A stretch of DNA of 64,000 nucleotides from Desulfobacteraceae bacterium (GTDB lineage: Bacteria > Desulfobacterota > Desulfobacteria > Desulfobacterales > Desulfosarcinaceae). This document shows positions 1 through 64,000 of the stretch, in pieces. The notes beneath the pieces were generated by a model. The model searched no databases. It was not told the DNA's origin and saw only the letters and a program-made list of their open reading frames with translations. A program made the translations under genes and the position numbers. The stretch is from NCBI GenBank assembly GCA_013003715.1, contig JABDIN010000099.1, forward strand, positions 1 through 64,000, written 5' to 3'. The first letter of the stretch is position 1. Every line of letters begins with the position of its first letter.

Positions 1-4
1 TTTT

Positions 5-36
5 AAAAGCCTGATCCAAATGGATCAGGCTTTTTT
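5..36 (+). terminator. Rho-independent terminator
   Basis: A perfect 13-bp stem (AAAAGCCTGATCC and its complement) closes a four-base AAAT loop and runs into a six-T tract. It probably ends a gene lying left of the window on the + strand, because the next + strand coding sequence begins just after it. Confidence 0.85.
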
Positions 37-48
37 ATTTGAAAAACG

Positions 49-186
49 ATGAGTTACTACGTTTACATTCTCAAAAGCCAAAAAGATGGAACCTACTACA
101 TAGGATCAACGCGGGATATCGAAGAACTCAAAAGTGATTTGAGTGCGCAATCTGGACGCCGGCGTCCTTCGACTGCCCCCTTTTAA
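49..186 (+). pseudogene. GIY-YIG endonuclease-like gene remnant
   Basis: The ATG at 49 opens 45 codons. The first 25 residues (MSYYVYILKSQKDGTYYIGS and onward to TRDIEE) match the start of the small GIY-YIG (UPF0213/YhbQ-like) nucleases, including the YV-YIL and YYIGS motifs. Family members run to about 80-100 residues, with the conserved Arg helix, Glu and Asn further on. Here homology stops near base 128 and the frame continues into an unrelated Arg/Pro-rich tail to TAA at 184. The breakpoint coincides with a 17-bp sequence that recurs at 2423-2439, so recombination probably truncated the gene. It cannot encode an active nuclease because the catalytic half is absent. Confidence 0.7.
131..147. 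repeat. 17-bp direct repeat, copy 1
   Basis: The sequence AAAGTGATTTGAGTGCG occurs here and again at 2423-2439 in the same orientation. The pair brackets the AT-rich exported-protein gene. Copy 1 lies exactly where the GIY-YIG homology ends; copy 2 lies inside the HTH remnant. They could be the scars of a recombination event or remnants of two copies of the same transposase gene. Confidence 0.6.
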
Positions 187-230
187 TTCCTCATTATTGG
201 AATTGGAGTCGAAAATGTTGATGGAGTATC

Positions 231-2243
231 TCATTCGGTATTCAAAGGAGCATTCATATCAACCAAATACAAGTAATCTAACTGAGCGTTTGATTCTCTC
301 CCTGAAATTTCAATGGTATGAGGTCCAGCATTCAAATTAACAATTAAAGGATTAAATTCTGGTGTTGCCTGATTCCCGGAACCGCGGGCACGAATTTCAT
401 CTTCATACCAAATATTGAATTGACCAGGTAAAGAATTGTAATTTATATCCCAAGTCTTTTGTCCGGTGTTATCAAAGTTCACATAAAAGGAGTTGTGAGA
501 ATCGTCACTTGTCATTACATTTGCAACAATCTTGTAAGAACCTGCATGGCTAATATTAAAAGAATATAATGCGGATCCGCTTAATTGGGCAGGTGTATGA
601 ATGTATTGACCATTTGAGGCGGTGGGATCTGACGTGACTATTGTCATTGGAGAAGTCAATGCTGCACTTTCAGCTTCTATAAACATTTGAGTATTTAAAT
701 CAACCAAATAAAAGTAGTCTAATTGAGCGTTTGATTCTCTTCCTGAAATTTCTAAGGTGTGAGTTCCGACACTTAAATTAACAATTATAGGATTGAATTC
801 AGGTGTTGCCTGATTCCCGGAACCTCGGGAACGAATTTCATCTTCATACCAAATATTGAACTGACCAGGTAAAGAATTGTAATTTATATCCCAAGTCTTT
901 TGTCCTGTATTATCAAAGTTCATATAAAAGGAGTTGTGAGAATCGTCACTTACCTTTACATTTGCAATAAATTTGTAAGAACTCGCACGGCTGATATTAA
1001 AAGAATATAGTGCAGATCCGCTTGATTGGACGGGCGTATGAATATATTGGCCATTTGAGGCTGTTAAATCCGAGGATACAATTGTCATTGGAGAAGTTAA
1101 AGTGGCAGTCTCAGCTTCAATCTTTGAAGTGTTTTCCGGAGGTAAAAGGACACAATCCGCACTACAATTTTCAGAGCTTTCATTTAATGAATCACAAATG
1201 CTGTCACCACAAAAGGACGTTGTGCCGGATATATTTTGGCAATTCTCAGAACATACAATGCAATTGGTCAAACCATAATCACACGTTTCAGTAAAAGTAT
1301 TCCCATCATCACACGTCTCGCCGCTTTCAACACTACTATTTCCACAAATACTGGGACATGCACCACAATCCGTTAGACAAGTTCCGCAAGTTTCAGCCTC
1401 ATTACAGGTTCCATCTCCACAAATGGGAATTACGCCATTAATAGGCCCGATATAGCCTGTGGTCGAGATTGCAATATCATCATAATCGATATACATTTCA
1501 CGGCCATTGGCAACATTTTTTTGATTGCTTCCTATTATTATTTCGTCTACAAATGAATCCTTAAAAAGAACACCTGAAGCGTCAATTACCAATCTCGCAC
1601 TATTTCCAACCCATAATTTTAAATTTCCACCGACAGCATCAATCATCGCTTCTACATATACCCAACTACCATCAGAAACTCCTGTGGTATAAAAATCTGT
1701 TCCCCATCCACAATTACTGCAAACTTCATTGCCAGAGGCCAAGTATTCAAATGACATTCCCCCTGTCGGGCTAAAAAAATTAATTAGGGGGCCATTTCTT
1801 TTATTTGCAAATCCATAAATTGATTTGTATTGTCCGAATTCACCATAACCCGATTCCCACCTTTGATACCACCGAATCCAAAATTTTCCTGGAGGTGAAT
1901 TTGGAAATATTCTTGTGCTCCCGGAATTAACGTTGGTACCATCCCCTATCCAATGTCTTTGACCTTTTCCGCCATTCCCATCAGGATTATTTGCAGCAGA
2001 TAGAATTTGTTCATATTTCCCGTTCGCAGTCCATGAACCTTTTTTAGATATACCATCACAAACTAGGGGATCGGAGTATTGTAACCAATCAGTATCTCCA
2101 TTCCCAGCATTCCCATCAGTGTCACAATCATAAGAGGTCTCCCAATATCCACTAGATAAATCGATAGCCTCAGAGCTGAATGATAGATTAAGAGCTGCAA
2201 ACCCAACGAATAAGATTAATAGAAAGTTAAAATTCGTTTTCAT
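231..2243 (-). CDS. Exported polysaccharide-lyase-like protein with Cys-rich repeats and duplicated C-terminal module
   Basis: The 670-residue protein starts with a clear signal peptide (residues 1 to about 26). Residues about 27-265 look like a beta-jelly-roll domain of the kind found in polysaccharide lyases (family impression only). Residues about 272-366 are cysteine-rich, with CGDGTCNEAETC and GETCDDGN motifs typical of the Myxococcus-type disulfide repeat. Two near-identical 147-residue modules follow, starting near residues 375 and 522 with IEAE and ending in LDY-YLVD, like a carbohydrate-binding module. The gene is markedly AT-richer than the backbone, suggesting transfer. A secreted, glycan-binding protein is likely. 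Any enzymatic activity is unproven, since I cannot place catalytic residues. Confidence 0.75.
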   Translation of the reverse strand: MKTNFNFLLILFVGFAALNLSFSSEAIDLSSGYWETSYDCDTDGNAGNGDTDWLQYSDPLVCDGISKKGSWTANGKYEQILSAANNPDGNGGKGQRHWIGDGTNVNSGSTRIFPNSPPGKFWIRWYQRWESGYGEFGQYKSIYGFANKRNGPLINFFSPTGGMSFEYLASGNEVCSNCGWGTDFYTTGVSDGSWVYVEAMIDAVGGNLKLWVGNSARLVIDASGVLFKDSFVDEIIIGSNQKNVANGREMYIDYDDIAISTTGYIGPINGVIPICGDGTCNEAETCGTCLTDCGACPSICGNSSVESGETCDDGNTFTETCDYGLTNCIVCSENCQNISGTTSFCGDSICDSLNESSENCSADCVLLPPENTSKIEAETATLTSPMTIVSSDLTASNGQYIHTPVQSSGSALYSFNISRASSYKFIANVKVSDDSHNSFYMNFDNTGQKTWDINYNSLPGQFNIWYEDEIRSRGSGNQATPEFNPIIVNLSVGTHTLEISGRESNAQLDYFYLVDLNTQMFIEAESAALTSPMTIVTSDPTASNGQYIHTPAQLSGSALYSFNISHAGSYKIVANVMTSDDSHNSFYVNFDNTGQKTWDINYNSLPGQFNIWYEDEIRARGSGNQATPEFNPLIVNLNAGPHTIEISGRESNAQLDYLYLVDMNAPLNTE
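240..1121 (-). repeat. Tandem duplication of a 441-bp module inside the exported-protein gene
   Basis: Bases 681-1121 and 240-680 encode consecutive copies of the same 147-residue module. The period is exactly 441 bp, as measured from the shared GCCTGATTCCCGGAACC block and from the two IEAE module starts. Copies differ mainly at scattered bases, so the duplication is recent or kept uniform by gene conversion. Confidence 0.85.
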
Positions 2244-2283
2244 TTTTCAATCCTCTCAAGAAATATTATTCTTTCACCTTCAA

Positions 2284-2469
2284 TTAGGCTTTGGGGACGT
2301 ACCTGACGAACGATACCTTTGTCGATCTCGATCCTGCGATCATCTTTGATACTGCCGATATGGTAATCCCCATCCGTCTTGCCACTTCTGCCGGTGTGAT
2401 GCCATGTTTTCCTATCAATTCCAAAGTGATTTGAGTGCGTTCGTCATCGATGTCCCCAATTACAGACAC
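2284..2469 (-). pseudogene. Helix-turn-helix fragment, probably the tail of a REP-associated transposase
   Basis: The 61-residue frame contains a helix-turn-helix (EVARRMGITISAVSKMI) followed by a short basic tail ending in RYVPKA. This arrangement resembles the DnaA-like or MarR-like HTH found at the C-terminus of REP-associated tyrosine transposases (TnpA-REP), whose N-terminal HUH domain is missing here. The frame overlaps the stop of the upstream 114-residue gene by 10 bp and has no good ribosome site. It carries copy 2 of the 17-bp repeat. A remnant is the best reading; a small free-standing regulator is possible but less likely. Confidence 0.45.
2423..2439. repeat. 17-bp direct repeat, copy 2
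   Basis: Identical in sequence and orientation to bases 131-147. It lies within the HTH remnant, where it is read as part of the RTQITLE stretch on the minus strand. Confidence 0.6.
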
Positions 2470-2804
2470 ATACGCTTACCATTCAAAATGAATGTTTCCA
2501 CAACATCCAATATCAACGTAAGGGCCTGCTCCTGAGTCATTTCTCTAATTGAAATTACATGGTTTATAAATTGTTGTACCTGATCATCAAGATCAACTTC
2601 GATATTTTCCTTGTATTCGATGATTTGGCCACCGAAGATATCAAACTCCTCGTCAAATTGCCTGTTCAAGATTTCATAAAACATATCAGTATCATTTGTG
2701 ATAAGAGATTCTAATTCAGATCGAATTGACATATCATCCCATATCTTATCGTCGATTTTTAAAATTAGCTCTCTATCTGCTTTGTATCTCATTCTCACTC
2801 TCAC
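2460..2804 (-). CDS. Hypothetical acidic protein
   Basis: A 114-residue frame with protein-like composition, acidic and helical, with no membrane segment and no family I recognise. A methionine four codons in (before RYKADREL) is an equally possible start. The AT-rich base composition matches the surrounding accessory DNA. It ends 10 bp inside the HTH remnant. It may be a small accessory or immunity-type gene, but nothing in the sequence shows a function. Confidence 0.4.
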   Translation of the reverse strand: MRVRMRYKADRELILKIDDKIWDDMSIRSELESLITNDTDMFYEILNRQFDEEFDIFGGQIIEYKENIEVDLDDQVQQFINHVISIREMTQEQALTLILDVVETFILNGKRMCL

Positions 2805-2924
2805 GAAACGCTGCGGTCATGGGCAGGAAGGATTTCCACTGACCTTCTTAAGTGTTGGTAATGTTGTTGACGCACTTATTGTCCATGGCCGTCCGGCCCT
2901 TGCCGTCCCTTGGACTGCAAGGTT

Positions 2925-3413
2925 TTAACTCACCCCTTTGATAGGAACCCAAATCTCCTCTTTTGCATTCGGATCAACAGGATTGTAGTCTTCAGGCAGT
3001 ATTTCAAAGTGCTCCCGGTTTTCAAGGGCATATTCAGATTTTTGTAACCATATGGGTTAAACCGAAGATTTCAAAAATTTCGTATTATCCCGCTACTCAC
3101 AAGGTTATATCTCTTTCTCATTTATTTTCATGCAAGATTCAGGTAATAAATATGTCTCCATTTCGGGTGGGACTTCCCCAAAAGATGATACCTCGACTGT
3201 TGCCCATTTTACGAACGGCATTTCCGGAGAAAAGTTCCAGTTATCTGGATATTTTTGCATGGAAATAAAATCCGCATTTATCCTGTTTTTTACCTCGGTC
3301 CGTCTCGGCATGAACGCTTGCCATAGTTCACCCGTCTTGTTCCTAGATAGGGACATTTCCTTTTGAATGCCTATCAGTTTCTTTGACTTCAATAGTTCTA
3401 TTCTTGGTTCCAT
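2925..3413 (-). pseudogene. GyrI-like effector-binding protein, broken by in-frame stops
   Basis: Read from the ATG at 3413 (MEPRIELL), the first about 100 residues match GyrI-like small-molecule-binding domains, as found in SbmC/GyrI and at the end of AraC regulators. The motif ELWQAFMPRR and a PPEMETYLLP segment are present. The frame stops at 3105. In the same frame three stops occur, then the family's C-terminus reappears at about 3030-2925 (SEYALENREHFEIL, then EEIWVPIKGVS) with a proper stop at 2925. Both halves share one frame, so point mutation and local decay of the middle explain the break better than a frameshift. Confidence 0.7.
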
Positions 3414-3536
3414 TTTGTATATGTTTTTGGTTATAAGGTTGGTGATGAAGATTTGATACCAATACTGTGTTTTAGGCGCTATAGCTTGATTGGTCAAGTC
3501 GAAAGATAAAACAGCCAAATACAATGGTGGACCGGT

Positions 3537-3752
3537 TCACAGGGGTGATTGGATGAAATTTTCAGTGATGCTTGTTGTTTTGTTTGCAGCCTTCAAATCC
3601 TGCGACTGGATTTGGAAAGTCATATCAAAGGACGGGGGCGGGCGATCCTCACGGTATTGGAAAGCAACCGTCCGAACATAGTCATATGCGCCATCTTTCT
3701 GTTCCATTGTACCTGAGCAGTAAACCGGTAATGCATATGCGGTTCTTGACAT
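3537..3752 (-). CDS. Small hypothetical protein
   Basis: A 71-residue frame of plausible composition (MSRTAYALPVYCSG... to ENFIQSPL). No domain is recognised and there is no clear ribosome site. It lies divergent to the CHSA-repeat membrane protein, within what would be that gene's upstream region. It could equally be non-coding. Confidence 0.25.
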   Translation of the reverse strand: MSRTAYALPVYCSGTMEQKDGAYDYVRTVAFQYREDRPPPSFDMTFQIQSQDLKAANKTTSITENFIQSPL

Positions 3753-3823
3753 TATATCGACTCATCGGCATACTCAAACGAAAAGGCAACAACTTCTCAT
3801 GGGTGAATGGTATCGGTGATCTG

Positions 3824-5539
3824 ATGATAAATCTGATGATAAAATGGATACGTGTTTTTGGATTGTTGGTGATGGCAGTGGTGCTCAGCGGTCAGTGGGA
3901 TGTATGCATGGCCGGCCGGGGCGAGCCTGTATGGTGTGAAGTCGAAGTTGAGCTGGATAAAAAGGGCCGGGCCGTAATCACGTACACGGTTAATTATGCT
4001 GTTGTTGAGGGCGAGTTCCATGGTTTTTTCTTCACGGGTCCGCAACTGGACCGGTTACAGCCCGAATGGCAGGATGAATGGGGCAGGGCAACCACCGGCA
4101 GCGGCCAGGAATATGGCATCGTCCGCGGCCATCGCAACGGCAAGGATACCATAGAATTGGCCGACGGCGCCGGTGTAAGCAGCGGCAACGTCATCTTCCG
4201 TTTCCGGTTCACGGCCGACATGGCCACGGCCGGGTTTTTGTCCATTACCACCGACCAGGACGGCAACCGGTTGGTGGTCCTGCACTGGGCGCCGTCCACC
4301 TGGGATCATGCGTTGTCTCATTACACCCTGCAGGTGAGGTATCCCGTCAAGGTGGCGGATCACATCGACGTACGCGGGGAATTCCTGGAAGATGTGCATT
4401 TCCGAACCGAACCGTTCATGAACGACTCATATAAAATCGATTACCGCCGGGGCCCGCGGCGACAGTTCGAGGTGTTGGTACACGTCGAAGAGATAACGGC
4501 GGACTACCATTTTCTCGTTCAGCAGTATGTCAAATCAACTCTTTTTGACATCAGTTCATGGACGATCCCCGGCAGTGACGATGCGCCTCAGATGAACGAG
4601 GCGGCCGGGAGTGACGGCCAGAGAGATGACAGGCCATCTTTTTTAAGCCGGTTTTTTACAACACCACGAATCACCACCCTGGTTGCCGGACTCATCCTGC
4701 TTGGCCTTTACCTGGTCATTACCGCCAAAAAACACAAGGAGATAAGGCTGGCCCTTGCGGAAAAGGACACCGTGGAGTGGCGCAGCATTGGCTGGAAAGC
4801 CCCTAAAATCGAATTGACGGTCTTCCGGGAACCCGGAAAAGTCTGTGAAAGCCTGACCCCTGTGGAAGTCGCTTTCTTTCTGGAAATGCCTTATAAACGT
4901 ATCCTCAGTTGTGTCCTGCAGCAATTGACCCAGGCCGGTTTTCTGGAAGTGAAAAGCGAATCTCCGCTGGTGGTAAAGGTTTTGGAACGAGACCCATCGG
5001 AATTGGAGGCCCTCGAAAGCTTTGAGCAATCCATGGTAAAGGCAGCATTGGATGATGGTGTTTTTTCGAAACGCGAGATGGAAAAAATTCTTGAGCAGGT
5101 CGTGGCATCGGTGCGTAAAAAATCCTGGGATTGCGATATAGAAGCCACCCAGAAATATTGGCGTAAACGTATCGAACGGATCTGGCGAAGCCGGGAAGAA
5201 GAAGGCCATCCGGGTATGGCGGAAGATGATGCCCGGCCGCTGTTGAACCGGCATTACGGTTGGCATCACTGGTATTTTTACCGACATCATTATGTCGATT
5301 ACGACAGCACCTTGACGCCCAACCGGTTTGAACGGTATTTTGACATCGATGTGGACCATGTGCCCCATGACGACTTCTTTGATAATTCCACCATCGATCT
5401 CGACGTCTGCCATTCGGCGTGTCACTCAGCCTGCCATTCGGCGTGTCACTCCGCCTGCCACTCGGCATGCCATTCCGCCTGCCACTCGGCCTGTCACTCC
5501 GCCTGCCATTCGGCCTGTCACAGTGGAGGGTCTTTCTGA
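3824..5539 (+). CDS. Membrane protein with cytoplasmic CHSA-repeat tail (candidate radical SAM substrate)
   Basis: About 571 residues from the ATG at 3824, chosen because it opens a signal-anchor (MINLMIKWIRVFGLLVMAVV); the ATG at 3836 is an alternative. An extracytoplasmic beta-rich domain of DUF2207 type follows. A membrane segment lies at about residues 282-301 (TTLVAGLILLGLYLVIT). The cytoplasmic part (about 302-460) is helical and winged-helix-like. A His/Tyr/Asp-rich linker follows, then nine CHSA tetrapeptides and CHSGGSF at residues 529-571. The predicted topology leaves ten regularly spaced cysteines in the cytoplasm, where the adjacent radical SAM protein would act. The stop overlaps that gene's start. 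The layout resembles membrane proteins with near-low-complexity Cys-rich tails; I do not know a characterised homologue. Confidence 0.8.
   Translation: MINLMIKWIRVFGLLVMAVVLSGQWDVCMAGRGEPVWCEVEVELDKKGRAVITYTVNYAVVEGEFHGFFFTGPQLDRLQPEWQDEWGRATTGSGQEYGIVRGHRNGKDTIELADGAGVSSGNVIFRFRFTADMATAGFLSITTDQDGNRLVVLHWAPSTWDHALSHYTLQVRYPVKVADHIDVRGEFLEDVHFRTEPFMNDSYKIDYRRGPRRQFEVLVHVEEITADYHFLVQQYVKSTLFDISSWTIPGSDDAPQMNEAAGSDGQRDDRPSFLSRFFTTPRITTLVAGLILLGLYLVITAKKHKEIRLALAEKDTVEWRSIGWKAPKIELTVFREPGKVCESLTPVEVAFFLEMPYKRILSCVLQQLTQAGFLEVKSESPLVVKVLERDPSELEALESFEQSMVKAALDDGVFSKREMEKILEQVVASVRKKSWDCDIEATQKYWRKRIERIWRSREEEGHPGMAEDDARPLLNRHYGWHHWYFYRHHYVDYDSTLTPNRFERYFDIDVDHVPHDDFFDNSTIDLDVCHSACHSACHSACHSACHSACHSACHSACHSACHSACHSGGSF
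5408..5524 (+). repeat. 12-bp coding repeat encoding (CHSA)9-CHS
   Basis: Nine consecutive 12-bp units of the form TGY-CAY-TCN-GCN encode Cys-His-Ser-Ala, followed by a tenth CHS. Units vary at silent third positions (TGC/TGT, CAT/CAC, TCG/TCC/TCA, GCG/GCC/GCA) yet every unit keeps the same four residues. Silent variation with constant protein sequence argues that selection maintains the peptide rather than the DNA being a fresh slippage product. Confidence 0.95.
5525..5530 (+). promoter_or_regulatory. Ribosome binding site fixing the radical SAM start
   Basis: GGAGGG lies 8 bases before the ATG at 5539. The CHSA repeats are open in the radical SAM frame too, which would allow a spurious start at 5419. 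This Shine-Dalgarno and the TGATG stop-start overlap show that translation starts at 5539. Confidence 0.8.
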
Positions 5540-6942
5540 TGTTGTTCGCGCGCACCGTCGAAAAAGGACATGCCCGTGACGATGTGGTTTTTCCGCATCA
5601 AGATTACGACCTCTCCTGGGTGGACGAATGGATTGCCAATGTGAGGGATTACATCCATGTGCGTGCCGAAGACAATGTGTTTATTCAGCGTCCCAACAAG
5701 GCTTTTCATCTCAACGACCAGGGGATCGACATTGTCAAGTCCCTGATCGACGGCAAGTCGATTCGCGACATCCTGGTGCCGTACGGCCCTGATCCGCGGA
5801 TTTGGCGTGACACCTGGCAATTTCTGACGGATCTCCGGAAACTGCTGAAAGACGGCCTGCAAGACACTTATGAATCCTCAGCAGTTGAGAAAATTCCCTG
5901 TAAACTTGAATTCTCCCGTTATCCGATTCTATCGGAGGTGGCGGTCACCTATCGCTGCAATGCGCGGTGCCTGTTCTGCTATGCCGGATGCGGTTGCCGG
6001 TCCCGGCCAGGGGACGACCAGGGGGAGATGTCCCTGTCCGAGATTAAAACCGTCCTGCATCGCATCTATCATCAGGCTAAAGTTCCCAGTGTCAGTTTTA
6101 CCGGCGGCGAACCCACACTCCGTGCTGATTTGCCGGAGGTCATCCGGTATGCACGGTCGCTGGGGATGCGGGTGAACCTGATCACCAACGGCATACTGTC
6201 AACAGCCGGTCTGGTCAAACGGCTCAAAACCGCAGGATTGCATTCCGCCCAGGTGAGTATCGAAGGTATAACGGCTCCCACCCATGAGCGCCTGACCTGT
6301 GTGGCGGGATCATTCCAAAAAGCAATCGAGGCTGTTCAACGCTACCAGGATGCAGGACTTACCGTGCATACCAATACAACCCTGACCCGCCTGAACCTGA
6401 AGGAAGCGGAGCGTTTTCCGGAGTTTGTCAAGGAGACACTGCAACTCGACACCTTCAGTATGAACCTGATGATACCTGAGGGGAGCGGGGCTGAGAACAA
6501 ATCGTTGGCGGTGAGTTATGTGGAATTGGGTCCGGTCATCGAAACCCTTCTGGCTGCAGCAAACAGGCAACAGGTTGATTTTAAGTGGTATTCTCCCATT
6601 CCCATGTGCATGTTCAATCTCATTGTCCATGGTCTGGGAAACAAGGGATGTGCGGCGTGCGACGGATTGATATCCGTCAATCCCCGGGGCGAAATCCTGC
6701 CATGTGCGAGTTTCGACGACCCCACGGGGTCTCTTCTGCATGAAGGATTCGAAAAGATCTGGCGATCCGGGAAAGCCACGGCATATCGACTGAAAACAAT
6801 GGCCCATACCATTTGCAAGTCTTGTGAGCATTTTCATATATGCCACGGCGCCTGTGCGCTTTACTGGCGCAATATGGGTTATGAGGAACTGATAAAACAC
6901 CACCGACCGGGTAAGTGTCCCAATGATGAAAAGGAAGGCTGA
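5539..6942 (+). CDS. Radical SAM/SPASM peptide-maturase-like protein with PqqD-like N-terminal domain
   Basis: 467 residues. Residues about 45-110 resemble a PqqD-type RiPP recognition element (RPNKAFHLNDQG, then IVKSLIDGKSIRDI). The radical SAM core has the C140-x3-C144-x2-C147 cluster motif (CNARCLFC) and the SAM-binding GGEPT motif. The C-terminal third has a cysteine-rich SPASM region (CAACDG, PCASF, CKSCEHFHICHGAC) that should hold auxiliary 4Fe-4S clusters, as in PqqE and anaerobic sulfatase maturases. This domain set is typical of enzymes that crosslink or otherwise modify peptide side chains. The gene is translationally coupled to the CHSA-repeat protein, so that tail is the obvious substrate candidate (inference). 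GGAGGG at 5525 sets the start. Confidence 0.9.
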   Translation: MLFARTVEKGHARDDVVFPHQDYDLSWVDEWIANVRDYIHVRAEDNVFIQRPNKAFHLNDQGIDIVKSLIDGKSIRDILVPYGPDPRIWRDTWQFLTDLRKLLKDGLQDTYESSAVEKIPCKLEFSRYPILSEVAVTYRCNARCLFCYAGCGCRSRPGDDQGEMSLSEIKTVLHRIYHQAKVPSVSFTGGEPTLRADLPEVIRYARSLGMRVNLITNGILSTAGLVKRLKTAGLHSAQVSIEGITAPTHERLTCVAGSFQKAIEAVQRYQDAGLTVHTNTTLTRLNLKEAERFPEFVKETLQLDTFSMNLMIPEGSGAENKSLAVSYVELGPVIETLLAAANRQQVDFKWYSPIPMCMFNLIVHGLGNKGCAACDGLISVNPRGEILPCASFDDPTGSLLHEGFEKIWRSGKATAYRLKTMAHTICKSCEHFHICHGACALYWRNMGYEELIKHHRPGKCPNDEKEG

Positions 6943-6946
6943 CGAA

Positions 6947-7972
6947 ATGAAAAATACGGCCATGGTTCGGACAGGCGTCGTGGATCTTTCAACCGAAAAG
7001 CAATTTCCGCTTCTTCAATTCCTGGTATTCAGGAAGATGGCTTACAATAAGCGGAGATTTCTATTCGCCGGCCTGGTGTTTTTGGGGCTGGCTTTCCAGG
7101 TATACACCCTGCAGGCATTGCCTGGATTTTTCTTTATCGCTTTTGCGGTGATGACCATGTGGGTGGTCGGTTTTGACTCCCAGGTGGATTATCACCATAT
7201 GAACGTAAAAGAGACATGGGTGCAGGGTGCATATGAGCACCTCTCTCAAATCGTGGAACTTGACCGTAAGCAGGAGAGATGGACCGACAGTGTTTGGGAT
7301 TTTTCCAGTATCAACGGCAAAATTTTCTTTGTTGTATCTTTAGTGGCCATTGTGATTCTGACCAATTTCATAAAGGCCATTACCCGCACGTCCGGGATCG
7401 GTGGGATTGTCTTTTTGGACGGCATCGCTTTCGTCAGTATCCAATGGTTCAAGGGAATGCGGCGGACCGACCGACGTCCGGAACTGGTTCAAAAAGCGGA
7501 TCACCTGGTGAAGACGGTGGACGGCTGCCCGGCGGCAGGCCGGTTCAACAAACAATTGGGAACCTTGTTGCTCATGGACCCGGAAGGGGAGGGCAAGGCA
7601 CCCAGCGACCTGAAACTGAACCTCTCCTTTCCGGACGGTCCGGACCACTTTTATGGCCTTCAGGGGCAGGTTGCCCTCAACCGTGTTCAGGGGAAGGCCT
7701 ATCCTTATTTCTATGCAGTTGTTGTGTGCAAAGAGGGCCATGTGCTCGATGCGTCGACCCGGAACGTCCCGGTTCCCGATGGCATTGTCCGGGAAGTCGC
7801 CACCAGGCAGGGTGCCGATGTGGTGATCCTTCGTCAACATACCACGGATACCTCCGGATACCATACAACCGTCGAGACGAGCGGTGCGATCCTCACAGCC
7901 GCCATCCAAACGGCTGAATGCTTTCTGGCCCGGCGGTCGGATACGAAGTCTTCCCCGAAGACATCAGCTTGA
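6947..7972 (+). CDS. Membrane protein, third gene of the CHSA/radical SAM cassette
   Basis: 341 residues from the ATG at 6947, preceded by AAGGAAGG at 6931-6938, which favours it over the in-frame ATGs at 6923 and 6926. Two adjacent membrane segments near the N-terminus (RFLFAGLVFLGLAF and FFFIAFAVMTMWVV) and two more (FFVVSLVAIVILTNFI, GGIVFLDGIAFVSI) flank a cytoplasmic loop. The C-terminal 170 residues form a soluble domain with a VVVCKEGHVLD segment. I do not recognise the family. Four bases separate it from the radical SAM gene, so it is probably part of the same functional unit, for instance as a partner, anchor or protease-like processor of the CHSA protein. That role is inferred only from position. 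Confidence 0.75.
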   Translation: MKNTAMVRTGVVDLSTEKQFPLLQFLVFRKMAYNKRRFLFAGLVFLGLAFQVYTLQALPGFFFIAFAVMTMWVVGFDSQVDYHHMNVKETWVQGAYEHLSQIVELDRKQERWTDSVWDFSSINGKIFFVVSLVAIVILTNFIKAITRTSGIGGIVFLDGIAFVSIQWFKGMRRTDRRPELVQKADHLVKTVDGCPAAGRFNKQLGTLLLMDPEGEGKAPSDLKLNLSFPDGPDHFYGLQGQVALNRVQGKAYPYFYAVVVCKEGHVLDASTRNVPVPDGIVREVATRQGADVVILRQHTTDTSGYHTTVETSGAILTAAIQTAECFLARRSDTKSSPKTSA

Positions 7973-7992
7973 ATCCGGTACGGGCCCTCGGT

Positions 7993-9570
7993 TTAATCTC
8001 CGGGCGCTGCATACTGCTTGCGCAGCTTGATTTTGAGTATTTTCCCGGAACCGGTCTTGGGAAGTTCGGTCATGAATTTTACGGTTTTGGGCACCTTGAA
8101 GCGGGCCAGTTTCTGGCGGCAGAAGTCGATCAGGTCCTGTTCGCCGGCTTCGGCGTTTTGCCGCAGCGCCACCATCGCCATGGGCACTTCGCCCCATTGT
8201 TCATCCGGTACGGCGATCACGGCACACTCAAGCACATCCGGATGCTGGTATAAGACATTTTCAACTTCCACCGAGGCGATATTCTCACCACCGCTGATGA
8301 TGATGTCCTTTGCCCGGTCCACGATCAGGATATAACCTTCGGCATCCACCGTTGCCAGATCACCGGTATAGAAATAGCCGTCCTTTATGGCCTGCTCGGT
8401 CTCGGCGGGCAGTTTCCAATAGCCTTTCATGACATTGTCCCCGCGAACGATGATTTCTCCGATGGTGCTGCCGTCCCGGGGGACATCCGCGCCATTTTGA
8501 TCCACCACCCGAAGGTCCACACCCGGGACTTCGAGTCCGGTTCGGGTAAGGTAATTCATTTTGTCCGCATCTTCAGAGTCCGCCAGGGTGTCTTTCAGGT
8601 TGCCCACGGTGAGCAGCGGTGTGGTTTCGGTCAACCCGTATCCGGAGATGTACCGGCAGCCGAGTTTTTCCATCATCCGTTGGGCATTGGCCGGAGACAT
8701 GGGCGCACCACCCACCATGACCCACTGCAGGGACGACAGGTCATAGCCGTCGATACCCGGTACAGCCAACAGGAAATTGATCATCGTCGGTACCATCATG
8801 GCAGCGGTGATGTGCTCATTCTGGATCGTTTGCAAGACCGGCTTGGGATCGAACAGGCGCTGCATCACATGGCAGCCGCCCTGGTAGGTGACCGACCAGA
8901 TGAAAAAGGCATCCGCCAGGTGAAACAGGGGGGCGATATGATGCCAGACCGTTGCGTCATCGAGCTTGAAGGCGATAATGGTACTCAGGGCATTGGCATA
9001 GATGTTTCGGTGGGTCAGCATCACGCCTTTGGGATTGCCGGTGGTCCCGCTGGTGTAATACAGGTTCAGCATGTTGTTTTCGTCGTCGGGTTCATGGTGG
9101 TCCGGGTCTGCCGGCGCACCGGACACCAGGTCTTCATAGGTGCCGGTAATCCACTCTTCATCGCACGGACCGTCGGCAATAAAAAAGTTTTTGACCTTGT
9201 TCAGCCGTGGGCGGGCCTGATCCAGTACCGTTATGAAATCAGCATGAAAAATAACCACTTCGTTTTCCGCGTTGTTCAGGATATAGGCGTATTCCTCGGC
9301 GGCCAGTCGGATGTTCAACGGTGACAACACATGTCCGGACAGGGCGGCGCCGAAATAGAGTTCCATGTAGCGATAGGTGTTGTAATCCAGGACCGCTACC
9401 CTCGCCCCATCGGAAATATTCAGTCCCCGTAAGGCATTCACCACCTGGTTGACCCGGTTTTGAACCTCGCTGTATGACCAGCGGATGTCGCCGTCCACCA
9501 CAGCTGTTTTGTCCGGATACAGCTTGACCGCTCGTTTCAGAATTCTGCCTGGCGTCATGGGAACCTGCAT
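7993..9570 (-). CDS. Long-chain fatty acid--CoA ligase-like acyl-CoA synthetase
   Basis: About 525 residues of the AMP-forming (ANL) superfamily. It activates a carboxylic acid with ATP and CoA through an acyl-adenylate. Visible motifs in order are the P-loop-like YYTSGTTGNPKGV, GYGLTETTP, the hinge-side YFYTGDLATVD and DRAKDIIISGGENI, and the C-terminal lysine motif PKTGSGKILK. The closest resemblance is to FadD-type medium or long-chain acyl-CoA ligases; the substrate cannot be read from sequence. AGGAG six bases upstream supports the ATG at 9570 rather than the ATG at 9576, which sits against the ribosome site. It is a single gene convergent with the CHSA cassette. Confidence 0.9.
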   Translation of the reverse strand: MQVPMTPGRILKRAVKLYPDKTAVVDGDIRWSYSEVQNRVNQVVNALRGLNISDGARVAVLDYNTYRYMELYFGAALSGHVLSPLNIRLAAEEYAYILNNAENEVVIFHADFITVLDQARPRLNKVKNFFIADGPCDEEWITGTYEDLVSGAPADPDHHEPDDENNMLNLYYTSGTTGNPKGVMLTHRNIYANALSTIIAFKLDDATVWHHIAPLFHLADAFFIWSVTYQGGCHVMQRLFDPKPVLQTIQNEHITAAMMVPTMINFLLAVPGIDGYDLSSLQWVMVGGAPMSPANAQRMMEKLGCRYISGYGLTETTPLLTVGNLKDTLADSEDADKMNYLTRTGLEVPGVDLRVVDQNGADVPRDGSTIGEIIVRGDNVMKGYWKLPAETEQAIKDGYFYTGDLATVDAEGYILIVDRAKDIIISGGENIASVEVENVLYQHPDVLECAVIAVPDEQWGEVPMAMVALRQNAEAGEQDLIDFCRQKLARFKVPKTVKFMTELPKTGSGKILKIKLRKQYAAPGD

Positions 9571-9662
9571 AATCATCTCCTTTTGTTATTCGGTGAGGAC
9601 CTTGTGTTCATAACTATACCTCCACATTATCGCTCTGTGTCAAGAGATGAATTGACTCACAT

Positions 9663-9743
9663 CAGGGCTAACGCATAGAAAATGTTACCTTTGGAATCGT
9701 GTCCGAGGAAAACAGGTCAAGTAATGTCAGATGACAAAATCCA
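9663..9743. repeat. Dispersed repeat A, copy 1
   Basis: About 80 bp that recurs in degenerate form at 23719-23793. Shared blocks include CAGGGCTAACGC, then AAACAGGT, AATGTC and AATGACAAA-type stretches at nearly the same spacing. It sits in the 250-bp gap between the acyl-CoA synthetase and attH genes. It looks like an old intergenic mobile or REP-like element. The rest of this gap shows nothing else I can name. Confidence 0.5.
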
Positions 9744-9828
9744 AATGCCAAAGGAAGGAATGCTGTCGATGGATCATCTTTGTATTAAAGCATCTGATGC
9801 CATGCCAAATCTACATGAGGTCACCCGG

Positions 9829-10971
9829 TCAACTTTCCCCGTACCCCACCAGTTCCACATATCCGTATCCGCCGGCATGGTCGCTGTCCACCTTTACCGC
9901 ACCCTCCCAGTAGACAAGGCGGTTGGTGTGCTCCTGGTCTTTGATGAGCGGTGTGACCACCAGTTCCAGCCCAAGGGGTTTGATTGCCAATTTCCATTTG
10001 ATGGGATATTCAACGCCGGTTTCCCGGCTGCGCCATTCATCTAAAATGTCGATCACAAAGTCTTCCGGTCCGAGGGGCTGAGAACCGCCATCCGGCAAAA
10101 TAATGGTTCCGGAGGAATATTCATCTCCCCTGTTATCTTTGTCTCTGATCTGATACAGCATAATATCGCGGCCGTCATTCAATTGCAGGGCAAACCAGTC
10201 CCACCCGGTTTGCTCCGGGCCGAGGGCGCTGGTGCTCCACTCGCGATCCAGCCATGAGAAACCTTTAACGGAAAAGTTGTCGTCGTTGACGGTTATTTTA
10301 CCGGTGGTGGCCAACCGTGTCTGCGAGAAATAATAGGATGCGTTGCCGACACCTGGTCCTTTTTGACTCAGGCCGTCCTTCCCGTTGAGGACATGGGGTT
10401 TTTCAGGAGATAAAATCAGTTCCAGGGACAAGCCGTTTTCCACCGCGGTAATGCGAACGGCGTCCGTTTCCTCACGGACCACCCAGTTTTCCAGCCACAC
10501 CCTGTAGGGTTTTGATGTCGCACCGGCCAAACCGGCCCCTTCACGGGAGAAACGTTCAAAATGGTAAAATGTATCTTTATCCACGTCGGTAACGGCCAGA
10601 TGACCGATAAATACATGCCGGGTGCGCCAAGTTGAAGCCGGCGGTTCCTTATCGCCGGATGAAGCGGTCATCGCCCGCCGAAACAGTGTAAACTGGTATC
10701 CAAAGCGCCGGCCATCCGGGGCCGACAGGTTTCCGGTGTAATACCACCATTCGGTTTGAAAACCGTTATGGGGTCCGTTGTCATCGGGGAATATGAACTT
10801 TCTGGGATGTATGGCCCGGCTGAAATGGTCCGGAGAAGATTCCGTTTTGAGCAAATCCACCGGGTTTGCACTGAAGTCATTGTCCTTGTGCTGGGTATTT
10901 TGTTTGACACCCAAGGTTATGGCTGCGGCCAGGAAAGCGAGACTGAAGAGGACTATGATAAGTTTTTTCAT
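9829..10971 (-). CDS. AttH/CrtC-like lipocalin-family exported protein
   Basis: 380 residues with an N-terminal signal segment (MKKLIIVLFSLAFLAAAITLGV). The mature part matches the AttH/carotenoid 1,2-hydratase-like double-lipocalin family. Motifs are HPRKFIFPDDNGPHNGFQ, TEWWYYTGNL, the conserved FTLFRR and the later WLDREWS and GWDWFALQL. Family members sit beside FtsX-like ABC exporters (the AttEFGH arrangement), as here: the start lies six bases after the permease stop. The ligand is unknown; a role in handling a lipid or other hydrophobic molecule at the periplasmic side is inferred from the fold. It is the last gene of the operon read from about 14.2 kb. Confidence 0.85.
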   Translation of the reverse strand: MKKLIIVLFSLAFLAAAITLGVKQNTQHKDNDFSANPVDLLKTESSPDHFSRAIHPRKFIFPDDNGPHNGFQTEWWYYTGNLSAPDGRRFGYQFTLFRRAMTASSGDKEPPASTWRTRHVFIGHLAVTDVDKDTFYHFERFSREGAGLAGATSKPYRVWLENWVVREETDAVRITAVENGLSLELILSPEKPHVLNGKDGLSQKGPGVGNASYYFSQTRLATTGKITVNDDNFSVKGFSWLDREWSTSALGPEQTGWDWFALQLNDGRDIMLYQIRDKDNRGDEYSSGTIILPDGGSQPLGPEDFVIDILDEWRSRETGVEYPIKWKLAIKPLGLELVVTPLIKDQEHTNRLVYWEGAVKVDSDHAGGYGYVELVGYGES

Positions 10972-10977
10972 ATGGCA

Positions 10978-13527
10978 TCACTCCATGCGCAGGGCGTCGG
11001 CGATTTTGCCCTGTCCGGCGTGGCGGCAGGGATACACACCGGCTAAAAGGGATGCGACCACGGCGAGCGTGACGGCCAGGACATAGTGGACGGGATCGAT
11101 TTCAAACCCGGCACTCCAGCCGAATGACCTTTTGTTGATGACAAACACGAGGATCCACGCCAGAATAGTTCCCAAGGGTATGGCCAGGATGCCCGCGATA
11201 CCGCCGATTAAACCGCATTCAGTCAGGATCATGCGCCACAACTGCCCAAGGGTCATGCCATTGGCCCGCAGAACACCGATTTCCCGGGTACGTTCCATCA
11301 TCAGGGACATCAATGTGTTGAGAATGCCAATAAAAGCGACCAGGGCGGCGAGCAAACGCAGGGCAATGGTAATGGCAAAGGTGTTGTCAAAAACCTCGAG
11401 GGTCGTCTCTCTGATCTGGGACCGGGGGATGACCATGAGTTGTCCGGGATCCCCGAGCCGGGTTTTGATGGTGTCCGTCAGTTCGGTCATGTCCGTTCCC
11501 GGTGTTGCGGAAACCGCCACGCCAATGGTTTGTGTGTTATCCCAGAATTGTTCGAACACATCATGGCGCATGACGACAATGCCGCCCTGGGTTGAGAAGT
11601 CGGTGAATATCCCGGCTATATTGAATTCGATGTTTCCCCTATCCGTCGGTAAAACCAGGGACGGTCTGCCGTTATCGGGTATTTTAAATTTCCAGGCCAG
11701 GGTTTCGGAGATGAAAACCCACCCCTTGTCGAATTTATTGTATGTCTCACTTTCAGATCCGGTGGTCCATACCCAATTGCGTTTTGCCGGATCGCTGTTC
11801 GGCGCGTATACCGAGGTGAATTTATAGGGACCGGTTTGGATGGAGATGCCATGGAAAAAGTATATGTCATTGACTCCGGGTATCCCGCCGACTTCGTCTT
11901 TTACCCAATCCGGTACACCGGGATTCATTTCATCGGTGCCGGTAATATAAATATCCGCTCTCATGGTGTGGTCGATCCACACCATGACCGATGTACGCAA
12001 GCTGTCCACCATGAGCCCGACACCAATGAAAACAGCCACCGAGATCATGAGCGCTGCAATGGAAACACTGGTGCGGCTGAGGGATTTCGGAATATTGCGA
12101 ACCGCCATTTTCCCGGATATATTTCCCGTGGCATCCATTATACGGGCGATTATTTTACTCATCCAATTGCATAGGCAGGGCATCCAGAATGCTGATCCCA
12201 CAACGATCAGAAAAATACCTGTGAATCCGGGGATGAGTCCCTTGCCGGGGAGAAACAACAGACCGGTTCCCGTTCCTGTGAAGATGGTCCCCGACAGGAT
12301 CAGTACCGGTATGATTCGGTTTAGACGGCTCTCAAGGACAGATCGCCGCAGGGCATCCGCCGGTGCCACTCTCGCCGCTTCCAGGGCCGGAAATATTGCA
12401 GATATGAGTGAAACGAGGACGCCCAGGAAAAAACCCTTCGCGAGGGTGGGCATGGATATTGAATAATCACTCACCGCGAGCGGGTAATACATTTGCGAGA
12501 CGGTTTCGGTGACCATGCGCACCGCACCGATGCCGAGTAGATATCCCAGTACAAAACCCAGGAAAATGCCGATGAAGCCCAGTACGAGGGTTTCGAAGAC
12601 GATCATTTTAAAGATCTGGCCCCGTGTGGCGCCAATGGCCCGCAGGATTCCGATCAGGTTCCGCCGCCGGACGACGGAGAACGTCACGGTATTGTAAATT
12701 AGGAATCCGCCGACAATAAGGGCCAGGAGACTGAAGGCGGTCAGGTTGGACTCGAATGCCGCTGATAATTGACGGATATCCGTGCTGCGTTTACGGGTGG
12801 ATTCTATCTCCACACCGGTGGTCAATATCGGTTGGATCCGGTCCAGCACGGTTGGACTGTCATTTCCGATGATCAGATCGATATAGCTGATCCGATCACC
12901 CCATCCGAGAAGTTCCTGGGCCGTGGCGATGTCCATGAGAATTAACCCGTTCAGGGCTTTTTCCGCAAACCGGCTGTTGGCATCCAGTAATCCGGCAATC
13001 GTCATCTTGTTTTTTTCCCCACCGACATCGAGTGTCAGGGAATTGCCAGACGACAACTGATATTCTTCCGCAAGGTGCCGGCCGAGAACGATATGTTGCC
13101 GCTGCATGATAACGGTGGTGAATGTCTCGGTTTGATTGGTGCCCTGATTGCCGTTGAAGTAATTCCGGAAATCGGTTTCCGTAAACGGATCAACACCCAA
13201 TATCCGCATCCACCGGCCGTCCATTTCCGGAACCATGGCGTAGCCGGTGACAACCGGTGCGCATTTCCGGAATCCCAGTTCCACGCGCAATCGTGTGTAA
13301 ATGGCCTGGTCGATGTTTCCGCGGTGGCCGATAATCCGGTGGGTGGCCCTTCCGGTGAGACCTTCGGTTGAAAATGTGAAGGAACGGCCCACACTGGCGT
13401 TGGCCATATCAATGGCGATCACCACGGCGACACCCAATGAAATACCGATTACGAGCAACAGGGTCTGTAGTGGATATGCGCGGGAAAAGCGCATTCCGAT
13501 ACGGATCAGCGGTTGATCGATCATCAT
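10978..13527 (-). CDS. FtsX-like ABC exporter permease (AttF/AttG type)
   Basis: 849 residues with the MacB/FtsX layout duplicated: an N-terminal anchor, a periplasmic domain and three membrane helices (LTAFSLLALIVGGFLIYNTV, then VLGFIGIFLGFVLGYLLGI). A second anchor near the middle, another periplasmic domain and the closing helices follow (LLAALVAFIGILNTLMSLM, then GLIGGIAGILAIPLGTILAWIL). The two halves correspond to the separate AttF and AttG permease halves, carried in one chain. With the ATPase upstream and the lipocalin-like protein downstream it forms an exporter that may extract a membrane lipid or lipoprotein-like substrate, as Lol and Mac systems do. The substrate is not determinable here. 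Confidence 0.85.
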   Translation of the reverse strand: MMIDQPLIRIGMRFSRAYPLQTLLLVIGISLGVAVVIAIDMANASVGRSFTFSTEGLTGRATHRIIGHRGNIDQAIYTRLRVELGFRKCAPVVTGYAMVPEMDGRWMRILGVDPFTETDFRNYFNGNQGTNQTETFTTVIMQRQHIVLGRHLAEEYQLSSGNSLTLDVGGEKNKMTIAGLLDANSRFAEKALNGLILMDIATAQELLGWGDRISYIDLIIGNDSPTVLDRIQPILTTGVEIESTRKRSTDIRQLSAAFESNLTAFSLLALIVGGFLIYNTVTFSVVRRRNLIGILRAIGATRGQIFKMIVFETLVLGFIGIFLGFVLGYLLGIGAVRMVTETVSQMYYPLAVSDYSISMPTLAKGFFLGVLVSLISAIFPALEAARVAPADALRRSVLESRLNRIIPVLILSGTIFTGTGTGLLFLPGKGLIPGFTGIFLIVVGSAFWMPCLCNWMSKIIARIMDATGNISGKMAVRNIPKSLSRTSVSIAALMISVAVFIGVGLMVDSLRTSVMVWIDHTMRADIYITGTDEMNPGVPDWVKDEVGGIPGVNDIYFFHGISIQTGPYKFTSVYAPNSDPAKRNWVWTTGSESETYNKFDKGWVFISETLAWKFKIPDNGRPSLVLPTDRGNIEFNIAGIFTDFSTQGGIVVMRHDVFEQFWDNTQTIGVAVSATPGTDMTELTDTIKTRLGDPGQLMVIPRSQIRETTLEVFDNTFAITIALRLLAALVAFIGILNTLMSLMMERTREIGVLRANGMTLGQLWRMILTECGLIGGIAGILAIPLGTILAWILVFVINKRSFGWSAGFEIDPVHYVLAVTLAVVASLLAGVYPCRHAGQGKIADALRME

Positions 13528-13550
13528 CGCATTTTAACTTTTCAATCGTT

Positions 13551-14222
13551 TTAGGTTTGCGTTAATTTAAGGTTTTCAATGGTCAACACGCTATCGGCCC
13601 AGTTCACCGCTTCCCTTGAATGTGTCGCCATAATCAGGGTCGACCCGGCGTCCTTAACCAGACTGGCGAGCACTTCCAGTATGGTCCGGCTATTGGTTTC
13701 ATCCAGATTTCCGGTGGGTTCATCGGCCAGAATGACCTCCGGGCGGTTGGCAAGTGCCCGGGCAATGGCGACCCGCTGCTGTTCACCACCGGAAAGCCTG
13801 TCCGGGTCTGATTCCATTCGATGGTCGAGGCCGACATGCTGCAACGCGGCGGCGGCATGTTCGCGGGCCTGGGAAGGTGTTTTGCCGTCCAGCTCCGACA
13901 CCAGAGTGACATTTTCAAGGACGGATAGGGTTGGGATGAGATTGAAGAACTGAAATATGAACCCGATGTGACGTCTGCGGAATACGGTCCGCTGGGTGTC
14001 GGTCATTTGGGACAGATGCCTGCCGCCGATGTGGACCGATCCTTTGTCCGGTGTATCCACCCCACTGATGAGATTCAGCAATGTGCTTTTCCCCGAGCCG
14101 CTTTTCCCGAGTATCACATAAAAACGGCCGGGATCGAAAACAGCGCTCAGGCCGCTGAGAATGGGGTGATCTTTATCCGCCTCCCGGTAGGATTTATAAA
14201 CGTCGGATAGAAGGATGTTCAT
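13551..14222 (-). CDS. ABC transporter ATP-binding protein (LolD/MacB/AttE type)
   Basis: About 223 residues from the ATG at 14222 ([12 protein letters not shown]), the start that fits family length; in-frame ATGs at 14255 and 14303 would add a non-conserved leader. Walker [10 protein letters not shown], signature [14 protein letters not shown], Walker [14 protein letters not shown] and the H-loop in [11 protein letters not shown] are intact, so it should hydrolyse ATP. It is the first gene of a three-gene operon and lies 23 bp before the permease. There is no strong Shine-Dalgarno at any of the three starts. Confidence 0.85.
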
Positions 14223-14367
14223 GGTGTCGATCCATCGTCTGGTGCTGTCTGACATGCTGCATGGCGTTTGGGTCAACCCTTCCGCACTGCCGCTGCCGGT
14301 CATGCCATTGGATTAACCGGAATATGCCGGGCCGTACGAGGATACAGGGGAATGTTCCTTGGCCGGG

Positions 14368-14862
14368 CTAATGAACGGATGTTGATAGATCTTCATGGAT
14401 ATTCATCGGCTGCAGAATTTTATATGCAACACCGAGTTTGCGCACGGTTTCCATAAATGTTTTTGGCAAGGGTATTTCCCTCTCCATCATTAATATGCCG
14501 AGTTTTTTCGCTCGGACCAGTGCCGGTTCACTGTCCAGGCCTTCTAAACTGTCGCATAGAAATTGAATGCGGAGTGCATCCGTGGCGAGGGTGAGAAACT
14601 TTCCGAAATTATCAGGTATACCGGCCATCTCCGATTCAATGCGCTCCTTGTTGTCACGATTGAAAGCGGTGAACGATTCATTGGTGTTGGGTGTGCCGAA
14701 CACCTCGTTAATAATGGCGCCCGTTAATTTCGCAACATATCCGGCATTTGTATCGGCATAACGATCGGATAAATATGATTTCATCTCTTTAAACAGAATC
14801 ATTTTAACGATGTTTACGCCTTCCCTGAGAATCGGAATCAATTTGCTTGTTGGTTCCACCAT
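14368..14862 (-). CDS. Hypothetical helical protein
   Basis: 164 residues from the ATG at 14862 (MVEPTSKLIPILREG), which follows AGGGGAAAAG. A longer frame to 14949 has an Arg-rich leader that looks non-coding. The protein is predicted mostly helical, with no membrane segment or signal peptide and a single cysteine. I do not recognise a family. It lies downstream of the next small gene on the same strand but 120 bp from it, so operon membership is uncertain. Confidence 0.6.
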   Translation of the reverse strand: MVEPTSKLIPILREGVNIVKMILFKEMKSYLSDRYADTNAGYVAKLTGAIINEVFGTPNTNESFTAFNRDNKERIESEMAGIPDNFGKFLTLATDALRIQFLCDSLEGLDSEPALVRAKKLGILMMEREIPLPKTFMETVRKLGVAYKILQPMNIHEDLSTSVH

Positions 14863-14982
14863 CTTTTCCCCTGATCCGGATAGTCCGGTACCGGTTCGGA
14901 TACCGTCCGGGCATTTGAGCCGAGAATCCCGGCTGCGACTAATGATCAAATTGTTATAGAACCCTCCGCGAGTAAGATGGAA

Positions 14983-15234
14983 TCAGGTTTCCACCCCCAT
15001 GCTTTTAAGGATTTCCTTCCACCGGATCACCGGAATTGATTTGATATCCTTTAAATCACTTTTGGGGATGGTACCGATGGTTGAATTGGGGACATAAAAG
15101 CAGTGTTCACCCTTGTGAGGCCCTTCATTGATGACCCATCCATCCTGAATGGCAATCAGTTTGCCGGCGAATTGCTGTGCTTCTTCGTTATAAATTTCAT
15201 TTTCTGTGGGGTCGAAGATCGCTTCATAATACAT
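14983..15234 (-). CDS. Small hypothetical protein
   Basis: 83 residues from the ATG at 15234 (MYYEAIFDPTENEIY), preceded by AAGGAA at a six-base spacing; the frame extends 11 codons further but that part is the ribosome-site region. The composition is acidic with several aromatic residues (GWVINEGPHKGEHCFY). No family is recognised. It lies directly after the terminator of the cold-shock gene, so it has its own promoter or depends on readthrough. Confidence 0.6.
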   Translation of the reverse strand: MYYEAIFDPTENEIYNEEAQQFAGKLIAIQDGWVINEGPHKGEHCFYVPNSTIGTIPKSDLKDIKSIPVIRWKEILKSMGVET

Positions 15235-15252
15235 AGAAAATTCCTTTTTTTC

Positions 15253-15289
15253 AAAATAAAAGGGCAACCTTCGATGTCCGAAGGCGCCC
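15253..15289 (-). terminator. Terminator of the cold-shock gene
   Basis: On the minus strand a GGGCGCCTTCG arm pairs with CGAAGGTTGCCC and runs into TTTTATTTT. It begins 22 bases after the cold-shock stop codon and is the clearest terminator in this part of the window. Confidence 0.8.
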
Positions 15290-15310
15290 TGTAAATTCTA
15301 AACCAGTGGT

Positions 15311-15511
15311 TCACACCACGGTGACATTCACCGCCGAGAGCCCTTTTTCTCCGTCTTCAATCTCAAAGGTGACACGATCACCTTCTTCAAGGGATTTAAA
15401 CCCGTCCCCATTAATACCTGAATGATGAACAAATACATCCGGGCCGTCTTCCTGTCCGATGAATCCATACCCTTTTCGAGCGTTGAACCATTTTACGATA
15501 CCATCTGCCAT
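15311..15511 (-). CDS. CspA-family cold-shock protein
   Basis: 66 residues, the standard length for a single cold-shock domain that binds single-stranded RNA or DNA and melts mRNA structure. Both RNA-binding motifs are present: RNP1-like KGYGFIG and RNP2-like VFVHHS, with the surrounding aromatic residues W10 and F33-type positions conserved. GAGG stands before the ATG. The roughly 280-bp leader carries two hairpins, in line with post-transcriptional control known for this family. The start [10 protein letters not shown] and the end VNVTVV are typical, so identification is secure; which csp paralogue it is cannot be said. Confidence 0.95.
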
Positions 15512-15543
15512 GTTGGCAACCTCCTTATAAAAAATAATCCGCT

Positions 15544-15609
15544 GGTTACGATGGTGATTGTGTTCCCGTAACCATAAAAATTAATAGGCCCGTCGTGAAC
15601 GGACGGGCC
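15544..15609 (-). promoter_or_regulatory. Two hairpins in the cold-shock gene leader
   Basis: GGTTACG (15544-15550) pairs with CGTAACC (15567-15573), and GGCCCGTC (15587-15594) pairs with GACGGGCC (15602-15609). Both arms are perfect. They lie 33 to 98 bases before the cold-shock start on the minus strand. The second is followed on that strand by TATTAATTTTT, so it could be a terminator or attenuator; the first would then be a leader structure. Temperature-dependent folding is plausible for a csp leader but is inference. Confidence 0.5.
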
Positions 15610-15806
15610 ATATGAATTAAGTGTGCACTATAAACTTTTTTATATAAAGTCAAGTTGTAGTTGCTGATAAAAACAGGTCTGATTGCGGTAAATACGGCGC
15701 AGATTGCCCGGCGGGTCCCAAACACCGTTGAATTCAGGACAAAAACACTTATAATGTCCATATTCAACTCATTCGCATGGTAGCGTTTTTATAAAAGGAG
15801 AACAAC

Positions 15807-16496
15807 ATGGGTAATGCAGTGCTCGAATGTGTGGAGATCAATCCTGATGCCGACCCGGTGGCGGTGGTCATCTGGTTGCACGGACTCGGCGCCGACGGTC
15901 ATGATTTTGAGCCGATTGTACCGGAATTGAACCTGCCGCCGGCAATGCCGGTGCGCTTCCTATTTCCCCATGCCCCCCGTCGGGCGGTGACCATAAACTT
16001 GGGGATGGTCATGCGGGCCTGGTACGATATCCTGGACATGGAGTTGTCCCGGAAAGTTGATCATGCCGGTATCCTTGAATCCGCCGAACAATTGAGACAA
16101 CTGGTTCAAAGGGAAGAAGATGCCGGGATGCCCACGGAGCGGATCATACTGGCCGGTTTTTCACAGGGAGGTGTTGTCGCGCTGCATACGGCGCTGCGAT
16201 ATCCCCGGCGCCTGGCGGGTATCCTGGCATTGTCCACCTATCTTCCCACGGCGGAGACATTGGAAAAGGAGCGCAGCCCGGAGAATGCCGGCACCCCGAT
16301 CATGATGGGCCACGGCCGTTTCGACGATGTGATTCCCCTGGAATATGCCCGGAACGCCAAACAACGGCTGTTGGAATTGAACTATGACCTTCAGTGGCAG
16401 GATTACCCGATGTCGCACCAGGTCTGTGCGGCGGAAATCAATGATATCGGCGTTTGGTTGAAATCGAGGATAATTGTTCGCGAAAAAACAACTTAG
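15807..16496 (+). CDS. Phospholipase/carboxylesterase-family alpha/beta hydrolase
   Basis: 229 residues, the usual size of the EstB-like carboxylesterases. The catalytic triad can be read as S119 in GFSQGG, D173 or D174 in GRFDDVIP and H204 in PMSHQV. The oxyanion loop is in VIWLHGLGADGHDF. These cytosolic enzymes hydrolyse short carboxyl esters or deacylate lipids and proteins; the natural substrate is unknown. AAAAGGAGAACAAC precedes the ATG. The stop codon is directly followed by a partial copy of dispersed element C. Confidence 0.9.
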   Translation: MGNAVLECVEINPDADPVAVVIWLHGLGADGHDFEPIVPELNLPPAMPVRFLFPHAPRRAVTINLGMVMRAWYDILDMELSRKVDHAGILESAEQLRQLVQREEDAGMPTERIILAGFSQGGVVALHTALRYPRRLAGILALSTYLPTAETLEKERSPENAGTPIMMGHGRFDDVIPLEYARNAKQRLLELNYDLQWQDYPMSHQVCAAEINDIGVWLKSRIIVREKTT

Positions 16497-16588
16497 TGTC
16501 CATCCAGAGATGGTCGCTTGTGGTTCAGATCCCGCCAAAGTCGGACTTCATGATCGAATATTTAACTATCTTGTATTCAGCGAGGCCG
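16494..16588. repeat. Degenerate left part of dispersed MITE-like element C
   Basis: The first about 95 bases match the left part of the element at 58341-58536, starting with the same end TAGTGTCCATCCAGAGAT and running to GCAAGGCCG-like sequence (about 85-90 percent identity by eye). The right terminal repeat is missing; the ferredoxin gene's stop begins six bases further on. It fills the whole gap between two convergent genes. Confidence 0.7.
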
Positions 16589-16593
16589 GGAAG

Positions 16594-17682
16594 TCAACCG
16601 CGTTCCGACTGGATCCGGGTATAGAGCCGGGTGAAATTTTCCGGTGAGTGCATCTTGTCCCGTTTGGTGAGTCGTATGGACGCTGTGGGGCAGACGACCG
16701 CACATACACCGCAACCGATGCACCAGTCCTGATCAACCACTGCGATATCATCCTTGATGTCCACCGCCGAAACCGGGCATATGGTGACGCACTCACCGCA
16801 GCCGATGCAATCCGAAGACCGGTTTTCACGTATGTAATGCACCGCCATCAGAACATCCCGCGGGATTTTACGGCGTTTTATGATACCCACATTCCAGCAA
16901 TAGTGGCCGCAGCAATTGCAGGTGTGTTTGATCCCGGAGGCCGCATTGTCCACCATATGTACGAGCCCCTCTTTTTCGCAATCGGCCAAAATCTGCCGGG
17001 CATGGTCTCTAGAGATCTCTTTACCCAATCCTTTCGAAATGATGAAGTCGGCCAATTCGTCGTATTTCAGGCAGACTTCAAGGCTGTGCGAACAATCCGT
17101 TCGTCCGAGAATCTGAGCGGATATGCGGCAAGGGCAATGGGCAACGGCGATTTTTTCGGTGGCGGCGATGATGGTTTCCATGCAATCATGGGGCACAACG
17201 CTCTGGACCGGGATATCCAGCGCCGCATCGGCCGGTATGTATTTATAGGATTTCGTGGGCACTGATGCATATGCATCCCGTGTCACATCGATACTGAAAT
17301 AATTTCGGACGTGACCCGCCATCTTGCGGGCCCGGTCGTCTGTTTTGCCTCCCCAAAAAAACGACTGGGGCATGCCGAACCCGGTTTGCAGCAAAGCAAA
17401 GGCCATCCGGCCTGATGCCAGGGTTTTTGAGAAGATCACATTTTTGTCCGCCATGGAGGCCAGGGCGGCATCCACTGCACTCGGGTCCAGGCCGGACCGT
17501 GCAGCAATGGTTTCAGCCCCCACAGCCTGCAGGGGCAGCAGATCATTGGGGATAGCTAAAGCAACCTCGGCCTCCCGGGGAGTGAACATGGATTTCAGCA
17601 TGTCCACCAGCGCATCATTGAATGGATAACCCATCACCATATCCTGAAGATGCCGGGCAAGCTGAATGTAAAGGTCTGACAT
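16594..17682 (-). CDS. Di-cluster 4Fe-4S ferredoxin-like protein
   Basis: 362 residues. The C-terminus has two classical 4Fe-4S motifs, CIGCGECVTICP and CIGCGVCAVVCP. The middle carries further clustered cysteines (AHCPCRI, CSHSLEVC, CNCCGHYCW) that could bind another cofactor. The N-terminal 110 residues are helical, with a winged-helix-like segment (TIAARSGLDPSAVDAAL). Such proteins are common in sulfate reducers and probably serve as electron-transfer or redox-sensing partners; the exact role is unknown. AAGGAAATC precedes the ATG. It lies 69 bp downstream of the response regulator on the same strand, so it may be in the same transcript and a target or partner of that system. Confidence 0.8.
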   Translation of the reverse strand: MSDLYIQLARHLQDMVMGYPFNDALVDMLKSMFTPREAEVALAIPNDLLPLQAVGAETIAARSGLDPSAVDAALASMADKNVIFSKTLASGRMAFALLQTGFGMPQSFFWGGKTDDRARKMAGHVRNYFSIDVTRDAYASVPTKSYKYIPADAALDIPVQSVVPHDCMETIIAATEKIAVAHCPCRISAQILGRTDCSHSLEVCLKYDELADFIISKGLGKEISRDHARQILADCEKEGLVHMVDNAASGIKHTCNCCGHYCWNVGIIKRRKIPRDVLMAVHYIRENRSSDCIGCGECVTICPVSAVDIKDDIAVVDQDWCIGCGVCAVVCPTASIRLTKRDKMHSPENFTRLYTRIQSERG

Positions 17683-17751
17683 GATTTCCTTTTTTGAAGG
17701 GAGGTCTCGACAGGGCTGCTTTATCGCAAAAAAGGTAGTAATTGTCCGGTA

Positions 17752-18441
17752 TTATTCGTATATTCTTTTTTCAGTTTCCGATTTGATTTTGTCGATCACA
17801 TCAAAGTATGGGCTATCGCTGGGTATTGCCTCTGAGAGATAGGCCACCATTGATTCAATATTTTTCAGCGCATCCGACTGGCTTTGGATTATTTTTTCAT
17901 ATTCCTTCTGCAAGCCGAAAATCTGATCGATCCGTGAACCCAGGGTCCGTAGTTTTTTGTGCATCTCCTCTTCCGGTATATCATCCTGACGGCCCAATAT
18001 GTCCAACACCTGGCCTTGAAGATTCCGGTAGAGTTTCAGGGTATGCTCGGAATTTATGAATTTCTGGTACTCCAGGACGCGGTCTATCTTTGCCTTTAAT
18101 TCCTCCAAGGGGATCGGCTTCATGATATAGTCTATGGCCCCGAGTTTCATCGCCTCGACAGCGGTTTCAACTGTTGCGTAGCCGGTTATCATGATGGCTT
18201 CCGTATCGGGTTTTGTTTCATTGACGTACCGCAGGATCTCCATTCCGCCTTCGATATTTCCATCGGCATCGGGCATGTTTTTATCGGTAAGAATAATATC
18301 ATAGGTGACATCATCCATTAAAGCGAGGGCCTCGCTTGCATTGGCAGCCGTATCGATCTGATAGTTGAATCTTTCCAAATACATGCTCAACAACTCGCGG
18401 ATCTGTTCTTCATCATCTGCGATCAGAATTTTAGCTTCCAT
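17752..18441 (-). CDS. Stand-alone response regulator with helical C-terminus
   Basis: 229 residues. The receiver domain (1 to about 125) has the acidic pocket D9-D10-E11, phospho-acceptor D53 (IILTDKNMPD), the conserved Thr in MITGYAT and the Lys in YIMKPIP. A short Gly-rich insert (NIEGG) follows the phosphorylation loop. The remaining 100 residues form a helical coiled-coil-like tail without a DNA-binding motif. The upstream gene encodes a sigma-54 activator that lacks its own receiver, so the two may work as a split NtrC-like pair (inference). AGAAGGGAC precedes the ATG. Confidence 0.85.
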   Translation of the reverse strand: MEAKILIADDEEQIRELLSMYLERFNYQIDTAANASEALALMDDVTYDIILTDKNMPDADGNIEGGMEILRYVNETKPDTEAIMITGYATVETAVEAMKLGAIDYIMKPIPLEELKAKIDRVLEYQKFINSEHTLKLYRNLQGQVLDILGRQDDIPEEEMHKKLRTLGSRIDQIFGLQKEYEKIIQSQSDALKNIESMVAYLSEAIPSDSPYFDVIDKIKSETEKRIYE

Positions 18442-18534
18442 ATTGTCCCTTCTTTTTCCGCCTGGGCAGCAGGCCAGTGTCTATTTTTAGATCGGGAGAC
18501 AAGGTAAATGTACACCATCTTAAGATGTTTAGCG

Positions 18535-19530
18535 CTATGACTCCATGGCGATATCCGGCGGCACCAACTGATGACGTTTTATTTTTTCCACAAGGGTGGT
18601 GCGTTTCAGGTTCAGCAGTTTGGCGGCCTTGTTTTTAACCCATCGTGTTTTTTCCAATGATTGGAGGATCAATGCTTTTTCAAATTCAGTTACAGCCGTG
18701 TTCAAGGACATGCCTTCATCGGTTATTTCAACATAGGGGGCTTCGATGGTTCCGGGGTTTACACTTCGGATTTTTTCCGGAAGATCATCCATCTCAATCT
18801 CGCCTTCCTGCTTCAATACGACAATCCGTTCAATGAGATTTTGAAGCTCCCGGACATTGCCCGGCCATCCGTAGGCGGCCATGCAGGAAATTGCCTCTTT
18901 GCTGATCTCCGAAATATCAAGCTCGTTTTTCGCATTGAATTTATTAAGAAAAAAATTGGAAAGCAAGGGTATGTCAATCATCCGTTTTCTGAGCGGCGGC
19001 ATATTTATCGGTATGACATAAAGTCTATAGAACAGGTCTTCCCGGAACAATCCCTTTTCCACCTGTTCCTCGAGGTTCCGGTGGGTTGCGGCAATCACCC
19101 GGATATCCACTTTTATGGTCCGGGTACCGCCAACCTGCTCAAACTCCTTTTCTTCCAGAACCCGCAATATTTTTACCTGCAGATCCGGGCTCATATCACC
19201 GATTTCATCCAGAAAGATGGTGCCCTGGTGAGCGCGTTCGAATTTTCCGGTTTTAGATGATATGGCGCCGGTGAAAGCACCTTTGACATGTCCGAACAAT
19301 TCGCTTTCCAGAAGGTTTTCGGGAATCGCCCCGCAATTAATGGAAACAAAGGTGTTTTCGGCTCTTTGGGAGGTTTCATGTATGGCCTTTGCCGCTAAAC
19401 CTTTACCTGTTCCCGTTTCCCCGGAAATCAAAATGGTGCTGTTGCTCGGGGCCACACGTTCAATCGTGCTGAATACTTTTTTTATTTCTCGGCTCTGCCC
19501 GATTATCCCACTAAAGGCACTATGGGCCAT
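18535..19530 (-). CDS. Sigma-54-dependent AAA+ transcriptional activator without sensory domain
   Basis: 331 residues. The AAA+ domain starts almost at the N-terminus: Walker A GETGTGKG, the sigma-54 contact loop GAFTGA, Walker B GTIFLDEIGDM and the sensor segment RLYVIPINMPPLRKR. The C-terminal Fis-type HTH (about 285-325) ends in AAKLLNLKRTTLVEKIKRH. Like PspF it has no receiver or PAS domain, so control must come from a partner, and the receiver protein encoded 93 bp downstream is the natural candidate. GGAGGAATAATACC gives a strong ribosome site. The genes it regulates are not evident; I saw no convincing -24/-12 site nearby. Confidence 0.9.
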   Translation of the reverse strand: MAHSAFSGIIGQSREIKKVFSTIERVAPSNSTILISGETGTGKGLAAKAIHETSQRAENTFVSINCGAIPENLLESELFGHVKGAFTGAISSKTGKFERAHQGTIFLDEIGDMSPDLQVKILRVLEEKEFEQVGGTRTIKVDIRVIAATHRNLEEQVEKGLFREDLFYRLYVIPINMPPLRKRMIDIPLLSNFFLNKFNAKNELDISEISKEAISCMAAYGWPGNVRELQNLIERIVVLKQEGEIEMDDLPEKIRSVNPGTIEAPYVEITDEGMSLNTAVTEFEKALILQSLEKTRWVKNKAAKLLNLKRTTLVEKIKRHQLVPPDIAMES

Positions 19531-19974
19531 GGTATTATTCCTCCGGAATCTCTAAACAGATACTCTATTTTAATCCCTGCCGGGCCACTTTGCAAATGGA
19601 GATTTCACAATTCAAGGCAGCCGCGGGTTTTTTTACCATAATCTTGCGTGATGGCAATCATTCCGGTGGCCCGGGCCTTGGCACCGGGATAGCGGCAGCA
19701 TCGCCGTGTTACGGTTGTTACCGGATCCGGTCATCTTCAAAACCCCGACAATAAAGGGTCGGGCGTTCACCAGTCTTCCCGCAGATTATAAAAATAACGG
19801 CTGAACGGCAGGCAGCCCTTGGTATTTATCAAGTGCCGACCGGATCCGGAAGCTTCAATATAATTTTTTGATTAATAGAATCAAAAGTTTATGATATAGG
19901 CAGGTTTCAGATAAATTTCAAGTGTCAATCTTATGAAATGCGCGTCCATTCGCCTGAATAAAGGAGTTGTGTAC
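19531..19974. other. Intergenic region between divergent genes
   Basis: About 440 bp upstream of both the sigma-54 activator and the iron alcohol dehydrogenase. It contains a GC-rich half and an AT-rich half near 19860-19920, where a promoter for the dehydrogenase would be expected. I looked for a GG-N10-GC sigma-54 site and found only a poor match (TTGGCACCGGGATAGC near 19677). No RNA gene or repeat was recognised. Confidence 0.4.
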
Positions 19975-21132
19975 ATGAATCTGACATCGGGATTTAATTT
20001 CAATTTGCCCACAACCATTCAATATGGTGTTGGCGCGGTGAGCACCCTTGGCGGGTTGTTGTCATCAAAACACGCGGAACGGGTATTAATTGTCACGGAT
20101 AAAGGTATCCGCAGGGCCGGAATTATCGAAAATGTAACCGGCACCTTGGATCGTGCAGGGGTAAAATGGGAGATCTATGATGAGGTGGAACCGAATCCCA
20201 AAGATTACAATGTTCAGAACGGTGCCGAAATTGCCGCGGCGGTAAAAGCCGATTACCTGGTGGCCGTGGGGGGCGGCAGTCCCATCGATTGTGCTAAAGC
20301 CATGGCGGTGGTCGCTGTGCATAAGGGCGCCATCCGGGATTATGAAGGCCCCGAAAATATTCCCGGCGATGTCCTGCCGATTATCGCCGTGCCTTCAACT
20401 GCCGGCAGCGCCAGTGAAGTCACATTCAGCGCGGTGATTACGGATGTGGCGCGTAAATATAAATTCAGCCTTCGCAGCACCAGGATTGCACCCGAAGTCG
20501 CCCTGTGCGATCCGGAAATGACCGTGGCCATGCCCGCGGCGCTCACCGCGGCCACCGGTATGGATGCGCTGACCCATGCGGTGGAGGGATATACCGCACT
20601 GGCGTCCAATGCGCTGGCCGATGCGGCCGCCCTGCATGCCATTGAACTTATTTCCGGAAATTTAAAAACAGCGGTGGCGGATGGATCCAATATGGCGGCA
20701 CGTGCCGGTATGCTGCTGGGAAGTATCCTTGGCGGTATCGCCTTCAGCCACTCGGATGTGGCATCGGTCCATTGTATCGCCGAAGCCCTGGGCGGGATGT
20801 ATGACGCTCCCCATGGCGTTTGCAACGCCGTGGTTTTGCCTGAGATGATGGCTTACAACATGGCCTATTGCCGTGATAAATATGCACGAATTGCCGTGGC
20901 AATGGGCATTTATGAAGATGACCCGGATGCCGGGGCCCGAAAAGCGGTTGACGCCGTCAGGCAACTGGCCGCGGACATAAATCTTCCCCGTTTCCGGGAC
21001 ATCGGTGTCAGGGAAGCGGATGTGGAGCGCCTGGCTGAAAATTCCGCTATCAACGGCAGCAATGTGGACAATCCCCGGCCCATGGCCAAAGCGGATTATG
21101 TGAAGGTGCTGCGGTCCATGATGAATGCATAG
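19975..21132 (+). CDS. Iron-containing (group III) alcohol dehydrogenase
   Basis: 385 residues from the ATG at 19975, which follows AAAGGAG; an in-frame ATG at 19933 lacks a ribosome site. NAD-binding region VAVGGGSPIDCAKAM and the metal-site segments DALTHAVEGY, FSHSDVASVH and DAPHGVCNAVVLP place it in the Fe-ADH family, which interconverts alcohols and aldehydes or ketones in the cytosol with NAD(P)H. The metal-binding His residues are all present, so it should be active. It ends 7 bp from a convergent MFS transporter. In anaerobes such enzymes typically serve fermentation or alcohol oxidation; the particular alcohol cannot be read. Confidence 0.9.
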   Translation: MNLTSGFNFNLPTTIQYGVGAVSTLGGLLSSKHAERVLIVTDKGIRRAGIIENVTGTLDRAGVKWEIYDEVEPNPKDYNVQNGAEIAAAVKADYLVAVGGGSPIDCAKAMAVVAVHKGAIRDYEGPENIPGDVLPIIAVPSTAGSASEVTFSAVITDVARKYKFSLRSTRIAPEVALCDPEMTVAMPAALTAATGMDALTHAVEGYTALASNALADAAALHAIELISGNLKTAVADGSNMAARAGMLLGSILGGIAFSHSDVASVHCIAEALGGMYDAPHGVCNAVVLPEMMAYNMAYCRDKYARIAVAMGIYEDDPDAGARKAVDAVRQLAADINLPRFRDIGVREADVERLAENSAINGSNVDNPRPMAKADYVKVLRSMMNA

Positions 21133-21139
21133 CCGACCA

Positions 21140-22441
21140 TCAGTTTTGAAATGTCTCTTTCATCATGAATGTACACACTAATGCGCCCACAGAAGCGATC
21201 AGGAGAACCAGCAGAAGGGTAGTGTATCCTTCCACCGCATAATTGCCGGCAGCTGTTTTCGGATAGAAATCCAGCACCTTTCCCAACAGGGGCATGAAGC
21301 ACGCCCCACCCGCAAACGGGAACAAATTTACGGCGCCCACGGAGGTGCCGGCGATGTTCACCGGGAACAATTCCTTGGCCGTAGTGAAGCCCATGATCAC
21401 GATTGCGGAAGAGCACACGGAAAACAGAAAAAACAAAAGATAGAGGACAGGGCGGGAAAAACCGGCCGGGACGAGGTAAAACAGCAACATCACCAGCGTG
21501 AGGGTTCCCGAACATATAATGAAAGGTTTCTTGCGGCTTTTGAATACCTTGTCTGACAGATAACCGAGGAAGGGGCTGCCGATAATCATTCCCCAGGCGA
21601 TCATGCTGAGTATGGCGCCCATTTGTTCATGTGTCATGCCGTAAACATGCATCAAATAGGGACCGGCCCAAAGTCCGCCAAATCCGAAAAATATCCCGCA
21701 ATCAAAAAAAAACCAGATGGCCACCGGCCAGAAATATTTTTCGGTAAAGACGCTTTGTAGTCCTTTTAACAAAGAAGCCCGGGTATCCGTTTGCCCAACC
21801 ACCGGTGCCGGGTTGCCGTTTTCGGCGGTGATCGGTGCCCATCCTTTATCTTGCGGTTTGTCGCGGACAATCGCCCAGGCCAAAACCATCAGCACCAGGG
21901 TAAACATACCGATAAGCTCAAATGAAATCCGCCACCCCACCAACACCGTCATTTTTGCCAGCAGCCAGGTACCGGCCATGACACCGGCGCCGCCGACAGC
22001 GGTGAGAATACCGGCCATTGATGCGAATTCCTGTTTTCTGAACCATTGCGACAGGATTTTCATGGTGGGGATAAACACCATTGAAACACCGAATCCGACG
22101 AGAATTCTGCCCAGAAAAGCAATCTTGATATTCGGTGCAAGACCGAACACGATGCTTCCTATTGATGCAATGAGCAGGAAGGTGGTTACGGTTTTTCTGG
22201 GGCCGATGGAGTCGGACAGGAGACCGGCGGGCAATTGCATCGCCGCATAGCAATAGAAATATATCGACCCTAGCAGGCCCATGGTGCCGGCCGATGTGTT
22301 AAACGCTTTAACCAGATCATCAGCCACCACTGAAAGTGACAGCCGATGAAAGTAGACAAACAGATAAGCCAGGGCCAGGACGGCAAAAATCGCCCAGCGA
22401 TATCGGCTCGGGCGATGTTGACGGTGCTGATTCATCTTCAT
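21140..22441 (-). CDS. MFS transporter
   Basis: 433 residues with twelve predicted membrane helices. Typical major facilitator motifs include GLLSDSIGPRKTV in the loop between helices 2 and 3 (motif A variant), GRILVGFGVSMVF in helix 4, and the equivalent LGYLSDKVFKSRKKP loop in the second half. It resembles the anion/cation symporter and organic-acid branches; the substrate is unknown. It is transcribed towards the iron alcohol dehydrogenase, so the two are not co-transcribed. The first ATG gives a 20-residue basic cytoplasmic N-terminus ahead of helix 1. Confidence 0.85.
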   Translation of the reverse strand: MKMNQHRQHRPSRYRWAIFAVLALAYLFVYFHRLSLSVVADDLVKAFNTSAGTMGLLGSIYFYCYAAMQLPAGLLSDSIGPRKTVTTFLLIASIGSIVFGLAPNIKIAFLGRILVGFGVSMVFIPTMKILSQWFRKQEFASMAGILTAVGGAGVMAGTWLLAKMTVLVGWRISFELIGMFTLVLMVLAWAIVRDKPQDKGWAPITAENGNPAPVVGQTDTRASLLKGLQSVFTEKYFWPVAIWFFFDCGIFFGFGGLWAGPYLMHVYGMTHEQMGAILSMIAWGMIIGSPFLGYLSDKVFKSRKKPFIICSGTLTLVMLLFYLVPAGFSRPVLYLLFFLFSVCSSAIVIMGFTTAKELFPVNIAGTSVGAVNLFPFAGGACFMPLLGKVLDFYPKTAAGNYAVEGYTTLLLVLLIASVGALVCTFMMKETFQN

Positions 22442-22527
22442 TTCCAGGTTTCAAATAGTCGTGGTTGAATGGATAATCCGCCCCGTTCGGATCCGAAGTC
22501 TATAGCCATTTCGAATGCCGATCGCCG

Positions 22528-23508
22528 CTAAATAAAGGTTTCGATAGTGGCCGTCTTCTTCAAGGTCTCAATATAGGCACCCACCTTGTCCTGGGTTTTC
22601 TGTTTTTTCAGGAAATCGGAAATACGGGATTTAACCTCGGAAAACGCCGTGGTACCTTCCTGCTTCTTTTTTATCATTTTTATCAGGTGATATCCGAATT
22701 GTGTTTCAACGATGCCGCTGACTTCGTCCTTTTTTAACGCAAACGCGACGTCCTCAAACGGTTTGACCATCTGGCCCCGGTTAAAAAATCCCAAATCACC
22801 ACCTTTCGGGCCGCTGGGGCCTTCGGAAAACGCCTTGGCCAGTTCGGCGAAATCCTCCCCATTTTTAACCTTGGTCTGAATATCGGTGATTTTCTTTTTT
22901 GCCTCTGTTTTGGTGGATTCATCGGCATTTGTATCGACTTTAATCAAAATATGGCTGGCATGAACGGATTCGGGTTGTTTGAAATATTGCGGGTTGGCGT
23001 CGTAAAACGTCTTTGCATCAGCTTCCGAAATGGTGATCAAGCTGATGACCTCTTTTTCCATGAGTTCCTGTATGGCAATGCCTTTCTTGATGCGTTCGGA
23101 TAATTCGGCCTGGGTGAGCTTCATCTCTTTCAACGCATTTTCATATTCCGGTTCACTTTTATATCTTTTTTTCAGTTCATCGATTTGACTGCTCACCTGC
23201 TCTTCTTTTACAAGGATATTTTTCTTTTGGCTTTGCTGATACAGCAGCTCCATATTAACCAGGTTGTTCAACACCTGGGCTTTCAGCTTTTCCAGCTGGG
23301 CAGGATCAACGGGCTGACCCTGGCTTTCCATTCTTCGTTTAAATTGATCCATTTCCGTGTCAAACTCCGACGATGGAATGGAAACCCCGTTTACCACAGC
23401 AATTTTTTTGTCGGCCACCGTTTCATCAGCCACGGACTGCAATCCGGCGAATGGCATGAAAAGAATCAGTGAAAAAGTGAGTATCCGTCTGATGTTTTTG
23501 AGTGTCAT
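22528..23508 (-). CDS. Periplasmic parvulin-type peptidyl-prolyl isomerase (SurA/PpiC/PrsA-like)
   Basis: 326 residues from the ATG at 23508, preceded by AAGGAA; an upstream ATG adds 22 residues that would spoil the signal peptide. Signal peptide about 1-27. A SurA_N-like chaperone region follows (VVNGVSIPSSEFD...). The parvulin domain lies at about 180-275 with hallmark motifs VHASHILIKV, FAELAKAFSEGPSGPKGGDLGFF and FGYHLIKM. The C-terminal helices end the protein. It assists folding of exported proteins by proline isomerisation in the periplasm. It is a single gene on the minus strand. Confidence 0.9.
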   Translation of the reverse strand: MTLKNIRRILTFSLILFMPFAGLQSVADETVADKKIAVVNGVSIPSSEFDTEMDQFKRRMESQGQPVDPAQLEKLKAQVLNNLVNMELLYQQSQKKNILVKEEQVSSQIDELKKRYKSEPEYENALKEMKLTQAELSERIKKGIAIQELMEKEVISLITISEADAKTFYDANPQYFKQPESVHASHILIKVDTNADESTKTEAKKKITDIQTKVKNGEDFAELAKAFSEGPSGPKGGDLGFFNRGQMVKPFEDVAFALKKDEVSGIVETQFGYHLIKMIKKKQEGTTAFSEVKSRISDFLKKQKTQDKVGAYIETLKKTATIETFI

Positions 23509-23609
23509 GTAATTTTCCTTCAGTTTTTTAAGATGTGTTGGTAAATAATTCCCCGGGCTGGCGGGTAGAGACAATTGCGATTGTCGTGGCGATAAGAACG
23601 GTGAGATCC

Positions 23610-23646
23610 GTCGCTTTACCTGATTTAGTTGCCGGGTTAATATTCA
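23610..23646. repeat. Dispersed repeat B, copy 1
   Basis: About 37 bp (GTCGCTTTACCTGATTTAG, then TTGCCGGGTTAATATTCA) that recurs with four or five differences at 59606-59641. Similarity weakens beyond it, though a GATGGTGAAAACCG-like block near 59655 may correspond to TAATGGTAAAAAAACGG at 23678. Confidence 0.5.
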
Positions 23647-23718
23647 CATACCGAGTACTATTGACCTGATAACCATAATGGTAAAAAAACGGATTTGCAA
23701 CCTTCGATGCATGAATGA

Positions 23719-23793
23719 CAGGGCTAACGCGTGTAAAAATGATACGGTTGGATTAGGGGCCGATGAGAAACAGGTAATGTCGAATGACAAATC
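23719..23793. repeat. Dispersed repeat A, copy 2
   Basis: Degenerate copy of the element at 9663-9743, starting with the same CAGGGCTAACGC and ending in AATGACAAATC. It shares the 290-bp gap between the parvulin and the YjfB-like gene with repeat B; no other feature was found in that gap. Confidence 0.5.
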
Positions 23794-23861
23794 TTAAATT
23801 TCAGATGGTGGTATGCTGTACGAAGGGCATGTGGATGGGTATCAATGGAAATTCGGTGGCA

Positions 23862-24038
23862 TCAGGCCGAGGTGTCGATATGATGTCCGATACCGACGGC
23901 CCTGACAATATCGGTCATCTGCTGCTGGCTGTCGGCCAGTTGTTTCATCATCGCCGTCTGCACCTGTTGAATCTGTTGCAATTGTTTGACGGCGACGGCC
24001 ATTGCCGCTGTCGACATGGGGATATTATTGATGTCCAT
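23862..24038 (-). CDS. YjfB-like putative motility protein
   Basis: 58 residues from the ATG at 24038 (MDINNIPMSTAAMAVAVK), preceded by GGGAAAAAAA. Length, the Gln-rich helix (KQLQQIQQVQTAMMKQLADSQQQ) and the start match the YjfB_motility family, small proteins found in flagellated bacteria with unknown mechanism. An in-frame ATG at 24083 would add 15 residues without a better ribosome site. No flagellar genes lie nearby in this window. Confidence 0.6.
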   Translation of the reverse strand: MDINNIPMSTAAMAVAVKQLQQIQQVQTAMMKQLADSQQQMTDIVRAVGIGHHIDTSA

Positions 24039-24217
24039 AATGTTTTTTTCCCGGTTTACGGTGTTGTATTGGTCATCGGCCATTTAAAAAAATACTTTAC
24101 CGGAACCGGCAGACATTTTGTCCCGGGAAACCGATGGACAATAATTCGGTTGCTGGCGGCCTCATCCGTTTCGTGGTAGTCTATACGTAAAATCTTTTTA
24201 ATGAGGAGAACTGACCA

Positions 24218-24520
24218 TTGAACTCAACAATTCGACTGTTCTTCACTTCCGCCGCTATCCTGATGCTTAGCGGCTGCGCTGTTCACACGATGGCGTATCC
24301 CGGCCTCAGGGAAGTCCAGCCACAGGTGGTGGACCATTGTGAGCGTATGGGGTCCATCTCGGAAATGACCGATACCTCACATATTTTCCCGATTGTGGCC
24401 GTTCAGCAGATGCAGGACCGGATAAGGGCAAAAGCCGCAGAACTCGGTGCAACCCATATCGTGTGGGAATACCGCACCGATGAGGCTGCAGCGGCGACAG
24501 CTTATCGATGTGCCGATTAG
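24218..24520 (+). CDS. Small lipoprotein
   Basis: 100 residues starting at TTG (24218), supported by GAGGAG nine bases upstream; no ATG fits. The signal peptide ends in the lipobox LSGC, with acylation expected at Cys21 and Ala next to it. The mature part is about 80 residues with two further cysteines. The IRAKAAELGATHIVWEY segment resembles small DUF4156-type lipoproteins, in which a similar ALG(A/G)NAV-like turn occurs, but this match is loose. It probably sits in the inner face of the outer membrane. Function unknown. Confidence 0.7.
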   Translation: MNSTIRLFFTSAAILMLSGCAVHTMAYPGLREVQPQVVDHCERMGSISEMTDTSHIFPIVAVQQMQDRIRAKAAELGATHIVWEYRTDEAAAATAYRCAD

Positions 24521-24541
24521 CCGGTGTCTATTTACCGGTGT

Positions 24542-24745
24542 CTATTTAAATGCCAGACCGGGTTTCATGCCTATTTTCTTTAGAATTACGGCCAGCGGAC
24601 AGAACCCGGTGAATGATGCCTGCAATAAATTCGCCCCCACAAATCCCGTAAAAAACAACCAGTTCAAACTATGGCTGACCGCCATCATGATGCTGAATAG
24701 TATCATTGTACCTGCAAAACTCATTACCGCTCTGTCTATGGTCAT
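24542..24745 (-). CDS. DUF2892-family small inner-membrane protein
   Basis: 67 residues with two membrane helices (MSFAGTMILFSIMMAVSH and NWLFFTGFVGANLLQASF) and the family's closing FCPLAVILKKIGMK. DUF2892 domains occur alone or fused to rhodanese, as in YgaP, and their role is unknown. GAGG precedes the ATG. It is convergent with the preceding lipoprotein. A 17-bp tandem duplication (CCGGTGTCTATTTA) lies in the short gap between the two stop codons. The 450 bp upstream (24746-25196) contain no recognisable feature. Confidence 0.8.
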   Translation of the reverse strand: MTIDRAVMSFAGTMILFSIMMAVSHSLNWLFFTGFVGANLLQASFTGFCPLAVILKKIGMKPGLAFK

Positions 24746-25196
24746 GGGAACCTCCTCAAACTATTGATTGATTTTTTTCCTGGTGTCATTTTGACATTCA
24801 TTTCTTCAGAGCCACTATGACATTCGAGGTTACATTGGCCCGGGCTGATTTTTTTCTGACCAACAGATAATCCCCAAGCGTCAAAAATATATCCACATTC
24901 GTAAAATACGTCATAAAAAAAAGGCTCTTACATGTCCATGGCAAAGCGCGTCTCAGTGCTTTCACCTGCTTTTGCTGGACATCATTATAAAATTTCCTTA
25001 AATATCAATTGGTTATTCGATCTATTAATTACATGTCCATAATTAAAAGATTGGTATGCCAATTGCTGTATATCTACGGGTCATTACAGCTTATCCTGAT
25101 GAATATAATTATTCATTTTTTGATATCGCATCCCCTAATCGGGATTCATCGTCCGATTGGCGATGCTCAGCTCCAGCGTACCACAGGAAATTCTCC

Positions 25197-28100
25197 ATGA
25201 AATTGTCCCGTTTACATACCGGGTCACACCTGGGAATCGGATTCGGTGTCCTGATTTCGGTGATAATCGGAATCGGACTCGTCACAATTTACCAACTGCA
25301 CCGGTTGTCCGAGCTCTCCACCCAAATGGTTGGCCAGCCAGTGGTCATCGGCAATACCGTACGGGATATGCGAACCAATATTTTAACCATACATGGCATC
25401 ATGAAGGATCTCTTGTTATCCGATAGTGCGGAAAATATAGCGTCTGCAACCGCCATGATCGATGCCTATGAAGAGGATACATTCGGTCTGTTTGACCGGG
25501 CCCGGGACCGCTACACAGGTGATGCCGCTGATGTCATTTCAGCCCGGCGTACCTTTTCGGATTGGAAAACCCTCAGGGACAAGGTGATCATGCAGGTTCG
25601 CCAGGGGGCCATCCGGGAGGCGACGGCTATCAATATAGAGGAGTGCGGGTATCAGGTAGATCAAATATTTCAGCAAATCAATGAGTTGTTCGAATCTTCC
25701 GGTAAGAACACCGCCGGCGCGTATGAGAAGATTCAAGCGATGAAGGACCGTGCAGACGTCCTCATGTATGTGCTCATACTGATCCTGCCGGTTATGGGAT
25801 TCGCATTGCTTAAAATGTTGTATTCGGTGAAGCGGACAGAAGCGGCGCATCAGGTTCAGCAGTGGTGTAAAAACGGGCAAGCCGGTCTCATTGAACGGTT
25901 GAAGAACGAAACCGACGGTCAAGCATTGTTCGATGGTCTCATTTATTATCTTTGCGACTACCTCGACGCAGGTATTGGTGTTTTGTATATTATCAATGAT
26001 GCCGGTATGTTGGAGCTGTCCAGCGGCTTTGCCCTCAGTGAGGGGCGTGGGGAAGCCCGTCACTTCGACCTTGGCCAGGGGCTGGTGGGGCAGGCGGCGT
26101 TGGAGAAACGACCGGTAATAATTGCCGACGTGCCTGAGAACTACCTGACGATGAGTTCAGGGGCAGGGCAGGGGGCACCCGGTTGCATTTTGATATACCC
26201 CTTTTCTTATCGGGGAAAGGTCACCGGCGTTCTGGAGTTCGGCTTTTCTCAAACGGTGGATAAGACAAAGTTGACCTTCCTTGGGCAGGTGGCGGATCAT
26301 ATCGCCACCGTTGTGCACTCGACCAGGTCACATGAGAATTTCAGGGCGCTCTACGAGCAGTCAATACAGCAGACCCGGGAATTGAAAGCACGTGAAGAAG
26401 AGTTGCGCAACACAAACCAGGACCTGGAAGCGCAAACCAAAGCACTGCAAAGATCCGAAATAAAACTCCAATTCCAACAGGAGGAGTTGCGAAAGACCAA
26501 TGAAGAGCTTGAGGAACACACCCGGCAGCTTCAATATCAAAAAGGAAATATACAACGAAAAAATGATGAATTGGATACTGCACGCGAGCTACTGGAACAG
26601 AAAGCCGTGGATCTGGAAGCCAGTAACCGGTACAAGTCCGAATTCCTCGCCAATATGTCCCATGAGTTGCGTACACCGCTGAACAGTATCCTCCTGGTAT
26701 CCAAAATGATCGCTGATAATGCCGACGGCAGGATTCCTCCGGATCAGGTTGAATCCCTGAAACTCATTCATGCATCGGGGCATGACCTTTTGATGCTCGT
26801 CAATGAGGTGCTGGATCTGTCGAAAATTGAATCGGGCAGACTTGATCTGGATCCGGTGGATATCGATATCCGTTCCTTTTCAGCAGGGCTGGAGAAAAAA
26901 TTCAGGCCGGTGGCTGAGGACAAAAGCTTGGCCTTTTCTTTGGAATTTTCCGAGGATCTTCCGCAGTTCATCCATGCCGATCAGCGGCGAATGGAGCAGG
27001 TGCTTCGTAATTTTCTTTCGAATGCCTTTAAATTTACCACCACGGGCAGTGTGACCCTTCACATCGGTTTTCGAAATGATGAATATCTCCCGGATGACCC
27101 CTCCTATATTCATAAAACCGGTGAGCAGATGATCGTATTTCAAGTGATCGATACCGGTATCGGGATACCCGAGTCGATGCATTCCCTGGTCTTCGAGGCG
27201 TTTAAACAGGTGGACGGCACCACCAGGCGGTCTTATGGCGGTACCGGCCTGGGACTGTCCATTTCACGTGAACTTGCCCGTTTGTTGGGCGGCCGCATTG
27301 AGATGCGCAGTACTGAGATGCACGGCAGCACCTTTACGCTGATGTTGCCAAGAATATTTCGCGAACACAAGCCAGATCAAGGCCCTGCCGTATACCCATC
27401 GACATCGCCTGTTCAAACGTTCGTCTTGCCATCTGCAGCGCCATTACCTGATCTTTCGCATGATCTAAAAGATGAGATTCCCGATGACGCGGACCTTCTG
27501 TCTCCGGATGACAGATCCGTACTCATCATCGAAGATGATCGGAAATTTTTGAAATTTCTCAGTGATTTATCACGGGAACGCGGGTTTAAAACCCTGGTGT
27601 CCACGGATGGTGAATCCGGGATTCAACTGGCGGAGTTCCACAAACCAGGCGCCATCATTCTGGATCTCGGCCTGCCGGGGATAAAAGGTTTGACGGTGCT
27701 GGCGCGGCTTAAAGAAAATCCTGATACACGTCATATCCCCGTTCATATCATTTCCGCCCACGATCAAAAATTGGAGGCAATGAAAATGGGGGCGGCCGAC
27801 TACCTGATGAAACCGGTCGATACCGACATCTTGAACCTTCTATTCAACCGGATCAACCGGATGATGGACAAAAAAGTCAGAGATCTGCTCGTGGTGGAGG
27901 ATGATATTCTCCAACAGCAGCTTATTGCCAAAGTGCTCGGCCATAGCGACATCCGGATCAGTTTTGCGGATACGGCCGGGAAAGCAAAAGCGATTATCAA
28001 TAATGGTGACATCGATTGTATGGTACTGGACCTGGGATTACCGGATATGTCCGGTGTGGATTTATTGGAAGAATTGAGAAGTAACGAACACCTGGCCAGA

Positions 28101-28679
28101 CTGCCGGTGGTTGTTTACACGGGGAAAGCACTTACCGCTGAAGAAACCGCAATTATCGATGAATACACCGAATCCACGGTAATTAAAGGCGCAAACTCCC
28201 ACCGGAAATTGTTGGACGAGACAGCATTGTTCCTTCATCGGGTCGAAGCGGATATGCCGGAATCCCAACAGCGTATTCTGAAATCACTTCATAACAAGGA
28301 GGCCATTTTTAAAGAAAAAAGAATCCTGATTGTCGATGATGATATGCGGAATCTTTATTCCCTCAAGATTATCCTTGAGAAGAAAAATATGAAGGTGGTG
28401 GCGGCCAAGCATGGCCGGGAGGCAGTGGATATCATAAATTCCGGAGAAACACCGGATCTGGTGCTGATGGATATGATCATGCCGGAAATGGATGGTTATC
28501 AGGCCATTCTGGAGATACGGAAAAAAGAAAAATACATGAATCTTCCCATAATTGCGTTGACGGCAAAAGCCATGAAGGGGGATCGGCGCAAGTGTCTGAA
28601 AGCCGGCGCCAGCGATTACCTGGCCAAGCCGGTGGATACGGATCGGTTGTTTTCCATGATGAGGGGTTGGTTATATTGA
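25197..28679 (+). CDS. Hybrid sensor histidine kinase with GAF domain and three receivers
   Basis: About 1160 residues from the ATG at 25197, which follows AGGAAA; a longer frame to 25056 would disrupt the N-terminus. Domains in order: membrane helix about 12-34; an extracytoplasmic four-helix-bundle sensor to about 184; second helix about 185-210; GAF about 240-370; a long coiled coil about 380-480; HisKA with H489 in MSHELRTP; HATPase with DTGIGIPE and GGTGLGLSISREL; receivers at about 775-890 (LDLGLPG), 897-1018 (LDLGLPD) and 1041-1160 (MDMIMPEMDG). The kinase is intact and should feed a multi-step phosphorelay in the inner membrane. It has no HPt domain. The second receiver keeps an ordinary Asp but lacks the usual K-P turn (TVIKGAN instead). 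The next gene is its likely partner. Confidence 0.92.
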   Translation: MKLSRLHTGSHLGIGFGVLISVIIGIGLVTIYQLHRLSELSTQMVGQPVVIGNTVRDMRTNILTIHGIMKDLLLSDSAENIASATAMIDAYEEDTFGLFDRARDRYTGDAADVISARRTFSDWKTLRDKVIMQVRQGAIREATAINIEECGYQVDQIFQQINELFESSGKNTAGAYEKIQAMKDRADVLMYVLILILPVMGFALLKMLYSVKRTEAAHQVQQWCKNGQAGLIERLKNETDGQALFDGLIYYLCDYLDAGIGVLYIINDAGMLELSSGFALSEGRGEARHFDLGQGLVGQAALEKRPVIIADVPENYLTMSSGAGQGAPGCILIYPFSYRGKVTGVLEFGFSQTVDKTKLTFLGQVADHIATVVHSTRSHENFRALYEQSIQQTRELKAREEELRNTNQDLEAQTKALQRSEIKLQFQQEELRKTNEELEEHTRQLQYQKGNIQRKNDELDTARELLEQKAVDLEASNRYKSEFLANMSHELRTPLNSILLVSKMIADNADGRIPPDQVESLKLIHASGHDLLMLVNEVLDLSKIESGRLDLDPVDIDIRSFSAGLEKKFRPVAEDKSLAFSLEFSEDLPQFIHADQRRMEQVLRNFLSNAFKFTTTGSVTLHIGFRNDEYLPDDPSYIHKTGEQMIVFQVIDTGIGIPESMHSLVFEAFKQVDGTTRRSYGGTGLGLSISRELARLLGGRIEMRSTEMHGSTFTLMLPRIFREHKPDQGPAVYPSTSPVQTFVLPSAAPLPDLSHDLKDEIPDDADLLSPDDRSVLIIEDDRKFLKFLSDLSRERGFKTLVSTDGESGIQLAEFHKPGAIILDLGLPGIKGLTVLARLKENPDTRHIPVHIISAHDQKLEAMKMGAADYLMKPVDTDILNLLFNRINRMMDKKVRDLLVVEDDILQQQLIAKVLGHSDIRISFADTAGKAKAIINNGDIDCMVLDLGLPDMSGVDLLEELRSNEHLARLPVVVYTGKALTAEETAIIDEYTESTVIKGANSHRKLLDETALFLHRVEADMPESQQRILKSLHNKEAIFKEKRILIVDDDMRNLYSLKIILEKKNMKVVAAKHGREAVDIINSGETPDLVLMDMIMPEMDGYQAILEIRKKEKYMNLPIIALTAKAMKGDRRKCLKAGASDYLAKPVDTDRLFSMMRGWLY

Positions 28680-28814
28680 TGTGGGCATGCGCTGCTTTCA
28701 CCGGAAAAAAAGACCCCGCTCACCGGTGAGGGTTTTGAATGAAAAATTAGAAGAACAGAAGGGAAAAAAGTGTCGGACAGCTTACCTCCTCTGAACCAAT
28801 AAAGGAAGTACTCC

Positions 28815-30494
28815 ATGGGAAACAAACAGAATCTTAATCTTCTTCTGGTAGACGACAAGCCCGCAAATCTGAAGGCGTTGGAAACGGTATTGCGTCAACC
28901 GGAATTGTCTATTTTCAAGGCCGAATCCGGTAACAGAGCCCTTGAGCTGGTATTGGAACAGGATTTTGCTTTGGTGTTGCTGGATGTCCAGATGCCGGGC
29001 ATGGACGGCTACGAAGTCGCTGAACTCATGCGCGGCAACAAGGATACCCGTCATATTCCCATCATATTCGTCACTGCCATCAACGAAGAAGACACCCAGA
29101 TTTTCAAAGGCTATGAAGCCGGTGCTGTTGATTTTTTGTTCAAACCCTTGAATCCCAACATTCTTCTGGGAAAGGTCAATATTTTCCTGGAGCTTCACCG
29201 GCAGAAAATTGCATTGCTGGACGCCAACAGTGAATTGAAGCACGCCAATAGTAAAATACAGGCTCAACAGCAAGCCGTTATCGAAGAAGAGCGCCTGAAA
29301 GTCCTGCTTCAGATGGCGGGCGCTACGGCCCATGAACTGAACCAGCCGCTCATGGCGTTGCTGGGCAATATCGAATTGATGGAAATGTTTGATGATCAGC
29401 CGGACAAACAGATGCGATTCATACACCGGATCAAGGAGGCCGGTGAGCGGATATCGGAAATTGTTAAAAAAATACAAACCATCCGCCACGATGAAGTCAA
29501 GCCGTATGATGACAAATCCATGATCATCAACCTGGATCAAAAAATCAACATCCTGTGTGTGGAAGATTCCGATGACGATTTTCAATTGATTGGAGATATT
29601 CTGGTCAAACATGATTGGATTACGATGACCCGCGCGAGGGATCTGAAATCGTCCTGGAAACTGATCCGCAAGAACAAATACGATTTGGTTTTTCTGGATT
29701 ACGTGATAAAAGGGGGAACCGGGTTCGACGTTTTGAGCAGACTCAATAAAGAAAGAATAGACACGCCGGTGGTTATGGTAACCGGCCAGGGTGACGAGAT
29801 GCTTGCTTCAAAGACCATTCAACTGGGTGCCTACGATTATTTGCCCAAATCAAAGGTTACGGAATCCGCTATTCTGCGGGTCATCAACAATACCCTTGAA
29901 CGGGCCCGGTTGCGCATGGAGATGAAAAAAGCCCAGGATAAGATCGCGGAAATGAGTATCCTGGATGAACTGACACAATTGTATAACCGGCGCTACTTCA
30001 ACGAAGCCCTTGAACGGGAGATGTCCAAGGCCCAGCGGTATGAGTCTCAGCTTGTATTGTGCATACTGGATCTTGATCATTTCAAAAAGATAAATGATGT
30101 TTACGGCCACCCGGCCGGTGACAAGGCCTTGAATGAGATCGGCAGATTATTGGAAAAATGCTTCCGGAAAAGCGATTTGCTCTGCAGATACGGAGGTGAG
30201 GAGTTTGCTGTCATTATTCCCAATACCAGATCGGATAAAGCCTACACCGCCTGCGACCGGTTCCGGAAAATGGTGGCCCGAAACGTCTTCAGGTACCGGC
30301 ATATGGAATTCAAGTTGACCGTCAGTGTCGGGTTGGCGAGATTGGAGGATATCCCGGCTGAAACAGTGGATGGGTTTATTGAAATTGCCGACAGGGCATT
30401 GTATGAAGCGAAAACATCCGGACGAAATCGTGTTGCCTTGTATGACATAGCGAAAATGAGTGTAAAAACGGAGCGGGAGTCCAAAACCGTATGA
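28815..30494 (+). CDS. Receiver / orphan DHp / receiver / GGDEF diguanylate cyclase
   Basis: 559 residues. Receiver 1 (about 8-125) has the phospho-acceptor in LLDVQMPGMDG. A HisKA-like dimerisation helix follows with H173 in GATAHELNQPL, but no HATPase domain comes after it. Receiver 2 (about 245-365) has FLDYVIKGG as phospho-acceptor loop. The GGDEF domain (about 395-545) has the active-site motif GGEEF at 460-464 and an inhibitory RxxD (RKSD) five residues before it, so it should make c-di-GMP and be product-inhibited. A histidine-bearing DHp with no ATPase could act as a phosphotransfer module, like an HPt, for the neighbouring hybrid kinase, linking it to c-di-GMP output (inference). It lies 135 bp downstream on the same strand. 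Confidence 0.9.
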   Translation: MGNKQNLNLLLVDDKPANLKALETVLRQPELSIFKAESGNRALELVLEQDFALVLLDVQMPGMDGYEVAELMRGNKDTRHIPIIFVTAINEEDTQIFKGYEAGAVDFLFKPLNPNILLGKVNIFLELHRQKIALLDANSELKHANSKIQAQQQAVIEEERLKVLLQMAGATAHELNQPLMALLGNIELMEMFDDQPDKQMRFIHRIKEAGERISEIVKKIQTIRHDEVKPYDDKSMIINLDQKINILCVEDSDDDFQLIGDILVKHDWITMTRARDLKSSWKLIRKNKYDLVFLDYVIKGGTGFDVLSRLNKERIDTPVVMVTGQGDEMLASKTIQLGAYDYLPKSKVTESAILRVINNTLERARLRMEMKKAQDKIAEMSILDELTQLYNRRYFNEALEREMSKAQRYESQLVLCILDLDHFKKINDVYGHPAGDKALNEIGRLLEKCFRKSDLLCRYGGEEFAVIIPNTRSDKAYTACDRFRKMVARNVFRYRHMEFKLTVSVGLARLEDIPAETVDGFIEIADRALYEAKTSGRNRVALYDIAKMSVKTERESKTV

Positions 30495-30609
30495 GTGCCC
30501 GTAGCCTCTTAATCATTTTCATACACCATATCACGTGGATATACCATTGAACACTGTTCAACCATAAATTGCCGTCCATGGATGGACACAACCAAAGGAA
30601 ACACCCGAA

Positions 30610-30813
30610 GTGTCGAATATTCTGATCACCCTTTTGTTTTGTGTGTTGATTTTCTCCCTGTTTCTGGTGGTTTTTGCCGTAAAACAGCGCAAACAGGGCA
30701 AATCGGTTAATACGCATGGCTGTGGTGGACACAGTGGTTGTGCGTGTGGTCATGGTGATGTGCCTCCCAAGACCGGATGCGCCACGCATCCACCTCCACA
30801 GGAGGATCGATAA
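30610..30813 (+). CDS. Small membrane protein with Cys/His-rich tail
   Basis: 67 residues starting at GTG (30610), preceded by AAAGGAAA at a somewhat long spacing. One N-terminal membrane helix (ILITLLFCVLIFSLFLVVFAV) is followed by a basic stretch (KQRKQGK) and a tail HGCGGHSGCACGHGD with several cysteines and histidines. The layout resembles FeoB-associated Cys-rich membrane proteins, which are thought to bind metal, but no feo genes lie nearby. A metal or Fe-S related role is a guess from composition. Confidence 0.55.
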   Translation: MSNILITLLFCVLIFSLFLVVFAVKQRKQGKSVNTHGCGGHSGCACGHGDVPPKTGCATHPPPQEDR

Positions 30814-30820
30814 TCCGGAT

Positions 30821-31930
30821 TCAGAGGGCGTTGACCGCTTTCCGCTTTTCGTGGACGCAGTACAGGCCTTTCCCGGTGCGGGCCGGCACAAAACACCGGC
30901 TGTCGGAGATGCACCTGGACTTTTCACGGTTCCCCGAGTGCCAGCGTTCCACCAGATCCGGTTCCCGGATAAACGGTCTGCTCATGGCGATTAAATCCAC
31001 ATTGCCGTCCTTTATCAAACCTTCCGCTATATGGCAGGAGCGGATACCTCCAACCAGAATAAGCGGGAGCTCGACCGCTTTTCGAAAGGCAGTGGCGGCT
31101 TCATGGAAATAAGCCTCATCGGTTTCTTTCACGATGCCGTTTCTGACCGGATTCAGCCGGCCGGAAGCGCCGGTACCACCGGACAATTCGATGGCATCGG
31201 CGCCGCTTTCTCCGAGCAGTTGGGCGACCATTGCAGCGTCCGCCACCTCCATTCCGCCATTCAGAAAATCCGCTGTATTCATTTTAATCAATAGTGGATA
31301 ATCCGGGCCTACCGCCATGCGGATGTGTTCGACCACCGCCACTGAAAATGCGGCCCGGTTTTCAATACGGCCGCCAAAGCGGTCTTCTCGTCGGTTATAA
31401 AAGGGGGACAGGCTCTGGCTGAGCAGGTATCCATGGGCCCCATGGATTTGAACGGCATCAAACCCGGCGCGTTTGGCCCGCACCGCTGCCGCCGCAAATG
31501 CCCGCACTACCTCGGAAATGTCATCCGGTGCCATTACCTGAACATCATGGGTTATGCTCTCATGGCGGGACATTGCCAGTGCCGGATGGCCGGTCTGTTC
31601 CGGATCCGCCATGATACCCGAGTGGGCCAGTTGCAACGCGATTTTACCGCCGAGTTCATGTATGGCATGGACGGCCCGTTGAAGGCCGGGTATCACTCGG
31701 TCACGATCTATCCCCAGTTGCCATGGACTGGCCTGACCCCGTTTTTCAATGTAGGCATGCCCGGTGACAATCAACCCCACACCGCCTTCGGCGAGATCGG
31801 CCCACATTTTTTCAAGCTCCGGTGTGCACTCGCCGGTTGTCGTTGCCAATCCTTCCCACGTCGCGGACCGGACAAACCGGTTTTTTAGGTTCATGGTATT
31901 GATGTTGAAAGGCTCAAAAAGTGCCGCCAT
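30821..31930 (-). CDS. NADH:flavin oxidoreductase, old yellow enzyme family
   Basis: 369 residues forming the FMN-binding TIM barrel of the old yellow enzyme family (LFEPFNINTMNLKNRF, then IALQLAHSG; active-site HGAHGYLLSQSLSPFYNRREDRFGG; LILVGGI and AMSRPFIREPDL). A C-terminal cysteine group (CISDSRC, then YCV) resembles the Fe-S ligand region of the 2,4-dienoyl-CoA reductase-type members. The FAD/NAD domains of those larger enzymes are missing, so this is a single-domain form. It reduces activated double bonds with NAD(P)H; the substrate is unknown. It is convergent with the small Cys-rich membrane protein. Confidence 0.88.
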   Translation of the reverse strand: MAALFEPFNINTMNLKNRFVRSATWEGLATTTGECTPELEKMWADLAEGGVGLIVTGHAYIEKRGQASPWQLGIDRDRVIPGLQRAVHAIHELGGKIALQLAHSGIMADPEQTGHPALAMSRHESITHDVQVMAPDDISEVVRAFAAAAVRAKRAGFDAVQIHGAHGYLLSQSLSPFYNRREDRFGGRIENRAAFSVAVVEHIRMAVGPDYPLLIKMNTADFLNGGMEVADAAMVAQLLGESGADAIELSGGTGASGRLNPVRNGIVKETDEAYFHEAATAFRKAVELPLILVGGIRSCHIAEGLIKDGNVDLIAMSRPFIREPDLVERWHSGNREKSRCISDSRCFVPARTGKGLYCVHEKRKAVNAL

Positions 31931-31989
31931 CGTATGCTCCCGTGGTTCAGGTTCAAAAGTTCGATAGGCAATCCATGTGCGTAGCCGCC

Positions 31990-32418
31990 CTAATCCATAT
32001 CACCGGCAACCGGCCGGCGTAGTTTTTTAATCCGGCCCCGATGTAGTTTCTGATTTTTTTTTCTTTCCCTGGATGCCGCTGAAGGACTTGTCGGCCGGCG
32101 TTTTCTGGGCGATACCAAGGCTTTTTGGATCCAGCGGATCAACCGATCCACGGCGTCCTTTCTATTCTTTTCCTGGGACCGGTATCGCTTGGCCTTGATG
32201 ATGAGAACACCGTTCTCCGTGATATTCTTTCCGGCCAATTTCAACAATCTCAGTTTTACCTCCTCGGGGAGATGAGGAGAGTCCGCCACACTGAACCGGA
32301 GGTGTACCGCCGAGGCGACCTTGTTCACATTCTGCCCGCCGGGACCGGATGACCGGATAAAATCCATCTTGATTTCCGCCTCATCGATGGCGATTTGATC
32401 GGTGATCTGTATCATCAT
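31990..32418 (-). CDS. arfB: ArfB (YaeJ) ribosome-rescue peptidyl-tRNA hydrolase
   Basis: 142 residues, the size of ArfB. The catalytic GGQ motif stands at residues 27-29 within SSGPGGQNVNK, as in class I release factors. The long Arg/Lys-rich C-terminal tail (RKRRPTSPSAASRERKK, then RIKKLRR) is the part that in E. coli enters the empty mRNA channel of stalled ribosomes. The protein should free ribosomes stalled without a stop codon by hydrolysing peptidyl-tRNA. It is a single gene between unrelated genes. Confidence 0.93.
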   Translation of the reverse strand: MMIQITDQIAIDEAEIKMDFIRSSGPGGQNVNKVASAVHLRFSVADSPHLPEEVKLRLLKLAGKNITENGVLIIKAKRYRSQEKNRKDAVDRLIRWIQKALVSPRKRRPTSPSAASRERKKNQKLHRGRIKKLRRPVAGDMD

Positions 32419-32479
32419 TGTGATTTATCGTAATTTGTACATAACTTTCGGGTGACATGTCACAGTCCGGTAAATGAGA

Positions 32480-33172
32480 TTATTTCAGCGATACTTCAAA
32501 CCGGCAGATATCGTCACCCTGTATAATGCTATTCAACAATCGTATCCGAACCGGACGGTCCAGAATTCTTTCCCATAGCGTCCGGTAAAATCCACCGCCG
32601 CAATAACAATAAAGCGGGGAGATGCTGATGCCGTTCTCAATGGCGTGGCATACCCGCGGACAATGGCAATAGCTTTTTCGCTTTTCATCGGTGCCGGTCT
32701 CCGCGAAATAGGATTCAATATTCTCACTTCTGGGAATTTTTGTGGCAATGATAGTATCACCCTTGATGATGCCGGGGACACCCCAGCCGCTGTTCAGGAG
32801 TTGTGCCGTAAGATCGGCGCCCAACCCCAGCGCGTCTTCAAGGTAGGACTTGAACTGGGCGCAAAGAAGTCTGTGGACCGCCTGAATATCGCCGGTTTTC
32901 CGGTATTCCGCAGCCAATGGCAGAATGTCCCGTTCCGGGTATTCGCAGGCACAGTCGTTCATGACTTCTTTTATCTGCGCGTCGGTCATTAACGTTTCCA
33001 AATGAACCATGGCCTTTTGGGTCCACTCGGCGGTTTCGGGGCCGGACCTGCTTTTTGCCGGATCTTTTGATCCTGTAATCACGGTATTCCGCATGGGCAG
33101 GTCGGCATTGCTTTCCAATGCATCCGAGAATTTTCGTTGCCATTGTTTTTCAAACGGGTCGGACGATGTCAT
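32480..33172 (-). CDS. Cysteine-containing protein of DUF6144 type
   Basis: 230 residues. The C-terminal half has CHCPRVCHA, YCYCGGGFY and the end GDDICRFEVSL, a set I associate with DUF6144-like proteins. The end is also reminiscent of V4R-type ligand-binding domains, which close with a similar GD-C-F motif. An N-terminal DCACEYPERDI segment adds two cysteines. Metal binding is plausible and a small-molecule-binding role is possible, but neither is demonstrated. No membrane segment or signal is present. It is a single gene; 510 bp of non-coding DNA follow before the next gene. Confidence 0.6.
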   Translation of the reverse strand: MTSSDPFEKQWQRKFSDALESNADLPMRNTVITGSKDPAKSRSGPETAEWTQKAMVHLETLMTDAQIKEVMNDCACEYPERDILPLAAEYRKTGDIQAVHRLLCAQFKSYLEDALGLGADLTAQLLNSGWGVPGIIKGDTIIATKIPRSENIESYFAETGTDEKRKSYCHCPRVCHAIENGISISPLYCYCGGGFYRTLWERILDRPVRIRLLNSIIQGDDICRFEVSLK

Positions 33173-33683
33173 GATTCACCCCCTGTGCCTTCCCGGCTCT
33201 CGTTAAAGCTTCAGAGCAGCCGGTGGTGTTGGTTAACGAAGGTATTTCATACCATTCAGGAAACAAAGCGTCGTCATCTTCAGCGATGCCCGGTTATCAT
33301 GATTCTTGACTTGTCCTTCCGACGGGTTTCTGTGCGGGCGGAACACTCACAGGTTCAGGACGACCATACAAAACGATAGCATACTTCCGTCGTTCCGTTC
33401 AATACACGATATCACCAGGCCCCGGGTAATCGCATGTCCCCCAAGCATGGAAGTATGTGCGTTGACGTGTTGTTTGCACCTGGTTGTGAGGTGTACCCAT
33501 ATTTTAAAAATTAAAAACGTCTAATGGAGGATTGCTGCCTTTTATTCGGTTTTTCCTGCGATAATTCATCAAATTAAGATAATTCTTGGCAGCCGCGGTT
33601 GTTTAGGCTAATCAGAGAGCCTGAAAACGGAATTGGAAACGACGGTAAGACGATATCCATAATATACACAACAGGTGGTCATT
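33173..33683. other. Long intergenic region
   Basis: About 510 bp between divergently transcribed genes. I see an AT-rich stretch at about 33500-33580 suited to a promoter for the downstream dehydrogenase, and no ORF of convincing quality, RNA gene or repeat. Small + strand frames in it have unnatural composition. Confidence 0.4.
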
Positions 33684-34820
33684 ATGAAAATACTGGTATT
33701 AGGTGCCGGCCTGGTCGGCGGTCCCATGGTTATGGATCTGGCGACGGAAGCCGGGTTCGATGTGAGTGTGGCGGATGTGAACGGTGATGCGCTGGAGCGG
33801 ATTAAAAACAAGGTGCAGGTAAGAACCATACAAAAAGATCTTGGTAATCCCGGTACCATTAGGGATTTGGCTGCCGATGCAGATCTGGTGTTGAATGCCG
33901 TACCCGGATTTATGGGCTTTCAATCCCTGAAAGCCATACTTGAAGCCGGTAAGAATGTCGTCGACATCGCTTTTTTTCCTGAGGATCCTTTTGACCTGGA
34001 TGATCTGGCAAAACAAAACGGGGTTACAGCTGTTGTGGATTGCGGGGTGGCTCCCGGGATGAGCAATGTCCTGATCGGCTACGCTGACAGCCTGCTGGAC
34101 GAAACGCGAGCAGCTGAGGTCTATGTGGGAGGGCTACCCAAGGTACGTGTCAAGCCATGGGAATATAAGGCTGTTTTTTCTCCAATCGATGTTATCGAGG
34201 AATACATACGACCCGCCTATCTAGTGGAAAAAGGGGAACGTGTTTGCAAACCGGCATTGAGTGAGCCGGAATTGATGGAGTTTGCGCGTGTGGGGACCCT
34301 GGAGTCATTCAACACCGATGGGTTGCGCAGCCTGGCGAAAACCATGGACATACCTGACATGAAGGAAAAAACCCTTCGATATCCAGGCCATATCGAAAAA
34401 ATTACCATGCTTAAGGAGACCGGCTTCTTCAGCCAAAAGCCCATCGATTTCAACGGGATGCAAATCAGCCCCCTGGATTTCACGACACGAATGTTGTTCC
34501 CCAAATGGAAACTCGATGAAGGGGAACAGGATATTACCGTCATGAAAATTAAGGTGGAGGGGGTAAAGGACGGCAAACAAAGACGTTACACCTATGATCT
34601 TTTTGACGAATACGACAGCACCACGGCCGTACACTCCATGGCCAGGACCACGGGATACACCGCAACGACGGCCGTGCGAATGCTGGCAAAAGGGGTGTTC
34701 GACCGCAAGGGCATCTGTCCCCCCGAATTCGTGGGACGGGAAGCGGCCTGCACTCGGTTTTTGCTGGAGGGGTTAGCGAAAAAAGGCGTCGTATACAATG
34801 AAACCATCCGGGATTTCTGA
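33684..34820 (+). CDS. Saccharopine dehydrogenase-like (lysine 6-dehydrogenase type) oxidoreductase
   Basis: 378 residues from the ATG at 33684, preceded by AGGTGG; a GTG three codons upstream is part of that ribosome site. The N-terminus is a Rossmann fold (KILVLGAGLVGGPM) of the saccharopine dehydrogenase NADP-binding family, followed by the characteristic VVDCGVAPGMSNVLIGY and the C-terminal catalytic region with VGGLPKVRVKPWEYKAVFS. Such enzymes act in lysine degradation or related amine metabolism, oxidising or reducing an amino group with NAD(P). Which amino acid is used cannot be decided here. The stop lies 78 bp from the convergent trpA, separated by a strong hairpin. Confidence 0.85.
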   Translation: MKILVLGAGLVGGPMVMDLATEAGFDVSVADVNGDALERIKNKVQVRTIQKDLGNPGTIRDLAADADLVLNAVPGFMGFQSLKAILEAGKNVVDIAFFPEDPFDLDDLAKQNGVTAVVDCGVAPGMSNVLIGYADSLLDETRAAEVYVGGLPKVRVKPWEYKAVFSPIDVIEEYIRPAYLVEKGERVCKPALSEPELMEFARVGTLESFNTDGLRSLAKTMDIPDMKEKTLRYPGHIEKITMLKETGFFSQKPIDFNGMQISPLDFTTRMLFPKWKLDEGEQDITVMKIKVEGVKDGKQRRYTYDLFDEYDSTTAVHSMARTTGYTATTAVRMLAKGVFDRKGICPPEFVGREAACTRFLLEGLAKKGVVYNETIRDF

Positions 34821-34827
34821 TCATTTG

Positions 34828-34860
34828 CGGCATGGTCCACAACCGTACCGGACCATGCCG
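34828..34860. terminator. Hairpin between convergent genes, probable bidirectional terminator
   Basis: CGGCATGGTCC (34828-34838) pairs perfectly with GGACCATGCCG (34850-34860) across an 11-base loop. It lies between the stop codons of the saccharopine dehydrogenase-like gene and trpA. Only a short T run follows on the + strand, so termination efficiency is uncertain. Confidence 0.6.
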
Positions 34861-34898
34861 TTTGATGCGCAATTTACACCGGGGTGAACTGCGGGCGT

Positions 34899-35660
34899 TT
34901 ACGTCAATGCCGTCAGGAAATCTCCCACCGCTCCCATTCCTTTTGTTTCCATCAAGCGGATGGTTTGCGTGCCGATGACGGCGATATCAGCCCGGTCCAC
35001 CAGGAAGTCCACGTCTTTTTTAGCCGTCACCCCGAAACCCACCGCCAGCGGCAACCGCGTATGCCGGCGGCAACGGGCCAGATAGGTGTCCATTGACCTT
35101 GAGAACTCTGTGTCCGTGCCGGTTACCCCGCGCCGGGCCACGCAATAGACAAATCCCCGGGCAACGCTGTCCAGGTATGTCATCCGGTCACCTGGGGTTG
35201 TGGGCGAAAAAATGAAGATCGGCGCCAGTTGATGCGCTCCCATCTCCCTGAGATAGTCCGCACCCTCTTCCGGCGGCAGATCCGGAACAATGGCACCGGC
35301 CAGGTTTTTGACCGCCATGGCCCGGGTAAAGGGCCCGAAACCCTGCTGGAACAGAATGTTGCTGTAACTCATCAATAAAAAGGGGATCTTGTGGGTGTCG
35401 GCCATCCGTCCGGCAAAATCCATACACTTGGCAACGGTTGCACCTGTGGCCAGGGCGCGCTGGTTGGCATTGAGGATTACCGGTCCATCGGCGATGGGCT
35501 CTGAAAACGGTATCTGCAACTCCATCAGGTCAACACCTGCCGCTACCATGGTGTCCACCAGTTCAGCCGAGACCTCAAAGCTGGGGTATCCCATCACCAT
35601 GTGGGTCATCGTCAAAATTTTTTTATTTTCCAACCGCTTTCGCAAATAAGATTCAAGCAT
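34899..35660 (-). CDS. trpA: Tryptophan synthase alpha subunit
   Basis: 253 residues. The alpha subunit cleaves indole-3-glycerol phosphate to indole and glyceraldehyde 3-phosphate. The catalytic acids appear as E47 in DLMELQIPFSEP and D58 in IADGP, eleven apart as in E49/D60 of the Salmonella enzyme. The phosphate site reads VIGTQTIRLM, where most homologues have GSA, so the enzyme is somewhat divergent. The ATG at 35660 overlaps the last eight bases of trpB (ATGCTTGA), giving translational coupling; an upstream extension in another reading has no support. It is the last gene of the GntR-trpB-trpA operon. Confidence 0.93.
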   Translation of the reverse strand: MLESYLRKRLENKKILTMTHMVMGYPSFEVSAELVDTMVAAGVDLMELQIPFSEPIADGPVILNANQRALATGATVAKCMDFAGRMADTHKIPFLLMSYSNILFQQGFGPFTRAMAVKNLAGAIVPDLPPEEGADYLREMGAHQLAPIFIFSPTTPGDRMTYLDSVARGFVYCVARRGVTGTDTEFSRSMDTYLARCRRHTRLPLAVGFGVTAKKDVDFLVDRADIAVIGTQTIRLMETKGMGAVGDFLTALT

Positions 35661-36882
35661 GGTATTGTGCCGCGTGGTCGATGATGAATGATTTCCACTT
35701 GGGATCGTCAAAGGCATCCGCAATGGTAAATATATCCTTGTCGCCCCTGCCGGATTGGTTGATCACGATAATCTCATCTCCGGACAATGCCGGGGCCTCT
35801 TTAAACGCCAGGGCAAAGGCATGCGCGGATTCCAGCGCCGGAATGATTCCCTCCTTTTGCATGGCCAGTTCCATGGCCGCTATCACGTCGTCGTCGGTTG
35901 CCGCCGTAAAACGCACGCGACGCGTATCGTGCAGATGCGACAGGATCGGTGAAACCCCCACATAATCCAGGCCGGCGGCGATGGAGTGGGTTTTTTTCAT
36001 TTGCCCGTCGGCATCCTGAAGGAAATAGGTTTTGTACCCCTGTGCGACCCCCGCACGGGCGCCGTCGGCACACAGCCGGGCGGCATGTTGCCCGGTTTCC
36101 AGGCCCTTTCCGCCGGCTTCTACCCCCACCAGTTCGACGGAATCGTCCGCCAGGAATGCGGAGAATATGCCCATGGCATTGGACCCGCCGCCCACACAGG
36201 CGTATATCCTGGATGGCAGTTGGTTTTCCGATTTCAGGATCTGTGTCCTCACCTCTTCGCCAATGATGGACTGGAAATAGGTGACCATCGCAGGGAAGGG
36301 GTGCGGACCGCAAGCCGTTCCCAATACGTAATGCGTGGTGTCCATATGGGCACTCCAGTCGCGCATGGCCTCATTTATGGCGTCCTTGAGTGTCCGGGAA
36401 CCACTGGTCACCGGTATCACTCGCGCGCCAAGGCGTTCCATCCAGAATACATTAGGGCGTTGTCTCAGGACATCTGTCTTGCTCATGTAAATCGTGCAGT
36501 CGAGTCCGAACTTTGCCGCCATGGTGGCCGTGGCCACGCCATGCTGTCCGGCGCCGGTTTCCGCTATCACTCGATTCTTGCCCATGCGCCGGGTCAATAA
36601 ACCCTGCCCCATGACATTGTTTATTTTGTGCGCCCCGGTATGATTCAGATCCTCGCGTTTTATGTAAATACGTGCCCCACTGAAATGGCCCGTCAGGTTC
36701 CCGGCGAATGTCAACGGCGTGGGCCGGCACGAGTATGAAGACATCAGGCCTGAGAACTCCGGCCAGAAAGTGTCATCGGATCGCGCAGCGTCGAAAATGC
36801 GCTCCAGGTCCTTGATGGTCGCCCTCAGTATTTCAGGAATAAAAGCGCCCCCGTACCGGCCATAGTATGCGTTATCGTTCAT
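35653..36882 (-). CDS. trpB: Tryptophan synthase beta subunit
   Basis: 409 residues from the ATG at 36882 (MNDNAYYGRYGGAFIP), with GGAG nine bases upstream. It condenses indole with serine through PLP. The Schiff-base lysine lies in EDLNHTGAHKINN, the substrate loop in ETGAGQHGVATA, the phosphate-binding glycines in CVGGGSNAMG and the C-terminal serine motif in NQSGRGDKD. It is of the TrpB1 type that pairs with TrpA. The start codon lies inside the end of the upstream GntR gene, so the three genes are translationally coupled. No other trp biosynthesis gene is in this window. Confidence 0.95.
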   Translation of the reverse strand: MNDNAYYGRYGGAFIPEILRATIKDLERIFDAARSDDTFWPEFSGLMSSYSCRPTPLTFAGNLTGHFSGARIYIKREDLNHTGAHKINNVMGQGLLTRRMGKNRVIAETGAGQHGVATATMAAKFGLDCTIYMSKTDVLRQRPNVFWMERLGARVIPVTSGSRTLKDAINEAMRDWSAHMDTTHYVLGTACGPHPFPAMVTYFQSIIGEEVRTQILKSENQLPSRIYACVGGGSNAMGIFSAFLADDSVELVGVEAGGKGLETGQHAARLCADGARAGVAQGYKTYFLQDADGQMKKTHSIAAGLDYVGVSPILSHLHDTRRVRFTAATDDDVIAAMELAMQKEGIIPALESAHAFALAFKEAPALSGDEIIVINQSGRGDKDIFTIADAFDDPKWKSFIIDHAAQYHA

Positions 36883-37606
36883 TGACAGGGGCTCCGAGCG
36901 TCTGGGAAAAGGTGAAGTGATCCGTTCTGCAGAATAGTTCCGAATACAGGCCATTTTCCCGGTGGGCGAAATTCAGATATCTGTTGACAACGAGGATGGG
37001 ATCATTAGGGCTGATACCGAGAACTTTCGCTCTTTCCACCGGCACATATCCGATTCTGAAGGTCTGCCGGCCACCGGCCGGTTCCATATAGAACTGCTCT
37101 TTCACCACCCTGGCAAGGGATAAACCGTTGAGATCGATCTTATCGATTCCGGGGAATATCACCGGGTCCAGGTATATGTCTTCAACCAATACCGGTGACC
37201 GGTCGACGCTTGAGAGCCGGGATAAGCGGAAGGCTTCCCGTCCGGAAAAGGGATTGTCCGGATCCTCACCAATGGGTGTAATGGCTGTAGGGGTCAGGAT
37301 GGTCATTTCAACTGTGATGCCTTTGCTTGAAAATGCCGACGTGGTGCCGGCCAGGGACAAAATATCCGCTTCGTGTTCATCGGATTGAACATAGGTGCCG
37401 GCACCGCGTTTTTTGGCCACCAGGCCTTTGCGAACAAGCAGATCAATCGCTTGCCGAACCGTGGGGCGCCCAATTCCGTGGGTTTCGGCCAAGACATTTT
37501 CAGAAGGGATTCTGCCGCCAACCGCATACTCACCGGATCGGATTCGGGTGATCAGCAAGTCAGCCAATTGATGATATAAGGGAATGGGAGACTGATGGTT
37601 CAGCAT
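36872..37606 (-). CDS. GntR-family (HutC/UTRA) transcriptional regulator
   Basis: 244 residues from the ATG at 37606 (MLNHQSPIPLYHQLADLL), after AGAGG. The N-terminal winged helix has the GntR signature (RIPSENVLAETHGIGRPTVRQAIDLLVRKGLV, in parts). The C-terminal UTRA ligand domain (about 85-240) ends in ELFCRTDHFTFSQ. It is the first gene of an operon with trpB and trpA, with a 11-bp overlap into trpB. A palindrome at its promoter suggests it represses its own operon. The ligand is unknown; a tryptophan-pathway intermediate would make sense but is inference. Confidence 0.88.
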   Translation of the reverse strand: MLNHQSPIPLYHQLADLLITRIRSGEYAVGGRIPSENVLAETHGIGRPTVRQAIDLLVRKGLVAKKRGAGTYVQSDEHEADILSLAGTTSAFSSKGITVEMTILTPTAITPIGEDPDNPFSGREAFRLSRLSSVDRSPVLVEDIYLDPVIFPGIDKIDLNGLSLARVVKEQFYMEPAGGRQTFRIGYVPVERAKVLGISPNDPILVVNRYLNFAHRENGLYSELFCRTDHFTFSQTLGAPVNER

Positions 37607-37765
37607 AACAGGACCTCTGATATGATATTGTTCCGGCGGAGAAATACAATAAATTCGTGTTTCCGGCTTATGGGCGACGGAGACCGCAGGAAGGGCGTTC
37701 CCAGTAAATTCCACCGGAATCCCCGCAGCGGATATTCGTCCGGTGTCCGGAGCTGTGGAAGGACA

Positions 37766-37798
37766 AATACAGGTAAATTGGTAAAGTTGTCAAGACAA
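37766..37798 (-). promoter_or_regulatory. Candidate promoter and GntR operator of the GntR-trpBA operon
   Basis: On the minus strand a perfect -35 TTGACA (complement of 37788-37793) is followed after 16 bases by TGTATT (37766-37771) as a -10. Over the -35 lies the palindrome TTGTC-AA-GACAA (37787-37798), the form typical of HutC/UTRA-type GntR operators. The location would let the regulator block RNA polymerase at its own promoter. The start codon is 160 bp downstream. Confidence 0.55.
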
Positions 37799-38000
37799 AT
37801 ATTTGAATTTTCTTGTCCACTGGATTGGCGGATCGTCGAATCGTGAAGACCTCTTTACTTTTCGTGCCGGTTATGGTTTGTTCCATCAAAATTCATTAGA
37901 TCTGAATAAAATAAATATAATGTTCTAATTAGCTAATAAAAAAATGAATAGTCTACTGTATTGAGTTGATATAGACGACAAATATGCGTCAAGGGTTGGT

Positions 38001-38894
38001 ATGGCATTTGTGTACTTGGGGGAAATTGCAGCGCTTTCAACGGCATTTTGCTGGGCTATCGGTCTGACCATGCATACCCGGGCCGGTCGAATCATCGGGC
38101 CTTTGCAATTGAACCTGATCCGGCTGCCTTTATCCGTGGGTTTTTTATCCCTCTTTTGTATTGTGTTCGTCAGGCAGTACACGGTGTCGCTAACCAGCCT
38201 GATGTATCTCGCCCTCAGCGGATTTGTCGGGCTGGCACTCGGTGATACCTTTCTTTATGCCGGTTTGGTGCGGATCGGGGCACGGCTTGGTGCGCTGATA
38301 TTCTCCTTGTCACCGGCGGTGACGGTTCTACTGGGATACTTTGTTCTGGGCGAGCGGCTTGGGATCATTTCTCTTATGGGTATCGTATTGACCATGTCGG
38401 GTATCCTATGGGTGGTGTCCGAGAAACAAAGGTCCAATGGCGGGCCTAACAAGATATCGGTGACGGGACTGATATTTTCCATATTATCAGCGGTCTGTCA
38501 GGCGTTTGGTCTTGTTCTGATGAAAAAGGGGCTTAATTCCGATGTCCATTCACTTTATGCTTCACTGATTCGAATGGTATCGGCTGCGGTGGTCATCTGG
38601 CCCGTTGCGATGGTCGCCGGTTTGGCAAAGAATCCTGTGGGCCTGCTGCGGCAACACCCAAACGCGGTGAAATATATATTATTGGGCGGTATAGTGGGGC
38701 CGGTGCTGGGGGTCTGGCTTTCCCTGGTGGCGGTTCGATTCACCGAAACCGGTGTTGCCGCCACTCTAATTGCCATGGAACCGATAATACTGATTCCCTT
38801 GGTGATGATCACCGAGAAGGAGCGACCATCCTTGAGAGCCGTCGTCGGCACCATAATTGCCGTAATCGGTACGGCGATTATTTTTCTGAGGTAA
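38001..38894 (+). CDS. EamA-family (DMT) transporter
   Basis: 297 residues with ten predicted membrane helices in two EamA repeats. Features include the N-terminal GEIAALSTAFCWAIG, the repeat end IVLTMSGILWVVSE and the second-half counterpart TIIAVIGTAIIFLR. Proteins of this family export or import amino acids and other small metabolites across the inner membrane; the substrate is unknown. It is transcribed divergently from the GntR-trpBA operon, which hints weakly at a link with tryptophan or indole transport. The roughly 390-bp shared upstream region is AT-rich near 37900-37960. Confidence 0.85.
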   Translation: MAFVYLGEIAALSTAFCWAIGLTMHTRAGRIIGPLQLNLIRLPLSVGFLSLFCIVFVRQYTVSLTSLMYLALSGFVGLALGDTFLYAGLVRIGARLGALIFSLSPAVTVLLGYFVLGERLGIISLMGIVLTMSGILWVVSEKQRSNGGPNKISVTGLIFSILSAVCQAFGLVLMKKGLNSDVHSLYASLIRMVSAAVVIWPVAMVAGLAKNPVGLLRQHPNAVKYILLGGIVGPVLGVWLSLVAVRFTETGVAATLIAMEPIILIPLVMITEKERPSLRAVVGTIIAVIGTAIIFLR

Positions 38895-38915
38895 GGCGTG
38901 CCGCGATGGTGGGCA

Positions 38916-39830
38916 TCACTTTTCGCGGCAGGCGTACCGTATGGGATTGCCTTTGTCCGGTTTATCAAATCGGCGGCCAAGGCTCAAAAACCCTTCCCCG
39001 TTAAGAACCAGCTCATCACGACGGATAACCGTCGGCTTGGCATCGAGTTTTGATATATAAGTACCGTTTGTACTCTGATCGATCAAAACGAATTTGTTGC
39101 GTCGAAATTCGATACGGGCATGAAGCCGGGACACCCGGCGGTCCGTTACCACCAGATCGCAGGAGGGCAGTCGCCCGATGGTAATCCCGGGTGATTTTTC
39201 ATCCATTTTCACGGTCTGGTCCTTGTAAGAAAGCATCAATTCACTCGTAAATAAGACGTCTTCGAGCGGTTCGGGCGAGGAGGTGGTGCCTATCATGGTC
39301 ATCTCATCCGGTTCCCCCCAGATGAGTTCATAAAGCTTCATTACCTTTTGCTTGCCTTTTATGCGTGTTTGATCCACATACCGGATGTCGCCGGCCGCCA
39401 CGAGGGCGATGGCTTTCAAGGTGTCACCGTTGGTAATGATTTGATTCGCCTTTGCCTGTGATACCATGCGGGCGGCAATATTTACGGTATCTCCAAAAAC
39501 ATCGTTGCCGTCAATAATAACCTCTCCATAGTGAAATCCGATCCGAAGGGTTACGGGGTCGGTTTCACGGCAGTTGGCGAAGGCCACTTCCTCCTGCATA
39601 CCGATGGCGGCGGCGGCGGCCTGGTCAGCCGTCTCGAAGGTACTCATAATCTCATCGCCGATGGTTTTTACAATGATACCCTTGTTTTTCACGATAACGA
39701 CGGACATCATCTCCATGAAGCCGCTTAGAATTTCCTTGGCTTTCAGGTCACCGAGGGTTTCGTACAGGCGAGTGCTTTCGGAGATATCCGCAAAGAGAAC
39801 CGTGAGTGTTTTTTTCGAAGCCGATACCAT
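38916..39830 (-). CDS. Class III adenylate/guanylate cyclase fused to an FHA domain
   Basis: 304 residues. The cyclase homology domain (about 8-165) shows the metal-binding aspartates in FADISESTRL and in KTIGDEIMSTF, and the conserved DVFGDTVNIAARM and IRYVDQTRIKGKQK segments. The C-terminal FHA domain (about 205-290) has the phosphothreonine-binding motifs ITIGRLPSCDLVV, RRVSRLHARI and STNGTYI. No membrane segment is present, so it is cytosolic. The fusion suggests a cyclic nucleotide signal tied to a Ser/Thr phosphorylation state. Whether it makes cAMP or cGMP cannot be read from the sequence. Confidence 0.88.
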   Translation of the reverse strand: MVSASKKTLTVLFADISESTRLYETLGDLKAKEILSGFMEMMSVVIVKNKGIIVKTIGDEIMSTFETADQAAAAAIGMQEEVAFANCRETDPVTLRIGFHYGEVIIDGNDVFGDTVNIAARMVSQAKANQIITNGDTLKAIALVAAGDIRYVDQTRIKGKQKVMKLYELIWGEPDEMTMIGTTSSPEPLEDVLFTSELMLSYKDQTVKMDEKSPGITIGRLPSCDLVVTDRRVSRLHARIEFRRNKFVLIDQSTNGTYISKLDAKPTVIRRDELVLNGEGFLSLGRRFDKPDKGNPIRYACREK

Positions 39831-40024
39831 GACTATTTCCCTGATTCATCTTACAAAGATTTACGAATAATAATAATGGTATGCGCATGTCAGGACGGAG
39901 TCAATCCATTTTTATAATAATTGCAATTGTAGTTTGTTGATTTGCTGACGATATTGTTGTTAATATGATAACCGATTGATCGCTATCGTTATTGAATTAC
40001 CGGTTGGTCTGTATTCAGGGCGCT

Positions 40025-40528
40025 ATGGTGCCCGACAACAAGTCGGCCCTACAGGAGCTGCATGACTGTTTGGACAAGCAGCAAACAAAGACGAACGATG
40101 AAAAGGGGGAGATAGTGCTATTTACTGCCGATGACAAACGTTTGAATCTGGGGTTGTTAATCGTACGCTTGGGGCTTTCCGTACCGCTGCTGATCCAGGC
40201 ATTGCCCCGGTTGATTGCCGGGAAATCAGGGTGGGTGGGCATGGGACAGAGCTTGGGGCTACCGGCCATGGGGCTTTCAATGCAAATACTCGGCCTTATC
40301 GTTCTCGTGATACAGGTTCTCAGTTCCGCCAGTCTGATTACCGGGTATTTTTTCCGGTTGGCGGTGATCTTGTTGGCGGCCGTGTATTCTCTCTATTTTT
40401 TCAAGTTTGTGGGTGTCGGATATCAAATTCTCCCGCTTTACGTGGTGACCCACATAAGCTTGTGTATCGGATTATTGCTCACCGGACCGGGAAGGTATGT
40501 GGTGGCCGTCAAAATCGAAAAAAAATAG
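40025..40528 (+). CDS. DoxX-like membrane protein
   Basis: 167 residues from the ATG at 40025, after CAGGGCG; a TTG at 39992 would extend it by 11 residues. A short cytoplasmic N-terminus is followed by four membrane helices (LGLLIVRLGLSVPLLIQALP, then LSMQILGLIVLVIQVLSSASL, then LAVILLAAVYSLYFFKF, then VVTHISLCIGLLLTGPGRY). The arrangement and the final GPGRY are typical of DoxX/SURF4-type proteins. Their role is mostly unknown. No redox partner lies beside it. Confidence 0.65.
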   Translation: MVPDNKSALQELHDCLDKQQTKTNDEKGEIVLFTADDKRLNLGLLIVRLGLSVPLLIQALPRLIAGKSGWVGMGQSLGLPAMGLSMQILGLIVLVIQVLSSASLITGYFFRLAVILLAAVYSLYFFKFVGVGYQILPLYVVTHISLCIGLLLTGPGRYVVAVKIEKK

Positions 40529-40590
40529 GTTCTTGAACCTGGAAAACCGGACCATTGCCAGCGTTCCGGCTTGATTTTCGGATCATATCA

Positions 40591-43479
40591 TCAATGCGGG
40601 GCCAGCTCTTTACTCACGGCCCTGGCAATCCGGTGAAGTGTGTACGGTTTTTTAACGTATATCCCGGCTCCCAGTGCCTGGGCTTCAGTGACTCTTATGG
40701 TCTCGGCGAAACCGCTGGCAATGATGGCTTTCTGGCCGGGGTGGAGTTCGAGAATACGGCGGTAGGTTTCCAAACCATCAATACCCGGATCCATGATCAT
40801 GTCGATCACCAGAAGATCCACCGTATTATCGGTGAGATATGAGACGGCCTCTTCACCGCTACGGACAGCGGTCACCTTGTAATTCAATTTCGTCAGAATA
40901 TCGGAGGCGATCTCCCGTTGATCCTTGACATCATCCACCACCAGTACCCGCTCTCGATTACCGCGGGGAATGTTGGAAGATGTCTCCTTCCTTCGGAGAT
41001 CCTTCTCTTCCCGACTCATCGGGAAATAGAGTTCGAATACGGTGCCTTTGCCTTTTTCACTGACGACATCAATGTATCCCTTGTGATCCTGAACCGTTCC
41101 CCATACCACGGCCATTCCAAGACCTGTGCCGCTTTTGCCCATCACCTTTCGGGTATAGAAGGGTTCGAATATTCGCAACAGGTCCTTTTTATCGATTCCC
41201 TCTCCGGCATCTTCCACCCGCAGGACGATGAAGTCGCCCTCGTTTACATGATCGTAGCCCCTGATCGGCCGGTCCAGATAGCGGCTTTGGGTTGATATAT
41301 ATATCCAACCGTTCCTTGATTGCGATTCGGCGGCATTGGACACCAGGTTCATGATGGTCTTTTTCAGATGTACCGATGAACCGATGATGTTGGGAAGATT
41401 ACTTTCGAAATCAACCTCTACATTCACTTCCACAAATGTCCGCTTGAGTTCCAGGTATTCCGGGGAGTCGAAGTATTCCTTGACAATATCGTTCAGGTTG
41501 ACGATCTCTTCGGTTGTCACACCGCGTCTGGCCAAGGTGAGCAGGTCCTGTACGATAACGGCCGCCTTCTTGCCGGAGTCTCGCATGGTAATGATGGGCT
41601 TTTTCAAGGGACTGTCTTCCGGCAAATCCATCAACAGCAGGTCCGGATAACTCACGATACCGGACAGTACGTTGTTCAGGTCATGGGCAACCCCGCCGGC
41701 CAGCAGGCCGAGGGCCTCCATTTTCTTGGATCGGTTTAATTTTTCCTGAAGAATTTGCTTTTCCTGCTCCGCTTTCCGCCTATCCGTGATATCGCGGATT
41801 ACACCGAGCAGGTATGTGGGCTCATTCCGGGCATCAATCATCAGGGATGCGGTAATTTCCGTCCACAATTTTGTCCCGTTTTTGTGCAACATCTCCAGTT
41901 CAAGCCTCCGGGTGTTGCCATATTTACCGGTCTTTTTTCCCCGGTTCAATTGTTCTTCCAAAATCCTGCGTGAAAAAATGAAGGATTGCGCAGTGACGAT
42001 GTTTCCCAGATTTACACCAACCAGCTCATTGGGTTTGTACCCCAGCATTCGATCGACTGAAGAGCTGATATACAACAGGTCGAACTCCAGGGTCATTGTC
42101 CAGATCACATCGTCAATATTGGCGGTGATCAGTCGATATCGTTCCTCACTCTGCTGTAGGGCTCTTTCCGTTTTTTTCCGGTCCGTGATGTCCCGGGCGG
42201 ATGTCAATATGGTCAGTACACGGCCATCTGAGCTTTTTTCCGGGATCAGCAGCCAGTCGATCCATATCCTATTGGGCAGTTGGAATTCGATTCTCTCCTT
42301 TTGCCCGGTGGTAAAGACATGATTCAATGCGGTTTCCCAGGTGGAGATCATATCGTCCGGAAAACCCATTTGGGTGTGTGTCTTGCCGATAAATTGCCCG
42401 GGTTTGATGCCGAACAGCCGTTTGACCACTGGATTCACATACAAATGCCTGAAATCACGGTCAAACCGAATGATACAATCGTCCGAGTTCTCTGTGAGTG
42501 TCCGATAGCGCAGCTCACTTTCCCGGAGCACCTTCTCCGATGCCATCAATTGAACATTCTTCTTTTCCAAGTCACTGGTGGCCACAATAACCCGGCGCCG
42601 GAGCTGAAGGCTCCACAACAAGATGACCGCTGCCCCGGCACCGAATACTCCGATGATACCCAACATCCATTTCCAGGAAAACTTGCGGTGGGGGGGGACG
42701 GCGATCCAGTGTTGCAGAATTGTCTCCACTTCACCAGTGGAGATGGCGTTGAATCCTTTCGAAACGGTTTTTTGGAGAGCCGAATTACCCCGGATGATGC
42801 CGGGGAGTAGTTTGTTTTCGTAAATCGGCCGGTTTGCATAGCGGAAATTATTCGATTTATCCAACCGTGACAAGTAATATAGTCCAACCTGTGTATCACA
42901 AATAAAAAGTCGAATTTTATCTGAAACCGCGGCTTGAATCATATCCTCGGTGGTACTGAACGCCACAATTTCCAGATCGGGATTCGTGGCCCTCAGGTAC
43001 TCTTCGGCGTAGTCGTCGTAAACGACGCCCACACGGTATCCATGCAAATCCGCGACATGGTTGATGCCGTCGATATTGTTATGGTAAAAAAGGCTCGTGG
43101 AAATTTCCATTATCGGTGATGCAAAATCGAAGGTCCCGGCGCGTTGGTCGCTGTAAAAAAGACCACTGACCACATCCGCTTGATGTTGAGCGACATCATC
43201 CATGGCTTTTGACCATTCAACCAAGCGATGCTCGACTTCCACACCCGTTTTTGTTGACCATAGTTTCCAGATGTCCACCAGGATCCCGGCCGGCTTTCCA
43301 TTTTCATCGATAAATTCCATCGGGGCATAGGACTTGGCCCCCACCACGATAATGCGGTCAGTGTCTGCCGGAGCAATGGCAGTCGTACCGAGAATCACAA
43401 TAAAGACGACAAGCAACCTTAATTTGCACCGGTGCCGGATAAAAAAACCGGGTTTATCCATTTTTCGATCAAATATCAT
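40591..43479 (-). CDS. Hybrid histidine kinase with periplasmic SBP_bac_3 sensor, two PAS domains and a receiver
   Basis: 962 residues. Signal-anchor about 15-32; an extracellular-solute-binding (family 3) domain about 38-265 (VGAKSYAPMEFIDENGKPAGILVDIW); membrane helix about 275-297; two PAS domains, each ending in RDITDRKK-type motifs; HisKA with the His in GVAHDLNNVLSGI; HATPase with VEDAGEGIDKKDL and GKSGTGLGMAVVWG; a C-terminal receiver with phospho-acceptor in LLVIDMIMDPG. It probably senses an amino-acid-like ligand in the periplasm. The HDLNN box places the kinase with NtrB-like kinases. No dedicated DNA-binding regulator lies beside it, so signalling through the attached receiver or a distant partner is likely. 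A methionine six codons later (43461) is an alternative start. Confidence 0.9.
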   Translation of the reverse strand: MIFDRKMDKPGFFIRHRCKLRLLVVFIVILGTTAIAPADTDRIIVVGAKSYAPMEFIDENGKPAGILVDIWKLWSTKTGVEVEHRLVEWSKAMDDVAQHQADVVSGLFYSDQRAGTFDFASPIMEISTSLFYHNNIDGINHVADLHGYRVGVVYDDYAEEYLRATNPDLEIVAFSTTEDMIQAAVSDKIRLFICDTQVGLYYLSRLDKSNNFRYANRPIYENKLLPGIIRGNSALQKTVSKGFNAISTGEVETILQHWIAVPPHRKFSWKWMLGIIGVFGAGAAVILLWSLQLRRRVIVATSDLEKKNVQLMASEKVLRESELRYRTLTENSDDCIIRFDRDFRHLYVNPVVKRLFGIKPGQFIGKTHTQMGFPDDMISTWETALNHVFTTGQKERIEFQLPNRIWIDWLLIPEKSSDGRVLTILTSARDITDRKKTERALQQSEERYRLITANIDDVIWTMTLEFDLLYISSSVDRMLGYKPNELVGVNLGNIVTAQSFIFSRRILEEQLNRGKKTGKYGNTRRLELEMLHKNGTKLWTEITASLMIDARNEPTYLLGVIRDITDRRKAEQEKQILQEKLNRSKKMEALGLLAGGVAHDLNNVLSGIVSYPDLLLMDLPEDSPLKKPIITMRDSGKKAAVIVQDLLTLARRGVTTEEIVNLNDIVKEYFDSPEYLELKRTFVEVNVEVDFESNLPNIIGSSVHLKKTIMNLVSNAAESQSRNGWIYISTQSRYLDRPIRGYDHVNEGDFIVLRVEDAGEGIDKKDLLRIFEPFYTRKVMGKSGTGLGMAVVWGTVQDHKGYIDVVSEKGKGTVFELYFPMSREEKDLRRKETSSNIPRGNRERVLVVDDVKDQREIASDILTKLNYKVTAVRSGEEAVSYLTDNTVDLLVIDMIMDPGIDGLETYRRILELHPGQKAIIASGFAETIRVTEAQALGAGIYVKKPYTLHRIARAVSKELAPH

Positions 43480-43686
43480 CCATACAACCTATTGCCGAAA
43501 TTCAACATTGCATGCCGAATTGGAATTGATTACCGTTCATTTATGGTACTTGGGGAAGATAGTCGTTTCCGGGAGGCATTTTATTTGATACAACATAAGG
43601 TAATTATAATAAAAATATAGCTTTGGGCTCAATTCTGGTCCTATCCGGTGCCAAATATCCGGCCCGACCCGATAAAGGTATCGAAC

Positions 43687-44520
43687 ATGTATCTTCGTTT
43701 TCATACGATCGTAAAAAGATGCTGCATAGGCATTATCGGCCTTTTTTTAATTTCATTCACTATTTTTGCCGAAGAAATGAATTTCCCTTTCACCCCCGGG
43801 GAAAAGCTGACCTATGAATTGCGGTGGCAAAACATTCCGGCCGGAGAAGCCGTCCTGGAGGTGATGCCGGTGGAGGCCATGCAGGAAATCCGGTCATTTC
43901 ATTTCGTCCTTACCGTCAAAACAACTCGTTTTATTGATACTTTCTACAAAGTCAGGGACCGGATCGATGCCTGGGCCGATGTTCAAATGAATCAATCCGT
44001 TTTTTTCAAACAAAAACAACGGGAAGGCGGCTATAAAAAAGATGCCACCGTCGCATTTGATCGGGAAAAAAATGAAGTCCGGTACGTCAAGCGTGGAAAA
44101 CTGAGCAAGCGCATTGATCTTCTGCCGGGGTCCTTCGACCCCTTGTCGGCTTTTTATTTCACGCGCGTCCAGGAAATGGTGATGGGTCAGACCATTGAAC
44201 GGCCGGTTTCCGATGGGAAGAAAACCGTCATCGGCAAGGTGCGTGTGGTCGCCCGTGAAACCATCACGGTGAAAGGTAAAAAATTTGACACATATCTCAT
44301 AGAACCGGATCTGAAAGACGTGGGCGGTGTGTTTAAAAAAAGTAAAAACGCGAAAATACAACTCTGGCTGTCGGCGGACCATAAAAAAATTCCCATTCGA
44401 ATTAAAAGCAAGGTAGTCGTGGGAAGCTTTGTCGGAGAGCTCATTTCAGAAGAGGGGACCGTTTCCGGAGAAGGGAGCGCCGCTACTCAGATGCCGGCAG
44501 TGATGGCCAATGAGCAGTGA
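43687..44520 (+). CDS. DUF3108 protein, exported
   Basis: 277 residues from the ATG at 43687, after AAAGG; an upstream frame to 43648 has no ribosome site. Signal peptide about 1-28 (CCIGIIGLFLISFTIFAEE). The mature part matches DUF3108: FTPGEKLTYELRW at the start, then KVRDRIDAW, DPLSAFYFTR and the closing WLSADHKKIPIRIKSKV. Family members are periplasmic beta-sheet proteins of unknown role, sometimes near envelope-lipid genes. It lies divergent to the SBP-type hybrid kinase with a 200-bp gap. Confidence 0.85.
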   Translation: MYLRFHTIVKRCCIGIIGLFLISFTIFAEEMNFPFTPGEKLTYELRWQNIPAGEAVLEVMPVEAMQEIRSFHFVLTVKTTRFIDTFYKVRDRIDAWADVQMNQSVFFKQKQREGGYKKDATVAFDREKNEVRYVKRGKLSKRIDLLPGSFDPLSAFYFTRVQEMVMGQTIERPVSDGKKTVIGKVRVVARETITVKGKKFDTYLIEPDLKDVGGVFKKSKNAKIQLWLSADHKKIPIRIKSKVVVGSFVGELISEEGTVSGEGSAATQMPAVMANEQ

Positions 44521-44685
44521 TACCTGTTGCCCCACGAAATTCAGCGCTTCTTGGATGGAAGCCGACACCTACTGCCATTTCCGGCTTTTATAGCGATACC
44601 GGGCTGAAACTATCTTCAACTATACCATAGGTGGAAAACCGGTGGCGTGCCACGAGAACGTTTACCCTGTCGTAAGGAGTTGAAA

Positions 44686-46383
44686 ATGGACGATTTTTCA
44701 AGCATTCGGCAATTGTTGTTTGAGATTTACGGTGAACAAAAAGGCCGTGAAGCGGCCGACTGTATCACATCCATGATCGATCAATTTGCCGTGCGACAAC
44801 AGAAGAGGACGGCTTTTTTTTCCGAAGAAGATGTGGTGCTGATCACTTACGGCGATACCTTGCAAAAACAGATGGAACCACCGCTGCGGACGTTTTTGGA
44901 ATTCGCCGGTAAACGGCTGGCGGATACGGTGTCCGCCGTCCACTTCCTGCCTTTTTTCCCATTCTCCTCCGACGACGGATTCAGTGTCATCGACTACTAT
45001 ACCATTGATCCGTGTCTGGGTGTCTGGGACGATGTGAGTGAAGTGGGAACTGACTTCAAACTCATGTTCGATTTCGTGATCAACCATTTTTCAGCCCGGA
45101 GTCAATGGTTCGGTAATTATCTGAACGGTGTGGCCGGATTCGAAGACATGGCCATTGAGGCGTCGCCGGACACGGATCTGTCACAAGTCGTCCGCCCGCG
45201 GGCGCTACCATTGTTGACGCCGTTTCAAAAGGCCGATGGCCGTACCGCCCATGTATGGACAACCTTCAGCGCCGACCAGATTGATTTTAATTTCAATAGC
45301 GTGGAGGTGCTGGTAAAAATGGTGGAGGTACTCCTGTTCTACATCGAAAAGGGGGCATCCATTCTCCGGCTCGATGCCATCGCCTACCTGTGGAAAAAGG
45401 AGGGGACTTCCTGCGTCCATTTGCGGGAAACCCATTTGATGGTGCAATTATTGCGCGGAATTCTGGACCTGGTGGCCCCTGACGCGATCCTGATCACCGA
45501 GACCAATGTGCCCCATGCCGAGAATATCAGCTACTTCGGAGATGGGCGGAATGAGGCGCAGATGGTCTACAATTTTACACTGCCGCCGTTATTGCTCCAT
45601 ACCTTTATCCGGCAGGATGCCACAGTGCTGTCGCGTTGGGCAAAGGGATTGGCAAGTGCATCCGATGCCGCCACCTTTTTCAACTTTACCGCATCCCATG
45701 ATGGTATCGGTGTGCGCCCGCTGGAGGGCATTTTACCAGCGGAGGATATTGAATATCTGGTGCAACGGGTGAAGGCCAACGGCGGACAGGTTTCCTATAA
45801 ACGAAATACAGACGGCAGCGACAGCCCATATGAGTTGAACATCAGCTATGTGGATGCCATCATGAACGATACCCAATCCGACGACCCCCGGCCGTTTCTG
45901 GCATCCCAGGCCATTCAATATACCCTCCCCGGGGTGCCGGCCACCTATATTCACTCTCTGCTGGGATCACGGAATTGGATGGACGGTGTGGCCGAAACCA
46001 AACGCGCACGGACCATTAACCGGGAAAAACTGAATGTAAACCTTGTCGAAGGCGAACTCAATGATACGTCGTCATTCCGTTCCCGGATTTTTTATCCCTA
46101 TTGTGCGATGATTCAGGCACGGCGCCGACAACCGGCGTTTCACCCCAATGCCTCATTTGAAATCATGGATTCGGATCCGGGGATTTTCGCCATTCGCCGG
46201 CACACGGCACAGCAGACCATTTATGCTTTGACTAATGTAACGGCACGACCTATTCTTGTTAATTCAGTAAACGATGATGTCACCGCACCGCTGACCGATA
46301 TTTTGACCGGTTCTCACATCAGCCCGGCCGGCTTTCGATTAAAACCGTATGAGTATGTCTGGTTGACCGGATCGACGAATTGA
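44686..46383 (+). CDS. GH13_18 sugar phosphorylase, probably glucosylglycerate phosphorylase
   Basis: 565 residues from the ATG at 44686, after AAGGAG; an upstream start at 44647 lacks a site. It is a sucrose phosphorylase-family enzyme (GH13 subfamily 18), with a TIM barrel. The nucleophile is D230 in LRLDAIAYLWK and the acid/base E272 in ITETNVPH; HFLPFFPFSSDDGF and the FTASHDGIGVRP segment are also typical. These enzymes split an alpha-glucoside with phosphate to glucose 1-phosphate. The next genes encode a phosphohexomutase and a glycerate 2-kinase, which would process exactly glucose 1-phosphate and glycerate, so glucosylglycerate is the likely substrate (inference; sucrose or glucosylglycerol remain possible). 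Confidence 0.85.
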   Translation: MDDFSSIRQLLFEIYGEQKGREAADCITSMIDQFAVRQQKRTAFFSEEDVVLITYGDTLQKQMEPPLRTFLEFAGKRLADTVSAVHFLPFFPFSSDDGFSVIDYYTIDPCLGVWDDVSEVGTDFKLMFDFVINHFSARSQWFGNYLNGVAGFEDMAIEASPDTDLSQVVRPRALPLLTPFQKADGRTAHVWTTFSADQIDFNFNSVEVLVKMVEVLLFYIEKGASILRLDAIAYLWKKEGTSCVHLRETHLMVQLLRGILDLVAPDAILITETNVPHAENISYFGDGRNEAQMVYNFTLPPLLLHTFIRQDATVLSRWAKGLASASDAATFFNFTASHDGIGVRPLEGILPAEDIEYLVQRVKANGGQVSYKRNTDGSDSPYELNISYVDAIMNDTQSDDPRPFLASQAIQYTLPGVPATYIHSLLGSRNWMDGVAETKRARTINREKLNVNLVEGELNDTSSFRSRIFYPYCAMIQARRRQPAFHPNASFEIMDSDPGIFAIRRHTAQQTIYALTNVTARPILVNSVNDDVTAPLTDILTGSHISPAGFRLKPYEYVWLTGSTN

Positions 46384-46435
46384 AAACAGGTTCCATTCCA
46401 AAATACAATAATTCCCATTTTTACAAGGAGAAAAA

Positions 46436-48556
46436 ATGTCCTCGATTGAAACATTGTTCAATGAAGCCAAAGACGGCATAAATACCCTGAAAATAGATAG
46501 TAAGTATAAAACCGCTGCCCTGGACGGCATTGAAACCTGGCTCATGGATCCGGATTTTCATGAATATGTCCCGCAGATTCGTCATCTCATCGAAAACAGG
46601 CAATGGAATTTTCTGCTGGATGCATTTTACCAGGTGATCCCCTTCGGTACCGGCGGGAGACGCGGACTTGTGGGGATTGGTCCGAACCGAATCAACATCT
46701 GGACCATTCGGGCATCCGCCCAGGGGCACGCCCAATATCTGATCAAGCAATATGGTGAGGACGCGAAAAAAAGAGGCGTCGTGCTGACCTTCGATGTGCG
46801 CAAATTCACAGAAAAGGAGCCATATAGCGCGAAATTGCCCAATCCCGTAATGGATCTGGATTGCAAAACCCTGGCAACGGCCGCAGCGGAAGTATATGCC
46901 GCAAACGATATCAAGGTTTTCATGTTTGAGGATGTGAGAAGTACACCGGAACTATCGTTCGCCATCCGTTATCTGAAGACTGCTGCAGGAGACATGTTCA
47001 GTGCCAGCCATAACCTCCCCACGGACAACGGCAAGAAGGTGTACGATGAATTCGGCGGTCAGCTCATTCCACCACACGATCAGGCCCTGGTAAAGGAGGT
47101 GACCGAAAATGTCGATGGTGTCAAGCGGGAGGACTATGACGCCGCCGTCAAACGGGGAATGATCCGGATCGTCGGGAAGGAAGTGGACGACGCTTATTAT
47201 GACCAGGTCTGTGCCCTGTCCATGTCCCGGGAGAGGGGGATCAGGGTTTTGTACTCTCCCCTCCACGGCACCGGGCTGACCACGGTATTGCCCGTATTAA
47301 AACGGCTTGGTTTCGATGTGGAACTGGACCCGAAGACCGCGAATATGAGCGGCGCATTCGAAAATGTGACCTTTAATATCCCCAACCCTGAAGTGGTGGA
47401 ATCGTTCAGCTGTTCCTATGCCTCCGCTGACCGCATCAACGCCGATATCATACTGAGTACGGATCCGGATGCCGACAGAATCGGTATAATGGTCCGGCAT
47501 AAAGACAAATGGGAATTTCTCAATGGCAATGAAATCGGCAGCCTTCTCGTTAATTACGGAATCGAAAAATACAGAGACCTCGGCAAATTGAATACCGATT
47601 GTACGGTGATAAAAACCGACGTCACCTCGTCCTTGATTGAGACGATTGCCCGTAAAAATAAAGTCCAATGCATCGGTGACCTGCTGGTGGGATTCAAATA
47701 CATCGGTGAAAAGATGAATCAATTGGAAACCGCCGGTCAAATGCCCCATTTCATAATGGGCACCGAAGAGAGCCATGGCTACATCATGGGCAATTATTGC
47801 CGGGATAAGGATGCGGCATCAGCCGCCGTATGGCTGGCCGAATATGCCGCGGAGCTGAAAATCCAAAATGAAACCCTGGTGGATGCGTTGCATCGTATTT
47901 ACGCAGACTACGGATATTGTCATAACTACCTGACGGAAATTCGCCTTCTGGGTGCCGAAGGAATTGAGCAGATTGGATCGATCATGGATCATTTCCGGGA
48001 GACGGATATCAACGCATTCGGTCAATTCACCGTACGACAGAGGATAGATCGTTGGGACGGAGAGCCTCAACCGCATCTGTCTCCCACGGATACATCTTCA
48101 CGCAATGTGCTGGTTTACAAATTCAATGATCAGCCCGATACCGCCGGCATACGCGTCACCGTTCGGCCGTCCGGTACCGAGCCGAAAATAAAAATGTATG
48201 TGGAGGTGCTGGGCAAACCCTGCGATGAAAATCATCTCGATGATGCCATCGCGAAGGTCATCGCGGTTCGAAAGAAGCTGGAGATCGAGTTCATGCAGTA
48301 TTGCTACCGGTTTCTGGGTGTCGACTTCCCGGCCAGAGGATTCCTGCTGTTCTGGCAACTACCGCTGAAGAGCAAGATGCGATATTTCGAGATTGAGCCG
48401 GAAATAGCGGCTTTGAAATCAATGACGGATGCCACCGGGAAAAAAGAGGCATTGTCCGGATTGCTCTCCTTTCTCGGGGCCAATCCCATTGAAAAAGTGG
48501 ATTCGGCATTTGCTGAAAAATACGGTGCCGGTATCCGGAAATACCTGGGGCTTTAA
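46436..48556 (+). CDS. Phosphoglucomutase-type alpha-D-phosphohexomutase
   Basis: 706 residues, with AAGGAGAAAA before the ATG. All four family signatures are present: phosphoserine S191 in SASHNLPTDNG, metal loop STDPDADRIG, sugar loop GTEESHGYIMG and phosphate loop VRPSGTEPKIKM. It interconverts glucose 1-phosphate and glucose 6-phosphate. The C-terminus runs about 110 residues past the fourth domain of standard enzymes, with no recognised domain (MQYCYRFLGVDFPARG and onward). It follows the phosphorylase by 52 bp, so both are probably in one transcript and pass glucose 1-phosphate along. Confidence 0.9.
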   Translation: MSSIETLFNEAKDGINTLKIDSKYKTAALDGIETWLMDPDFHEYVPQIRHLIENRQWNFLLDAFYQVIPFGTGGRRGLVGIGPNRINIWTIRASAQGHAQYLIKQYGEDAKKRGVVLTFDVRKFTEKEPYSAKLPNPVMDLDCKTLATAAAEVYAANDIKVFMFEDVRSTPELSFAIRYLKTAAGDMFSASHNLPTDNGKKVYDEFGGQLIPPHDQALVKEVTENVDGVKREDYDAAVKRGMIRIVGKEVDDAYYDQVCALSMSRERGIRVLYSPLHGTGLTTVLPVLKRLGFDVELDPKTANMSGAFENVTFNIPNPEVVESFSCSYASADRINADIILSTDPDADRIGIMVRHKDKWEFLNGNEIGSLLVNYGIEKYRDLGKLNTDCTVIKTDVTSSLIETIARKNKVQCIGDLLVGFKYIGEKMNQLETAGQMPHFIMGTEESHGYIMGNYCRDKDAASAAVWLAEYAAELKIQNETLVDALHRIYADYGYCHNYLTEIRLLGAEGIEQIGSIMDHFRETDINAFGQFTVRQRIDRWDGEPQPHLSPTDTSSRNVLVYKFNDQPDTAGIRVTVRPSGTEPKIKMYVEVLGKPCDENHLDDAIAKVIAVRKKLEIEFMQYCYRFLGVDFPARGFLLFWQLPLKSKMRYFEIEPEIAALKSMTDATGKKEALSGLLSFLGANPIEKVDSAFAEKYGAGIRKYLGL

Positions 48557-48603
48557 ATCGCATTTCAGGGAAAATACCTTGGCAATTGCGTGTATGCCGC
48601 CAT

Positions 48604-48650
48604 TAAAACCCTGCGGAACGGTTTCCGCTAAAACCCTGCGGAACGGTTTT
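48604..48650. repeat. Tandem 25-bp repeat, each unit a small hairpin
   Basis: Two consecutive units of TAAAACCCTGCGGAACGGTT (period 25 bp) end 14 bases before the glycerate kinase start. Each unit contains the inverted repeat AAAACC...GGTTTT. They might slow translation or act in mRNA processing between the two genes. Confidence 0.65.
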
Positions 48651-48664
48651 CACACACCCGACCC

Positions 48665-50017
48665 ATGGCAACTGACAATTTACTCATCAAAATGAGAGAT
48701 GATGCCGTCGCCATTTTCACCGCCGGTGTAGCGGCGGTGGATCCGGTGGCCGTCGTCCAGCGGCATGCCGTTCTAAACGGGAATGCCTTGTATGTCGGGG
48801 AAACCGCCCTGGATTTGAACGCGTTCCGCCGGATCCTGGTGGTGGGAGCGGGAAAAGCGGCGGCTTCCATGGCCGGCGCCCTGGAGGACCTGCTGGGGGA
48901 CCGTATTTCAGGCGGGGTGGTCGTGGTGAAGGACGGACACGGGATTGCGTTGCGCAACATTCGGGTTTGTCAGGGCGGACACCCGGTTCCCACAGCCGAA
49001 GGACACAAGGGAACGGAGCAGATCATCTCTCTGGTTCAATCGGCGGAAGAAAACGATCTGATTCTCTGTGTGATCTCAGGGGGTGGGTCAGCACTTTTGA
49101 CCGCGCCTGCCGAAGGCCTGCAACTGGCCGACAAACAAGCGGTTACCCGGCTCCTGCTGGCCGCCGGCGCTACCATCCATGAAATCAACACGGTCCGCAA
49201 ACATTTGTCCCGGGTCAAGGGCGGCCGGCTGGCCCTCAATGCTTTCCCCGCCACAGTGGTCACGCTGATTCTCTCCGATGTCATCGGGGATGACCTGGAT
49301 GTCATTGCATCGGGCCCTATGGTTCCGGATGCTAGCACGTTCAGCGATGCGCGGGATGTATTACACCGGTATTCGGTGTGGGACCGTCTGCCCCCAATGG
49401 TAAGGCAATATCTCGATGCCGGTATCGCCGGCACAGTATCCGACACCCCCAAACCCGGCCTTCCGGCCTTCGAACGCTGCTTTAACACGATTGTGGGAAC
49501 CAATCGGCAGGCACTTTCAGCCGCGGCCGGCATGGCTGAACAACTTGGATACTACACCTCGATACTCTCCGATAAACTCAACGGCGAAGCCCGGGACAAA
49601 GCCGTTGAATTGTGCGAAAAAGCCAAAGTGGTATTGCATAAGGGGACATTCCGGTCTTTGCCCGCATGTCTTCTATGCGGTGGAGAAACCACGGTAACCA
49701 TTGCCGGTGAAGGAAAGGGCGGCCGAAACCAGGAATTCGCCCTCGCCGCCGCTATTGCCATTGCCAACGAAAACAACATTGTGGTTATGGCCGCGGGGAC
49801 TGACGGCACGGACGGTCCAACGGATGCGGCGGGTGCCATCGCCGATGGGTCAACCATGTCAAGGGCGCAAGAAAAAGGAATGTCGCCGGAAACATTCCTT
49901 GAGGAAAACAATGCCTACATGTTTTTCAAGCCCCTGGATGATCTGTTGATCACAGGCCCCACCAGAACCAATGTCATGGATATCTACATGGCATTGGTCC
50001 GGAAGCCGCAGGAATAG
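48665..50017 (+). CDS. Glycerate 2-kinase (MOFRL/DUF4147 family)
   Basis: 450 residues. The N-terminal DUF4147 domain has VVGAGKAAASMAGALE, GGHPVPTAEG and CVISGGGSALLTAP. The C-terminal MOFRL domain has CLLCGGETTVTIAGEGKGGRNQEFALA and AAGTDGTDGPTDAAGA. It phosphorylates D-glycerate to 2-phosphoglycerate with ATP. It is the third gene of the sugar phosphorylase cluster. There is no clear Shine-Dalgarno; an ATG nine codons later (48692) is an alternative. Two tandem hairpins precede it. Confidence 0.9.
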   Translation: MATDNLLIKMRDDAVAIFTAGVAAVDPVAVVQRHAVLNGNALYVGETALDLNAFRRILVVGAGKAAASMAGALEDLLGDRISGGVVVVKDGHGIALRNIRVCQGGHPVPTAEGHKGTEQIISLVQSAEENDLILCVISGGGSALLTAPAEGLQLADKQAVTRLLLAAGATIHEINTVRKHLSRVKGGRLALNAFPATVVTLILSDVIGDDLDVIASGPMVPDASTFSDARDVLHRYSVWDRLPPMVRQYLDAGIAGTVSDTPKPGLPAFERCFNTIVGTNRQALSAAAGMAEQLGYYTSILSDKLNGEARDKAVELCEKAKVVLHKGTFRSLPACLLCGGETTVTIAGEGKGGRNQEFALAAAIAIANENNIVVMAAGTDGTDGPTDAAGAIADGSTMSRAQEKGMSPETFLEENNAYMFFKPLDDLLITGPTRTNVMDIYMALVRKPQE

Positions 50018-50115
50018 ACGACTTCGGTTCTATGTTCTTGCGAAAACGCCAGTAAGGGAAGAGTTGCAGGGATTGCATCGAATTCCTTCCTAACTGGAAG
50101 TACCCTGCATGCCCC

Positions 50116-51192
50116 TTACTCCCGGTCCTCGCTCAACAGGTCGATGATAATCGGGACAGCCGGAGGTATCCGGTCGCTTTTTTCGCTGATATTGCGGATC
50201 ATGGATAGATGGGTTCCTTCCACAGTCCGGAGCGGAAAACCCGCCAGTTCCGTCGAGGAGACCGTGACCAGGCCGTCTCCCAATCCGTTCGATGTTTCGC
50301 TGAGAAAGGTATCCAGATCGCCGGCAAGATGATGATAGCTCTCCGGCAGGACGGTTCTGAATGCGCGGATCAAGCGGCTTTTGACCTGATGGTCCCAGGG
50401 GGCGGCCTTTCCGGCGATGATGAACATTCTGACGCCCTCGGGATGGGGCCGTGAATTCAGCGTTTGCAGGAACCGGCTGTCGGGTAGCAAGTCGATCTTC
50501 GCCTCCCCGGCGCCATCGAGAATCCACCTCAACCAATGGCCTTCGCCTTTTGTCAGGTGGACCCATTGATCCCGGAATTCCGCAAACCCCCGGAACCGGG
50601 CCAGCTGCGAACCGTGATTCGGCGTACCGACCATGACCAGACGATTGACAGCGGGTAATTGGCCCCGGTGGACACTGCCCGGGTAATTGATGCCGGGGTT
50701 GGTCAACATCTCACGGGCCACCAGGCCGCCCATGCTATGGGCCACCATGTCGATTTTTTTAATGCCGTAGCTTTTGAGTACACGAAGCTGGTCCGAGAAC
50801 AACAACGCGGACGCTTCAATGGGTTGATCATTGGGGTAACGCATTAACCAGACATGATATTTTTCCGCCGCCAGTGCCGGTGCCAGTGACATCCAGACTT
50901 TTCCGGGATCATCCAACCCGTGGATCAGGACAGCCGCCCGGTTTACAGTGGACGCCGCAGGATCGGCATGTTCATCATTGTAATAATGAAGTCCGAAGTG
51001 CTGGACCACCGTCTCGGTCTGGTTTGGAAACCATTTGGCCACGGATTCACGAAATTGGGTCCGAAGGCCCTTTTCCTGCTCCGGGAAATAAAGGATGACA
51101 ATCGCGCTAATGATATAAACCAGAACAAGAACACCCGTCACCGCAAGTAGTCGCTGACGCAGTTTCCCTTTGCCCGAAAAGATGTTTTTCAT
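50116..51192 (-). CDS. Membrane-anchored alpha/beta hydrolase (lipase/esterase-like)
   Basis: 358 residues. An N-terminal membrane helix (LLAVTGVLVLVYIISAIVILYF) anchors it to the inner membrane, with the rest probably periplasmic. The hydrolase core has the oxyanion region AAVLIHGLDDPGKVW, the nucleophile Ser in VAHSMGGLVAREM, an acidic residue in LGDGLVTV and the His in THLSM. A long lid-like insertion lies before the Asp region. The layout resembles triacylglycerol lipases or PGAP1-type esterases. The substrate is unknown; a single gene convergent with glycerate kinase. Confidence 0.82.
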   Translation of the reverse strand: MKNIFSGKGKLRQRLLAVTGVLVLVYIISAIVILYFPEQEKGLRTQFRESVAKWFPNQTETVVQHFGLHYYNDEHADPAASTVNRAAVLIHGLDDPGKVWMSLAPALAAEKYHVWLMRYPNDQPIEASALLFSDQLRVLKSYGIKKIDMVAHSMGGLVAREMLTNPGINYPGSVHRGQLPAVNRLVMVGTPNHGSQLARFRGFAEFRDQWVHLTKGEGHWLRWILDGAGEAKIDLLPDSRFLQTLNSRPHPEGVRMFIIAGKAAPWDHQVKSRLIRAFRTVLPESYHHLAGDLDTFLSETSNGLGDGLVTVSSTELAGFPLRTVEGTHLSMIRNISEKSDRIPPAVPIIIDLLSEDRE

Positions 51193-51425
51193 GGGGATTC
51201 CATTTAATATTGACGTTTATTCGCTGATCCGGTGACTGACGGTCATTGTGATCGTCCACCGCCGCATCCGTTTTCTGACCCTATCCCATAAGATATCTTC
51301 ACCAGATATTCAATTAAATTGCACAGGGAAAGGTTTTCAGCTCAATTTTCCCTGAATGTTGCCGATGGTGGATATGTATTTTTGTCCAGAATTTGATTCA
51401 ATCCGAAACCCGGATAGACAGGCAG

Positions 51426-52430
51426 ATGTTTCGACATATTGTACTGATTTTAAATATTATTGTTTGTTTATGTGCCTGCGGTACAACCGCAAGGATGACC
51501 GGTGGGATCTCATCTTTTACCGACAGCGTCAGAGGAGAGTATTACCTGGACAGCAAAAAATATGACGCGGGTATCGGTTATTTTACATCCAGACTATCCG
51601 ATAAGCCGCAATCGGCATCTGTGCGTTATTACCTCGGCCGGCTGTACCTTGCGAAAAATGATGTCGTTGGTGCCCTGGATCAATTCATGAATGCGGTTTT
51701 GCTGGCACCGGACAAGACAGACCACCACTTTTGGCTTGGTGTGACATATGGTGCCCATGGGCAGCCGGATGTCGAAAAAAAAAGCTATGAGCGGGCACTT
51801 GCCTTAAATCCGAAACACCTGCAGGCGTTGATATATTCAGGGCACAACCGATTGGAAAACGGACAATATGGGATGGCACTGGAATTCTATGAACGCGCCT
51901 TAAAACGCCAGTCCCGCAATCCGTCAGCCTTATATGCCAGTGCCTTGGTGTTGAAAAAAATGGGCAGGAAAGGTGAAGAAATCCAGCGGTGGAAACGGTT
52001 TTTATCGATGTATCCATCGGGGGCACCGGCCGTGCAGGCCACCCGGCATCTGAATTCCCACGGCGACTTCAGCTATCGAAACCATCGCATCGGTCCCCGG
52101 GTTTTCACTATGAAACAGATTGAATTCAATGCTTCAACCGACGTCGTATCAAAAGAATCCAGGGAGAGCCTCGTTTTCGTCGGAAAAATCATCCGGAAAA
52201 ACGAGAAACTATTGTTGCACGTTGTGGTTTTCCAGGAAAACAATGCCGGTTTGGCAAAAGCCCGGGCAAAGAGCATCAAAAACTACATTTGCCAAAGATA
52301 CCCGGATATTGATGTTCGGCGTATTCGACTGAGCTGGTTTGGTGAGACAGAGAATCTTCAAGGTGGTAAAACACGGGTCTCCCTCGCTGAATCCGTTAAT
52401 ATCTTTACCGAGTTTTCCCGTCTGCATTAG
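51426..52430 (+). CDS. TPR lipoprotein with C-terminal OmpA-like region
   Basis: 334 residues from the ATG at 51426, which starts a lipoprotein signal peptide with lipobox LCAC; an upstream frame to 51393 is less suitable. The middle has about four TPR units (residues about 35-190; FWLGVTYGAHGQPDVEKKSYERALALNP). The C-terminal 110 residues (from about 220) resemble a shortened OmpA/Pal-type peptidoglycan-binding fold: IEFNASTDVVSKESRESL, then AKARAKSIKNYI, DVRRIRLSWFGE. The protein encoded two genes downstream has the same TPR/OmpA-like arrangement, fused to a cytoplasmic domain. It probably sits in the outer membrane facing the periplasm. Confidence 0.8.
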   Translation: MFRHIVLILNIIVCLCACGTTARMTGGISSFTDSVRGEYYLDSKKYDAGIGYFTSRLSDKPQSASVRYYLGRLYLAKNDVVGALDQFMNAVLLAPDKTDHHFWLGVTYGAHGQPDVEKKSYERALALNPKHLQALIYSGHNRLENGQYGMALEFYERALKRQSRNPSALYASALVLKKMGRKGEEIQRWKRFLSMYPSGAPAVQATRHLNSHGDFSYRNHRIGPRVFTMKQIEFNASTDVVSKESRESLVFVGKIIRKNEKLLLHVVVFQENNAGLAKARAKSIKNYICQRYPDIDVRRIRLSWFGETENLQGGKTRVSLAESVNIFTEFSRLH

Positions 52431-52589
52431 CCCGGAAAACAGGGGGGGTACCCTTCTGGACCGTGTATTGGACTGCAGATACAAAAAAATATTTTTTTTA
52501 ATGTGACCTTTTGCCGGACACCTGCGTTTATGTCATTAGAGAATGCAGAAGCGTACCGGCGAACGCAGATATCTGGACATGAGGTATTC

Positions 52590-53183
52590 ATGGGTTCCCC
52601 GGAAGATGAACAGTTGATCGAGGAGGTTCTGTCAGGTGATACGGAAGCCTTCGGCTTGATAGTCAGAAAGTATGAAAAGGCAATTTTCAACCTGATGTAT
52701 CGAACAACAGGCTCCACCGATGAATCGGCGGATCTGTCCCAGGAGGTCTTCTTAAAAGCATATGACAAACTCGAAACATATACGCCCAGAAAGAAAAAGT
52801 TTTACTCCTGGTTATATACCGTCGCTCTTAATGTCGCCAGAGATCATTTGCGTCGGCAGCGGAAAAATCCCGAGCAAAGTGATAATGGTCTGGAAGCATG
52901 CCTCGACTACGGGGTTAACGCATTCAGCATCGGTAATCCGGAGAGAGTGGTTGAGGTCCAGAGCATGGTAGTCGCCATGTCCACGCTATCCATCTCACAT
53001 CGCGAAGCCCTGATCCTCAGATACAGAGAAGGTTATTCCATCAGGGAAATCGCCGGTACGCTCGGGATTTCGGTCAGTGGAGCCAAGATGAGAATACATC
53101 GGGGTTTGGAAGAAATACGACTTTTTTTTAAGAGAATCAAAGATGAAGAAGCACAAGGATTGTTTGAGATCCGAAGCCGCTGA
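52590..53183 (+). CDS. ECF-type RNA polymerase sigma factor
   Basis: 197 residues from the ATG at 52590, after GAGG; the frame extends upstream to 52503 but without a site. Region 2 is in FNLMYRTTGSTDESADLSQEVFLKAYDKL and FYSWLYTVALNVARDHLRRQRK (quoted in parts); region 4 HTH is in RYREGYSIREIAGTLGISVSGAKMRIHRG. It resembles the RpoE/CarQ-like ECF groups. It overlaps the next gene by 41 bp, so sigma factor and regulator are translationally coupled, the usual layout of a sigma/anti-sigma pair. Confidence 0.92.
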   Translation: MGSPEDEQLIEEVLSGDTEAFGLIVRKYEKAIFNLMYRTTGSTDESADLSQEVFLKAYDKLETYTPRKKKFYSWLYTVALNVARDHLRRQRKNPEQSDNGLEACLDYGVNAFSIGNPERVVEVQSMVVAMSTLSISHREALILRYREGYSIREIAGTLGISVSGAKMRIHRGLEEIRLFFKRIKDEEAQGLFEIRSR

Positions 53184-54285
53184 AAATGGTGTGGATATCC
53201 GCTATTCGGATATCATTGATGGTATTCGCACTATTCCTGATGTGGATCCGCCCATGGGGATGGCCCATGCCGTGGTTCAACAGCTTGCAGCGAAGAAAAT
53301 ACCCACGTGGCGTCGCATCCGGCTTGCTCTGTCCCGTCCATGGACCTTCTCCATTGTCCCCGCGAAATGGGCACCGGTCGCTGTTTGCGCCCTGCTGATT
53401 CTGCTGGTTTTACCGAACCATAACCCGTCTACGCCTTCATGGAGTCCGGCAAAGGCCGAAGCCGAGTTCAATTATATTACGGGACGCCGGTTTCTATCGG
53501 AAAACGAACCGGGAAAAGCCATCTCATTTCTAAAGAATGCGGCCAGCCGGATGCCCGATAATCCGGATTACCATTTTTGGGTCGGTGTCGCCCATTGGGC
53601 ACTTGATGACGAACTCAATGAGCGGAAGAGTTACCAGATTGCTCTTGATTTAAAATCTGATTATCTGCCGGCCCATGTATATCTCGGGCATAATTACCTG
53701 GATAGGGGACTATTGAACGAGGCATTGTCCCATTATCGACAGGTTCTCGACCAGGTGCCGGATCATCCCGAAGCCTTGTTCAATGTGGGCCTGGCCCTGA
53801 AAGAACTAGGTGAAACCGAAAAGGAAAGGGCGGCCTGGAAGGCTTGTCTGGAAGCGAATCCCAGTGGGTCAAAGTCCGATCAGGCAGTCAACAATTTGTA
53901 TTCATTGGGTGATTTTTCGTACCAGCTGTTTTCGATTCGTTCCATGCGAACCGCCGTGAAAACCATCCGTTTTGAAGATGCGTCATCCCGGATGATACCG
54001 GAAAGCCGGAAAACGATTTCCGCCATCGGCAACCTGATGGAAAAACATGACGATTACATTCTTCAGGTGATCGTGCATTCAGCGGGTGACGAGGCACTGG
54101 CAAAGCATCAGGCCAAAGCCATAAAAAAGCAACTGATCACCGAATTCCCGTCCCTGGATCGCAGGCGTATCGGCATCAGTTGGTTCGGCCAGAAAAAGGT
54201 CTATCACGTTGGTGGTAAACAAGTTGAGGTGGCTTCGGATGTCCGGCTCTTTGCCGAACCGGCCCATCGCAGTACCCGTATTTAA
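53143..54285 (+). CDS. Membrane protein: anti-sigma-like N-terminus, TPR and OmpA-like periplasmic region
   Basis: 380 residues. A cytoplasmic N-terminus (about 1-75, with DVDPPMGMAHAVVQQL, as in many anti-sigma factors) lacks the zinc HxxxCxxC motif. A membrane helix lies at about 80-97 (WAPVAVCALLILLVLP). TPR units follow at about 105-265 (DYHFWVGVAHWALDDELNERKSYQIAL), then an OmpA-like end (FEDASSRMIPESRKTI, RRRIGISWFGQ). The periplasmic part is a paralogue of the lipoprotein at 51426. The gene overlaps the ECF sigma gene, so it likely binds and restrains that sigma factor while its periplasmic part senses the cell wall or the lipoprotein (inference). Confidence 0.82.
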   Translation: MKKHKDCLRSEAAENGVDIRYSDIIDGIRTIPDVDPPMGMAHAVVQQLAAKKIPTWRRIRLALSRPWTFSIVPAKWAPVAVCALLILLVLPNHNPSTPSWSPAKAEAEFNYITGRRFLSENEPGKAISFLKNAASRMPDNPDYHFWVGVAHWALDDELNERKSYQIALDLKSDYLPAHVYLGHNYLDRGLLNEALSHYRQVLDQVPDHPEALFNVGLALKELGETEKERAAWKACLEANPSGSKSDQAVNNLYSLGDFSYQLFSIRSMRTAVKTIRFEDASSRMIPESRKTISAIGNLMEKHDDYILQVIVHSAGDEALAKHQAKAIKKQLITEFPSLDRRRIGISWFGQKKVYHVGGKQVEVASDVRLFAEPAHRSTRI

Positions 54286-54296
54286 CAGGAGGCGAC

Positions 54297-55037
54297 ATGA
54301 AGTGGTTTCAAAAGCGCAACGGTATCAACGCCATCGGATTCATCAGTTTTGCAATGCTGTTCTCCTTTTTCTTGATGCCGGCTTTTGTTCTGGCCGATGA
54401 AGACACGGACCTTGACGATGAAACACCGGCCTTCAGTAGTCCCGCACAGGCACAACGTGCGGAAAACCTGGCCAATAGGACCTCTCTTGAACCCGATCCC
54501 GAGACTGCCGCAGCCATTCAGGGCGCTGAAGAAAAAAGAGGCGCCCTTGCACTCGCCCGGCAAGAATTAGAGCGGCTCCTTGCCGATCCGTCCACAAGTC
54601 CGGCAGAGGTCAATGCAGCCAAATCCGCCGTTGATTTAGCGCGACAGTCATATGACCAGGCACAGGCAACCGCTGACCAGAAATTGGCTGATTTTGTGGG
54701 TGAATCCCGGGCCGACATCGAACAAATGCGTGCCCATGGCATGGGATGGGGGGAAATTGCTCATGAGTTGGGTGTTCATCCGGGATCCCTGGGGCTTGGA
54801 CATACCAAGGGGAAACTCAACCGCAACAAAATAGCGGAGATGCCCTTGGACGGTGAGATGGATGAAACTGCGGAATTAAAAGCCGCCACCAGCCGAAACC
54901 TGAAAACCGGCTGGGCAAAAGGCGACTTCGAAGATGAAAAAACCGCACCGGGCAAATCCGGAGGGAAACGCGGCGACACTGACAAAACACCTGAAAACAA
55001 AGACAAGGACAAAGATAAAGACAAAAAGGACAAATAG
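54297..55037 (+). CDS. Exported coiled-coil protein with charged Lys/Asp tail
   Basis: 246 residues; GGAGG precedes the ATG by five bases. Signal peptide about 1-33 ending FVLADED. A helical region (about 60-130) rich in Ala/Gln/Glu is followed by an HTH-like conserved block, RAHGMGWGEIAHELGVHPGSLGLGHTKG, in two parts. The C-terminus is dominated by Lys and Asp (KDKDKDKDKKDK). I recall similar proteins in other deltaproteobacteria but no named family. It lies 11 bp after the TPR/OmpA-like gene, so it is probably part of the ECF regulon or operon. A c-di-GMP riboswitch lies downstream, not upstream, of it. Confidence 0.75.
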   Translation: MKWFQKRNGINAIGFISFAMLFSFFLMPAFVLADEDTDLDDETPAFSSPAQAQRAENLANRTSLEPDPETAAAIQGAEEKRGALALARQELERLLADPSTSPAEVNAAKSAVDLARQSYDQAQATADQKLADFVGESRADIEQMRAHGMGWGEIAHELGVHPGSLGLGHTKGKLNRNKIAEMPLDGEMDETAELKAATSRNLKTGWAKGDFEDEKTAPGKSGGKRGDTDKTPENKDKDKDKDKKDK

Positions 55038-55045
55038 CAGGTAGA

Positions 55046-55130
55046 AAAAAGTCAAAGGCAAAACCGTTGAAAGGCGGTGACGCAAAGCCACGGGTCTAAA
55101 GTCGCTCGACCATGACAGCCGGGTTGCCAT
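55046..55130 (+). ncRNA. Cyclic di-GMP-I (GEMM-I) riboswitch aptamer
   Basis: The sequence matches the GEMM-I consensus: GTCAAAGGCAAAACC, a GNRA-closed P1b helix (GTTGAAAGGC), GACGCAAAGCCACGGGTCTAAAG, and the closing ACAGCCGGGTTGCC that forms the tetraloop-receptor side. The GACGCAAAGCC core that holds c-di-GMP is intact. A terminator hairpin follows at 55143-55179, so binding probably controls transcription of the lipoprotein gene at 55230. Confidence 0.88.
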
Positions 55131-55142
55131 CGAAACCAAAGA

Positions 55143-55179
55143 AACGCCTTTGGGTGGCATCCTCCAGAGGCGTTTTTTT
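55143..55179 (+). terminator. Terminator/expression platform of the c-di-GMP riboswitch
   Basis: AACGCCTTTGG pairs with CCAGAGGCGTT across a loop and is followed by seven T bases. It lies 13 bases after the aptamer and 51 bases before the next start codon. It is positioned as the riboswitch's attenuator and may also end the upstream operon. Confidence 0.8.
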
Positions 55180-55229
55180 ATGCCCGGGCACTTATTTAAC
55201 TCATAAATTTATAGGAGGACAAGTCATAA

Positions 55230-55703
55230 ATGAACATTGTACACGTGGAGGATAAGACCACATCGTCGTTGTACAGAAGCCGGTTCCGCCGGGGGTGTCT
55301 GATGTCAATCATCTTGGTTTTATTGATGGCTCCGGGTGCTTGCAGCAGCAAGCTACCATCAGGGGAGGCCATCACCAAGGGGGGGGTGGTATATAAAATC
55401 GGTGCCACCCATCCCTTTACCGGTGTTGTGGCTGGAAAGGGCTATGTCGATTGGTGGCCTTATAAGTGCCTATTCGAGCGAACCTACAAGAACGGCATAC
55501 TGCACGGTACCAGCAGATACTGGTATGAAAATGGCCAGCTTGCAAGTGTCGAACCCTATAAGAACGGTAAGCTTAACGGGCCCCTGATTCAGTATTATGA
55601 AAATGGCAACAAAAAGCTGATGATCGACTATGTGGACGGCCTGCGGGGCGGTCGCCGGGGTGAAATTTTCTGGGCCCGTGACGGAAGAATACAGCCGGGA
55701 TAG
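55230..55703 (+). CDS. MORN-like (YwqK-type) lipoprotein
   Basis: 157 residues; GGAGG lies eleven bases upstream of the ATG. A membrane-spanning signal region (about 24-37, MSIILVLLMAPGAC) with Cys37 or nearby fits a lipoprotein lipobox, though the N-terminus is long and basic; the ATG at 55302 would give a cleaner signal. The mature part has three or four MORN-type units (FERTYKNGILHGTSRYWYENGQL, EPYKNGKLNGPLIQYYENGNKK), as in YwqK-family proteins. A c-di-GMP riboswitch precedes it, so expression should follow c-di-GMP levels. Function unknown; surface or adhesion-linked roles are plausible. Confidence 0.8.
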   Translation: MNIVHVEDKTTSSLYRSRFRRGCLMSIILVLLMAPGACSSKLPSGEAITKGGVVYKIGATHPFTGVVAGKGYVDWWPYKCLFERTYKNGILHGTSRYWYENGQLASVEPYKNGKLNGPLIQYYENGNKKLMIDYVDGLRGGRRGEIFWARDGRIQPG

Positions 55704-55830
55704 GAACACAAATGCAGATGCCCGATGAAGGCAGACCAGAATTCGAAATCCTGATGGATAATCCATCATTTTAGATAGATTCATTATTGACCTTGATTTT
55801 TTTCCGGCAATCATTTAGAGACAAATTCAT

Positions 55831-56010
55831 AAAGGTGCCGTGTCGGCTTAATAGGGAATCCCGTGAGAACCGGGAGCGGTCCCGCCGCTGTAACCCCACC
55901 CTTCACTATGAAGGACCCTTTTCAGCAGTTTGACAGCCACTGCTTCCCGCCAGGGAAGTGGGAAGGCCGCTGGAAGGGCGGGGGAGCCAGAAGACCTGCC
56001 TCGTACTACC
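55831..56010 (+). ncRNA. Cobalamin (adenosylcobalamin-type) riboswitch
   Basis: Hallmarks of the B12 box are present in order: AGGTGCCG at the 5' side, TAATAGGGAATCCCGTGAGAA (in parts), AGCGGTCCCGCCGCTGTAA, a long variable arm, and GGAGCCAGAAGACCTGCC at the 3' side. A strong terminator follows. It controls the exported cobaltochelatase gene, which fits feedback by cobalamin. Confidence 0.95.
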
Positions 56011-56072
56011 GCATAAAATGCAACGGTGCTATTGCTGCGGTGATATATAAAAAGGGTCAAGAAACAGGGTGC

Positions 56073-56107
56073 AGCCCTTCAATCCCCGGGATTGAAGGGC
56101 TTTTTTT
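56073..56107 (+). terminator. Terminator downstream of the cobalamin riboswitch
   Basis: GCCCTTCAATCCC pairs perfectly with GGGATTGAAGGGC around a one-base centre and is followed by seven T bases. It ends 58 bases before the cbiK start and is probably the riboswitch's expression platform. Confidence 0.9.
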
Positions 56108-56165
56108 GTTGCGGCCCACGGTGGCGGAACCGGACCTTCGTCCCTAAATGAAAGGAGAAGAATCC

Positions 56166-57053
56166 ATGGGAAAAAGGGTTGCTGTTTACGGCGTTATCCT
56201 TGGGCTGTACGTTGTCTTATCGTCGGTCTTCACCCTCGCGGAGGCTGCCGGTCACGGCAAGGCCGCCGAAAAAAAGACGGGAATTCTGCTGGTTGCCTTC
56301 GGCTCCAGCAAGCCGGAGGCCCAGGTCGCCTTTGACAATATTGACCGGATGGTTAACGAAAAATTCAAGGGTATCCCGGTGCGGTGGGCGTATACTTCTC
56401 ACATCATCCGGAAGAAACTGGCCAAGCAGGGAATTCTCTTGGATTCTCCCGAAGTGGCGGTGGCGAAAATGATCGATGAGAATTTCACCCATGTGGCCGT
56501 CCAGTCGCTGCATACCATCATCGGCTATGAATATGACGACCTGCGGCACACAGTGGATGCTTTTAAAATTATGGGGGCTTTCGACAATATTATCCTGGGT
56601 GAACCCTTGCTGGCCGCACAGGAGGACATGGCACGCGCGGTGGACGCAGTGCTGGCGACCATCCCACCGGATCGGAAAAAAAGAGATGCCGTATTGTTGA
56701 TGGGGCATGGATCTCATCACCCCGCCAATGCTTTTTATGCGGCACTGATGTTCCAGGTCCAGCTCAAAGACCCGAACATCTATATCGGCACGGTGGAAGG
56801 ATTTCCCGAAATTGATCTCATAAAATCCTGGCTGCAGGACAAGAATATCAAAAAAGCCTATCTTATGCCCTTCATGTCCGTTGCCGGCGATCATGCCCGC
56901 AAGGATATGGCCGGACCGGAAGAGGACTCATGGTTGTCTGTGTTAACTAAGGCCGGTATCGAATGTGTGCCGGTTCTCAAAGGAACCGCGGAGTATGACG
57001 AATATGTGAATATCTGGGTGTCGCATATTGAGAAGTCGCTGGCGCACTTTTAA
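56166..57053 (+). CDS. cbiK: Exported sirohydrochlorin cobaltochelatase CbiK
   Basis: 295 residues from the ATG at 56166, preceded by AAAGGAGAA. A signal peptide (about 1-30, ending LAEAAGHG) marks it as the periplasmic form, known from Desulfovibrio vulgaris (CbiK-P). The active-site residues are H181 in MGHGSHHPAN, E211 in TVEGFPE and H243 in AGDHARKDM. Their spacing of 30 and 32 residues equals that of His154, Glu184 and His216 in the D. vulgaris enzyme. It inserts Co2+ (or another metal) into sirohydrochlorin. Why a chelatase is exported is unsettled. Control by the preceding cobalamin riboswitch is direct from sequence. Confidence 0.93.
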   Translation: MGKRVAVYGVILGLYVVLSSVFTLAEAAGHGKAAEKKTGILLVAFGSSKPEAQVAFDNIDRMVNEKFKGIPVRWAYTSHIIRKKLAKQGILLDSPEVAVAKMIDENFTHVAVQSLHTIIGYEYDDLRHTVDAFKIMGAFDNIILGEPLLAAQEDMARAVDAVLATIPPDRKKRDAVLLMGHGSHHPANAFYAALMFQVQLKDPNIYIGTVEGFPEIDLIKSWLQDKNIKKAYLMPFMSVAGDHARKDMAGPEEDSWLSVLTKAGIECVPVLKGTAEYDEYVNIWVSHIEKSLAHF

Positions 57054-57731
57054 ACACCGCCGCGTTTTCGACCCGGTGGCTAATTATTTTGGAAGCCATC
57101 TCAAAAAAAAGATTTTGGTTCAGGATCAAGGCGGAGCTGACTTTCAACCCTCGGGAATACAATCGTATTTCGAGGAGTTGAAATGAGGTTCCACCCGCCC
57201 ACCTTTGGTGGGGATCCCCGTTATTGGGCCAAAAGACCTTTTCTCGTATTCCACTCCAATTCGCTGATTTAAAACCGGTATGCGTGGACGCAAGGTGCTG
57301 TAATCAAATGTCAATTAAGAATGAAACATGCAAAATAGATGAATACTGCTGTGGATATTGACAAAACCGTGATCACATGCAAGTAAATAACCATGATATT
57401 CGCTCCTGTTTGAATCCGCAAAAAAACGTCCAAGGCACTATATAACAAGTTTCAATAGTTCGTTGTTTATGATCACAAATGACCATTGGGAGCATTGGGT
57501 ATATGAAGACACTTAATATGCCCCTGTGGGTACCTGCGTGGCACTTAACGTTTTAGCGAGACATTTTTTGGCAGAGAAAACGAAGAACGAAATAGACAAA
57601 TTGAAATCAGCTTTGCAGGGAACGGCAAGGAATGATCTTCGGCCTTTTTCCTTGTTCCCTGACTTCGCTCGGCTTTCCCCTGAACCCATTAAAGGGATCG
57701 CGAATATCATGCGCCCCGCAGTTCAGCCATT
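57054..57731. other. Gene-poor stretch at the start of the accessory region
   Basis: No gene with convincing composition. A 71-codon GTG frame at 57526-57741 encodes nothing recognisable and overlaps the next gene. Within it AGGGAAC-GG-CAAGGAA and TTCCTTGTTCCCT form a hairpin at about 57616-57661. The sequence before the next gene lacks a Shine-Dalgarno. It may be decayed DNA. Confidence 0.4.
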
Positions 57732-58034
57732 ATGCGTTTAAAAAAACAACTCGACAGCTTAATTAACCAGGCGCGATCTTGGAATCGCATCGACCTGTTG
57801 TTAGACGACGATGGTTTTCCACAAAAAGAGTATAGCCATTGGCAAAAGCAGGTCGAGCAGGCTCTTAGGCAAATGCCCGATGCTAAAACCAATGTTGTTA
57901 AATTCATTCGTCTCCAGAAATATTACAACGCATCTTGGACAATCGATTTGGGCAACTTTGACACAAGACTTGAATTGGTTAAAAAATCAATCGCGCGTAG
58001 CATTGAATTCCTTGAGTCCATTTATATTAAATAA
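57732..58034 (+). CDS. Hypothetical protein
   Basis: 100 residues, soluble and helical, with Gln/Lys-rich composition (MRLKKQLDSLINQARSW to FLESIYIK). No family is recognised and there is no obvious ribosome site. Its last codons are repeated 308 bp downstream as a 23-bp direct repeat that flanks a MITE-like insertion, so the insertion happened at the very end of this gene and left the protein intact. Confidence 0.5.
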   Translation: MRLKKQLDSLINQARSWNRIDLLLDDDGFPQKEYSHWQKQVEQALRQMPDAKTNVVKFIRLQKYYNASWTIDLGNFDTRLELVKKSIARSIEFLESIYIK

Positions 58035-58342
58035 TTGAGGGGTCGGGGCGTTTTTTCCGTTGAACCGCGTGTTGGATAATTTTTCATTCCGTTGTGCAAA
58101 CTCATGCGTAAGGACTCGTAACTAAAAAACAGTATTTATTCTATATTTACAAATAGTTTCAAAGAATGGACGCAACACGCGTAAATGACCATGCCTCCAT
58201 TGCCCTGTTTTTTACCAACGAGTTCTAACGCATTCAGACAATGCACAAGCGCGGCTGAAAAATCATCCAACCCGCTTGCCCGCTGCTATGAAATAAAAAA
58301 CACCCCGATCCCTCAAATACTTGAGTCCATTTATATTAAATA
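58011..58342. repeat. 23-bp direct repeats flanking MITE-like element 1
   Basis: The 23 bases at 58011-58033 (starting CTTGAGTCC) recur exactly at 58320-58342. Between them lies a palindromic element of 285 bp. A flanking duplication of 23 bp is long for a transposon target duplication; it could come from an unusual transposition or from recombination at the ends. Confidence 0.75.
58034..58318. mobile_element. MITE-like element 1 (palindromic, 285 bp)
   Basis: The left end ATTGAGGGGTCGGGGCGTTT matches the inverted right end (complement ATTTGAGGGATCGGGGTGTT) over about 23 bases. Further in, GCGTGTTGGATAATTTTTCA at 58067 is matched by TGAAAAATCATCCAACCCGC at 58256, and ATGCGTAAGGACTCG by CGAGTTCTAACGCAT. 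The element is therefore one long imperfect hairpin with no ORF. It is flanked by 23-bp direct repeats. Confidence 0.7.
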
Positions 58343-58536
58343 GTGTCCATCCAGAGATAGTAGCTTGTGGTTCAGATCCCGCCAAAGGCGGACTTCATGA
58401 TCGAATATGTAATTACCTGTATTCAGCAAGGCCGCAGCGTTTTAGAAAACGCAGTCGTAATGGGCTTACGTCGAGTATTTCTAAAACGCGAGAACGCAGA
58501 TATGGGCCGCAAGATGCTATTTATGGATGGACACTA
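58341..58536. mobile_element. MITE-like element 2 (element C, 196 bp)
   Basis: Perfect 13-bp terminal inverted repeats TAGTGTCCATCCA and TGGATGGACACTA. TAAATA stands on both sides of the GTGTCC ends (TTAAATA before, TAAATAATT after), which may be a target duplication. A nested hairpin GCGTTTTAGAAA / TTTCTAAAACGC lies inside at about 58438-58491. Its left 94 bp recur in degenerate form at 16494-16588. No transposase is coded. Confidence 0.75.
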
Positions 58537-58767
58537 AATAATTGATGCGGACTACAGGGTGAATCATGACAAGTGTAAGACGATGGAGTGAAAGCGCGTC
58601 ACCACACTGATCCACCGGTTCTTAAGATCAGGGTATTAAGGATCATGGCGGGTGAGCCGAAGACCTGGGCTGGCATTCGCAATAACAGTAAGGGATCTCG
58701 CCTGTCTGGATCTGCGAAGACTGCGTGTCAACGGTATATGTACAATTCAAAAAGAATGGTGAAACAT

Positions 58768-59406
58768 ATGAAATCCGTCCTCATCGGCGCCGTACTGATT
58801 TTTTGTTCTCTCATCTCATTAAGTGCGGAAAACGTGATAAACCAATTTTCTGCCATTGACTCTTACAGCGAGAAAAAAGATGGAGGGGAAATTTATCCAC
58901 TGGGGTTTTCCAAAAATGGCTATTTTGCATATATATCTCGATACTATGGTCCCGAGTGTGGTTATTGCCCCAAGTTTATCGTTTCAAACCTAATTACGGA
59001 TAAGAAAATTATAGAAAAGCAATATTATCCAGAGAATGCGATTTCAGGATTTGTAATTCATAAAAAGGAAGTCTCTGAGTTGTTAGTGAAATATAAGATT
59101 GAATTTTCACATAAAACCACCCTTCAACAATTCCCGTACAACTATAACGGAAAAACGATAGATGCATCATTAGGGCCGGATTATAAATTAATACTCAAAT
59201 CCAATGTAAAGCGGAAAGTCGTTGCAGATCTTCCTGAGCCTATTGGATATACGGAAGAGGTTGGTTCCTATAATTTAATTGGTTTTTTCTTAAGCCCATT
59301 TGAAAATCGAATCGCCATTGTCGTTCAACGAAAGATTAGTGGGTGGGAAGCAGAACCGGAAAATGAATCTTTCATATATGGCGCACATCTTGAAAAAAGA
59401 TTTTAA
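58768..59406 (+). CDS. Exported hypothetical protein
   Basis: 212 residues from the ATG at 58768 (MKSVLIGAVLIFCSLISLSAEN), the start that gives a proper signal peptide; GGTG stands before it. A longer frame to 58588 runs through sequence with unnatural composition. The mature part includes IYPLGFSKNGYFAYISRYYG and CGYCPK, and ends in a GFFLSPFENRIAIVVQRK stretch, like DUF2259-type secreted proteins in outline. The gene is AT-rich compared with the backbone. Function unknown. Confidence 0.55.
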   Translation: MKSVLIGAVLIFCSLISLSAENVINQFSAIDSYSEKKDGGEIYPLGFSKNGYFAYISRYYGPECGYCPKFIVSNLITDKKIIEKQYYPENAISGFVIHKKEVSELLVKYKIEFSHKTTLQQFPYNYNGKTIDASLGPDYKLILKSNVKRKVVADLPEPIGYTEEVGSYNLIGFFLSPFENRIAIVVQRKISGWEAEPENESFIYGAHLEKRF

Positions 59407-59836
59407 GAATAAGGGTCACACCTGCTTTTGGCCCATTACCGGCAATTGAACACACATTTTATCTGGTACATCCGCTTCGCATACATTATTGCTCCGGCGG
59501 ATAAATTCGCAAAACTCGTATGAATAGTTTGTGGGAGGCGGTGGCTGCAGGAAGGCCTGTCCCCAGTACGTTCCGCCGGAAACTCAATACGCGAATCAGC
59601 GATACGTCACTTTACCTATTTAGTTGCCGGATTAATATTCAAACGCGTGGTACGATGGTGAAAACCGTGGCCGGCGTCGAGCGTCCACATTTCGATCCAA
59701 AGAGCACTATCATTGAAACCAGAAATATGGCGATTTACTTGTTTCGATATCACAACGGAGGTGTTGGTTATCGGCAAGGTGTTTGATCTCAGGACTACAG
59801 CACTGTGAAAAGAATTGTAGAAAGATTTAAAGTTTT
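59407..59836. other. Non-coding stretch with dispersed repeat B
   Basis: Bases 59606-59641 are the second copy of repeat B (first copy at 23610-23646). An 88-codon frame across this stretch reads through the repeat and has no recognisable content. I see no gene here. Confidence 0.4.
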
Positions 59837-60175
59837 TTGATAATTATTCTGAACTTAGTCATGTTGGCGTCCCTTTTGGCGGGTGTGAAGCCACATCCTC
59901 CCGCCGTTCTCGGACCCCTTGGTGGCGCAGGCCCTTTTATCGGCGCCAACATTTCCTTGTCCGCGGTGGCCGTTCTGTATTGTTGGTGGCAGAATCGAGT
60001 AGGCTACCTGATGGCCTTTGTGTGTGTGCTTTTCAATGTCATTACCTTTGGGCCTCACAAGTATTTTCTGGAGAAAGCGAGCCTTTTGTATCCAGCAGTC
60101 ACCGTGGGTACGACATTCTGCGTAGCATTGCTTGCGGCGGCAATCACCGGTTTGCGAAGGCTCCGGGGCTATTGA
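59837..60175 (+). CDS. Small hypothetical membrane protein
   Basis: 112 residues from a TTG at 59837, or 104 from the ATG at 59861; neither has a clear ribosome site. Three membrane helices can be seen (MIIILNLVMLASLLAGV, then ISLSAVAVLYCWWQ with AFVCVLFNVITF, then VGTTFCVALLAAAITGL). No family is recognised. A GCACGCCC/GGGCGTGC hairpin lies just after the stop, at about 60195-60213. Confidence 0.5.
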   Translation: MIIILNLVMLASLLAGVKPHPPAVLGPLGGAGPFIGANISLSAVAVLYCWWQNRVGYLMAFVCVLFNVITFGPHKYFLEKASLLYPAVTVGTTFCVALLAAAITGLRRLRGY

Positions 60176-60353
60176 GAGACGATCGTTCCAGGCACGCCCG
60201 ATATGGGCGTGCACGGGACAGTCGGCGTGCACGGGACAGGGACGGCGAGGAACATACCGCCCGTGACACTTGGCGATCGTTAAAAAAACGGGCCACTTGA
60301 TCGATGCAAGTTGGGATCGCACCGAATCGACATAATATCAAACGGATTACTCA

Positions 60354-62057
60354 ATGAAGCTTATTTTCAGTGAACTTATTCACTTAATATCGAAAAAACA
60401 AGAGCGGAACATTTGGTTATTGATAAAGTTTTTCATCTCTCTGATCGTGTTGGTTACCGTCTACAGTACTCTATTTCATTTTTTGATGGTATTTGAAGAC
60501 CGTGAATTCAGTTGGATTACCGGCTTTTACTGGACGCTAACGGTTATGTCCACCCTTGGTTTTGGTGATATTACTTTTTCCACTGATCTTGGTAAGATCT
60601 TTTCGATTATTGTCCTCATGTCAGGGATCGTGTTTCTCCTCACGATGCTTCCATTCACGTTTATTCAGTTTTTTTATCTGCCGTGGGTTGAAGCCCAGGC
60701 CAAGGCCAGAGCTCCCAGGCGATTGCCCGATGGCACTAAAAACCATGTCATACTTACAAGCTATGATCCTGTTACGACAAATTTGGCAGAAAAATTCAGA
60801 AAGTATAATCATGAATACGTTCTCATAGTAGAGGATGTGCATCAAGCCTTGGATCTTCAGGATATAGATCTCCGAGTGGCGGTGGGAGAATTGGGTGATC
60901 CCCAAACATACCAGCGATTGAAAGTTGAAGATGCCGCCCTTGTAGTCGCCAATGTCGACGATATGATGAATACCAACATCGCCTTTACAGTTCGTGAGAT
61001 ATCTAAAAAGGTCCCCATCATTGCCAATGCGGATCTTGATGATTCGGTTGATATTCTGGAACTTTCCGGTTGCACATACGTATTCCAGTTTACAAAAATG
61101 CTTGGGCAGTCATTGGCCCGCAGAGTTTTTGGTACATCCACCAAGGCCAACGTTATCGGGAATATTGAATCGCTCCTCATCGCTGAGGCCCCAACAATGA
61201 GGACATCTCTTGTCGGTAAAACACTTCAGCAAAGCAACTTGCGTGAGACAGTCGGACTCAATGTGGTGGGCGTATGGGAGCGGGGTTTATTCATCATACC
61301 CACCGCTCAAACCCTTATCAATCCGACCACCGTTCTTCTATTGGCCGGATCTGCCGAACAATTCAGCGAGTATGATTTGAAGTTCGGCAGAGATATAAAA
61401 CACCAGGCCCCTGTTTTAATCCTGGGCGGTGGCAGAGTCGGTCAGACTGCCGGGGAGGCATTGCTGGAGCGCAATATAGATAACAGGATTATTGAAAAGG
61501 ATCGTAGAGTAGCAGGCAATGAGCGCTATATTTACGGTAGCGCAGCTGACATCAATACCCTCATGCAGGCCGGGATCAAGGACGCCCCTTCGATCATCAT
61601 CACAACCCATGATGATCCGACGAATATCTACCTGACCATATACTGCCGCAGGTTGTGTCCCGACACACAAATCATCTGTCGAGCGAGTACCGAAAGGAAT
61701 ATATCCAAATTGCACGCAGCCGGTGCAGACCTGGTAATGTCTTATGCTTCCATGGCCGCCAACACGATCATGAACTTGTTAAAACCAGGTGAATTGTTAA
61801 TGCTGGGCGAGGGGTTAAATATATTTCGTGTTGTAGTACCCCTATCTTATGTGGGTAAATCCCTTGCTGAAAGCCAAATCCGTAAACAGACTGGCTGCAA
61901 TGTGATCGCCGTATACGACCAGGAAATAAAGAGTATAAATCCAGGCCCTTCTTTTCGTATCAGCGAAAACAGCGAGCTGATTTTGATCGGCAGTGCGGAG
62001 GCCGAAAGCCGGTTCTTTAAACTGTATTCTGAAATGAAAAAGATCAAGGCATCTTAA
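60354..62057 (+). CDS. Potassium channel with two RCK (TrkA-N/TrkA-C) units
   Basis: 567 residues. Two membrane helices (FISLIVLVTVYSTLFHFLM; FSIIVLMSGIVFLLTMLPF) flank a pore with the selectivity filter STLGFGD at 66-72, where potassium channels usually have TVGYGD; the F variant is found in some channels. Two RCK domains follow, each with a TrkA-N part (NHVILTSYDPVTTNLAEKF; PVLILGGGRVGQTAGEALLERN) and a TrkA-C part. The layout matches GsuK of Geobacter sulfurreducens. The first nucleotide site lacks the usual GxGxxG (TSYDPVTT), so only the second (GGGRVG) looks able to bind NAD. Confidence 0.9.
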   Translation: MKLIFSELIHLISKKQERNIWLLIKFFISLIVLVTVYSTLFHFLMVFEDREFSWITGFYWTLTVMSTLGFGDITFSTDLGKIFSIIVLMSGIVFLLTMLPFTFIQFFYLPWVEAQAKARAPRRLPDGTKNHVILTSYDPVTTNLAEKFRKYNHEYVLIVEDVHQALDLQDIDLRVAVGELGDPQTYQRLKVEDAALVVANVDDMMNTNIAFTVREISKKVPIIANADLDDSVDILELSGCTYVFQFTKMLGQSLARRVFGTSTKANVIGNIESLLIAEAPTMRTSLVGKTLQQSNLRETVGLNVVGVWERGLFIIPTAQTLINPTTVLLLAGSAEQFSEYDLKFGRDIKHQAPVLILGGGRVGQTAGEALLERNIDNRIIEKDRRVAGNERYIYGSAADINTLMQAGIKDAPSIIITTHDDPTNIYLTIYCRRLCPDTQIICRASTERNISKLHAAGADLVMSYASMAANTIMNLLKPGELLMLGEGLNIFRVVVPLSYVGKSLAESQIRKQTGCNVIAVYDQEIKSINPGPSFRISENSELILIGSAEAESRFFKLYSEMKKIKAS

Positions 62058-62207
62058 GCCTATCGGCTCAGTCCGTACGAAAATGATACCTCTTTGATGG
62101 AAAGAGAATGTTGTACCGGAAACTATCGAACGAGGACCGCCGAACATGGCGAATGCAGCCGACACAAAAAAACCAGCCGGTTGATCAATCGGTACGATTA
62201 GGGAAAT

Positions 62208-62507
62208 ATGGGCTACATAAATAACCATGTAAATGTTTACAATACTTGTCTCAGAATAATGCGTTCTCGTGGTTATAAACTTCGAGTTGATGGTGAATTG
62301 GATCAGGAAGAATTAATTAAACCCGGCTCTTTAATTTGGTATGCCGAAAAAGGCCGGTTTTCAGCTATGGCGGAGAATCCTTTAGAGTTGTTAGGATTGA
62401 CAAGTATTTATGAGTTTAAAATGCCGACTACCGATGAATCTTATTGGTGGGTAGTAGAGGGGGAGGATATTTTTAATGAATTAATGGAGAAGGCTTTCCT
62501 GGAATGA
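62208..62507 (+). CDS. Hypothetical protein, possibly immunity-type
   Basis: 99 residues, soluble; AGGGAAAT precedes the ATG. Aromatic-rich segments (LIWYAEKGRFSAMAENPLELL, then ESYWWVVEGEDIF) and acidic composition are reminiscent of small immunity proteins in polymorphic-toxin loci. No family is recognised. It lies in a row of short, AT-rich orphan genes with an RDD remnant and a DUF5071-like gene. Confidence 0.5.
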   Translation: MGYINNHVNVYNTCLRIMRSRGYKLRVDGELDQEELIKPGSLIWYAEKGRFSAMAENPLELLGLTSIYEFKMPTTDESYWWVVEGEDIFNELMEKAFLE

Positions 62508-62610
62508 TAAATCTGAATCAAAATAATCGACTGAATTACGGTTTTCAGATAGGACTCGATACCCTCGCCGCTGAAGCTGTCCGATATAATTGAATAGGAA
62601 CCGGCTACTT

Positions 62611-62775
62611 ATGATGAATAGAAAAAGCGTTGTCGTTGGATTCTGGTTTCGAATACTCTCAGACATTGTCGATGCGATTATCCTGGCTGTCTTTGGTCTC
62701 ATTTTGGCCCACACACGGTGGCCCTTGCGCTCAACCAGTAGGTGTGAATATGGAACCCCAATTACCATACATTAA
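62611..62775 (+). pseudogene. Truncated RDD-family membrane protein
   Basis: The start matches the RDD domain (GFWFRILSDIVDAIILAVFGLILA), including the conserved Arg and Asp residues and the first membrane helix. Homology ends after about 30 residues, and the frame continues briefly into unrelated sequence that overlaps the next gene. RDD proteins normally have about 120-150 residues and three helices, so this is a fragment. Confidence 0.6.
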
Positions 62776-63157
62776 TCATAAGGATGATATGATATCCGCG
62801 AAGACTTTAGTTCGCCTTGGGTATCCGGCTGTATCGAGAAGACTTGGCCATATGATGGAATGGACTGCTGATTCGAACTGGCCGGTAGCATCAGTTCTAA
62901 TGTCTTTTTTATCATCTCTTGGAGATCCGGTCGTTCCTGAGATTCAAAAAGTGCTAAGGGGAGACGATCTTACCTCTAAATATTCCTGCATCAGTAATAT
63001 TATAACATTTATGCCAAAGGATGCTGCTGTATATTTTAGAAAAGATTTAGAGAGACTTGCAAATAGGCCGACAAAAGAAGAGATCGAAGAAGAACTACAT
63101 GAAGTCGCCCAATCAGCATTGGCAGAACTTGACTGGAGAGAAATGGAGGGCGTGTAA
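62750..63157 (+). CDS. DUF5071-like HEAT-type protein
   Basis: 135 residues from the ATG at 62750, after AGGTG; the frame extends to 62630 but without support. The sequence follows the DUF5071 pattern: NHKDDMISAKTLVRLGYP near the start, LGHMMEWTADSNWPVASVLMSFL, LGDPVVPEIQKVLRGDD, and an acidic end. Family members are small helical-repeat proteins often found among immunity genes of polymorphic toxins. No toxin gene is visible here. Confidence 0.7.
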   Translation: MEPQLPYINHKDDMISAKTLVRLGYPAVSRRLGHMMEWTADSNWPVASVLMSFLSSLGDPVVPEIQKVLRGDDLTSKYSCISNIITFMPKDAAVYFRKDLERLANRPTKEEIEEELHEVAQSALAELDWREMEGV

Positions 63158-63257
63158 GATTGGCTTTACAAGGATCAGGGGAAAAAAACGGTCATCTTCA
63201 TGCCGGATCGTCGGGTGCCAGGGATATGGATTTAAATACTAATAGCTCACATACACT

Positions 63258-63908
63258 ATGAGACTACACACAATCATACTCATAATAGTCAATACACTAC
63301 TTAGCCTTCTTCCATCTATGGTCAATGCATCATCACTACCAAAAGTTCGTTGCTACCTGATGGATGCCAATAGTGGCCCTTGCAGAATCGTAGTCAAAAA
63401 AATAACATATGAAATCAATTCCAATGGGATTATCAGATATAATGTGCCGAAAGGAGATGCCAGCTTTATTCAACCCGTTTTACCTGAGCATTTTTATGTT
63501 CAATCTGTCCAATCCTATGATTACAAAGACGATATTATCTTTATATTTGAAATAACGGATGATGAAGCTGGCAGCACTATAATCTTAATGTGTAACCCGT
63601 CATCTTCCACACTTTACTGGACCGTTGAGTTGGGTACATTTAATCCTTCACCTCCTCTTGTTGAAGCAGATTCAATATATATTGGAGCAATTGGTACTAT
63701 AGTAAAACTCGACCTTAAAACAGGGCTTATAATTTGGAAACATTCCGGTTTTTATGAACGTGAGACATCGGCTTTCAATTCATTTCTAAAACCTATTAAG
63801 CGTAATAATATTATAGTCTTCCAAGATAATAAGCTTTCATTCGCAAAGTACCGTGGAGTTCGGGAAATTTGGGTGAACGACGAGAGTGGTAAAATAATAC
63901 GTAAATAG
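63258..63908 (+). CDS. Exported hypothetical protein with PQQ-blade-like segment
   Basis: 216 residues with a signal peptide (about 1-24, MRLHTIILIIVNTLLSLLPSMVNA). The second half has a beta-propeller-like blade (IYIGAIGTIVKLDLKTGLIIWKHSG) of the PQQ/WD40-like kind, but only one or two blades are seen, so a full propeller is unlikely. The gene is AT-rich like its neighbours and has no clear ribosome site. Function unknown. Confidence 0.5.
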   Translation: MRLHTIILIIVNTLLSLLPSMVNASSLPKVRCYLMDANSGPCRIVVKKITYEINSNGIIRYNVPKGDASFIQPVLPEHFYVQSVQSYDYKDDIIFIFEITDDEAGSTIILMCNPSSSTLYWTVELGTFNPSPPLVEADSIYIGAIGTIVKLDLKTGLIIWKHSGFYERETSAFNSFLKPIKRNNIIVFQDNKLSFAKYRGVREIWVNDESGKIIRK

Positions 63909-64000
63909 TGAATAAAATATTAAGAATATCCCCGAAGCGCGCAATGGTGAATTTGATGGTAACACTAAAAGACAGAAATGAAGAAAATGCAAAAGTTTTT
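63908..64000 (+). CDS. Possible gene start cut off by the window edge
   Basis: A GTG that overlaps the previous stop (TAGTG) opens a frame with no stop through base 64000 (VNKILRISPKRAMVNL...). Thirty-one codons are too few to judge; ATGs at 63944 and 63956 are alternatives. Confidence 0.2.
   Translation, partial: MNKILRISPKRAMVNLMVTLKDRNEENAKVF

Follow-up and report, generated by a model that had tools for sequence, protein, structure and literature searches.

The 64,000-nucleotide stretch of Desulfobacteraceae DNA analyzed here (the window) raises the question of why a radical SAM (rSAM)/SPASM gene is coupled to a gene for a membrane protein that ends in a CHSA repeat. Window positions 3824-7972 hold three tightly coupled genes on the forward strand, termed A, B, and C (Table 1). 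The stop codon of A overlaps the start of B at 5539 (TGATG) and B and C are separated by four bases, as described in an earlier sequence-only reading, and this coupling was conserved across loci. Since relatives of A start near a methionine matching position 3836, the true start of A may lie there. Rfam gave no match in window positions 1-14000, promoter and terminator scans stayed near the level of shuffled sequence, and small open reading frames in 13 gaps displayed conservation only between the near relatives L030 and L031, plus the start of B itself.

Table 1. Features of the A-B-C cassette, in window coordinates.
Feature	Position	Strand	Size, residues, and evidence
Gene A: signal sequence, outside-facing domain, one membrane span, cytoplasmic domain, CHSA tail	3824..5539	+	571 aa
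Outside-facing beta domain of A, DUF2207-N-like	3914..4567	+	aa 31-248; AF2 model, VIA
Predicted membrane span of A	4670..4726	+	aa 283-301; hydropathy
Cytoplasmic domain of A, homologous to the CACA-tail family, weakly TIGR04222-like	4781..5188	+	aa 320-455; hhalign, TIGR04222
Tail of A, (CHSA)9-CHSGGSF, presumed substrate	5408..5536	+	sequence, conservation
Gene B: radical SAM/SPASM protein	5539..6942	+	467 aa; Pfam Radical_SAM 2.8e-25, SPASM 1.5e-6
N-terminal PqqD/RRE-like region of B, tentative	5608..5868	+	weak profile matches
CxxxCxxC motif of B	5956..5979	+	C140, C144, C147; invariant in 16/16 aligned B proteins
Eight invariant Cys in the SPASM part of B	6607..6855	+	C357, C371, C374, C389, C426, C429, C435, C439; 16 aligned B proteins
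Gene C: four predicted spans and cytoplasmic domain, weak type III chaperone/YbjN-like fold	6947..7972	+	341 aa

Protein A is DUF2207-like, comprising a signal sequence, an outside beta domain, a span, a cytoplasmic domain, and a low-complexity tail. The Pfam DUF2207 profile matched eight of the 14 A members at E ≤ 1 (best 2.2e-5), window A not being among them. The AF2 model of the outside domain (residues 31-239) gave a VIA Z score of 14.4 (rmsd 3.1, 176 aligned), and the modeled fold appears like that of OST1/ribophorin I and the M1 aminopeptidase N-domain. The cytoplasmic domain aligned with that of a second family bearing a CACA tail (hhalign probability 97.9, E 4.9e-13), and TIGR04222 matched six of the 14 members at E ≤ 1, the best at 29.5 bits against a curated cut-off of 43 and window A without a match. 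A single span after the signal sequence, predicted by hydropathy only, would leave the tail facing the cytoplasm, supporting the earlier description of A as a membrane protein with a cytoplasmic tail.

Translation of 3824-5539 returned the tail exactly as first read, with 10 Cys and 10 His. It recurred in 14 other loci with very few amino-acid changes, usually as CHDA-(CHSA)6-CVSGGSH with eight Cys; the window tail is exceptional in its length and in its first and last units. Residues 1-30 of the 14 tails outside the window were identical except at one position in one sequence (L029). Mean identity across 91 pairs reached 96.9% in the tail compared to 43.9% in the body of A, so that the element on which the earlier reading had focused is the conserved part of the protein. 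Codons for the same tail residue differed between loci in 59% of cases, and the nine CHSA units of the window are written with seven distinct 12-mers, i.e., with synonymous codon variation. A near-identical tail on a diverged body, despite these codon differences, indicates purifying selection on the peptide.

The cassette is real and widespread. Relatives of B were identified in 16 further loci with the record names Desulfobacterales, UASB270, Aminicenantes, Acidobacteria, Bacteroidetes, and Armatimonadetes. With the window included, A lay directly upstream of B in 15 of 17 loci, with the tail in each, and C followed in 16 of 17; this is the co-occurrence of homologs with a Cys tail that had been proposed as a check. 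Of the two loci lacking A, L033 has B and C, while A was found neither beside them nor elsewhere in its 5.2 Mb MAG, and at L043 A was not found and the contig begins inside B. At L040, A is present but broken by a stop. Pairwise distances of A, B, and C correlated (r 0.82-0.87, 13-15 loci), as expected for jointly inherited genes. No relatives of B were found in plasmids at E ≤ 1e-60 or in viral contigs, and among 296 sampled genomes of the L037 phylum no rSAM reached E ≤ 1e-55 apart from that of the L037 genome itself.

A scan starting from the rSAM protein cannot reveal an orphan A, and searches starting from A covered 395, 146, and 7 genomes. The sequence-only reading had regarded a tail without an rSAM neighbor as evidence against modification; a search of 395 genomes of the phylum at E ≤ 1e-10 gave three A matches, none of them such a case, and missed three of the four A proteins of the second family at that threshold. 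In 146 related genomes the only long match besides the window was G132, which also has B. Matches L007-L014 of that search were set aside as unrelated low-complexity sequences by appearance.

The association of Cys tail and rSAM gene extends to a second, distant rSAM family, which in 4/4 loci directly follows a homologous membrane protein ending in an invariant Cys tail of another sequence. In the phylum of the window, all six genomes with an rSAM of one or the other family have an adjoining Cys tail, four of them belonging to the second family with its fixed tail CACACACAGCACACAGGGR. Ordinary DUF2207 controls from the same phylum had no Cys in the last 60 amino acids (13/13), and no rSAM match lay behind any of the 13, with at least 2.3 kb of sequence available there in 10 and less than 0.6 kb in three; in control L083 a distant rSAM-like gene is located on the opposite strand beyond LemA. 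The cassette shares with the LemA-DUF2207 module the build of A and a tail that finishes in Gly together with either an aromatic residue or His. It differs in that CHSA replaces or precedes the Gly/Ser tail and in that LemA, adjoining DUF2207 in 13/13 controls, was present in 2/17 cassette loci (2/9 of those in which 1.3 kb or more precedes A), with no LemA match among the window open reading frames. At L028, an adjoining paralog of A has a Gly/Ser tail without Cys.

The assignment of B as a radical SAM/SPASM protein was confirmed by Pfam (Table 1), SPASM scoring 28.8 bits against a cut-off of 21.5 and matching 16/16 B members. The PqqD-like N-terminus claimed for it is tentative: the match is weak in the main family (5/16 members at E ≤ 1, best 0.0079) and passes the cut-off only in the second family, in the one CACA-tail rSAM tested (28.6 bits, cut-off 23.4). 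The B N-terminus also weakly matched TfuB1 (E 0.023), an RRE protein, and the rSAM N-termini of the two families aligned weakly (hhalign probability 6.8, E 0.0053). The same N-terminal part matched Cas9 (E 0.00027), which was taken as chance, and Viperin-like PADLOC matches of B (81 bits) were attributed to the shared rSAM core. For protein C, Foldseek gave no match below E 0.001, and VIA placed residues ~178-334 near type III chaperones/YbjN with Z scores of 4.4-7.4, a range that the tool calls common, so that this likeness is only a lead.

These results make it probable that the cassette is a post-translational modification system, in which B modifies the Cys-rich, cytoplasm-facing tail of membrane-anchored A without a small precursor. 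A tail that is near-fixed while the rest of A drifts, and that is paired with an rSAM enzyme, is very probably the substrate of B. In the proposed sequence of events, A would be anchored in the membrane, its CHSA tail on the cytoplasmic side, and B, translationally coupled to A, would bind it, probably through the N-terminal PqqD/RRE-like region. Radical SAM chemistry would then act on the tail, and Cys thioether links along the repeat are our suspicion as to the product; Ala, as the only non-Cys side chain common to the CHSA and CACA repeats, is a first guess for the acceptor. Protein C might hold or read the tail at the membrane, and the finished tail could, as a further guess, form a rigid or metal-binding/redox element linking the outside-facing domain to the cytoplasm.

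The tail could instead work as translated, its Cys and His residues binding a metal or cluster or serving in redox, with B acting on C, a small molecule, or a metal center, or helping in metal loading. CHSA offers alternating Cys and His, and the CACACACAGCACACA tail resembles the CxC arrays that metallothioneins have. We regard this as unlikely, since changes should be tolerable in a purely metal-binding tail, yet 14 non-window tails are near-fixed over their first 30 residues, and since two distant rSAM families adjoin Cys-tailed DUF2207-like proteins whereas the 13 controls have neither tail Cys nor an rSAM seen behind them (three with less than 0.6 kb to view). A repeat arisen by chance or at the DNA level, with unrelated neighbors, is refuted as an explanation of the tail: the window tail exceeds the unit number of the family, and copy number can therefore change, but the same peptide is encoded by different codons in several phyla within a conserved gene order.

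It is also quite improbable that A is a membrane-tethered RiPP precursor, modified by B and then cut by a protease that frees a peptide product. The tail is core-peptide-like in being C-terminal, repetitive, and almost fixed, and LemA and M48 genes lie directly upstream of the cassette in L041; however, M48 relatives occurred in 1/17 loci, no gene besides A, B, and C was noticed by eye to recur across loci, hydropathy places the tail on the cytoplasmic side, and secreted peptides are not known to be so invariant across phyla. A peptide nearly fixed over several phyla suggests a product that is probably essential to the protein rather than a released natural product.

Modification of the tail by B, the preferred reading, has partial precedents. 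The NCBIfam CXXX-repeat systems (TIGR04115 maturase, TIGR04117 Syntroph_Cxxx target) combine an rSAM maturase with a target carrying Cys at every fourth residue, and their targets are small proteins. Weak TIGR04117 matches were obtained for 13/14 A proteins, the highest at 16.3 bits and that of window A at 12.4 bits against a cut-off of 50; in the two inspected closely, the match covered the tail. B was absent from the three own-genome matches of TIGR04115 at E ≤ 10, none of which was above cut-off. The His-Xaa-Ser (HxsA/HxsC) and PapB ranthipeptide systems have short repeat motifs and resemble the cassette in joining such a motif to an rSAM/SPASM maturase; B scored 90.8 bits against HxsC4 (cut-off 500) and 71.6 against PapB (cut-off 340), and the repeat here is CHSA. 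Six Cys-Asp thioethers are reported for freyrasin in a review (PMC8326336).

The closest published analogue is the MNIO enzymes that adjoin TIGR04222 membrane proteins with Cys-containing C-terminal tails (PMC12452194). Both comprise a membrane protein with a large outside domain, a low-complexity Cys tail, and an adjoining RiPP-type maturase, and the cytoplasmic domain of A is weakly TIGR04222-like. The published pairs have an MNIO enzyme and very diverse membrane proteins, whose Ser/Gly-rich tails contain scattered Cys and are predicted to be periplasmic (PMC12452194), whereas the cassette has an rSAM/SPASM enzyme, a nearly invariant tail predicted to be cytoplasmic, and C as a regular follower. 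The earlier claim that the system is unlike most RiPPs thus holds, with precedent in the MNIO/TIGR04222 pairs (PMC12452194) and in the CXXX-repeat systems. A link of DUF2207 and LemA to OvoA/5-thiohistidine was rejected on the conclusion of the paper concerned, which in the relevant passage finds them not directly linked (PMC12631010). Searches of open-licence PMC found nothing combining "radical SAM" with "DUF2207" or "CXXX repeat" with "radical SAM," and the string CHSACHSA only in unrelated public-health text.

RiPP-type rSAM enzymes mostly have small precursors as substrates. The evidence here favors a maturase whose dedicated target is the tail of a large membrane protein. A broader reading, which we advance tentatively and at somewhat less than even confidence, is a class of membrane-tail maturation in which a fixed Cys sequence, either (CHSA)n or CACACACAGCACACA, took the place of a DUF2207-type tail more than once, together with the gain of a dedicated rSAM enzyme; the tail would be converted, while membrane-bound, to a permanent, covalently crosslinked, cofactor-like structure for signaling or metal/redox handling in anaerobes and would never be released. 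The cassette provides a way into the DUF2207/LemA/TPM membrane modules, which are widespread but unexplained, and it suggests that enzymes of two kinds, MNIO and rSAM, were recruited to modify such membrane-protein tails.

The three coupled genes proposed in the sequence-only reading were borne out in the window, with a stop/start overlap (TGATG) joining gene A, for a tailed membrane protein, to gene B and a 4-base gap separating B from gene C, for a predicted multi-span membrane protein. The (CHSA)9-CHSGGSF tail of A was likewise confirmed, as was the assignment of B as a radical SAM/SPASM protein, both domains being matched. The A and C proteins (P0001 and P0003) had no match above cut-off in Pfam or NCBIfam, and B fell far under the cut-offs of the best 25 of 81 NCBIfam models (top AhbD, 142 vs. 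500 bits). On the minus strand, positions 231-2243 encode a 670 aa, possibly carbohydrate-binding protein that begins with a signal-like sequence, has Cys-rich parts, and carries two C-terminal stretches resembling one another, and 2284-2804 holds a pair of short overlapping ORFs close to the cassette, one containing HTH-like sequence.

Genes of the cassette in the window
Gene	Position	Strand	Feature
A	3824-5539	+	ORF; C-terminus of nine CHSA units and CHSGGSF
B	5539-6942	+	Radical SAM core and SPASM
C	6947-7972	+	Third gene of the cassette

An A-first search of 146 related genomes recovered a single long match besides the window (G132, 38% identity); short matches resembling the tail, spread over five other genomes, were judged low-complexity noise. 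B relatives in the class were identified in G132, G213, and G225 (52-54%; 192 genomes, E <= 1e-40), and a single pass of the B alignment over a collection of 84,980 genomes yielded 16 loci (L028-L043), of which L030, L032, and L041 apparently represent these three matches over again rather than extra genomes. The records, mostly MAGs and with taxa as labelled therein, included Desulfobacterales/Desulfococcus, UASB270, Aminicenantes, Acidobacteria, Bacteroidetes/Bacteroidales, and Armatimonadetes. Counting the window, a tailed A lay immediately 5' of B in 15 of 17 loci, which answers the proposed check for co-occurrence of homologues with a C-terminal Cys-repeat tail, and C lay 3' of B in 16, including L028 where it was ~3.2 kb downstream beyond two other genes. 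A gene with a recG-C-terminal-like domain (HATPase_c_4) preceded B in place of A in L033, and a search of that genome found no A; the L043 contig begins within B, the L035 sequence stops right after B, and a stop codon interrupts A in L040. Small ORFs in 13 gaps were conserved only in the closely related L030/L031 and where B itself starts. The rSAM gene of an Aminicenantes MAG (L034:8022-9512) carries an in-frame insert of roughly 35-40 residues right after CxxxCxxC. The insert looks similar to an earlier segment of that ORF, as might be left by two insertions of a small repeat element. By eye, the G132 cassette (L018:1-2968) is a few kb from cas4/cas1/cas2-like genes and a CRISPR-like repeat array.

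The usual tail is CHDA-(CHSA)6-CVSGGSH, compared to ten units in the window, an extra Gly/Ser stretch and a GGW terminus in L028, a single CHNA unit in L029, one-residue differences at the ends of L034, L040, and L042, and additional Cys ahead of the L042 tail. Across the 91 pairs of a 14-row alignment of A proteins (A4; L040 left out), tail identity averaged 96.9% (minimum 88.6%, gap columns excluded) vs. 43.9% (minimum 22.1%) for the body. Among the 14 non-window tails (91 pairs), 59% of codons for identical residues differed, and the 13 residue differences within the first 30 positions were all explained by the lone CHNA of L029. Selection therefore acts strongly on the tail peptide, which is not a young DNA repeat.

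In 11 of 12 N-terminally complete A proteins, hydropathy indicated a signal at the N-terminus followed by a single additional span (exception L042; L031 and L038 are cut off and were excluded), so that the tail is predicted to be cytoplasmic. The Pfam DUF2207 N-domain was matched in 8/14 A proteins (best 2.2e-5) and was replaced in L028 by a TPM domain (4.2e-38), to which the family's span, cytoplasmic domain, and tail are fused, suggesting that the outside domain is exchangeable while the cytoplasmic half and tail are retained. One run in L028 (2404-7667; UASB270) encodes LemA, a protein with weak TPM likeness, a TPM paralogue whose Gly/Ser tail has no Cys, and, last, the TPM-CHSA fusion, which makes a natural contrast between tailed paralogues. 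In the predicted P0001 model (mean pLDDT 72.5, pTM 0.43), the outside domain resembles OST1/ribophorin I (Z 14.4, rmsd 3.1, 176 aligned) and also the M1 aminopeptidase N-domain, with the tail as a single low-confidence helix (block pLDDT 30-48).

Ordinary DUF2207 proteins, matched in 13 of 118 phylum genomes (L079-L091; E <= 1e-8), served as controls. None of the 13 had Cys in the last 60 residues, 12 ended in a Gly/Ser tail, and all adjoined LemA, the two genes making a tight pair. The sequence fetched around them gave no match to C, and an rSAM was behind DUF2207 in 0/13 (at least 2.3 kb there in 10; <0.6 kb in L079, L080, and L086); the opposite strand of L083 carries a distant rSAM-like gene past LemA. 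In contrast, LemA occurred in two of the 17 rSAM loci (L028 and L041; in nine, the sequence extends 1.3 kb or more beyond A on the upstream side), such that the Cys tail pairs with the rSAM and the Gly/Ser tail with LemA.

A second Cys tail was identified in a phylum sample of 395 genomes, where A4 matched three (window, G132, and G297; E <= 1e-10) and the B alignment six (E <= 1e-60). Two of the latter, the window and G132, hold the CHSA cassette; G260, G297, G332, and G360 form one family with a distant rSAM immediately behind a DUF2207-like protein ending in CACACACAGCACACAGGGR, identical in 4/4. By hhalign (97.9, E 4.9e-13), the cytoplasmic domains of both A families are homologous, and their rSAMs are connected by very long branches only. 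C and LemA had no match in these four loci, and the membrane protein has a longer hydrophobic stretch and an ambiguous topology.

With A sitting in the membrane, B would act on its tail, and modification of the anchored A by B is the most likely reading of these sequences. Its strongest argument is the double association of two distant rSAMs with two fixed Cys tails on a homologous carrier, compared to controls with neither. As Cys and Ala are common to both repeats, Cys-Ala thioether links may be guessed at. Eleven Cys are invariant in 16 B sequences, three in CxxxCxxC and eight in the SPASM part, and the latter would suffice for two fully ligated auxiliary clusters. The proposed PqqD-like N-terminus aligned with PqqD/RRE weakly in the CHSA-tail family, and PqqD exceeded the cut-off in the single second-family rSAM tested. 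C had exactly four hydrophobic segments in 10/16 proteins at the chosen cut-off (one protein had five, four had three, and one had two), and its modeled cytoplasmic domain came closest in fold to YbjN and type III chaperones, with middling Z scores; at a guess, it could hold the tail.

Both NCBIfam models (maturase and target) of the CXXX-repeat rSAM systems failed on the cassette. The nearest published case is that of MNIO enzymes adjoining TIGR04222 membrane proteins (PMC12452194), and the A cytoplasmic domain is a sub-threshold relative of TIGR04222.
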